Source: Caldifarciminota bacterium (GTDB taxonomy: Bacteria; Hydrothermota; Hydrothermia; B15-G9; WFZT01). Taken from it: a DNA stretch of 33,257 nucleotides. The position numbers and the translations under genes are program-made. The first letter of the stretch is position 1. Every line of letters begins with the position of its first letter. The stretch covers positions 1 through 33,257 of the forward strand of contig WFZT01000243.1 in NCBI GenBank assembly GCA_015489415.1, written 5' to 3'. Shown here piece after piece: positions 1-33,257 of this stretch. The notes below the pieces were generated by a model, which made no database searches, was not told where the DNA came from, and was given only the letters and a program-made list of their open reading frames with translations.

Positions 1-444
1 CAGAAGGGGAAAGAGACATATATAGAGCTGGAGGTGCCGGAGGAGATGTATGTGGAGGATTCAACGGTGGTGCTTGAGGTGGAGAAGGAGAGTGGGCCAG
101 TGGCGGTGTTAAATGAGATATATGTATTTGGGAAGCCAATAGCTGGCAGTGGACCGATGAGTGAAGAGGAGGTAATGCTAATCCCTGAGACGTACAGGGT
201 GATGTCCATAAGTCCGAATCCAATGAGGGGGAGGGGAGAAATAGTGCTTGGGATACCGGAAGATGGGAAGGTGAGAGTGGACTTGTACAATATCGAGGGT
301 CGGAGAGTGAAGGAATTGTTCAACGGAATGGTGAGGAAGGGATACTATCGAGTGAGAGTAGAGGGATTAGAGAGCGGAATGTACTTTGTGGTGGTGAGAG
401 GTGAGCATGGGAAAGCGATGAAGAAGATGATGGTATTGAGGTAG
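1..444 (+). CDS. C-terminal part of a secreted protein with T9SS-like sorting domain (5' truncated)
   Basis: The reading frame is open from base 1 to the TAG at 442-444, so this is the 3' end of a longer gene cut by the window edge. The first in-frame ATG at 34 is internal. The last roughly 80 residues look like a Por/T9SS type A C-terminal sorting domain: an SPNPMRG motif, a beta strand leading to DLYNIEGRRVKEL, then GYYRVRVEGLESGMYFVVV and a basic C-terminus ending KKMMVLR. In Bacteroidetes-type bacteria this domain directs a periplasmic cargo through the type IX system, and it is removed or linked at the surface. The cargo domain itself lies outside the window. The PorV/PorQ-like gene at 28519 fits this secretion route. 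No T9SS core gene is present here. Confidence 0.8.
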   Translation, partial: QKGKETYIELEVPEEMYVEDSTVVLEVEKESGPVAVLNEIYVFGKPIAGSGPMSEEEVMLIPETYRVMSISPNPMRGRGEIVLGIPEDGKVRVDLYNIEGRRVKELFNGMVRKGYYRVRVEGLESGMYFVVVRGEHGKAMKKMMVLR

Positions 445-453
445 GAATTTTAG

Positions 454-490
454 AAGGTGAGGGCGGGGCCGAAGGCCCCGCCCTCACCTT
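454..490. terminator. Perfect 17-bp hairpin after the T9SS cargo gene
   Basis: Arms 454-470 and 474-490 are perfectly complementary around a GAA loop, 9 nt after the stop codon. The stem is GC-rich (GGGCGGGGCC core) and its outer part contains CCCTCACC, a word also found in the other intergenic palindromes here. No run of T follows, so it may act as a 3'-end stabiliser or a repeat element rather than a classical intrinsic terminator. Confidence 0.55.
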
Positions 491-686
491 AATATCGATC
501 CTCAACTTACCTCTCTTTCTGTTTAACAGTTACCTCCAAAAATTCACCCTCTGCGTTCAAGGAAGCATACCTGAAATCCTTTTTGCCCCCTGTGTCATGT
601 TAAACCGGCAAGAAAATCCCCATGAGCGTGTTAGAAAAAATTCAAAGCCTTTAATTTTTAATGAAAAATTTGCCTCCCACCTTGTT

Positions 687-719
687 CCTCTCCCCACGCA
701 CAAAGTGCATAGGGAGAGG
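687..719. repeat. Intergenic palindrome (CCTCTCCC / GGGAGAGG type)
   Basis: Outer arms 687-694 and 712-719 pair perfectly. The inner part pairs imperfectly (698-701 with 705-708) around AAA. The preceding AT-rich stretch and CCTCCCACC resemble the flanks of the elements near 7300 and 18300. Confidence 0.6.
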
Positions 720-823
720 ATAGTAGGGCGAATTTTCGAACGAGCTCACGGTTGTGTCTTGGAATTTTGCCGGTGGTTGCAATTCTCGAGGATGTTCAGG
801 GCGTCTGGAGGATTTCAAATTGA

Positions 824-854
824 GGGGCCCCGCGCACGAAGTGCGCGGGGCCCC
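824..854. repeat. Perfect 14-bp GC palindrome
   Basis: Arms 824-837 and 841-854 are perfectly complementary around GAA. The stem is all G/C except one A/T pair. It lies 20 nt before the -35 box of the import operon, so it could insulate that promoter from upstream transcription. Confidence 0.6.
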
Positions 855-874
855 CTCCCACCCAAAAAGTATCA

Positions 875-902
875 TTGACATCGTGCGGGGTTTACTTAAA
901 AA
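875..902 (+). promoter_or_regulatory. Probable sigma70-type promoter of the import operon
   Basis: A perfect -35 box TTGACA at 875-880 is followed 16 nt later by TAAAAA at 897-902. The predicted start is near 909, giving a leader of about 100 nt before the first start codon. Confidence 0.5.
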
Positions 903-908
903 TGTAGG

Positions 909-1004
909 AAAAGCTCCGAGCCTGCTTACCTAAGGCGGAAGCTATGGTGGTAGGCCGATAGGGTAGAGTTGGAAACGGCTTTGCCTCCCGTGCTTGGAAA
1001 GGAG
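909..1004 (+). ncRNA. Candidate structured mRNA leader (possible riboswitch) of the import operon
   Basis: The leader between the predicted transcription start and the ATG at 1010 has features of a cis-regulatory RNA. CTCC at 914-917 can pair with GGAG at 1001-1004, which is the Shine-Dalgarno sequence. GCTTACC at 924-930 can pair with GGTAGGC at 949-955. Closing the outer stem would hide the ribosome site. The class is not identified: it does not match the core words I know for cobalamin, TPP, FMN or SAM-I switches. The CTCCGAGCC start and GG-AAAGGAG end faintly recall the Moco/Tuco RNA, but that is memory only. Confidence 0.35.
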
Positions 1005-1009
1005 TGTCT

Positions 1010-2287
1010 ATGATAAAAACTTCAAACCTAACTTTCAGATACAAGGATAAAGAAGCTCCCCTTCTCAAGGATGTAACCCTAACCTGGCAAGGTCCCGGAA
1101 TTTTTGAGATTGCCGGTGTTTCTGGCAGTGGAAAGACCACCTTCATCCATCTTCTCAATGGAATCATTCCCCACGTTTATTCAGGCGAAAGGGAGGGCTA
1201 TGTTGAGGTTAATGGAATAGACCCATGGAATGTACCTATGAGAGAGACCTCGCGCCAGGTATCAACGATTCTTCAGAATTTTGAATTTCAGTTATTCAGA
1301 AATCTGGTAGAGGAAGAAGTAAATCTAAATGATCCCCTTGCCCAAAAGCTAAACGTCACCCGGCTAAGGGGACGAAGAATCAGGGAGTTATCCGCTGGGG
1401 AAAAGCAGAGAGTCCTGATCCTTAAAAATTTACAGCGTAAGAAGGATATTATCCTGTTTGATGAGCCATTCTCGAGCCTTGACCCCTGGGGAAGAAAAGA
1501 ACTTATGGAAATAATTCGAGAAATTGATGGATTGGTTGTTATCTCTTCCCACGCATTTCGCTTTCCAGATTCTGTGAAGTACGTGATTCACGAAAGGAGA
1601 TTTGTAAGGCCAGAAGGTGATTTTAAAGAATACGGTGTACTCGTATCTCCGTACGATTTTCAGCTCCCAAAGACTTCTCCTGATGGAGTTCCCCCCATTC
1701 TCTCCCTCATTGATATCCATTTCTCCTATGGAAAAAGAAAGGTTCTTGAGGGGGTAAATCTCAATCTTTACCCCGGTCACATCACCGGAATTAGTGGCGC
1801 AAATGGCGCTGGAAAAACCACCCTTGCGACACTTATAGCAGGCTTTTTGAAGCCCCAGAAGGGGAAAATTTTCTTCAGGAATAAAGAGGTAAAAAAGCCA
1901 CTTGCGGGCAAACATGTGGGAATGGTCTTTCAGAATCCCTATGCGCAGATTTTTGGATTCAGAATCAAGGATGAGCTCGAAATAAATCCGGCACTTCGGG
2001 ATAATCTGAAAATTCTTGGACTAAATTTCGATGAGGGGGCAAAAATTCTGAGACTCTCGCGGGGAGAGCTTATGAGGCTTGCCATTGCTGCAGGTTCCTT
2101 CCACGACGTGATAATTTTTGATGAGCCAACAGGTGGACTTGATTATTTAAGCCTTGAGCATTTTGTTGGATTTCTTGAACACTTGAAAAAGAGTGGAAAG
2201 GCCATTCTTATCCTCTCACACGATCTTGAATTTCTGGACAGTGTTTCTGACAGGAGAATGATGTTCAAAGGAGGAAAGCTTATATGA
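1010..2287 (+). CDS. ECF-type ABC transporter, fused double ATPase (CbiO/EcfA-like)
   Basis: 425 residues with two complete ABC ATPase domains in one chain. Domain 1 has Walker A GVSGSGKTT near 36-44, signature LSAGEKQ near 126-132 and Walker B IILFDEP near 147. Domain 2 has a Walker A ending NGAGKTT near 261-270, signature LSRGE near 350 and Walker B VIIFDEPTGGLD near 367-378. Energy-coupling factor importers use two such ATPases on the cytoplasmic face, here supplied as a fusion. The ATG at 1010 is preferred because AAAGGAG (998-1004) lies 5 nt upstream. The in-frame GTG at 1004 overlaps that ribosome site. The stop overlaps the next start by ATGA, so coupling with the membrane components is likely. 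Confidence 0.88.
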   Translation: MIKTSNLTFRYKDKEAPLLKDVTLTWQGPGIFEIAGVSGSGKTTFIHLLNGIIPHVYSGEREGYVEVNGIDPWNVPMRETSRQVSTILQNFEFQLFRNLVEEEVNLNDPLAQKLNVTRLRGRRIRELSAGEKQRVLILKNLQRKKDIILFDEPFSSLDPWGRKELMEIIREIDGLVVISSHAFRFPDSVKYVIHERRFVRPEGDFKEYGVLVSPYDFQLPKTSPDGVPPILSLIDIHFSYGKRKVLEGVNLNLYPGHITGISGANGAGKTTLATLIAGFLKPQKGKIFFRNKEVKKPLAGKHVGMVFQNPYAQIFGFRIKDELEINPALRDNLKILGLNFDEGAKILRLSRGELMRLAIAAGSFHDVIIFDEPTGGLDYLSLEHFVGFLEHLKKSGKAILILSHDLEFLDSVSDRRMMFKGGKLI

Positions 2288-2856
2288 ATTACAGGAAAGT
2301 AGCCTACATCGCTGTATTTGGTGCATTGTGGGGACTCTGGGAAATGTCAGCTGGCTCAGTCGTTCATGCCCTCAACCTACCTGTTAAAGGTGTCATTATG
2401 AGCAGTGTAGGGATTTTCATCCTGCTTGTTGGTAGAACCTTTGTGCCAGAGGCGGGTAGTAGCTTTACTATAGGTGCTATTGCTGCTACGCTGAAGATTT
2501 TCTCCTTTGGCGGGATTGTTCTATCTCCTTTTCTTGCCATACTCATTGAGTCCAGCCTTGCCGAGATTTTCCTTACCCTTACGAGAAGTTCATTACCCGG
2601 ATATATATTTGCAGGTGGGACTGCGGTTATGTGGTCACCTCTGCACAGACTTCTTATACAGGGACTGATTTTTTCAAGTAGAATTTACGAGTTTTACCTT
2701 CAGCTATTAAAGCAAGCCTCGCGGTTGTTACACATTCCTGAGTCCAGAGCAATCCTTCTCTTTGTCGCCTATCTCCTGTTTTTATTCATCTTGGGCAGCC
2801 TCGTTGGACTGGCTGCTTATTTTATCGGAAGGACCTTAAAAAGGGAGGTTAGATGA
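2284..2856 (+). CDS. Small integral membrane protein, probable ECF S (substrate-binding) component
   Basis: 190 residues, very hydrophobic, with about five or six membrane segments and a basic C-terminus (GRTLKREVR). It lies between the fused ATPase and the EcfT-like gene and overlaps both by ATGA. That is the place and size expected of an energy-coupling factor S component, which binds the vitamin or metal ligand in the membrane. I do not recognise a family with a known ligand, such as BioY, ThiT, RibU or CbiM. The N-terminus has a WGLWEMSAGSVVHAL segment, and several glycine/alanine-rich helices follow. The S-component role is inferred from context and topology. Confidence 0.6.
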   Translation: MNYRKVAYIAVFGALWGLWEMSAGSVVHALNLPVKGVIMSSVGIFILLVGRTFVPEAGSSFTIGAIAATLKIFSFGGIVLSPFLAILIESSLAEIFLTLTRSSLPGYIFAGGTAVMWSPLHRLLIQGLIFSSRIYEFYLQLLKQASRLLHIPESRAILLFVAYLLFLFILGSLVGLAAYFIGRTLKREVR

Positions 2857-3455
2857 GTAAAAAAGGCCTTGTTACAATACTGTTTTTCTCTGTTTTTGTG
2901 CTTCAGTACTTTATACATGGCGCTATTTTCTACCTGATTTCTGTGCTCTATCTTTTGCTTGCATACATTCTGGATAAAGGAAGTTTGCGCGTTCTGAAAA
3001 AGAAGCATTTCTGGATTTTCGTCGCCATTATTGTGATTTCTTATCCCCTCGTAATGCCGGGTAAGGACGTTTATATCTTTGGGATTCGACTCCTATCAAA
3101 AGCTTATCTCTTTGTCAGTATAAGGATGGCTGTTATTGGAAGTGTTGTATTTATCTGGATTGCTGTACTTTCGCACACACTATCTCCGCAAGATATTGCA
3201 AGATTTTTCAAGCACCTTGGGCTAAAAGGTATCGGTCTTTATCTATCTATAGCTTTCAACCTGATTCCGTCCATGGAGGAGAGTATAAAAACCACCTATA
3301 TGGCGATGCGTCTAAAGGGTGGTCTGGAATTCTCCTTTTTAAGGTGGAAACTCTTTGCCATCACAGTTTTGAGAAATGTCATACTGATGGCGGAGAATCT
3401 GAGCATCGCTCTTGCTCTGGAGGGTATAGAAAATGATCTGGATCATAACGGGTGA
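2853..3455 (+). CDS. ECF transporter T component (EcfT/CbiQ-like)
   Basis: 200 residues, with four or five hydrophobic segments in the N-terminal two thirds and a cytoplasmic-type helical end. EcfT proteins couple the ATPases to the S component through two short Ala-Arg-Gly-like motifs. Here the corresponding places read MAMRLKGG and ALALEGI, recognisable but diverged from the usual ARG form. The gene starts inside the ATGA that ends the S-component gene. Its own end overlaps the next gene by 23 nt, so the five genes are probably translated together. Assignment rests on length, topology, the coupling-helix pattern and neighbours. Confidence 0.7.
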   Translation: MSKKGLVTILFFSVFVLQYFIHGAIFYLISVLYLLLAYILDKGSLRVLKKKHFWIFVAIIVISYPLVMPGKDVYIFGIRLLSKAYLFVSIRMAVIGSVVFIWIAVLSHTLSPQDIARFFKHLGLKGIGLYLSIAFNLIPSMEESIKTTYMAMRLKGGLEFSFLRWKLFAITVLRNVILMAENLSIALALEGIENDLDHNG

Positions 3456-3954
3456 TAAAAGAAGCGGGAAGACGACTCTTCTGCGGCAGCTTGTTGATAA
3501 GCTGGGCAGTAATGGGGTCAAAGGTATAGTAGCCCCTTCGGAAGAAAGGGATGGTAATGTGGTTGGGTACGATGCAATTGTTCTGCCGCTGGGGAGAAAG
3601 GTCAGGATTGTTTCAAGAAAAGGCATGGGGGAGAAGGTGGGCAGGTTTGTCATGCTGGAGAAGGGGAAGCGTGAGGTCATGAGGATGCTTTCCGGGGAGC
3701 GGGAGAATCCCGATCTTTTTGTTTTTGATGAGTTCGGGCCACTTGAGCTAAGGGGCAAAGGACTAAGGAGTATATTTGATGAATTTTTAAAAAATGGGGA
3801 GATGGTGGTAGTTGTGGTGAGAAGAAGTTTGCTTTCGGACTTCATCCGCCTGATCAGAGATGAAAAACCGTACAGAATCATCGAGGTAGGAACCGGGAGG
3901 GAGCATGAAATGATAAGCGAGGTGGTAAAGATGATGGGAAGGAGGTCATCATGA
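3433..3954 (+). CDS. THEP1-like nucleoside-triphosphatase (DUF265 family)
   Basis: 173 residues. The N-terminus MIWIITGDKRSGKTTLLRQL contains the Walker A GDKRSGKTT. A Walker B-like DLFVFDEFGPLELRGKG lies near residues 95-111, matching the DEIGPLEL pattern of THEP1-type NTPases. These are small P-loop enzymes that hydrolyse NTPs in vitro, and their cell role is poorly defined. The gene is embedded in the import operon, overlapping the T component by 23 nt and the TonB receptor by ATGA. A role in uptake or handling of the imported ligand is therefore suggested, but this is inference. A nucleotide-kinase function is an alternative. Confidence 0.72.
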   Translation: MIWIITGDKRSGKTTLLRQLVDKLGSNGVKGIVAPSEERDGNVVGYDAIVLPLGRKVRIVSRKGMGEKVGRFVMLEKGKREVMRMLSGERENPDLFVFDEFGPLELRGKGLRSIFDEFLKNGEMVVVVVRRSLLSDFIRLIRDEKPYRIIEVGTGREHEMISEVVKMMGRRSS

Positions 3955-5786
3955 TTGCATTAATGATAGTGCTATCTTTACTGAAACCTGATACCATACC
4001 AACAGTTGATGAGGTAATTGTAAGGGCAAAACGAGAGCCCATTGCAGCTCTCTCGGGTGTGAAGGTGATAACGGATACAACGCTCAAACATGCCAAATCT
4101 CCCGATGAAATCCTGAAAAATCTTGCGGGGCTTTATGTCTCTTACAGTGGGAAAATGGGTGCTGATCTCATAATTCATGGTTTTGATACACGTGAGATTT
4201 CCATCCTTGTTGACGGTATCCCCGTGAGCTTCCCCTACGATGGGACATTTGATATCTCGCAGTTGCCAGTCTCGGATCTATCTGCAATAAAGATATACAA
4301 AGGTGTTGGAGCTGACCTTTTCGGACCAAATGCCATGGGAGGAGCCGTTAATTTTGTCACACTATCCCCATTCAGCGGAGTAAAGACCGTGAGCTTTGGT
4401 GTTGGGAGAAATTTAGATAAATTTGCCAGCCTGACATATTCTTTTGTTGGTAGCAAAATCGGAGTACTGCTATCTGCAGGATACGCAAGGTCTGATGGAT
4501 TCTACCTTTCAAGCAAATTTTCACCAGCTGAGAATGAAGATGGTGGTGTAAGGGATAACTCATGGTACAAAAAGGGCCACCTTCGGCTAAAGATTGGCTA
4601 TAACTCAGGCAGGCTTGGCAATTTTTATGTGAATGCGGGGTTTATCAACAACTCAAGAGGTGTACCGACGAGGACCTTCGGCCGTCCAAGATACTGGAAG
4701 TTTCCCATATGGCAGGAAAAACTTCTGAAATTCTCCCATGAATACATTGGAGAAAGGCTAATGGTCCGGTCAAACCTTTATTACGACGGCTTTTACAATG
4801 TACTCAAAGCCTATAGAGACCCGGATTTCACCGTGCTAAAATGGTCAAGCACCTACGATGACTACACCATCGGAACTAATTTTTATGTCGATTCCAGGAA
4901 TTTATCCATGGCTGCGGGACTAAAAAAGGACGTGCACCGTGAGCGTGGAGATTCCAATGAACCGTGGAATGAGGTTAAAGGTTTAAACGGCTCTCTTGGC
5001 CTGAATGCCCAGACCCCATTCCATGGTGTAACTTTTGCCTATGGAACCAGCTTCAATTTTCTTAAAACTTATGCACAAGAAAGTCGAACCCTCACCGCAA
5101 TTAATCCTTCTTTTGGCGTTACAGGAGAGCTTTCGAGCGTGATATGGAAGTTTTCAGTAGCTATTCGCTCCCGATTCCCCACACTCAAAGAGCTCTACTC
5201 AAGCAGAATGGGCAGATACTACCCAAATCCCGATCTTCATGCAGAGAGGTCTCTAAATCTAAGTCTGGGATTTTCTAAAAAAATCGCGAATTTTACCACT
5301 GAACTCAATTTCTTCGACTCTGAGCTGAAGGATATGATTGACAGGGTTAAAGTGGATAGCCTGTATCAGATGCAGAATATAAATCGTGCGAGATATAGTG
5401 GAGCTGAGCTCTCAGCGAAAAATGGATTCATCAATCTTGAATACACTCTTATGCGCGCAAGGAATCTCTCCAATGACAGGAAGTTTGATGAATTAGAATA
5501 CAGACCTGAGCATAAGCTGAATTTCGGGGTGAGTATTCCATTTGTTTATGGCGTAAAGCTCCATGGTGAGCTGAATTTTGTGGGTAAAAGATACTATATT
5601 GATCGGGACTCCCTCAAATCCCTTCCACCATACACCGTTTTCAATCTTTCTTTCTCAAGGTCTATTGGAAGGGCAAAACTCGATTTCTATGTTGATAATC
5701 TGTTTGATGCCAACTACGAAAGTGAAGCCGGATATCCAATGCCTGGCAGGTATTACAGGTTCAATATAACTGTCAATTTGGATTAA
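3951..5786 (+). CDS. TonB-dependent outer-membrane receptor
   Basis: 611 residues. A short hydrophobic start (MIALMIVLSLL) can serve as the export signal. VDEVIVRAKRE just after it resembles a TonB box. Residues about 35-135 form the plug domain, with DEILKNLAGLYVSYSG, LVDGIPVSFPYDG, IKIYKGVGADLFGPNAMGGAVNF and other landmark phrases. The rest is a 22-strand-type beta barrel ending in an aromatic-rich strand (RYYRFNITVNLD). A GGAGGT site lies just before the ATG, which overlaps the NTPase stop. These receptors pull scarce ligands such as cobalamin, haem or siderophores across the outer membrane using TonB-ExbBD, absent from this window. Cotranscription with an ECF importer suggests one ligand for both membranes. 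Confidence 0.9.
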   Translation: MIALMIVLSLLKPDTIPTVDEVIVRAKREPIAALSGVKVITDTTLKHAKSPDEILKNLAGLYVSYSGKMGADLIIHGFDTREISILVDGIPVSFPYDGTFDISQLPVSDLSAIKIYKGVGADLFGPNAMGGAVNFVTLSPFSGVKTVSFGVGRNLDKFASLTYSFVGSKIGVLLSAGYARSDGFYLSSKFSPAENEDGGVRDNSWYKKGHLRLKIGYNSGRLGNFYVNAGFINNSRGVPTRTFGRPRYWKFPIWQEKLLKFSHEYIGERLMVRSNLYYDGFYNVLKAYRDPDFTVLKWSSTYDDYTIGTNFYVDSRNLSMAAGLKKDVHRERGDSNEPWNEVKGLNGSLGLNAQTPFHGVTFAYGTSFNFLKTYAQESRTLTAINPSFGVTGELSSVIWKFSVAIRSRFPTLKELYSSRMGRYYPNPDLHAERSLNLSLGFSKKIANFTTELNFFDSELKDMIDRVKVDSLYQMQNINRARYSGAELSAKNGFINLEYTLMRARNLSNDRKFDELEYRPEHKLNFGVSIPFVYGVKLHGELNFVGKRYYIDRDSLKSLPPYTVFNLSFSRSIGRAKLDFYVDNLFDANYESEAGYPMPGRYYRFNITVNLD

Positions 5787-5790
5787 AATA

Positions 5791-5831
5791 TAGGGGGTGG
5801 CTCTCCCGCTTCGCGGGAGAGTCACCCCCTA
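5791..5831. repeat. Very strong 19-bp hairpin directly upstream of carA
   Basis: Positions 5791-5809 pair with 5813-5831 around a TTC loop. All pairs are Watson-Crick except one G-T wobble (5800/5822). It sits 5 nt after the receptor stop codon and only 5 nt before the carA start. It may end the import operon transcript, or it may be a palindromic repeat: the loop region CGCTTCGCG also occurs in the palindrome at 18368-18394. No T run follows. Confidence 0.65.
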
Positions 5832-5836
5832 ACAAA

Positions 5837-6949
5837 ATGAAAGCAATCGTTGCATTTGAGGATGGCTCATACTATATCGGACGTGCATTTGGCTCATACA
5901 CCGATGCGCGTGGGGAAATAGTTTTTAATACCTCAATGAGTGGCTATCAGGAGATACTCACCGACCCCTCTTACAAAGGGCAGGTGGTCTTGATGACATA
6001 CCCCTTGATTGGAAACTACGGGATAAATGAAGATGACCTCGAATCGAGAAGGCCCTGGATTGAAGGATTTATCGTAAAAGAACTCTCAAAGCATTATTCG
6101 AACTACCGGGCCACGGGAGACCTTTCCAGCTTTCTCAACACCTATGGAATTCCAGGAGTTGAAGGTGTGGACACCAGAGCAATAACAAAGCGCATCAGGG
6201 AGAAGGGAAGCATGCGTGTCTATATTACCACGAAAGACATTTCTCCTGAAAAGGCAGTGGAAGTGGCGCGGGAAATTCCGGATATCAAGGGCAGGGACCT
6301 CGTGAAGCAGGTTACAACCCAGGAGCCCTATCTTTTTCGGGAAGGTATGTGGAACGGCAAAACTTACGAAAAGCCCACACGATGGAAATATCGGGTGGTT
6401 GTCTATGACTTTGGTGTGAAGAAAAACATCCTGAGAATAATGAATTCTCTTGGAATCGAGACCTTTGTAGTGCCTGCCAGTACTCCGTGGCAGGATGTGC
6501 TTAACATGAAACCACACGGAGTCTTTCTTTCCAACGGTCCGGGAGACCCGGAGCCCCTCAAATATGCTATTGAGAATGTCCGCAATCTAATAGGGAAGCT
6601 GCCTATTTTCGGAATCTGTCTCGGTCATCAGATCTTGTCTCTTGCTCTCGGGGGTAAGAGCTATAAGATGAAATTTGGTCATAGAGGGGCTAATCATCCT
6701 GTTAAGAACCTCGAGACCGGGCATGTGGAAATTACTGCCCAGAATCATAGCTTTGCCATTGAAATAAAAAGCATGGAGGGACTCGCTGAAATCACCCACA
6801 TAAATCTAAACGATGGCACCCTTGAAGGTATCAGAGACAAAGAGCGTAAATTCTTCACTGTTCAATACCACCCGGAAGATTCACCCGGTCCCCATGATTC
6901 TATATATCTCTTTCAAGAATTCTACAACCTGATCGAATCTACTTTTTGA
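5837..6949 (+). CDS. carA: Carbamoyl-phosphate synthase small subunit (glutaminase)
   Basis: 370 residues, the usual CarA length. The N-terminal CPSase small-chain domain starts MKAIVAFEDGSYYIGRAFG and carries the NTSMSGYQEILTDPSYKGQ signature. The C-terminal class I glutamine amidotransferase domain has the nucleophile in GICLGHQ (Cys261) and the His-Glu pair in YHPE (His345, Glu347). The SNGPGDP motif is also present. It releases ammonia from glutamine for CarB, which makes carbamoyl phosphate for pyrimidine and arginine synthesis. carB is not in this window, so the pair appears unlinked here. No Shine-Dalgarno sequence is visible, because the hairpin at 5791-5831 occupies the place where one would sit. 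Confidence 0.96.
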   Translation: MKAIVAFEDGSYYIGRAFGSYTDARGEIVFNTSMSGYQEILTDPSYKGQVVLMTYPLIGNYGINEDDLESRRPWIEGFIVKELSKHYSNYRATGDLSSFLNTYGIPGVEGVDTRAITKRIREKGSMRVYITTKDISPEKAVEVAREIPDIKGRDLVKQVTTQEPYLFREGMWNGKTYEKPTRWKYRVVVYDFGVKKNILRIMNSLGIETFVVPASTPWQDVLNMKPHGVFLSNGPGDPEPLKYAIENVRNLIGKLPIFGICLGHQILSLALGGKSYKMKFGHRGANHPVKNLETGHVEITAQNHSFAIEIKSMEGLAEITHINLNDGTLEGIRDKERKFFTVQYHPEDSPGPHDSIYLFQEFYNLIESTF

Positions 6950-7273
6950 GCATACTTAGAGAAGTGCAAGTTCGTAAGATCTTGAGTTATGGAACTTCCC
7001 CTCCCCGGGGAAGGGAGAGAGTTTTATTCTCGCTTAAACCAGCAGGGACGTAACCTTTGCGTGAAAGCCAAGAATTTCCCCTCCTCCGTTCGGGAAAGAG
7101 AGGTTAGGAGAGAATGGGGAAAGAAAAGTGGCTTAAAATATTAGAGAATTTGCCGTTTTTAAGCATAAATCATGGGTGAGTGGGGAATTTTTAAAAATAT
7201 TCTACATCAAATGCAAGTTCAAAAAAAACTCTACCACAAGCGGAACTTGTGGGGATAGGCAAGGGAGAGGGCT

Positions 7274-7338
7274 TTCCGCTTGAAAAAATTTAAGTTGTAG
7301 GCCCTCACCCCAACCCTCTCCCGCGGAGCGGGAGAGGG
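7274..7338 (+). repeat. Dispersed palindromic repeat unit, copy A
   Basis: The unit begins with TTCCGCTTGAA, runs through an A/T-rich stretch to CCCTCACCCCAACC, then forms a perfect 11-bp hairpin (7314-7324 with 7328-7338, loop GGA) with CTCTCCC/GGGAGAG arms. The same order of parts is seen near 18407 and, inverted, near 20192. Confidence 0.75.
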
Positions 7339-7350
7339 AGCTTAATCTTT

Positions 7351-7423
7351 GCTTGAAAGGAATTTTTAAAATGTGACCCCCTCACCTTTATCCCCTCCCC
7401 GCAAGAATTTATGCGGGGAGAGG
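7351..7423 (+). repeat. Dispersed palindromic repeat unit, copy B
   Basis: Starts with GCTTGAA and an A/T-rich segment, then CCCCCTCACC. It ends in a 9-bp hairpin (7395-7403 with 7412-7420) whose loop region AGAATTTA is nearly identical to that of the inverted copy at 20114-20146. It follows copy A almost directly, giving a tandem pair. Confidence 0.75.
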
Positions 7424-7599
7424 AAGTTTTTTTCTGAGTCGAGCAGGCAAATTCTTGCCAGTGTTTCAAAAAATTCACCAATGGCCATGTATCTTGAAAC
7501 ACTTCTTTTCACCAAGAAGGATAGGACAATAATTCCCCTGCGTATCTTATGCGTGAGATGGGTTTCATGCATTATGAGTAATAGAAGTTAGTCTAAACC

Positions 7600-8415
7600 C
7601 TACTTTTTGAGATGGTCTTTTACTGTCCTTGCAAGCTTTTCAAACTCTTCAAGGGAGAGGGTCTCTCCACGTCTGTCCAGAGAAATCCCTGATTCACTCT
7701 CAATTTTGTCGAATTCAAGCTTTCCAAAATTGTGCTTCAAAACAGTTTTGAGTTTCTTCCTTCTCCCACCAAATGAAAATCTGATCAGTTTTTCCAGAAA
7801 TTTCGGGTCACTCACCTCTATCGGAGGTTTCTCCCGCACCCTCATTTTCACAAAGGCCGAATCAACCTTTGGTATGGGTCTGAAACAGGTTTTGGGTATG
7901 TTGAAAAGAACCTCAATGTCGAAAAACATGGCAAGGTAAAGGGTTAGAGAGCCATACTCGCTTGTGTCAGGTGATGCCACCAATCTCCTTGCCACCTCTT
8001 TCTGGATAGTAAGATAAATTTCGGAGAAAAGCTCCCTATCCCTGATAAGCTTTTCAAGGATGGGGGTGGTGATGTAATAAGGGATATTAGAAACCACTTT
8101 GAGCGGAGCAGGAATCCCATGTTCTTTTAGCTTTTCCTTGAGGTCAGCCTTCAGGAAATCTTCTTCCACAACAATCAGCCGATCACCAATAAGTAAGCCG
8201 TATCTTTTTTTGAGCTCTGAGACCAGTTTTGGGTCAATTTCGAAAGCAATTAAATTGGCACCACGCATCAATAGAAATTCTGTGAGTGCCCCGCGTCCAG
8301 GGCCGATTTCAAGAATCCACTCCCCCTCCCTGACACCGGCATACCTTACGATTTTATCCAGTATATTTTTGTCCTTTAAAAAGACCTGGCCTAATTTTGA
8401 GCGTGGCTTCTTCAT
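7600..8415 (-). CDS. rsmA: 16S rRNA (adenine(1518)-N(6)/adenine(1519)-N(6))-dimethyltransferase
   Basis: 271 residues, close to the usual KsgA/RsmA length. The N-terminus has the family signature ([21 protein letters not shown]). The S-adenosylmethionine loop is LEIGPGRGALTE, with GPGRG near 38-42, and the catalytic motif is NIPYY (110-114). The C-terminal small helical domain includes FGGRRKKLKTVL. The enzyme dimethylates two adjacent adenines in the 3' hairpin of 16S rRNA late in small-subunit assembly. Its ATG overlaps the stop of the upstream M23 gene by ATGA, so it is the last gene of the minus-strand operon that begins near 13983. Confidence 0.95.
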   Translation of the reverse strand: MKKPRSKLGQVFLKDKNILDKIVRYAGVREGEWILEIGPGRGALTEFLLMRGANLIAFEIDPKLVSELKKRYGLLIGDRLIVVEEDFLKADLKEKLKEHGIPAPLKVVSNIPYYITTPILEKLIRDRELFSEIYLTIQKEVARRLVASPDTSEYGSLTLYLAMFFDIEVLFNIPKTCFRPIPKVDSAFVKMRVREKPPIEVSDPKFLEKLIRFSFGGRRKKLKTVLKHNFGKLEFDKIESESGISLDRRGETLSLEEFEKLARTVKDHLKK

Positions 8416-10094
8416 TTTATGACAATTGTGCCGCGCAGGTCTTTAACATTTCCGAGATTATCGGAAATTATGAGTCTGTAAGTATGCCTGCCCCTTTTGA
8501 TTTTAAATGGCGGCCAATAGACGAGCTTTTTCAGGTCAAAATAGTAATGAACCGGCTCCCATTTGCCGTCAAGATAAAATACTATGGAATCGCTTTTGAT
8601 ACCTGAAAGATTATCGTGAAGTTTAATTTCGATCTTCTTGCGTGAGATTGTGACAAATTTTGCCGTTGGAGGTCGAGTGTCCTTGAGCATTTTGAATGCC
8701 CCGAAGGAGATGACGTAACTTGTATCTTTGCCCACGAAATCCCATTTATTGTGCCTTTCGTCGTAGCTGAAAATTCCCACTTTTGGAGCTGAGTTTCTGG
8801 CAAGCATCATACGTCTATTGATGGGCAATACCTCGGGAAATATGTAGTCCTTACCCTTAAAATGCAGGTAATAAACGTTGGAGTTGAAAAGGAGTCCCTT
8901 ATCAATCTCCCCGATGGTGTAGGGACCGACCTTAACCGTGTCCCCATCAACACTTAGAGTGGCCTTTTGAATTTTAAGGGTATCTTTGCCTGAGACCAGA
9001 ATAATTTCGTTTTTACCGTCGAGTTTTCTGACACCGTTATTGAATTTTCTGACGACCTTGCCTTTCTTGAGTTCGAACTTTCCAATGGCATAAACACCGT
9101 CGGGTCTGAATTTTAGCCTGACAGTCGGGGTTTTAATCTGATAACCTGCGGTGTCCGGAGCATCTATTCCCTTTTTGATCTCAAAGCTTAGAGAGGTCGT
9201 ATGTCCGTAAAAATCTTTGACAACGAGCCTGTATTTCCCGAATTTTTTATAGCAACGAGGTGCCTTTAGCTGGAATGGATTGGTGAAATCTAAGGGATTA
9301 CACAGTCTGATCCACTTCTTTCCCCCTCTTGGGCCCTCAAAACTGTAAAAGACTCCGGCAGCCCTCTGATAGCTGTAATTGAATGTGTCAAATTCAACTG
9401 CATAAACAAGCTCTTTACCAGACCAGAGCTCAATTTTGTATGGATTTGTAACATTTTCACGTGCTACAGGATCGTAGGCGATGACTTCGATGATGAAAGG
9501 CTTCTTTGCGTGAAGGATGGCCCCATTTCTGGCAACTGATTGTGAATATATCTCGCCGTCCTTACAAGAGATGACCCTTAAAGAATCAACCGCCGGGAAT
9601 GTTGTATCTGGCAGGTGGTAGAGGAAGAATGGATTTACGGGCTCATTTTCCTTATTCCGGATTTCAAAATGAAGATGGGGAGTTCTCGTGCCAGTTTTAC
9701 CAGTCCAAGCCAGGATCTGCCCTTTTTTGAAGTAAAAAGTATCCTTCGGGAAATCGTTTACACTGTATTTTTTCTGTTTCTTTTGAATTTCGTAAACGTA
9801 GCGTTCGAGTTCGGGTCTAAATCTTGAGAGATGGGCATAAACGAAGATGTGTCCAGTACTGTCATCCTGAAAGTAAATGACCTTACCGTATCCCCAGTAG
9901 GATGCGCGTATGCGAACTACATGGCCATCTGCCGCAGCACGTACAGGATAACCTGTTTTACCGAGTGTCGAGAGGTCAACTCCGGCGTGAAACCGGAGGA
10001 TTCTAAACTCACCAAAACCAGCAGTTATGAGGGGCGGCAACCTGAGAGGAAACAGGAAGTTTGCCGCCATCAAAAGAACAAATAGATTAGACAT
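8412..10094 (-). CDS. Secreted M23-family (LytM) metallopeptidase with C-terminal Ig-like region
   Basis: 560 residues. A hydrophobic N-terminus ([17 protein letters not shown]) suggests export. The peptidase domain spans roughly residues 25-160 and keeps the zinc and catalytic motifs HAGVD (His36, Asp40), a His in YAHLS (His88) and HLHFE (His140, His142). A charged insert (about 95-120) separates strands of the domain. The remaining roughly 400 residues are beta-rich with repeated short strands and look like Ig-like or carbohydrate-binding modules, without an anchor I recognise. M23 enzymes cleave peptidoglycan cross-links in the periplasm. With all motif residues intact, this one may be active rather than an EnvC-like regulator. 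Its ATG lies inside the end of rho (8-nt overlap). Confidence 0.88.
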
Positions 10095-11358
10095 AAGAGA
10101 ATTTACTCTCCGTCAGGCTTTTAAGAAATTCCTGATTACTTACCGTCAGTCTCATCTTCTCCTGCAGGAACTCCATAGCCTCCACTGGATTCATCTCGGA
10201 GAGAACCTTTCTCAGGATCCATACCTTATTCAAAACGTCTTTGGGAAGGAGTAACTCTTCTCTCCTCGTACCGGATTTGTTGAGATCAATTGCTGGGAAG
10301 ATTCTCCTGTCCGCAAGTCTCCTATCGAGCACAAGTTCCATGTTACCGGTACCCTTAAACTCTTCGAAGATCACATCATCCATACGTGAACCCGTCTCGA
10401 TCAATGCTGTTGCAATAATTGTGAGGCTTCCACCTTCCTCGATGTTTCTTGCTGAGCCAAAGAACTTTTTGGGCTTAATCAGAGCTGTAGAGTCAATACC
10501 ACCTGTGAGAGTTCTACCAGAATGAGGAGTTACCACGTTATAGGCCCTCGCAAGACGTGTGAGTGAGTCAAGAAGGATGACCACATCCTTTCCAACTTCC
10601 ACAAGTCTCTTTGCCCTCTCAAGCACAATCTCAGCCACGTGTGTATGCTTTTCAGCAGGTTGGTCAAACGTGGAACTAATAACTTCTGCCTCGACCTTAC
10701 GTTTGAAGTCTGTAACCTCCTCTGGCCTTTCGTCAATCAGAAGGATGATGAGGTAAACTTCTGGATGGTTTCTCTTGATAGAGTTTGCAATCTGCTGGAG
10801 CAATACCGTTTTACCGGCTCTCGGGGGAGAGACAATAAGTCCACGCTGTCCTTTACCGATGGGAACAAAGAGGTCCACGATTCTCATGGATAGGTCTTCT
10901 GCGTCAGGTATCTCGAGGTTGATTTTCTCCGTTGGGTAGAAGGGAGTGAGTTTCTCGAAGCTTGGCCTGTTTCGAACTTCCTCAGGCGAAACTCCGTTCA
11001 CTGCCTCGATTTTTATGAGTGCTGGAAATTTCTCGCTATCCTTTGGAGGTCTCACAAGCCCGCTGATCTCGTCTCCGGGCCTCAAGCCAAACTTCTTGAT
11101 CTGCGAGGGAGAGACGTAAATATCCTGAGGGCTGGGATTGTAGTTGTACTCCTTGAGCCTCAGGAATCCGAATCCGCCCTCCTGATGGATTTCCAGCACA
11201 CCCTCCCTGAACTGTTTACCTTCTTTCTCCGCAAATGCGTCAAGGATTCTTTTAATTAATTCCTCTTTTCTGTAACTTGAGTAATTTACGATATTCAGTT
11301 GTTTGGCGATTTCGTAAAGCTCACCAATCTTTTTCTTCCTTAACTCCTGAAGAGTCAT
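10087..11358 (-). CDS. rho: Transcription termination factor Rho
   Basis: 423 residues. An N-terminal helical Rho_N domain (1-45) precedes the cold-shock-like RNA-binding domain (about 50-125, with [15 protein letters not shown]). The hexameric RecA-like ATPase follows. It has Walker A SPPRAGKT (177-184), Walker [16 protein letters not shown] (203-217), Q-loop [10 protein letters not shown] (265-274) and the R-loop region [20 protein letters not shown]. Rho loads on unstructured RNA and ends transcription. The paucity of T-tailed terminators in this window agrees with heavy use of Rho. An AAAGGAGG site lies about 9-10 nt before the ATG. A 33-nt gap separates it from the HD gene, and it probably shares that transcript. 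Confidence 0.97.
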
Positions 11359-11391
11359 ATTATCCTTACCTCCTTTGGGTTTTTCCGGGAA

Positions 11392-12072
11392 TTAAATCAT
11401 TTTTGTGTCGTTTATAATCAGCTCAAATTTGCACCCCAATCTTTTTGCTGCCTTGGACGCGATGAGCATCCTTGAGAGAAAGATCTGAAAATACTCCATT
11501 ACAGGAGCAATCTCGGTGTCAATTTGAATTTTATAAGTGATGACCTTATTTTCCCTATCGACAATAATTTTTGAAAAAGTTGCTGCATAGTTTACCCTAT
11601 CATGTATATCTTCCTTGATGTTTCCGATGGGCCTAACTCTCGAGCGATGAACATCGGACTTGTCTGCGAGAATGAGGGCAGCAGCAATTGGTGATACGGG
11701 GACACCGTCTTCCTCATGATGGTTCCCAATTGCCATCATCACCTCAGCAAGCTCCTCGTAGTCCATGCCCATCTCTTCAAGGATTTTGTAAGCGAGAACT
11801 GCACCGGTCTGTGCATGATACTCCCTGTTGATTAGATTTCCCACATCGTGGAGATAGCCTGCCACTTCGGCAAGCTCTGCCATCCTTTCAGGGTACCCCA
11901 ACTCCCTTAAAATCTTTCCCGCTCTCTGAGCCACGAGGGAAACATGCCTCTCCCCATGCTCGGTGTACCCAAGAGCGGCCAGCGTCTCGTCAGCCTTTTT
12001 AACAAAGTGCCGAATTTTAGGGTTTTCTTTGAGTTCTTTCAACGTAATTCTTGTTTTTTCAATTACTTTCAT
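11392..12072 (-). CDS. HD-domain phosphohydrolase
   Basis: 226 residues. HD-superfamily metal ligands are visible in order: HGERH (His39, His43), the HD pair in YLHDVGN (His75, Asp76), His86, HH (118-119) and a downstream Asp in ADKSD (Asp137, Asp140). Such enzymes hydrolyse phosphomonoesters, phosphodiesters or nucleotides. The substrate cannot be read from the sequence, although LADKSDVHRSR with following R/K residues suggests a phosphate-rich ligand. The C-terminal 60 residues (KVITYKIQIDTEIAPVMEYF) resemble the extra domain of archaeal and thermophile HD proteins. The ATG overlaps the stop of the GGGP synthase gene by ATGA, so the two are probably translationally coupled. Confidence 0.85.
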   Translation of the reverse strand: MKVIEKTRITLKELKENPKIRHFVKKADETLAALGYTEHGERHVSLVAQRAGKILRELGYPERMAELAEVAGYLHDVGNLINREYHAQTGAVLAYKILEEMGMDYEELAEVMMAIGNHHEEDGVPVSPIAAALILADKSDVHRSRVRPIGNIKEDIHDRVNYAATFSKIIVDRENKVITYKIQIDTEIAPVMEYFQIFLSRMLIASKAAKRLGCKFELIINDTKMI

Positions 12073-12791
12073 AGCACCTCCCGGAGAATCTCTGGATTCT
12101 CCTCAAAAGCAGTACCTATGACCACATGTCTTGCACCTGAGGCAAGTGCGTTTTCCACATCCTCTTTAGTTCTAAGGCCACCACCAACAATAACCGGAAT
12201 AGAAACAGAATCCACAACGCTTTTAATCATCTCTGGTGGCACCGGGAATTTTGCCCCGGAGCCCGCCTCAAGATAAAGCAATTTCAGGCCGAGTAGCTCA
12301 CCAGCAACCGCATGGGCAATAGCTATATCTATCTTTTCACGTGGTATTGGTCTTGTGAAAGAGATATATTCAACCGATGTGTAGTTGCCTGATTCAATCA
12401 GCATGTAACCAGTTGGTATTACCTCAATTCCTGAATTTTTTAAGAAAACCGAAATTTTTACATGCTCTCCGATCAAAAAATCTGGATTCCTTCCACTGAT
12501 AAGTGAAGGCAATAAAAACGCATCTGCGTTTTTAGAGACCTGTAACGAATTGCCAGGAAATATGATAACAGGGTATTTTGAAACCTCTTTCACCCTCATA
12601 ACGAATTCATTGAAATCTTCCGACAGGAGAACACTTGTTCCGACGAGAATCGCCTTAACACGGTCATGACTGTTGATTTTCGCAATAAGTTCCTCCACCT
12701 CATTCCTGTTCACTTTGTCCGGGTCTATAAGAATCAGGACACCAGGATCAGTCGAGTCAGAAAATAACTTTTCGTAAACTGTTGACAACAT
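12069..12791 (-). CDS. Geranylgeranylglyceryl phosphate synthase (GGGPS/PcrB family)
   Basis: 240 residues with the TIM-barrel motifs of the family: LIDPDK (21-26), FPGN (78-81), IPTGYMLIESG (125-135), LEAGSGA (174-180), VGGGLRTKED (202-211) and VIGTAFEENP (224-233). The enzyme joins sn-glycerol-1-phosphate to a polyprenyl diphosphate, the first step to archaeal ether lipids. Some bacterial members are known, including heptaprenyl-using PcrB. The full-length IPTGYMLIE and AGSGA forms resemble the group II enzymes of archaea and FCB bacteria. ATG 12791 is chosen because GGAG lies 8 nt upstream. A TTG at 12806 would overlap that site. It overlaps the reductase gene by 35 nt. Chain-length preference cannot be read here. 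Confidence 0.92.
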   Translation of the reverse strand: MLSTVYEKLFSDSTDPGVLILIDPDKVNRNEVEELIAKINSHDRVKAILVGTSVLLSEDFNEFVMRVKEVSKYPVIIFPGNSLQVSKNADAFLLPSLISGRNPDFLIGEHVKISVFLKNSGIEVIPTGYMLIESGNYTSVEYISFTRPIPREKIDIAIAHAVAGELLGLKLLYLEAGSGAKFPVPPEMIKSVVDSVSIPVIVGGGLRTKEDVENALASGARHVVIGTAFEENPEILREVL

Positions 12792-13983
12792 CACCTCCAC
12801 TCCCAAGAAGAAGGCTGAGTATCTCTTTTGAATTTTTTACACTGTTAAAAAAGAGCTCACTCAGGTTTAGCGTTTGCAGGTTTTTACCGGCGAAGAGTTT
12901 TTTTAGAACCCTGTATAGTTTAATTATCCGCTCATCTGTATAGTTTTTCAAATAGTCTTTGAGAATTAATGAAATTTTATAGTCAAGTCCGATTTCGTTC
13001 CAGTAATTTTTTTCATATTTTTTGAGAAATTTTTCACTCAGGTCGTCCTTTTTGATAGCCTCGGCTCCGACTTCACCGGCAATTTTACCGCTGATTATCG
13101 CAGTAGCAATGCCTCCACCTGTGGCAGGGTCAGCAAGGCGCGCCGCATCTCCAACCACCAGAAGGTTATCTGTATAAATCTTTTTTAAGTTTCCTCCTAC
13201 AGGTACCACCCCCCTGAGCCATCCTATGATTCTTGCATTCGGATAAAATTCACTGATGATAGTTTTTAAATAATCCATGGGGTCTTTATTGGTTTCAACG
13301 GTTACCCCCACTCCGAGGTTGGCAAGCCCGCGACCTTTGGGGAAAACCCAGGCGTAGCCGGTGGGTGAATATTTTTCAGAGAATAGAAAATCCATTCTGT
13401 TTGATGGAATCTTCTCATCGTAAACAAGAAACTGAGCGCATTTGTGGACATCCTGCTCGGAAACCTCCATGTTGAGGCCAAGCGATGTGGCTACAGCTGA
13501 GCCCGGCCCATCTGCACCAATCAGCAAATCTGTGAAAATTTCATGTACTTTCCCGTCTTTTAACACTTCAATTTTTATGCGTCCGTTATCACGCTCCGCC
13601 CTCAGGAATTTTGTACTGACAGAAAGCTCTGCACCTGCTGCCGCCGCCTTTTCAGCAAGGGTTCGGTCAAATATCTTCCTCTCAAGTACAACACTCATAT
13701 CGTCTTTATATACCTCAAAGTAATCTAAGTCCGGGGCAATGATTCTAAGAGTATCAATTTTTGAAGCAATGAACTTCTCCGGGTTCTCGATTCCGAAAAT
13801 ATTTTTTGTGAGATTAAGCGTGTTTACTGAGATACCTTCTGCGCAGAATATGTCTTTTCCAACTTCACGTTGTTTCTCAATTAAAAGCGTTTCAATACCA
13901 TTTTTTGCAAGGGTCAAAGCGGCCGCGGATCCTGCAGGGCCAGCTCCGACAACTATTGCAGGATATGAGTTTTTAAGGTTCAT
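12757..13983 (-). CDS. Geranylgeranyl reductase family FAD-dependent oxidoreductase
   Basis: 408 residues. It has an N-terminal dinucleotide fold with GAGPAG (13-18), a second FAD motif GADGPGS (156-162), and the family's VVGDAARLADPATGGGIATAI block (266-286). The substrate-pocket motif GYAWVFPKG is at 199-207, and FCAEG carries Cys47 in the place of the conserved Cys of archaeal digeranylgeranylglycerophospholipid reductases. Such enzymes saturate the double bonds of geranylgeranyl chains on lipids, chlorophyll or quinones. The direct overlap with a GGGP synthase gene favours a lipid role. ATG 13983 has a GGAG about 11 nt upstream, and the in-frame GTG at 13995 is less likely. It is the first gene of the operon. 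Confidence 0.88.
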   Translation of the reverse strand: MNLKNSYPAIVVGAGPAGSAAALTLAKNGIETLLIEKQREVGKDIFCAEGISVNTLNLTKNIFGIENPEKFIASKIDTLRIIAPDLDYFEVYKDDMSVVLERKIFDRTLAEKAAAAGAELSVSTKFLRAERDNGRIKIEVLKDGKVHEIFTDLLIGADGPGSAVATSLGLNMEVSEQDVHKCAQFLVYDEKIPSNRMDFLFSEKYSPTGYAWVFPKGRGLANLGVGVTVETNKDPMDYLKTIISEFYPNARIIGWLRGVVPVGGNLKKIYTDNLLVVGDAARLADPATGGGIATAIISGKIAGEVGAEAIKKDDLSEKFLKKYEKNYWNEIGLDYKISLILKDYLKNYTDERIIKLYRVLKKLFAGKNLQTLNLSELFFNSVKNSKEILSLLLGSGGDVVNSLRKVIF

Positions 13984-14057
13984 TCCTTTTCCCACTCCGA
14001 TTTTTAGGGGTTATGCCTTTTCCCAGGAAAGATGTATCCATAATGGGGAGTTTGTAT

Positions 14058-14085
14058 ATAATAAAGTCAAACCCATACCTGTCAA
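14058..14085 (-). promoter_or_regulatory. Probable promoter of the GGR-GGGPS-HD-rho-M23-rsmA operon
   Basis: Read on the minus strand, TTGACA (14085-14080) is followed after 16 nt by TATTAT (14063-14058). This would give a leader of about 67 nt ahead of the reductase ATG at 13983. Confidence 0.55.
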
Positions 14086-14173
14086 GGGGCCGGCATCCGT
14101 CAAAAATCTCCTTCACTGCTCAAAAAGTAAGACACAAAAGAAAGTCACATCTCTAAGCCCATCCATCCGTATC

Positions 14174-14211
14174 TTGAGAATATGGTTGGTTTGTGAGTAT
14201 AATTCTCACAA
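14174..14211 (+). promoter_or_regulatory. Promoter with a dyad operator over its -10 box
   Basis: TTGAGA (14174-14179), an 18-nt spacer and TATAAT (14198-14203) form a good promoter. Positions 14191-14211 make a near-perfect 21-bp dyad with arms TTGTGAG and CTCACAA centred on the -10 box. This is the arrangement expected for a repressor operator. Confidence 0.55.
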
Positions 14212-14229
14212 CTTCGGAGGAGGTTATTT

Positions 14230-14604
14230 ATGAGAGGATTTGTTATTCGTTGGCTTGTTTCAGCCATAGCCCTTGCTGTTACAGCCTGGATTATCAAAGG
14301 TATTGAAATCCATGGTATTTTCTCACTTTTGATAGCAACTCTTGTTCTCGGTATCCTGAACGCCATAATCCGCCCCATTTTGCTGATTCTTACCCTACCA
14401 CTGAATTTTCTCACTCTCGGGCTTTTCACATTTGTAATCAATGCGATTATGCTCCTCATCACCGCGAGCGTTGTTGAGGGATTTGAAATTCACGGATTCT
14501 GGGCCGCATTCATTGGAGCCATATTTATGTCCATCATCAGTACGATTCTCAATTACTTTATCTCGGACAGAGGTAAGTTTGAGATCATGATAATAAAGAA
14601 ATGA
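14230..14604 (+). CDS. Phage holin family 4-type small membrane protein (PF04020-like)
   Basis: 124 residues with four hydrophobic helices. The family pattern is clear: LVSAIALAVTAWIIKGIEI, ATLVLGILNAIIRPILLILTLP, NFLTLGLFTFVINAIML and WAAFIGAIFMSIISTIL. The family name is historical; most members are ordinary chromosomal membrane proteins of unknown role. GGAGGAGGT stands just before the ATG. The stop overlaps the start of the patatin gene by ATGA, suggesting the pair work at the membrane together, but this is inference. The gene is driven by the dyad-bearing promoter at 14174-14211. Confidence 0.85.
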   Translation: MRGFVIRWLVSAIALAVTAWIIKGIEIHGIFSLLIATLVLGILNAIIRPILLILTLPLNFLTLGLFTFVINAIMLLITASVVEGFEIHGFWAAFIGAIFMSIISTILNYFISDRGKFEIMIIKK

Positions 14605-15548
14605 AGGTTGCACTCGCACTTGGCGGAGGCTCTGTCAGAGGATTTGCCCATTTAGGAGTCCTTGAGGCCCTGAAAAAGCACGATATTAAGTTTGATTTCA
14701 TAGTGGGGACCAGTGCAGGGGGAATAATCGGCACCCTTTATGCCTTCAAGAAAGATATTTACGAATGCTATAAGGTGCTCGAAAACGCCGCTCACTCTGA
14801 GATAGTCAAAGAGATGAAACTCCAGAATTACAAGCTCAACCACCAGGGAGACAAAGAAGATGCTGGAAGAATTCAGAAATTTCTGAGCACCGTTAGAGGC
14901 GCGATGCTTTTAAGAAAATCCCTTGTCCACCGCTCTATGGTACCTGTTGAGACTATTCAGGAGTTCTTTGAGTTAATTTATCCACGTGGCCTGACCTTTG
15001 AAGACCTCGAAATGCCAGTTTATACCGTTGCTCTTGATATAATTTCCGGAAAGGATGTTGTGATTGGAACCGGAGAGGTGATCAAGGCTGTCAGGGCCAC
15101 AAGTGCCATTCCCGGCTTGCTGCCACCTGTTGAGCTTGACGGTATGATCCTCGTGGATGGAGGAACCACCCAGAAGGTGCCTGTGGAAAGTGCATACCTG
15201 CTCGGTGCTGATGTGGTTATCGCCGTGGACGTGGGAAGAGACCCATCGCCCGAAGACCCGCTTGAGTCAGGACTCGAAATAATGTGGCGGACCGAAGACT
15301 GGTCCAATTACAGGCTTCATCTTAAGCAACTCTCAATGGCAGATGTTGTTCTAAAACCCCGGATATCACATATTGAGTGGTATGACACCGATGCTGCCGA
15401 ATTTCTCTTTAAAGAGGGCTATGAAGAAGCTCTCAAAAAGATTGACGAAATCAAAAGGGCCACATCTCCAAGCTTATTCAGGAAATTATTTGGCCGAAAG
15501 AAAAAGTTTTACCAGGAACCTCTTGGGAAGTATGTTATTTTGAAATAG
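14601..15548 (+). CDS. Patatin-like phospholipase (RssA/YlbK type)
   Basis: 315 residues. The oxyanion loop GGGSVRG is at 8-14, the nucleophile elbow GTSAGG has Ser38, and the catalytic Asp of the dyad is in DGGTTQ (Asp186). The family hydrolyses acyl chains of phospholipids or lysophospholipids. No signal peptide is seen, so it probably acts at the cytoplasmic side of the inner membrane. It is translated with the holin-like protein (ATGA overlap). The basic C-terminus (FRKLFGRKKKFYQEPLGKY) could bind membrane phosphates. Its last 14 bases overlap the convergent CapA gene. Protein or lipid substrate unknown. Confidence 0.9.
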   Translation: MKVALALGGGSVRGFAHLGVLEALKKHDIKFDFIVGTSAGGIIGTLYAFKKDIYECYKVLENAAHSEIVKEMKLQNYKLNHQGDKEDAGRIQKFLSTVRGAMLLRKSLVHRSMVPVETIQEFFELIYPRGLTFEDLEMPVYTVALDIISGKDVVIGTGEVIKAVRATSAIPGLLPPVELDGMILVDGGTTQKVPVESAYLLGADVVIAVDVGRDPSPEDPLESGLEIMWRTEDWSNYRLHLKQLSMADVVLKPRISHIEWYDTDAAEFLFKEGYEEALKKIDEIKRATSPSLFRKLFGRKKKFYQEPLGKYVILK

Positions 15549-16542
15549 TATCTCCAGGCTCCACTCTGAATGCAGCGTATCCAGCAAATTTTTCAGGGAT
15601 GAAGTTAACCCCGGGGCTCAATCTTTTTATGTAATCCAGACTATCAGACGGGGTGGTTTGAAACTTTGAAGTCCAATAAGTAGTCTTCAAAGGTATGACG
15701 TAAAAATCAGTGCTGTCTTTACTGAAAATTTTTACCATTGTAAGCATGCCGTTTGCCTTTTTCGTGTATGAACCAAAAATAAAATTGCCAAGCGAATAGA
15801 AAATGGGCCTGCCTTTGTAAAATTCAATGGGCTGAACCACATGGGGATGGTGCCCTATCACAACAGATGCCCCATGGTCAATGGCATAATGGGCAAGAAT
15901 TCTCTGATACAGCTTGGGGGTATCAAGAAGCTCACTGCTCCAGTGGAAGACCACAACTTTAAAATCGGCATTCACGTGCTCGAGGTCATATTTTATATTC
16001 TTCTCTACTCCGTGAATGGTGCCCGCCTTATTAGAATCCGCCCAGTAACTTTTGGGGAGGGTATTGGAATAACATAAAAAAGCAATTTTGATCCCCTGTG
16101 CCGTGACTGTATAAGGCTTCCGTGCGGAATCAATATTCATACCCGCACCGCAGTGGCCAATTCCGAGGCTATCAAGAACCCTGATAGTGCTTGCAAGTCC
16201 TTCCACTCCAAAATCCATAATGTGATTGTTAGCAAGAGTTACTCCGGTCACTCCCGCCTTTTTCAGCGCCCATGCAAAATGTGGAGGGAACTTGAAGATG
16301 TATTCCTTACCCTTCACAGGTGTGCCAGTATCGGTGATTGGGCACTCCAGATTGAAAAATGCCACATCGGCAGAACGGAGAAGCCCCATGATGTTTTTGA
16401 ATGGGTAAAGCGGCTCTTTCTCGACAAATTCAAGCAGACTGCCCGATGGCATCAGATCTCCACCCATTAGAACAATGACAGGTTTTGGAGCACCTGAAAT
16501 CTGTCCGAGAATCGCAAGAAGGGTGAAAAGTTTCGTAAACAT
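15535..16542 (-). CDS. CapA-family metallophosphoesterase-like protein (PGA_cap)
   Basis: 335 residues from ATG 16542. The first residues (MFTKLFTLLAILGQISGA) form a likely signal peptide. The calcineurin-like fold of the CapA/PgsA family is visible as GGDLMPSG, FNLECPITDTG, LANNHIMDFG, VVFHWSSEL, VIGHHPHVVQPIEFYKGRPIFYSLGNF. Family members take part in poly-gamma-glutamate capsule synthesis in Bacillus, but most, like this one, stand alone with unknown substrate. No capB or capC is nearby. TATAAT lies 7 nt before the ATG with no Shine-Dalgarno site. An earlier in-frame ATG at 16575 falls inside the divergent archease gene and is unlikely. It overlaps the patatin gene tail to tail. Confidence 0.88.
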   Translation of the reverse strand: MFTKLFTLLAILGQISGAPKPVIVLMGGDLMPSGSLLEFVEKEPLYPFKNIMGLLRSADVAFFNLECPITDTGTPVKGKEYIFKFPPHFAWALKKAGVTGVTLANNHIMDFGVEGLASTIRVLDSLGIGHCGAGMNIDSARKPYTVTAQGIKIAFLCYSNTLPKSYWADSNKAGTIHGVEKNIKYDLEHVNADFKVVVFHWSSELLDTPKLYQRILAHYAIDHGASVVIGHHPHVVQPIEFYKGRPIFYSLGNFIFGSYTKKANGMLTMVKIFSKDSTDFYVIPLKTTYWTSKFQTTPSDSLDYIKRLSPGVNFIPEKFAGYAAFRVEPGDTISK

Positions 16543-16549
16543 GAGTAAA

Positions 16550-16555
16550 ATTATA
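16550..16555 (-). promoter_or_regulatory. -10 box of the capA-like gene, leaderless spacing
   Basis: On the minus strand TATAAT is followed by 7 nt and then the ATG at 16542. No clear -35 box is seen at the normal distance, which falls inside the divergent archease coding region. Confidence 0.45.
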
Positions 16556-16559
16556 ACCC

Positions 16560-16973
16560 ATGCCTTACGAGACACTTGATCACACAGCAGATTATGGATT
16601 CATCGTGCACAGTGACACCCTCGAGGGCCTCTTCGTGGAGTCCGCGCGGGCTATGTTTAAGGAAATGGTAGAAAACTTCGAGGATGTGAAACCTTCTAAA
16701 TGTATTGATGTGGAGCTTGAGGAAGAAACCCTCGAGGACCTTTTTATTTCTTGGCTTAATGAGCTTTTATTCCATTTTGAGGCCCATCGGATGCTCTTTA
16801 GTAAATTCGAAGTAAAAATAAATGGGCAGAAGCTTAAAGGCAAAGCTTGCGGAGAGCCTATGGATAAGAACAGACACGAAATGGTAATTGGCATAAAGAG
16901 CGCCACATACCACCAGCTAAAAATCTGGCAGGACGAGAAGGGCTGGCATGCCAGATTCATCTGTGATGTGTGA
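16560..16973 (+). CDS. Archease
   Basis: 137 residues, the normal archease size. The start YETLDHTADYGF matches the family's DHTAD(I/Y)G motif, and the end SATYHQLKIWQDEKGWHARFICDV matches the closing KAVTYH...W.A....D(I/V) block. In archaea and eukaryotes archease activates the RtcB RNA ligase. Bacterial copies are usually beside rtcB, which is not in this window. Instead it is the first gene of a short operon with a pterin synthase and folE2. Archease next to GTP cyclohydrolase genes may mean an RNA-modification or GTP-related link, but I cannot show it. The ATG is only 18 nt from the divergent CapA start. Confidence 0.9.
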   Translation: MPYETLDHTADYGFIVHSDTLEGLFVESARAMFKEMVENFEDVKPSKCIDVELEEETLEDLFISWLNELLFHFEAHRMLFSKFEVKINGQKLKGKACGEPMDKNRHEMVIGIKSATYHQLKIWQDEKGWHARFICDV

Positions 16974-17332
16974 TGGATTTGAGCGTAGAGTACAGATTCA
17001 GCGCTGCACATAGTGTTAAAATTAAGGGTGAGCCCGAGCCCCTGCACGGACACGATTTCAGAATAAGAATCACCTTGAGCGGCAAGCCAGACGAGGATGG
17101 ATTTATTATTGACTTCCTGGAGCTTGAAAAAATTGTCCAGAAGCTGGTTATAGATGAGCTTGACCACAAAAATTTAAACGAAATCTTCAAGCAGCCAACG
17201 GTGGAAAATATCGGAATATGGATATTCAGAAGGCTGAAGGAGCCGCTTAAAGGCAAAAATCATCATCTGAAAGAGGTGCGCGTGTACGAGACAAAGGAAA
17301 GCTGGATAAGTGTGAGAGGAGAGGATTTATGA
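16973..17332 (+). CDS. 6-pyruvoyl-tetrahydropterin synthase family, PTPS-III-like (Cys-less, Glu motif)
   Basis: 119 residues. The zinc ligands of the PTPS/QueD family are present: FSAAH (His13) and LHGHDF (His25, His27). DELDHKNLN (Asp64-His65) and the substrate Glu in VYETKES (Glu106) are also kept. The catalytic Cys of QueD, four residues before the HGH block, is replaced by Pro23-region residues, and a Glu (Glu22, in EPEPLHGH) sits three residues before. That matches PTPS-III, which makes 6-hydroxymethyl-dihydropterin directly and stands in for FolB. The next gene is folE2, whose product is the substrate. ATG 16973 overlaps the archease stop (TGATG). Queuosine-type QueD is less likely. 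Confidence 0.85.
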   Translation: MDLSVEYRFSAAHSVKIKGEPEPLHGHDFRIRITLSGKPDEDGFIIDFLELEKIVQKLVIDELDHKNLNEIFKQPTVENIGIWIFRRLKEPLKGKNHHLKEVRVYETKESWISVRGEDL

Positions 17333-18096
17333 AAGATGTACAGAATGAGCGAGATTACAGGAATATCCCTCTTGAGCGGGTTGGGGTTGAAGGGCTCAAG
17401 TATCCCATTCGTGTGATGGACAGAACACATGGGACCCAGCCAACAATCGGCACTATTTCCCTTGCAGTTGACCTGCCCGAAGAATTCCGTGGCACTCACA
17501 TGAGCAGGTTTCTTGAGGTCCTGCATTTCTACAAGGATTACATCTCACTCGAGAATCTCGAGGAGATCCTCGATGAACTTAGAAAAAGGCTCAATGCCTC
17601 AAGCGCTCACATTGAGATTGAGTTTCCCTATTTTTTGAAGAAAAAAGCCCCTGTTACCGGTGCTGAGAGTTACATGGACTACCGATGCAAGTTTATCGCC
17701 ACAAAAAACCGGGAATTTGATTTTATCCTTGAAGTCAATGTGCCGGTTCAAACCCTCTGTCCATGCTCAAAAGAGATCAGCCGTTATGGGGCCCACAACC
17801 AGCGTGCAGAGGTAACCATACAGGTGAGAATGAAAAAACTGGTCTGGATCGAGGAATTGGTGGAAATTGCCGAGGAATCTGCCTCTTCTCCACTTTACGC
17901 TCTCCTGAAGCGGGAGGATGAAAAATACGTGACTGAGCATGCCTATGATAATCCAAAATTTGTGGAGGATGTGGCACGTGATGTGGCCCTCAGGCTCGAT
18001 GAAAACGAAAGGGTCACCTGGTATTACATCATGGTAAAAAGCTACGAATCCATCCACCACCACAACGCCTACGCCTGTTTGAGAAAGCAAAAGTAA
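17329..18096 (+). CDS. folE2: GTP cyclohydrolase IB (FolE2/MptA family)
   Basis: 255 residues. The family block TLCPCSKEISRYGAHNQR contains the catalytic Cys (Cys144 or Cys146 region) and the conserved Glu and His. SYESIHHHNAYA near the end is the second signature. Type IB enzymes convert GTP to 7,8-dihydroneopterin triphosphate in the first step of folate and related pterin pathways, and they use various metals rather than strictly zinc. The start overlaps the PTPS stop by ATGA, so the product can pass directly to that enzyme. In many bacteria this gene replaces zinc-dependent folE under zinc shortage; no Zur box is evident here. Confidence 0.95.
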   Translation: MKDVQNERDYRNIPLERVGVEGLKYPIRVMDRTHGTQPTIGTISLAVDLPEEFRGTHMSRFLEVLHFYKDYISLENLEEILDELRKRLNASSAHIEIEFPYFLKKKAPVTGAESYMDYRCKFIATKNREFDFILEVNVPVQTLCPCSKEISRYGAHNQRAEVTIQVRMKKLVWIEELVEIAEESASSPLYALLKREDEKYVTEHAYDNPKFVEDVARDVALRLDENERVTWYYIMVKSYESIHHHNAYACLRKQK

Positions 18097-18296
18097 AAAT
18101 TTTTTGGCGTGAAATCTATGAACCGAGGGTTTCTTACGACCTACACAGACCCTTCTCTGATTTGATTTTTAGCCTTTTTCAGCAGGTCAAACTCATCAAT
18201 TTTTATTTCCACTCGATCTGAGAACTGCCGAGCCATTATGATCATTCTTCCACTTGGTCCGCGAGTGAAGAAAGGGCCAGAAAGATAGCCCTCTAC

Positions 18297-18394
18297 TTGA
18301 AATTTTAAAAAAACTCAATATGTTACCCCTCACCTCCATCCTCTCCCCTGCAACTTCAAAATACACCCCTCCCCCGCGCTTCGCGCGGGGGAGG
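18297..18394 (+). repeat. Dispersed palindromic repeat unit, copy C
   Basis: TTGAAATTTTAAAAAAACTC leads to TCAATATGTTACCCCTCACC and CTCTCCCCTGC. A perfect 12-bp hairpin follows at 18368-18379 with 18383-18394 (loop TTC, CCCCCGCGC stem). The 18-nt word at 18315-18332 is found exactly, inverted, at 20152-20169. Confidence 0.75.
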
Positions 18395-18406
18395 TCGGGA
18401 GGGGGC

Positions 18407-18466
18407 TTCCGCTTGAATATTTAAGAAACTCAAGATGAATAGCCTCACCCGCAAAGCGGGAGAGGG
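18407..18466 (+). repeat. Dispersed palindromic repeat unit, copy C2
   Basis: TTCCGCTTGAA (18407-18417), an A/T-rich stretch, then CCTCACCCGC pairing with GCGGGAGAGG (18443-18452 with 18456-18465, one mismatch) around AAA. It directly follows copy C, again a tandem pair. Confidence 0.75.
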
Positions 18467-18543
18467 AGCCCAGTGGACTTGATCTACAAAGCGAATGAAG
18501 GGGTTTGACGGATTTGACCTGCTAAAACAGCAGGAGATTAAAC

Positions 18544-18576
18544 TTGACTACTGCCTCATTAATTCAGCCTTATAAT
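18544..18576 (+). promoter_or_regulatory. Promoter of the ttuA-like gene, leaderless spacing
   Basis: TATAAT at 18571-18576 is 9 nt before the ATG at 18586, leaving no room for a Shine-Dalgarno sequence. TTGACT at 18544-18549 could be the -35 box but the 21-nt spacer is long. Confidence 0.5.
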
Positions 18577-18585
18577 ACAGGGCCT

Positions 18586-19485
18586 ATGAAATGTAAGATT
18601 TGCGGAAAGGAAGCCATAGTTAAGCTAAGGTCATACAACCTCGCCCTCTGCCGCGAGCACTATATTGAATTTGTCAAAAGAAGGGTGGAAAAGGGCATCA
18701 AAAAGTTCAAGATGGTGCGAAAAGATGAGCGCATACTGGTCGCAGTGTCCGGAGGGAAGGATTCCATAGTTCTGTGGCATGTTTTAAACGAGCTCGGCTA
18801 CGATACAACAGGGTACTTCCTCAATCTCGGAATTGAGGGATTTTCAGATGAGTCTCAGGAAGTTGCCCAAAAATTTGCCGATATGTTTGGACTCACACTA
18901 AAAGTTGAGTATTTAAGAGACGTTCTGGGTGTTGGCATTCCAGAGTTATCAAAAATTTCAAGAGGTAAACCCTGTTCGCTCTGTGGCATGATAAAAAGAT
19001 ATCTGATCAACCGGGCAGGTCTTGAGTTCGACGCCGTAGCCACAGGTCATAACCTTGATGATGAATCTTCTGTACTTTTTGGAAATATCTTGCACTGGCA
19101 AACCGAGTATCTCGAACGGCAGTATCCAGTCCTACCCCGGGACCGCACACTTGCAAGGAAGATCAAGCCCCTGATTTTACTTACAAACTATGAGATTAAG
19201 CTATATGCTGAGGTTCTCAACTTACCTCACATCGTGGATAAATGCCCATTCTCCGGTGGAGCTACTACACATTTTTACAAGGGAATTCTTGAGACCATAG
19301 AAAATGAAATGCCGGGAACAAAGGTAAGGTTTTTACTGGGCTTTTTTGAAAATAAGGCAGGGTTTAAGGTGCCGCAAACGCGACACCTTAAACCCTGCAA
19401 AAAATGTGGCTATCTAACTACTGCAGAAGTTTGTTCCTTCTGCAGACTTAAGGAAAAGGTCGAAAATCAGTTCAACTTACGCTGA
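18586..19485 (+). CDS. ttuA: tRNA 2-thiolation enzyme, TtuA/Ncs6-type PP-loop ATPase
   Basis: 299 residues. An N-terminal zinc knuckle (Cys3, Cys6, Cys22, His25) and a C-terminal one (Cys271, Cys274, Cys283, Cys286) flank the PP-loop domain with SGGKDS (55-60). Three internal Cys (130, 133 and 220) lie where TtuA binds its 4Fe-4S cluster. TtuA adds sulfur to C2 of U54 (T54) in the T-loop of tRNA, which stabilises tRNA at high temperature. The related Ncs6/NcsA acts on U34. A bacterium with this subfamily is often a thermophile. The TTG at 18544 is rejected as start because it is part of the putative promoter. The 3' end overlaps the convergent perR-like gene by 19 nt. Confidence 0.9.
   Translation: MKCKICGKEAIVKLRSYNLALCREHYIEFVKRRVEKGIKKFKMVRKDERILVAVSGGKDSIVLWHVLNELGYDTTGYFLNLGIEGFSDESQEVAQKFADMFGLTLKVEYLRDVLGVGIPELSKISRGKPCSLCGMIKRYLINRAGLEFDAVATGHNLDDESSVLFGNILHWQTEYLERQYPVLPRDRTLARKIKPLILLTNYEIKLYAEVLNLPHIVDKCPFSGGATTHFYKGILETIENEMPGTKVRFLLGFFENKAGFKVPQTRHLKPCKKCGYLTTAEVCSFCRLKEKVENQFNLR
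19357..19398 (-). terminator. Perfect 15-bp inverted repeat inside ttuA, probable terminator for the perR-like gene
   Basis: Arms 19357-19371 and 19384-19398 are perfectly complementary, and three more pairs (19373-19375 with 19380-19382) extend into the loop. On the minus strand it lies about 70 nt after the perR-like stop and is followed by CTTATTTTC, so it can act as that gene's terminator while coding for ttuA on the other strand. Confidence 0.55.
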
Positions 19486-19892
19486 CAATCAGGGCAAATT
19501 CCGTAGAAAACTATATTGTAGCCCTGAAGTCTGAAGCCCTGCTTCTCCTCTTCAGAAAGTTCAATCTTGGGTACCGGTTTTTCCACGTCCACGATCTTGC
19601 CGCACATTGTGCAAACAAGGTGAATGTGGGGCTCAGTAAACGGGTCGTAGTGAGCCTTTCCACCAATAACCTCAAGCTTCAGCACACCGCCGATCTTTTC
19701 CAGGAGCTCGAGGGTGTTGTAGACAGTGGCAAGCGATATATCGGGCATCATCCGTTTGACCTTGTTGTAAAGGTCTTCAGCTGTGGGATGTGTGTGATCG
19801 TTGTGCAATGCCTCAATGATCGCGCGCCTCTGCGGGGTCATTTTGAACCCACGCTTTTTCAATTCTTTAATCCTTTCTTCAACAGTAACCAT
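19467..19892 (-). CDS. perR: Fur-family regulator, PerR-like peroxide sensor
   Basis: 141 residues with an N-terminal winged helix (KMTPQRRAIIEAL, SLATVYNTLELLEKIG) and a dimerisation domain with two CxxC zinc pairs (Cys94/97 and Cys133/136). The regulatory metal residues align with B. subtilis PerR at a constant offset of two: His35, Asp83, His89, His91 and Asp102 for PerR 37, 85, 91, 93 and 104. The Asp at the last place, rather than Glu, favours peroxide sensing over iron-only Fur. It would repress oxidative-stress genes until Fe-catalysed His oxidation releases it. GAGGTGAT lies just before the ATG. Its target genes are not obvious here, although the cyd genes lie 4.5 kb away. Confidence 0.87.
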   Translation of the reverse strand: MVTVEERIKELKKRGFKMTPQRRAIIEALHNDHTHPTAEDLYNKVKRMMPDISLATVYNTLELLEKIGGVLKLEVIGGKAHYDPFTEPHIHLVCTMCGKIVDVEKPVPKIELSEEEKQGFRLQGYNIVFYGICPDCQRKLN

Positions 19893-20465
19893 GTTATCAC
19901 CTCAAATTGGATTTATAACTGGAAGTATTCTAAACTAAAAACGAGAAAAAATCAACCCAAAGTTGAGCTCATTCAAATATTTCCATTCACGAGACATTCC
20001 TCTCCCCCACATAAATACTTTTTAGTAGGGGTGAAGTGTGTGAAAATTTAGTAGATGCAGTGGCATAATGAAATAAGATTGAGAAAGAATTTTTCTCGCA
20101 GCCCCAGAATCTCCCTCTCCCCGCATAAATTCTTTGCGGGGAGAGGTAAGATGAGGGGTAACATATTGAATTTTTGATGATTTCAAGCGGAATGCCCCCT
20201 CTCGAGACCCTTACCACTTGCAAAGCAAGCAGGGGAGGGAAACTTAGATTCAGTTGTTTTACAAATGTAGATGATGAATTTTCGAAGAGAATGACCATAA
20301 AGATGAGTTTACATTCGAATTTTACCCTTACCTGTCTTTCTACATCACAAGAAGAGTGAGCCAGTGCAGGAATCTGCCAAAGATTTCAAATGTTACGACT
20401 TAGCTTAAAACACTTTGAGTTGACCAGATTATTAAGGATATTGAACGCTGCGGATAGAAATTTAT
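19893..20465. other. Non-coding gap with an inverted repeat unit
   Basis: No gene is supported. The main feature is the minus-strand copy of the dispersed repeat at 20114-20192. A further imperfect block around 20195-20240 reads CCCCTCTCGAG...GGGGAGGG, continuing the pattern. Confidence 0.6.
20114..20192 (-). repeat. Dispersed palindromic repeat unit, copy D (inverted)
   Basis: On the minus strand it reads TTCCGCTTGAA (20192-20182), an AT-rich part, TCAATATGTTACCCCTCA (20169-20152) and a perfect 12-bp hairpin (20114-20125 with 20135-20146). The 18-nt word is identical to copy C, and the loop matches copy B. Confidence 0.8.
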
Positions 20466-21635
20466 TTAACCAACTTTGTGACGGGCCTGCCATGCAAAAA
20501 TGCCACTTGTTACCAGAAATAACACCAAACTGACTCTGTAAGGTAATGCGGGATGGAGGTAGGCCAGACCTCCCGCAAGAAGAGGAGTTAGAAGGCCGAT
20601 TAAACGGTTGTAGCTACTTAATGCAGCATGGAACTCGCTTACGCGCTCTCGCGGAATAAATCCGAACAGCCATGCCCGGTAAAAGGGAAATGCCAGGGTG
20701 CTGCCGAAACGGCCTATCGCGTACGAGAGTAACGCAAAAGGAAAAGATGGTGACATGGACATTATCCCGACGTTCAGTGTGTTCAATAAAAGGCCTGCGC
20801 TGATGGCAAGCATCCCTCTGGTTTTGGGCACCCGCTCACTTACGTAAGTAGCAAGTACTGTCGTCACGCTCATCCCGGCCTCGATAAGCATCACCTCAAA
20901 GAGTGTCTTTTTCAGGTGAACCACAACGTAGTACAACAGGACGAAGTTTGGTGCCATGGCTCCCGCAGCAGTATACAACCCTTCAATTAACAAAAGAATA
21001 CTGTAACTCTTAAGAGAGGGGAAGGTCCATCCTTCCGACGTAATCCGTTCGGTTCTGTCCACAGGCGGGAGGAAGACCAACATGTAAATCACCATAACCG
21101 CAGAATATAGCCCAAATGCCAGAAATGCGTGTCGGTAACTCCGGGGTGTATTCCACACATAACCGAAAAGGTATCCGAGAACTAAAAAGCCAACAAACTG
21201 ACTGATTTCCGGGAGCCTCAGATGCCAGGCATAGACTTCTTCGTAGCGGTCTTCAGGGTAAATGATCTGCTCAAAAGCCTGATACAGGGGATAGAATAGA
21301 CCCGATAAATTTTCCAGCAGACGCCCAAAGAATAGAACGAGAGGTGCCAATGGACCCTGTGCGAGGCTATAAAGTATGTAGGCACTTCCTTCAAAGGCAT
21401 CAATCAGGATAAGCCCATACTTGAGTGGATATTGATTAAAGAAGCGACCAACAAGGTAAGTCAAAGGAATAAAGGCAAGGTTGACTGCAGTGAAAAAGGC
21501 CCCCACATCCAGCACCGAGTAGCCTGTCCGAAGCATAAACAGTGGCAATAAGTACCACACGATGAGCTCGGGCGAAATTAGCGTGTGATATAGAATATAA
21601 GCTTTAGCTCCTCGAGGAATCTCACGCCACCGCAT
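20466..21635 (-). CDS. Major facilitator superfamily transporter
   Basis: 389 residues with about twelve hydrophobic helices, the standard MFS layout. A central cytoplasmic loop with charged residues lies near the middle (DRTERITSEGWTFPSLKSY), and loop motifs such as GRFFNQYPLKYG and SERVPKTRG follow helices 2 and 8. The substrate cannot be assigned. The N-terminus MRWREIPRGAKAYILYH is basic and aromatic. GGAG stands about 8 nt before the ATG, so it has a normal ribosome site. No operon partner is visible; it faces away from the AIPR gene's start region across a repeat-free AT-rich gap. Confidence 0.85.
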   Translation of the reverse strand: MRWREIPRGAKAYILYHTLISPELIVWYLLPLFMLRTGYSVLDVGAFFTAVNLAFIPLTYLVGRFFNQYPLKYGLILIDAFEGSAYILYSLAQGPLAPLVLFFGRLLENLSGLFYPLYQAFEQIIYPEDRYEEVYAWHLRLPEISQFVGFLVLGYLFGYVWNTPRSYRHAFLAFGLYSAVMVIYMLVFLPPVDRTERITSEGWTFPSLKSYSILLLIEGLYTAAGAMAPNFVLLYYVVVHLKKTLFEVMLIEAGMSVTTVLATYVSERVPKTRGMLAISAGLLLNTLNVGIMSMSPSFPFALLSYAIGRFGSTLAFPFYRAWLFGFIPRERVSEFHAALSSYNRLIGLLTPLLAGGLAYLHPALPYRVSLVLFLVTSGIFAWQARHKVG

Positions 21636-22011
21636 GCCCCTTCTCCTAAAATTTCCACAAACCGAATAGTTTTTACTTATAAATAGAACAGAACATCGAA
21701 AATTATAGTTAAAAGCAGGAATTAATTTTAGTACACCAAGGGGAATAGCATTATCATATATGATCTTAGTTAAGAAGCAATATACTCAAATTTTATTACT
21801 GAAGTTGCATCTTGGCACTCAGAGAGATAACAAGATATAATATTCCAAAGCACGAAACTATCAATTTGTACTCAACTTTGACACTATCTCCCAAAACCAT
21901 TGATATTCAATCATTTTACGCGTATCACTACATTGACATCCAAATTTGAAAATCCGCAATATTGCGACAAAAATTCGCCGCTCGTGTCAAACTTGAGTTG
22001 TACAATGTAAT
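21636..22011. other. AT-rich gap, no feature recognised
   Basis: No gene, palindrome of the common type or clear promoter could be supported. A minus-strand TATAAT-like word near 21700 and TATAAG near 21678 might serve the MFS gene. The sequence is markedly A/T-richer than most gaps in the window. Confidence 0.4.
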
Positions 22012-23793
22012 TTAGTTTCCGGGTTTGTTTATAGTGGTATTTTTAAAGAAATTTTGAACATCTTGATTTACTGATTTCCCTTTATAATAATTATCAAAGT
22101 CAAATCCATCGGTCCGTTTATAGTTAGCATTATGCCTTTGATTTTGCAACCATGTTTCAAATTCAGCCCATTTCTTTCTAGCCTTTTCGACCGCCAAAGA
22201 CACAAGATTTTCCAGGTTATTTGGTGAAATCTCATAAGGCTCAGGCACAAGATATTTTGAAGCCGCTACTATTGACAATTTCCCATATCTCAAACCACTG
22301 CCCCAATCACTATCCATACTCTCTTTGCGCAATCGAGCCAATATTAGAGCTGCAAACAACATTACTTTATAATTTTCACCTGTGCCCATAATTTTCTTAA
22401 AAATCTTATCCTTGAATAATTGGTTTTTGCTTCGGCGTGCATCACCAGGATGTCCCAGAAACGCCCAATAGGCTTGAAGCAAATCAACACGACCAATTAT
22501 TCTATTTTTGTCAACATAGCCTCTCTCTATAGCTGTATAGAATTCTCCTCGTTTTCTCTCAAGCAAATATCCAAACTCCTGAAAGATCCGTTTTTGTACC
22601 TGAATCAAAACTTCATCATTGGAACGTCGATCGGCTTCTTCTACTTTACTTTGCTGATTAGTGGCATTTGATACTCCTGAAATAAATTCCCTTACACTTT
22701 TATCATCTAAATCAGAGGGTATAACTATCGCTCTCAAAAGGACTTCTTTTCCTTTCATTAAATTGCGTTTTGATGCATCTTCATAAATTTCACTTAGGAC
22801 ATAAGCTGTTTGGCCTCCATTGATAATTTGCGGCTTCTCTAAAATTACCTGACCTCTATTCTTTCTGCCGGTTGTTTCGCTAATCATAAATTCGCTGCAC
22901 AGCATAGTGATACCATTGTTATAGATTGCAAAATCGTTCGTGTTTGAATTAAGTATTCCATCTCTAATAGCTTTGTTAACTTGATTTCTTGAAAGACTCA
23001 GGTAGTTTCTAGGATTGAATTTTAATATTGCATTTTTATACTTGGATAATACCCGACCAATTTCCTCAACTGGTACAAAAACCACCCTAACTTGGAACTC
23101 GCCTTGTTGGGTTTTGACGGTTTGTCTAAGCACTGATTGTTCCTTATTTTGCAAGTTAAGTTCTATTACTATTTCCTCAGGGTCATAGAAGTCGCTGGCG
23201 CAAAACGGAAATAATATCTCCTCGTAAATACGTTCATAGTCATAAAACTCGAAGGGCTCATTCTCTCCCAATCCTAACAGTCTTCTGATCTGGTGATCAT
23301 TGTACTTTTGTGCCCCTCCTAAAATTACGATTTTGTATATATACCTTGCTTGATCTGGAAGTCTACTCCATTTTTCTTGTAATCGCTTTATCTTTTCATT
23401 AAACTCTCTTTTGTTGCCTGCTCTATCGTAATAAGTGGTGCTACCCTGTAATATAGCCCCGACCTCCATTTTTATTAATTCTTCCGCTAAGATGCTCCTC
23501 CGGGTAACAACATTTTCACGGAATTTAGACTGAACAAGATATAATATCTTGCGTCTTTCATCAAAATAATATGCATCTACACCTCCATCATCTGGGCCAT
23601 CAGTGATAAAATTATGTCTAGCTTCGAAATCAGTCTCTCCAAACTTTACAAGAAGATACAGGTGAATTAATGCCTTTGATCTTGCACGTTGTGTCCCTTC
23701 ATAATCTTCGCTGTGATAAGATCTATAATGATTTGGAGCCTCATTACGAAGACGATCAAGTACATTTATTAATAATTTATGTCTGTAGTCCAT
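22012..23793 (-). CDS. AIPR-family anti-phage protein with PD-(D/E)xK-like N-terminus
   Basis: 593 residues. Residues about 257-335 carry the AIPR (abortive infection phage resistance) core: LKFNPRNYLS, YNNGITMLCSEF (291-302) and QIINGGQTAYVL (322-333). The N-terminus has a nuclease-like pattern, with acidic residues in GETDFEARHNF, then GGVDA (Asp73) and VQSK (Gln88, Lys90), as in PD-(D/E)xK enzymes. The family is tied to phage defence by abortive infection, and the nuclease reading is inference from motifs. The gene is visibly more AT-rich than its neighbours, has a strong AAAGGAG site unlike several leaderless genes here, and stands alone between AT-rich gaps. Recent transfer is likely. 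No methylase or partner is adjacent. Confidence 0.85.
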   Translation of the reverse strand: MDYRHKLLINVLDRLRNEAPNHYRSYHSEDYEGTQRARSKALIHLYLLVKFGETDFEARHNFITDGPDDGGVDAYYFDERRKILYLVQSKFRENVVTRRSILAEELIKMEVGAILQGSTTYYDRAGNKREFNEKIKRLQEKWSRLPDQARYIYKIVILGGAQKYNDHQIRRLLGLGENEPFEFYDYERIYEEILFPFCASDFYDPEEIVIELNLQNKEQSVLRQTVKTQQGEFQVRVVFVPVEEIGRVLSKYKNAILKFNPRNYLSLSRNQVNKAIRDGILNSNTNDFAIYNNGITMLCSEFMISETTGRKNRGQVILEKPQIINGGQTAYVLSEIYEDASKRNLMKGKEVLLRAIVIPSDLDDKSVREFISGVSNATNQQSKVEEADRRSNDEVLIQVQKRIFQEFGYLLERKRGEFYTAIERGYVDKNRIIGRVDLLQAYWAFLGHPGDARRSKNQLFKDKIFKKIMGTGENYKVMLFAALILARLRKESMDSDWGSGLRYGKLSIVAASKYLVPEPYEISPNNLENLVSLAVEKARKKWAEFETWLQNQRHNANYKRTDGFDFDNYYKGKSVNQDVQNFFKNTTINKPGN

Positions 23794-24400
23794 AATCTAT
23801 CTCTCCTTTAAAACAATGCAACCACCAATTCCTGACTCAAGTCTATTTAGTTTTTATTGGCCATTGGAACAGCATTAACAATTAAAATATTTTGCCAAAG
23901 TAATTGAAAATATCAAAAATTTTAAAAAAGAACTTTCAAAAAGTCACACTAATATTAAAATTTGATCCCAGTATATTGTAAATTGGTATATTTTTCAAGG
24001 TGTTTTTTATGTTTTACAAATTGGGAGTGAGAGTCATTTCTCATAGATTTTAGATCAGATGGTTAATTACCATGAATAGGAGATCGCTACTTTTTAATTT
24101 GTTTACCACTTTTATACCACTTCATCTTACCATTCCTAAACCTTGCTAAATGGAAGTAGAGGTTACAATGGGACGGCTGATACAATTAATTTGTTGTTAT
24201 CATTTCCCCCCATTTAAGAAAAAGATTCGTGGTTACCACGAAAATAAATTGACTTGACCATAGTGTGATATTTATTTCCCCACTCATATTAGAATGGATT
24301 TTTATGGAGGCTGCATATATTCACGTAGTATAAATTTGAATCCCTCCCGGTACTCGTTTTAGGAATTTTTCTCATAAAGGTATTTTGTGGGTTTTTGGCG
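23794..24400. other. AT-rich gap upstream of cydD and of the AIPR gene
   Basis: No gene is supported. It contains the perfect palindrome at 24226-24242 and a possible plus-strand promoter: TTGACT at 24249-24254, 17-nt spacer, TTATTT. A TTTGAATCCCTCCCGG stretch near 24336 looks like a tRNA 3' end but has no matching arms. Confidence 0.45.
24226..24242. promoter_or_regulatory. 17-bp palindrome TTCGTGGTTACCACGAA
   Basis: Eight-base arms are perfectly complementary around one T. It lies just ahead of a TTGACT -35-like box, about 170 nt upstream of cydD, so it may be a regulator binding site. It could instead be a short terminator. Confidence 0.4.
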
Positions 24401-24406
24401 TAAAAT
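24401..24406 (+). promoter_or_regulatory. -10-like box TAAAAT of cydD, leaderless spacing
   Basis: TAAAAT ends 8 nt before the ATG at 24415. No Shine-Dalgarno sequence is present and the -35 region is weak. Confidence 0.35.
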
Positions 24407-24414
24407 TTATTGCC

Positions 24415-26121
24415 ATGAAGTTTGATAAAAGGCTTGTTGGTGAGATAAGAAAAAAATCTTCATACGTGATTCTTTTACTTTCAACGAGCATTCTCATTGG
24501 ATTTTTTATAGTGCTTCAGGCCTGGTTTTTTAGCAAAATTGTGAACAATGCCTTTCTCGGTCACATGCATCTTCAGGACCTCGAAACACCTATTATTGTC
24601 CTTGCCATTGTCATTGTTCTCAGGGCTGTCTTTGTATGGACAAATAGCCTCATCGCCACAAACCTTTCCATGAGTATCAGGGATAATTTGAGAAGGAGGC
24701 TCATGGAAAAGATTGTTGAACTCGGTCCCTCTTTTACAAGGAGTGAGCGCACCGGAGAGCTTGTATCCACTCTCACCGAGGGTATTGAAAAGCTCGACCC
24801 ATACATTCGTGAATACATTCCTCAGGTGATTCTCACCGCTGTTATTCCGCTCATGGTCCTGATTTTTGTCTTTCCCCGTGACTTTTACACTGGCCTGATT
24901 TTTATTATTACCGCGCCCCTGATACCGTTTTTCATGATGCTGATAGGACTCGTGGCGGAAAAGGTGACAAAGAGGCAATGGAGAACCCTGGGCAAGATGA
25001 GCGCCTACCTGCTTGATGTAATTCAGGGACTCACCACGCTCAAGGCCCTTAACCGTTCTCGCGCCGAAAAGGAAAGACTTCGCCGCATAGTTGACGAATT
25101 TAGAAAAACCACCATAAGTGTTCTTAAAGTAGCTTTTATTTCCGCACTCACCCTTGAGCTTATCGCCACTTTGAGCACCGCGATTGTTGCCGTTGAAATC
25201 GGGCTGCGACTTCTTTACGCCAAATTACAATTCAGCGAGGCCTTTTTCATACTGCTCCTTGCACCTGAATTTTATACGCCTTTCAGACAGCTCGGGGCCA
25301 GGTTTCATGCTGGAATGGCTGGTGTGGAGGCCGCAAACCGTATTTTTGAAATTCTGAAACGCGAGACCGGTAAAAAGCCCCATATCACGGTCTTCAAATT
25401 CAAAGGTAGCATAATTTTCGAAAATGTCAGGTTTTCCTATGGCGAGCGAGAGGTCTTGCACGGAGTTAACCTTGAAATCAAGAAGGGAGAGAAGATTGCG
25501 CTTGTTGGCCCCACTGGTGCCGGGAAAAGCACTATTGCCCAGCTTTTATTGAAATTTATCGAGCCGAACGATGGGACGATACTTGTGGATGGAATTCCAC
25601 TTGACCAGATTGATGATGGCTCATGGCGAAAGCTTATCTCCTGGGTTCCGCAGAATCCCTACATCTTTAATTCCACCGTGCTTGAGAACATCAGAATAGC
25701 AAAGCCAGATGCAAGCATGGAAGAAGTAGAAATGGCGGCAAAGAAGGCTTATGCCCACGAATTTATTAAAGACTTGCCCGACGGATATGATACTCAGGTT
25801 GGGGAGCAGGGAACCCGTTTGAGTGGCGGACAGGTGCAGAGGATAGCTCTTGCTCGTGCCTTTTTAAAAAATGCACCCATCCTGATCCTTGATGAGGCAA
25901 CGGCAAACCTTGACCCGGAAATCGAGAGAAAAATCACTCTGGCCACCGAAGAGCTTCTGAAGAATAAGACAGCCCTGATAATAGCCCATAGACTCACAAC
26001 CGTTTACCGTGCAGACAAAATAGCTGTTGTGAGAGACGGCAGAATAATTGAGACAGGTATCCACGATGAGCTCATCCGTGAAGGTGGATTTTATTCAAAA
26101 CTCGTAAGGGGTGAGGCATGA
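24415..26121 (+). CDS. cydD: Thiol reductant ABC exporter subunit CydD
   Basis: 568 residues. An N-terminal ABC exporter membrane domain of six helices (about 1-310) is followed by the ATPase. The ATPase has Walker A LVGPTGAGKST (363-373), signature LSGGQVQR near 468 and Walker B LILDEATANLD near 490. Membrane-domain phrases such as QAWFFSKIVNNAF, ERTGELVSTLTEGIEKLDPYIREYIPQ and LDVIQGLTTLKALNRS are typical of CydD. With CydC it forms a heterodimer in the inner membrane linked to glutathione/cysteine export or haem handling and needed to assemble cytochrome bd oxidase. ATG 24415 is preferred to the in-frame TTG at 24385. It overlaps cydC by ATGA. cydAB is not in the window. Confidence 0.92.
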   Translation: MKFDKRLVGEIRKKSSYVILLLSTSILIGFFIVLQAWFFSKIVNNAFLGHMHLQDLETPIIVLAIVIVLRAVFVWTNSLIATNLSMSIRDNLRRRLMEKIVELGPSFTRSERTGELVSTLTEGIEKLDPYIREYIPQVILTAVIPLMVLIFVFPRDFYTGLIFIITAPLIPFFMMLIGLVAEKVTKRQWRTLGKMSAYLLDVIQGLTTLKALNRSRAEKERLRRIVDEFRKTTISVLKVAFISALTLELIATLSTAIVAVEIGLRLLYAKLQFSEAFFILLLAPEFYTPFRQLGARFHAGMAGVEAANRIFEILKRETGKKPHITVFKFKGSIIFENVRFSYGEREVLHGVNLEIKKGEKIALVGPTGAGKSTIAQLLLKFIEPNDGTILVDGIPLDQIDDGSWRKLISWVPQNPYIFNSTVLENIRIAKPDASMEEVEMAAKKAYAHEFIKDLPDGYDTQVGEQGTRLSGGQVQRIALARAFLKNAPILILDEATANLDPEIERKITLATEELLKNKTALIIAHRLTTVYRADKIAVVRDGRIIETGIHDELIREGGFYSKLVRGEA

Positions 26122-27845
26122 GGACACTTCGAAGGCTGCTTGCGTTTCTGAAGCCATACGTTTCTGGTATCTTTGCTGCAGCGCTTCTCGGAGTAGCAAC
26201 AATTTTGAGCAGTGTAGGACTGATGGCCACATCTGCTTACATCATAGCGAAAGCGGCACTGCACCCGGCGCTCTACACCCTTCAGCTTGCGATCACAGGA
26301 GTGAGATTCTTTGGAATCTCAAGGGGTGTTTTCAGGTATTTTGAGCGACTTTTTGCCCACAACCTCACATTTAAAATTCTCGGGTATATCAGGGTCTGGT
26401 TTTACGAAAAACTTGAGCCTCTGGTGCCGGCAGGGCTCATTTCATACAAATCTGGGGAAATTCTCTCGAGGATTGTTTCAGATATTGAGACTCTTGAAAA
26501 TCTGTTCGTTCGTGTGGTCTACCCTCCTTTTGTTTTCTTAATCATACTGTTGATAATGGCGATTTTCATGGGTATTTGGGGAAAGATTTTTTCAATTGTA
26601 CTCGCAGGGTTTCTACTATCTGGAGCACTCTTTGTGCCTGGATTTGCATATCTAACCGCCCGGAGCAAGGGCAGGAGACTTATAAGAGAAAGAGGAAGGC
26701 TTTACACCAGTATTGTGGACGCGGTTCAAGGACTCGCTGATCTCATTGTTTTTGGCTACGATAGAAAACAGCTTGAAAAAGTGAACTCACATGGAAATGC
26801 CATGATAAAAATTGAGAAGGAACTTGGAAACCTCGAAGGAGTGCAAAATGGGCTGCTTCTCATTTTCTCAGGATTTGGCGCACTCGCAGTTCTTATTATT
26901 GCCATCCATTTCCATGACCTCGGGAAGCTTAGAGGGGTAATGATCGCGGTTCTCTCTCTTGCAGCCCTGACGAGCTTTGAGGCGATTCTACCATTGCCAG
27001 GTGCAGCTCAGCTTCTCGAAAGCACTATTGAAGCGGGGAAAAGACTTTTCGAGATTGTGGATAAAAAACCGGCTGTCATTGATCCCGTAAATCCGTCATC
27101 TCCGCCTGAGAGGTTCGATGTAAAGATTGATAATCTAACTTTTGCCTATGAAATAGAGCCTGTTTTGAAAAATATCTCTCTGAATGTTAGTGAGGGTGGG
27201 AAGGTGGCAGTTGTGGGCCCAAGTGGAGCGGGGAAATCGACCATTGCAAATCTTCTTTTGAGATTCTGGGACTATAAATCGGGCAGCATCAGGATAGGTG
27301 GCGTTGAAATTCGGGACCTCAAGCAGGAGACTGTGCGGGACCTTGTCAGTGTGATGACGCAGAGAACCTACCTTTTTACCGGAACAATCAGGGAAAACAT
27401 ACTGCTTGCCAGGCCTAACGCCAGTGATGAGGACCTTATCAGGGCTGCAAGCATAGCCAGGATACACGATTTTATAATGAGCCTGCCTGAGGGTTACGAC
27501 ACATTTGTGGGGGAGCATGGCGGACTTTTGAGTGGTGGTGAAAGGCAGAGAATAGCTCTCGCACGAATTGTCTTAAAAGGCAGTCCAATCCTAATTCTTG
27601 ATGAGCCCACGGCAAATCTCGATGCCATTACCGAAAGGGCTATTCTTGACGATATTTTTGAGGCACTGAGGGAAAAGACGATAATTTTCATAACTCACAA
27701 ACTAACACACATGCACCTGATGGATGAAATTTTTGTGCTGAAATCTGGCAGGATTGTGGAAAGCGGCACGCATGATGAGCTGATTGCGAAAAAGGGTCTC
27801 TACTACTCAATGTTTACCATCCAGCAGCAAATTCTTGACATATGA
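26118..27845 (+). CDS. cydC: Thiol reductant ABC exporter subunit CydC
   Basis: 575 residues. The exporter membrane domain has the CydC phrases VGLMATSAYIIAKAALHP, TGVRFFGISRGVFRYFERL and SYKSGEILSRIVSDIETLENLFVRVVYP. The ATPase part has Walker A VVGPSGAGKST (about 365-375), LLSGGERQRIALAR and LILDEPTANLD. It pairs with CydD, whose stop it overlaps by ATGA. Both ATPase halves appear complete, so neither is a degenerate subunit. Loss of this pair in E. coli blocks cytochrome bd assembly and makes the periplasm too oxidising. Presence of the pair implies a bd-type oxidase elsewhere in the genome and life under low oxygen, which is inference. Confidence 0.92.
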   Translation: MRTLRRLLAFLKPYVSGIFAAALLGVATILSSVGLMATSAYIIAKAALHPALYTLQLAITGVRFFGISRGVFRYFERLFAHNLTFKILGYIRVWFYEKLEPLVPAGLISYKSGEILSRIVSDIETLENLFVRVVYPPFVFLIILLIMAIFMGIWGKIFSIVLAGFLLSGALFVPGFAYLTARSKGRRLIRERGRLYTSIVDAVQGLADLIVFGYDRKQLEKVNSHGNAMIKIEKELGNLEGVQNGLLLIFSGFGALAVLIIAIHFHDLGKLRGVMIAVLSLAALTSFEAILPLPGAAQLLESTIEAGKRLFEIVDKKPAVIDPVNPSSPPERFDVKIDNLTFAYEIEPVLKNISLNVSEGGKVAVVGPSGAGKSTIANLLLRFWDYKSGSIRIGGVEIRDLKQETVRDLVSVMTQRTYLFTGTIRENILLARPNASDEDLIRAASIARIHDFIMSLPEGYDTFVGEHGGLLSGGERQRIALARIVLKGSPILILDEPTANLDAITERAILDDIFEALREKTIIFITHKLTHMHLMDEIFVLKSGRIVESGTHDELIAKKGLYYSMFTIQQQILDI

Positions 27846-27980
27846 AATGGTAGAACCTGAGGGATGATCTTTCAGGACTCACCGACCTCTGAGCCTGTTC
27901 GAAATATCCTAAATTTAAGTTGCACCTTTTTAAAAGACCCTCATAATCCCATTAATTATAGCAGACCCGTCGTAAATTCT

Positions 27981-28004
27981 CCCTCCTTCCCAGGGGAAGG
28001 AGGG
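27981..28004. repeat. Intergenic palindrome (CCCTCCTTCC type)
   Basis: Positions 27981-27990 pair perfectly with 27995-28004 around CAGG. Pyrimidine-rich left arm and purine-rich right arm are as in the other elements, and GGGGAGAATGGGG follows, as it does near 7100. Confidence 0.65.
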
Positions 28005-28116
28005 GGCAGGGGAGAATGGGGTAAAATTAACAATCCTTGGATTTGAAATGTCTAATGGAGCTATATTTCTGAACATACATTGATACAACTAAATTTATCC
28101 ATTCCACCCCAACCCT

Positions 28117-28133
28117 CCCTTCCAGAGGAAGGG
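28117..28133. repeat. Intergenic palindrome (CCCTTCC type)
   Basis: CCCTTCC pairs with GGAAGGG around AGA; the preceding CCACCCCAACCCTC matches the lead-in CCCTCACCCCAACCCTC of copy A near 7301. Confidence 0.6.
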
Positions 28134-28299
28134 GGGGAGTTTGCTACTTAAGATGCTTAAGGTAACTTGTTTAACCTCACTTCTATATTCAATCTATTCA
28201 CTCGGAGCTAAAAGTAACCAGAGGAACATTTTCGAACAGGTTGCCGACCTCTTGAATTCTCAAAGGAAAAGTTTTATAAAATTATTGCTATTTAAAAAT

Positions 28300-28462
28300 G
28301 GAGATGGGATGAGCATCTCCTCTCAGAGTGTTTGAAAAATAGCCTAACCTCCTGAATCGAGTGATTCAGGCACGAATAACGAGGCCCCCCTGAGAGGAGA
28401 TATCTCCTCTCAGGGGTAAAGCCCCAGGGGTAGGGAAGAAACCACTCACTCATCCCATCTCC
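28300..28462. repeat. 163-bp element bounded by a 14-bp inverted repeat, with competing hairpins inside
   Basis: GGAGATGGGATGAG (28300-28313) is perfectly inverted at 28449-28462. Inside lie an 8-bp hairpin (28351-28358 with 28363-28370) and a 30-bp perfect palindrome (28387-28416). ATCTCCTCTCAG at 28315-28326 is complementary to 28390-28401, so that segment can pair either with it or within the palindrome. It could be a MITE-like element or a structured RNA. It ends 19 nt before the -35 box of the next gene. Confidence 0.6.
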
Positions 28463-28480
28463 TCCTCATTTTCCCCCAGC

Positions 28481-28510
28481 TTGTATATTTTGAGGAAGGT
28501 CAATTATAAT
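28481..28510 (+). promoter_or_regulatory. Promoter of the PorV-like gene, leaderless spacing
   Basis: TTGTAT (28481-28486), an 18-nt spacer and a perfect TATAAT (28505-28510) lie 8 nt before the ATG at 28519. No Shine-Dalgarno site is present. Confidence 0.6.
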
Positions 28511-28518
28511 TGTGGGGT

Positions 28519-29355
28519 ATGAAATGGATAGGAATTGTTATTCTCACATTTTCTCTTTTGAATGCAGCCTTTGAGTTTGACTACTCAGGCTCACGCTCCG
28601 ATGCCCTTGCCAATGCTTACACATCCATCGCAGAGGGCGTGGAAGGCGTGATTTTTAACCCCGCTGCTACGGCTACCCTGAACGGTCGCGAAATATCAGC
28701 CTATTACAACTACCTTTACTCCTCACTCGGAGCCGGACTAAAAGGGCTGACACTCCAGTATGGACCTCTCAAAATCCTCAATCGCAAGTTTGCAGTCTCT
28801 ATTCTGAGGCTTTCAGCGCAGTTTGATAATGAGACCTATGCTGAGAATACCATCGTGCTTTCGCATGGATTTCCCGTCTCGTCAAATTTATATGCCGGTT
28901 TCAACCTCAATGTCTATCATCTCCAGAATCCCATGAATCTTGGAAATGCAACCACTTTTGGCATTGATTTTGGTGTTCTTGCAAAGATTTATGATAGATG
29001 GAGCCTTGGGTTTTCCATTCACAATCTGAATAATCCGAGGCTTACGGCTCAAACAGGCACCGAAGAGCTACCATTCTGGATTCAGGGTGGAGTCTCTTTC
29101 AAGGGTGGCAGGTATTCGCTGACATCATTTGAACTCAGAGAATCAAAGGACTATCCTGTGAGAATTTCCATTGGAGAGGAAGTTAAGGTTCTGGAATTTG
29201 CAAAACTCCGTGCCGGACTGATGAGTGAGGGCTCTCTTTTTAGGTTCACCAGCGGCGTTGGGCTTAAGGTCAGAAAGTTCCAGTTTGATTACGCACTGTG
29301 GTATAATCCGGACCTGCCACTTACCCATACTGTTACGTTCAAATTCGTTCCCTGA
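28519..29355 (+). CDS. PorV/PorQ-like outer-membrane beta-barrel protein
   Basis: 278 residues. An N-terminal signal (MKWIGIVILTFSLLNAAF) precedes FDYSGSRSDALANAYTSIAEGVEGVIFNPAATATL, the hallmark opening of FadL-like PorV/PorQ/UPF0164 barrels in FCB bacteria. The rest is alternating beta strands (YAGFNLNVYHLQN, WSLGFSIHNLNN, PVRISIGEEVKV) ending in HTVTFKFVP. PorV-type proteins serve T9SS cargo at the outer membrane. This fits the T9SS-like sorting domain at the left edge, though the direct pairing is inference. It starts a plus-strand run with the HhH/barrel fusion, acpS and arcC. The earlier in-frame start at 28510 overlaps the -10 box and is rejected. Confidence 0.82.
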   Translation: MKWIGIVILTFSLLNAAFEFDYSGSRSDALANAYTSIAEGVEGVIFNPAATATLNGREISAYYNYLYSSLGAGLKGLTLQYGPLKILNRKFAVSILRLSAQFDNETYAENTIVLSHGFPVSSNLYAGFNLNVYHLQNPMNLGNATTFGIDFGVLAKIYDRWSLGFSIHNLNNPRLTAQTGTEELPFWIQGGVSFKGGRYSLTSFELRESKDYPVRISIGEEVKVLEFAKLRAGLMSEGSLFRFTSGVGLKVRKFQFDYALWYNPDLPLTHTVTFKFVP

Positions 29356-29388
29356 TTTCGGGAATTTCTGGTAAGGGAGGATTTAGAG

Positions 29389-31830
29389 GTGAATATTCTT
29401 TTTTTAATTCTTTTAGCCTTCAGGATAAACATAAACAATGCCACGCTGGATGAAATAAAAAAGCTTCCTGTAGGCTATCAGGATGCAGATTCCATTTATC
29501 ATGAAATTCTGAAGGCTCATCCCGATACAACTGTCTCTCTTGAGGACATTCTCAAAGAGAAAACTGTCCCTGAGTGGAAGGCAAAGAACATATACCAATA
29601 CATCTTTTACCATGGGGGGATTTCGAGTTACTACGAACTTTCTAAAATCAAGGGTGTGAATGCCGGAGACCTCGCAAGGTGGAAGAAATATATTTACATA
29701 AAACCGAGAAGGGAGGGGAGAAACCTGATTTTCGATATCCAGAGGGTGCGCTCACGGACTGCGAGTGAGGAATCACCGAGGGAGAGTGCCCTCGATTGGT
29801 GGATTCTGAAGCTTGTGGAACCCATTAATGTGAATAAGGCAGAGGTTGATGAACTCTATGCACTTGATAGAGTTTCATTGATAGATGCCGCTGCAGTAGT
29901 GAGAAGGGCGCGAATTCTTCCTTTGAGGAATCGTCGCGATTTGAGACGTGTTCCACATCTTTCTTACTATGGCTACCGTAACATGGTGAATTTTGTCACC
30001 TACCGTGATAGAAAGCCAAGAATTGTGGATGGATGGCTCAATATTTACTCGTCATACTATCCCGATATCTATATCGGCGAGTCTCTTATCAGCGATGTCA
30101 TTTCAAATCTCTCTGATAGCCTCTCGCGCGAGGACTACCGAAGGTCTGGCTGGACTGATGAAGAGATTGATTCCCTTGCCTCGAGGCTGAGAAAAGAGAG
30201 AGAAGATTTATCTGCCCTCAGAAACTATCCATACTTCAGGACGAAGGTTGTTTCAAATGTCAGGGGAAAACTCAGATTCGGACTGCTTTTTGAGAAGAGT
30301 CCCACGAGGGTGAACGAGCTCAAGAAGGGTTTCATCGGCGTTGAGAAGGTCAAACTGGCAAAGCATTTCTACCTTTCAAAATTGTATGTCGGCAATATCA
30401 GGGTCACGCTTGGGCAAGGGCTTGTTCTGGACAACAGTGATGAGCTGAGAGATAGGTTGATAAGCAGGGCACGTGGGATTTACGGTGATGTTACATCCAA
30501 TACAGACTTTGCCTTCAATGGAGTTGCCTTTGAATTTAAGTATCTTGGATTCAACCCAATTTTTGTTTACTCGAAAAATTCAAGAAATGCCATACTGGAT
30601 AGGGATGGAAATCCGCTCTTTTATTTTGTCGGGCATCCGGCTCCATCAGTTTTTAAAAACAAACTAACCGAAAGAGTCCTTGCAACGAGTTTGAGGTTTA
30701 ATCTTGGTGGTAACACCCTGCCGGTTGGCACTCAGGTTGCTCTAAATTTGATGAAACTTACCTATTCAAAACCATTTTCGCTTGCCTGGGAAGATGTCAC
30801 AAAACCGTTTTCTCGCGAAGAGGCAAGCGGGCCAGCATTTGAATGGCACACCGGTAAGGAAAACCTATTTGGTAGTCTCGAGCTCAGGACGGTTCTATTC
30901 CCGTTCTCCATTGAGCTTGAGGCGGCAAAGCAGAAAGATGCTGGTTCTGCATATCTTCTTAAGGCACGGATTCAGGAAAACCCTTACTATTTCAACATAA
31001 TTTTCAGGCACTATGGCGTGGATTACATGAATCCTTACATGAGAACTTTTCAGGAGGCGTCGCGTTTTCAATACACGGTTCTTGATAGAAATTATCGTTT
31101 GAACGATCCACTTTATTCCAATCTTTCTAATTTTCCTGTACCGAAGCCCGAGACCGGAATTTATGTGGAATCGCGGTACCAGATGTCCTCAAAGTTGATA
31201 TTCCCGCGGGTTTACCTCGATGTTTGGCGAGATAACACCACCATGCTTGACAATTACAGATTCCAGGGAAGCGTGGAGTATAGGCTGGTGAATCCCCTGA
31301 GGTTGAGGTTTACCGAGAAAATACAGAACAGGCATAGTGCAAGATACTTAGGGATCACAAGAAGCCTGACCTACGAGACCACGCTGAGGCTTTATTATGT
31401 TTTTCGCGGAACATACATGGGAATTACACTGAGGCACTCAAGGGTGCTTCTTACTCCGAGAGAAGACTATTCCAATGAGATAAACGGTGGATACCTTGCC
31501 CTCGACCTTCAGTATCCGGTAGCGCGTAGCCTCGATTTCAGGCTTGGCACCACAGTATGGAGGAACAACGGGATGTCTCAGTGGGGATTTGAGGATACTG
31601 GAATTGATTTCATGTACGGCAATGGCAACAAGGTGTATTTCTCGATTGTGGAAAGGCTCACAAGAAACATGGGTGTAAAACTTAAATTCAGGCTTAAAAA
31701 CACATACTATCCTCACGGTGGGTTGCTCGGGCAGGGGATTTACAATCCCATCACCGGCAACTGGCTTACTGGATTCAGTGAGGAGAGGAACGCATTTTCC
31801 TTTAATCTGAGTTTTGACTATAGGTTTTAA
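29389..31830 (+). CDS. Helix-hairpin-helix (ComEA-like) protein fused to an outer-membrane-type beta barrel
   Basis: 813 residues. A short hydrophobic start (MNILFLILLAF) leads into two or more HhH repeats: INNATLDEIKKLPVGY near 15-30, SSYYELSKIKGVNAGDLARW near 80-100, and INVNKAEVDELYALDRVSLIDAAAVVRRA near 150-180. Such repeats bind DNA in ComEA and UvrC. From about residue 200 the protein is beta-rich with aromatic strand ends and finishes SFNLSFDYRF, the pattern of an outer-membrane barrel. The GTG start at 29389 has AGGGAGG 8 nt upstream. A role in surface DNA contact or uptake is possible, but HhH may instead be structural here. No other competence gene is adjacent. It is followed 3 nt later by acpS. 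Confidence 0.7.
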   Translation: MNILFLILLAFRININNATLDEIKKLPVGYQDADSIYHEILKAHPDTTVSLEDILKEKTVPEWKAKNIYQYIFYHGGISSYYELSKIKGVNAGDLARWKKYIYIKPRREGRNLIFDIQRVRSRTASEESPRESALDWWILKLVEPINVNKAEVDELYALDRVSLIDAAAVVRRARILPLRNRRDLRRVPHLSYYGYRNMVNFVTYRDRKPRIVDGWLNIYSSYYPDIYIGESLISDVISNLSDSLSREDYRRSGWTDEEIDSLASRLRKEREDLSALRNYPYFRTKVVSNVRGKLRFGLLFEKSPTRVNELKKGFIGVEKVKLAKHFYLSKLYVGNIRVTLGQGLVLDNSDELRDRLISRARGIYGDVTSNTDFAFNGVAFEFKYLGFNPIFVYSKNSRNAILDRDGNPLFYFVGHPAPSVFKNKLTERVLATSLRFNLGGNTLPVGTQVALNLMKLTYSKPFSLAWEDVTKPFSREEASGPAFEWHTGKENLFGSLELRTVLFPFSIELEAAKQKDAGSAYLLKARIQENPYYFNIIFRHYGVDYMNPYMRTFQEASRFQYTVLDRNYRLNDPLYSNLSNFPVPKPETGIYVESRYQMSSKLIFPRVYLDVWRDNTTMLDNYRFQGSVEYRLVNPLRLRFTEKIQNRHSARYLGITRSLTYETTLRLYYVFRGTYMGITLRHSRVLLTPREDYSNEINGGYLALDLQYPVARSLDFRLGTTVWRNNGMSQWGFEDTGIDFMYGNGNKVYFSIVERLTRNMGVKLKFRLKNTYYPHGGLLGQGIYNPITGNWLTGFSEERNAFSFNLSFDYRF

Positions 31831-31833
31831 TTT

Positions 31834-32214
31834 ATGCCGATTTTTGTGGGTGTTGACCTTGTTGAAATTGATAGACTGAAGAAGATCTTTGAAAGGCACA
31901 GAGAAAAATTTAAGAAACGGATTTTCACAGAGGCCGAGATCGAAGAGTGTGAAAAGAGAAAAAACTATGAGGAGTGCTATGCCGCAAGATTTGCGGCAAA
32001 GGAAGCGTTTTCTAAAGCAATTGGAACTGGTATGAGAAAAGGAGTTAGATTCATTGACATTGAGGTAATAAATTTGCCAAGCGGGAAGCCGATTTTGAGA
32101 CTATACGGTAAAGCTCTTGAGTTTCTGAATGGTGCCCACGTAGATGTGAGTCTTTCTCACACTGAGCATCATGCCATTGCTGTGGTTGTGATTGAGAGGA
32201 GAGAAAATGGATAG
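31834..32214 (+). CDS. acpS: Holo-[acyl-carrier-protein] synthase
   Basis: 126 residues, the usual AcpS size. It has the magnesium-binding Asp in GVDLVEIDRL and the Glu in AARFAAKEAFSKAIGTG, plus a closing HVDVSLSHTEHHAIAVVVIE block. AcpS moves the 4'-phosphopantetheine arm of coenzyme A to the serine of acyl carrier protein, making it able to carry fatty-acid intermediates. The start is 3 nt after the barrel gene and its stop overlaps the next gene by 8 nt, so it depends on upstream transcription. It has no clear ribosome site of its own. Confidence 0.94.
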   Translation: MPIFVGVDLVEIDRLKKIFERHREKFKKRIFTEAEIEECEKRKNYEECYAARFAAKEAFSKAIGTGMRKGVRFIDIEVINLPSGKPILRLYGKALEFLNGAHVDVSLSHTEHHAIAVVVIERRENG

Positions 32215-33148
32215 AAAAGTCGTCATCGCTCTTGGTGGAAATGCACTGAGAAGCAAAGGTGAGACTTTTACCATCGAGCATCAGTATAACAGGGCTAAAA
32301 GGTCGCTTGTACCAATTGTTGAACTAATTAGGGAAGGTTACAGGATAGTCATCACCCACGGCAATGGTCCACAGGTAGGGGTTGAGTTTTTCCGCAATAT
32401 ACTTGCAAGGGATAAATATCCACCCTATCCGCTTGATGTATTAAATGCGGAGACTCAGGGATGGATGGGATATATCATCTCCCTTGCCATCACAAATCGA
32501 ATGGCAGAGCTGAATATGAGAAGGCATGTAACCACTGTCGTTACTCGTGTGATCGTGGATAAAAATGACCCTGCTTTTCGAAACCCCACAAAGCCCATCG
32601 GTAACTTTTTCACAGAGAGTGAGATGCTCGAACTGAAGAAGAAATTTCCATCACTGGTCTTTAAAAATGACGCCAACCGTGGGTATAGAGTTGTGGTTCC
32701 TTCTCCGAAGCCCCTCGAGGTGCTGGAGGCAGGGGAGATCAAGAAACTTGTAGATGATGGTGAGATTGTAATTGCAGCAGGTGGCGGTGGAATTCCGATC
32801 ATAAAGGAGGATGGAGGTTTTCGAGGAGTGGAAGCGGTAATTGATAAGGACCTTGCTTCAGCAGTGCTGGCACGCAATATCGGGGCCGAGAAACTCGTTA
32901 TACTCACTGAAGTTCCCTACGTTTATCTCGATTTTGGCAAGCCCACTCAGCGGGAGCTAAGAGAAGTCCACCTCGACGAGATAAAAAGGCATTACGCGGA
33001 AGGTCAGTTCCCCCCAGGAAGTATGGGCCCCAAGGTAGAAGCTGCGATTGAATTCCTTGAAAATGGTGGAGATGAGGTTATCATTACGTCACTTGATTTG
33101 TCCCTCGAAGCAATCCACGGAAAAGGAGGCACAAGGATTGTACCATGA
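32207..33148 (+). CDS. arcC: Carbamate kinase
   Basis: 313 residues. The amino-acid kinase fold is clear: VVIALGGNALRSKGE at the start, THGNGPQVGVEFFRN, the carbamate-kinase phrase NAETQGWMGYIISLAI, DKDLASAVLARNIGAEKLVILTEV for ADP, and FPPGSMGPKVEAAIEFLENGG near the end. The enzyme interconverts carbamoyl phosphate plus ADP with carbamate plus ATP, usually for arginine or purine fermentation. Some archaeal relatives work in the reverse direction. arcA and arcB are not adjacent. ATG 32207 with AGAGGAGAG upstream is preferred to the TTG at 32192, which is that ribosome region. It overlaps the next gene by ATGA. Confidence 0.93.
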   Translation: MDRKVVIALGGNALRSKGETFTIEHQYNRAKRSLVPIVELIREGYRIVITHGNGPQVGVEFFRNILARDKYPPYPLDVLNAETQGWMGYIISLAITNRMAELNMRRHVTTVVTRVIVDKNDPAFRNPTKPIGNFFTESEMLELKKKFPSLVFKNDANRGYRVVVPSPKPLEVLEAGEIKKLVDDGEIVIAAGGGGIPIIKEDGGFRGVEAVIDKDLASAVLARNIGAEKLVILTEVPYVYLDFGKPTQRELREVHLDEIKRHYAEGQFPPGSMGPKVEAAIEFLENGGDEVIITSLDLSLEAIHGKGGTRIVP

Positions 33149-33257
33149 AAATAGAAGAAAAATTGATAGGACTTGGGCTCCAGGTGGAAAGCCTGGAGGC
33201 TCACGACATAGATATGGAAAGTGCAGATTTTTCGCATCTTTTAATAAGCCTCTCTGC
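33145..33257 (+). CDS. Start of an unidentified gene, cut by the window edge
   Basis: About 37 codons are visible, beginning MKIEEKLIGLGLQVESLEAH. The ATG overlaps the carbamate kinase stop (ATGA), so it is likely the next gene of that transcript. I do not recognise the family. The opening MKIEEKL..LG faintly recalls RidA/YjgF proteins, but the following residues do not fit well, and no function is claimed. Confidence 0.55.
   Translation, partial: MKIEEKLIGLGLQVESLEAHDIDMESADFSHLLISLS

Follow-up and report, generated by a model that had tools for sequence, protein, structure and literature searches.

In the debate on the lipid divide, it is still open whether a mixed archaeal/bacterial membrane exists naturally in any living bacterium, and the candidates published to date from the FCB group are mostly without a source of glycerol-1-phosphate (G1P). 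The locus analyzed here raises this question for another bacterial lineage, as genes for a geranylgeranylglyceryl phosphate synthase (GGGPS) and a geranylgeranyl reductase (GGR) overlap within a bacterial operon. The window, that is, the whole stretch of DNA analyzed (33,257 nt), is contig C243 of genome G000, a metagenome-assembled genome (MAG) of an uncultured bacterium of candidate division WOR-3, whose phylum name at NCBI is now Caldifarciminota. The assembly has 289 contigs totalling 2.57 Mb, with completeness estimated at 97.9% and contamination at 8.2%; about 0.7 Mb of it was gone through one contig at a time. Comparisons were made with three congeners (G001-G003) and with other WOR-3 families, which are denoted by f-numbers. 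The window carries the following features:

12757..13983, minus strand: FAD protein of the geranylgeranyl reductase family, 408 aa, at the head of the operon (ORF; TIGR02032; NF041160 as best equivalog; Pfam GGR_cat; PDB 3oz2)
12757..12791, minus strand: 35-nt overlap between the 3' end of the reductase gene and the 5' end of the GGGPS gene (sequence)
12069..12791, minus strand: group II GGGPS, 240 aa (PF01884; NF003198; TIGR01769; PDB 4jej; tree; residues; AlphaFold2)
11392..12072, minus strand: HD-domain protein, 4-nt overlap with GGGPS (PF01966; synteny)
10087..11358, minus strand: transcription termination factor Rho (PF07497; PF07498; synteny)
8412..10094, minus strand: protein with a peptidase domain of the M23 family, further downstream in the operon (PF01551)
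7600..8415, minus strand: RsmA/KsgA 16S rRNA dimethyltransferase, end of the run (PF00398; TIGR00755 above cut-off)

The GGGPS and reductase genes lie where the original prediction had placed them, and all the motifs quoted for them occur in the translations; because curated family models exceed their cut-offs, neither is a chance ORF. The reductase gene runs from an ATG at 13983 (upstream GTG at 13995) to 12757, and the GGGPS gene from an ATG at 12791, preceded by GGAGGTG (upstream TTG at 12806), to 12069. Measured from the GGGPS ATG at 12791 to the reductase stop at 12757, the predicted 35-nt overlap is borne out by the sequence, and it is consistent with translational coupling of the two genes. 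The spacings along the operon from the reductase gene to rsmA are -35, -4, +33, -8 and -4 nt. Pfam and NCBIfam matches agree with the predicted operon with rho, an M23 peptidase gene and rsmA, with the addition of the HD-domain gene between GGGPS and rho, which the prediction had left unnamed and which occupies an equivalent position in most syntenic WOR-3 loci. In tblastn searches of relatives, the order reductase-GGGPS-HD-rho was found again in families f1, f6, f8 and f11, and the tblastn coordinates showed similar reductase/GGGPS overlaps in f1, f6 and part of f8. Family f3 has a related order, but with a weaker reductase and without the HD gene. Among 41 relatives, GGR and GGGPS were associated with p = 5e-4.

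The GGGPS scores above the curated cut-offs of PF01884 (121.9 bits versus 23.9), NF003198 (253 versus 247), TIGR01769 (164.9 versus 161.6) and TIGR01768 (151 versus 113), and reaches 54.5 bits, under a cut-off of 169, with NF003199, which from its name we take to be the Bacillus-type (PcrB) model. Among solved structures, its best match is 4jej from Flavobacterium (E = 1.3e-59). In a tree of 80 rows, in which only four are reference sequences (that of A. fulgidus was verified to be identical to 2f6u), the GGGPS groups with WOR-3 and Bacteroidetes sequences and 4jej and adjoins Methanothermobacter 4mm1, and a 100/100 branch splits these group II enzymes from A. fulgidus group I and PcrB; the comparison with PcrB that had been proposed as a check is thereby answered in favor of group II. 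One MAG assigned to candidate division WOR-3 has a GGGPS with 100% identity to that of the window, and in two further ones the identity is 78-87%. The window GGGPS keeps the Mg-binding Asp23, Tyr129, the YLE of LLYLEAGSG and Thr227 in the last phosphate loop, the residues of GGGPS that bind Mg (Asp) and G1P (Tyr, Tyr and Glu) being named in PMC9385802. At the group II limiter position, Val85 corresponds to Val86 in the Mth enzyme, which may hint at the use of C20 (GGPP). The AlphaFold2 model (pLDDT 92) has a TM-score of 0.92 to 4jej versus about 0.78 to PcrB in Foldseek. Compared with 4jej, the group IIb GGGPS of Flavobacterium johnsoniae, the fold and active-site residues are alike, whereas sequence identity is about 45% and Tyr replaces Arg where the Mth enzyme has Trp141. 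Activity with G1P has been demonstrated for Bacteroidetes homologues (PMC7852524).

As the original prediction noted, neither DGGGPS, the UbiA-type enzyme for the second prenyl transfer, nor a G1P dehydrogenase (G1PDH) is encoded in the window, and both were sought in the rest of the genome and in relatives. A G1PDH homologue (AraM/EgsA) was found in G000 on contig C107 (L120:7396-8439). It matches NF002022 over the full length (226 bits, under the cut-off of 413) and the solved 4rgq with E = 1e-43, and retains the GD, SGSEH..SHxLD and LHG motifs. A second PF13685 match, on contig C63, was rejected as an ordinary Fe-ADH. The search for DGGGPS succeeded in the relatives but not in G000 itself: an archaeal-type DGGGPS is present in 3/3 congeneric genomes and was not found in the G000 assembly. 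G000 has three UbiA genes (MqnP-like, MenA-like and one termed UbiA-3), the first two of which were ruled out as DGGGPS by those family likenesses. A fourth UbiA gene occurs in the congeners, with 168-173 bits against PRK12884 and 124-134 bits against PRK12882, the model for GGGP geranylgeranyltransferase; like the G1PDH homologues, the DGGGPS homologues score under the NCBIfam equivalog cut-offs. In G003, DGGGPS is located between an AIRS-domain gene and GDPD-queA. Contig C76 of G000 matches the G003 GDPD-queA at 94.6% identity and ends within GDPD, 346 nt short of the expected DGGGPS end. Because C76 stops inside GDPD beside the expected site, the gap in G000 is most simply read, by synteny with the sister genome, as an assembly break behind which DGGGPS would lie. 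In the window's genus, this glycerophosphodiester phosphodiesterase gene (GDPD) overlaps the DGGGPS end (L260-L262). Elsewhere, an SPFH/Band 7 gene lies directly upstream of DGGGPS in f2, f8 and f11 (L266, L275, L277, L278), and metallophosphoesterase and CvpA genes lie downstream of it in f2 and f11.

The further search for a CDP-archaeol synthase (CarS, PF01864) returned no match above the cut-off in 17 WOR-3 genomes, with archaeal controls positive, and PlsY is present in 17/17 WOR-3 genomes checked. Three PlsY-family genes occur in G000 (C72, C85, C25), and several relatives have two to four.

The distribution of these genes was compared across 147 WOR-3 genomes and, at the family level, across 33 units, with f24-f28 pooled as one. 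The E cut-offs were chosen by eye (1e-20 for G1PDH and UbiA-3, 1e-30 for DGGGPS), and three partial matches at contig ends (two G1PDH, one UbiA-3) were counted as present. Counted as both genes, GGGPS only, partner only and neither, the genomes divide 80/9/9/49 for GGGPS and DGGGPS (p = 1.6e-20; 33 family units, p = 6e-5), 81/8/7/51 for GGGPS and UbiA-3 (33 family units, p = 3e-4) and 60/29/10/48 for GGGPS and G1PDH (p = 1.6e-9; 33 family units, p = 0.013), the genome-level p values (1e-9 to 1e-23) being inflated because genomes share ancestry. GGGPS and DGGGPS thus occur in one genome in G001-G003 plus 77 other WOR-3 genomes, and GGGPS, DGGGPS and G1PDH are all present in 56 of the 147. A clear G1PDH was not found in families f6, f12, f34 and f37 despite the presence of GGGPS and DGGGPS. 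In family f4 (L160, L161), the usual HD-rho context holds GGGPS homologues that have diverged strongly, with 33-37% identity and a long branch. No GGR adjoins them, and DGGGPS and G1PDH were not found in these genomes; this f4 homologue is possibly a degenerating or repurposed copy.

We therefore consider it probable that the two window genes provide the ether-bond and saturation steps of an archaeal-type isoprenoid ether-lipid pathway widespread in WOR-3. Because other key pathway genes lie elsewhere in the genome or in its closest relatives, the organism is likely to produce archaeal-like lipids in addition to the usual bacterial ones. The prediction that it may make and saturate G1P prenyl ethers is thus supported at the gene level, and the opposite outcome, a PcrB-like GGGPS and a menaquinone- or chlorophyll-type reductase with no other ether-lipid gene, did not occur. 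Building on the genes, families, key residues, operon, synteny and co-occurrence observed, GGGPS would condense G1P, supplied by the G1PDH homologue on C107, with geranylgeranyl-PP to GGGP, forming the first ether bond, its activity, the C20 chain length and the G1P stereochemistry being predicted. The UbiA-type DGGGPS encoded by the congeners, whose gene is expected just past the C76 end in G000, would add the second chain, and GGR would saturate the chains, saturation and abundance of the ether lipid likewise being predictions. Headgroup activation would fall to bacterial enzymes, because CarS was not found. PlsY is also encoded, and therefore a mixed ester/ether lipid pool in the membrane or envelope is likely.

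The alternative that survives best is that GGGPS serves to make a minor lipid with a special purpose, such as a glycolipid, an anchor or a dephosphorylated monoether, and no membrane phospholipid. Such a product has a precedent in the heptaprenylglycerol of Bacillus PcrB (PMC13400652, PMC9179154), several WOR-3 GGGPS genes adjoin nucleotide-sugar genes, and PlsY without a detectable CarS in the 17 genomes would suit it as well. We nevertheless regard it as unlikely, as the near one-to-one co-occurrence of DGGGPS with GGGPS indicates a diether, and a bacterial CDP-DAG synthase can stand in for CarS, as argued in PMC7852524.

The G1P itself has another use in WOR-3, perhaps a CDP-glycerol-like one, because G1PDH occurs without GGGPS in seven f19 genomes and the f20 genome and has nucleotidyltransferase neighbors. 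It adjoins an NTP-transferase gene in f1, f2, f11 and f19, and in G000 it follows one (L120:6702-8439); in the three f19 genomes read (L222, L223, L224), which have no GGGPS, it stands together with two genes, one for an NTP-transferase and one of the CDP-alcohol phosphatidyltransferase family. These pairs could mean that the G1P goes into a polymer or headgroup of the CDP-glycerol type and that GGGPS takes little of it or takes G3P, a promiscuity of GGGPS reported in the literature. This seems improbable to us, as outside f19/f20 almost every genome with G1PDH also has GGGPS, and the polymer or headgroup use is compatible with an ether-lipid use.

For the ether-lipid pathway that we favor, the reductase is placed by its family matches and its operon. 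It exceeds the cut-offs of TIGR02032 (215.6 bits versus 158.8) and PF22578 GGR_cat (62.5 versus 27), and its best PDB match is 3oz2, the DGGGPL reductase of Thermoplasma acidophilum (E = 4e-50), with which it shares the catalytic Cys (FCAEG), PxxYxWxFP and RxxFD. It differs from the 3oz2 class in scoring far under the DGGGPL-reductase equivalog cut-offs (NF041160, 194 versus 780 bits; NF041080, 142 versus 580), and it also scores under those of MenJ (83 versus 700) and ChlP (68.5 versus 505). By these scores, the protein is closest to the archaeal DGGGP-lipid reductases and would behave like them without having equivalog status, and its substrate is read from the operon; its AlphaFold2 model was poor (pLDDT 53) and was left out of the analysis. 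That it instead works on menaquinone, polyprenols or free GGPP and shares the operon by coincidence is doubtful. Menaquinone is a plausible substrate in that G000 has the MqnP-like prenyltransferase adjoining UbiX/UbiD-like genes, and the archaeal GGR paralogue AF_0648 reduces menaquinone (PMC10821996). However, the scores to the DGGGPL reductase models are above those to MenJ and ChlP, and the coding overlap with GGGPS and the adjacency kept across WOR-3 families argue against a coincidence. A binning artefact, in which a contig of archaeal or other origin had ended up in a contaminated MAG, can practically be dismissed despite the contamination estimate for G000, because the reductase-GGGPS-HD-rho order recurs in other WOR-3 families and independent MAGs; moreover, Rho is 94-100% identical within the genus, the GGGPS lies inside WOR-3 in the tree, and the operon neighbors are bacterial.

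The third UbiA protein of G000, UbiA-3 (contig C148, L123:6436-7374; orthologues L162-L191), was a first candidate for DGGGPS, proposed from its co-occurrence with GGGPS and a nearby prenyl-diphosphate synthase. It was dropped, as its profiles are nearer ChlG and other unassigned prenyltransferases and the sister genomes hold a better archaeal-type DGGGPS. Profile scans gave no close match of UbiA-3 to function-named models. With the consensus NQIxDRESDRIN ... NTTIPDIxGD, it occurs in 88/147 WOR-3 genomes, nearly always with DGGGPS and GGGPS, and its family-level association with DGGGPS (24/1/0/8, p = 6.5e-7) is tighter than the GGGPS pairings. In f2, f6 and f11, it lies near an ispG-like gene, named from sequence rather than by a profile. 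More tentatively, the membrane of much of WOR-3 could be mixed and heterochiral, with G1P supplied by a dedicated route, saturation by the operon-coupled GGR and an extra isoprenoid step by UbiA-3.

Archaeal-like lipid genes in FCB bacteria are already known (Villanueva 2021, Coleman 2019), as the original prediction stated, but the host here is WOR-3, outside the classical FCB phyla. A Cloacimonetes GGGPS yielded GGGP in vitro, GGGPS and DGGGPS together led to unsaturated PG-archaeol in E. coli, and the Cloacimonetes MAGs are without G1PDH and CarS (Villanueva 2021, PMC7852524). That archaeal-like pathway and the one proposed here have in common GGGPS, DGGGPS and GGR beside bacterial ester-lipid genes, with no CarS (PMC7852524). 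In contrast to Cloacimonetes, the window genome adds a G1PDH homologue and belongs to the phylum WOR-3, and GGGPS is paired with GGR in the rho operon, whereas in Cloacimonetes it adjoins DGGGPS; at the WOR-3 loci, DGGGPS instead adjoins GDPD or SPFH genes. The heptaprenylglycerol pathway of Bacillus (AraM/PcrB) likewise joins a bacterial G1PDH to a GGGPS-family enzyme; however, Bacillus PcrB is a C35-using group Ib enzyme whose product is a monoether, whereas the window GGGPS belongs to group II and WOR-3 also encode DGGGPS. Coleman 2019 surveyed 52 phyla, with WOR-3 among them (Table 1), and its text names only Firmicutes, Actinobacteria and Fibrobacteres as having all three genes per genome. 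No report working out the ether-lipid genes of WOR-3 was found in the literature searched, which was mostly without subscription papers and preprints, and two 2025 papers on WOR-3, one of them on strain sy37 (PMC12285271), do not discuss ether lipids. Three points are new relative to the literature compared: the occurrence of G1PDH alongside GGGPS and DGGGPS in WOR-3, the conservation of the operon, and the co-distributed, unassigned UbiA protein. Because WOR-3 has a cultured strain, sy37 (PMC12285271), and many of its genomes combine GGGPS, DGGGPS, GGR and G1PDH homologues, the mixed-membrane question is directly testable, given a gene-bearing strain.

Elsewhere in the window, an AIPR-family relative of MzaE from the MZA anti-phage system is encoded at 22012-23793, the region of lowest GC in the window (0.354 versus about 0.44), and a TtuA-type tRNA 2-thiolation protein encoded at 18544-19485 reaches 315 bits with the TtuA model from Pyrococcus, whose cut-off is 450.
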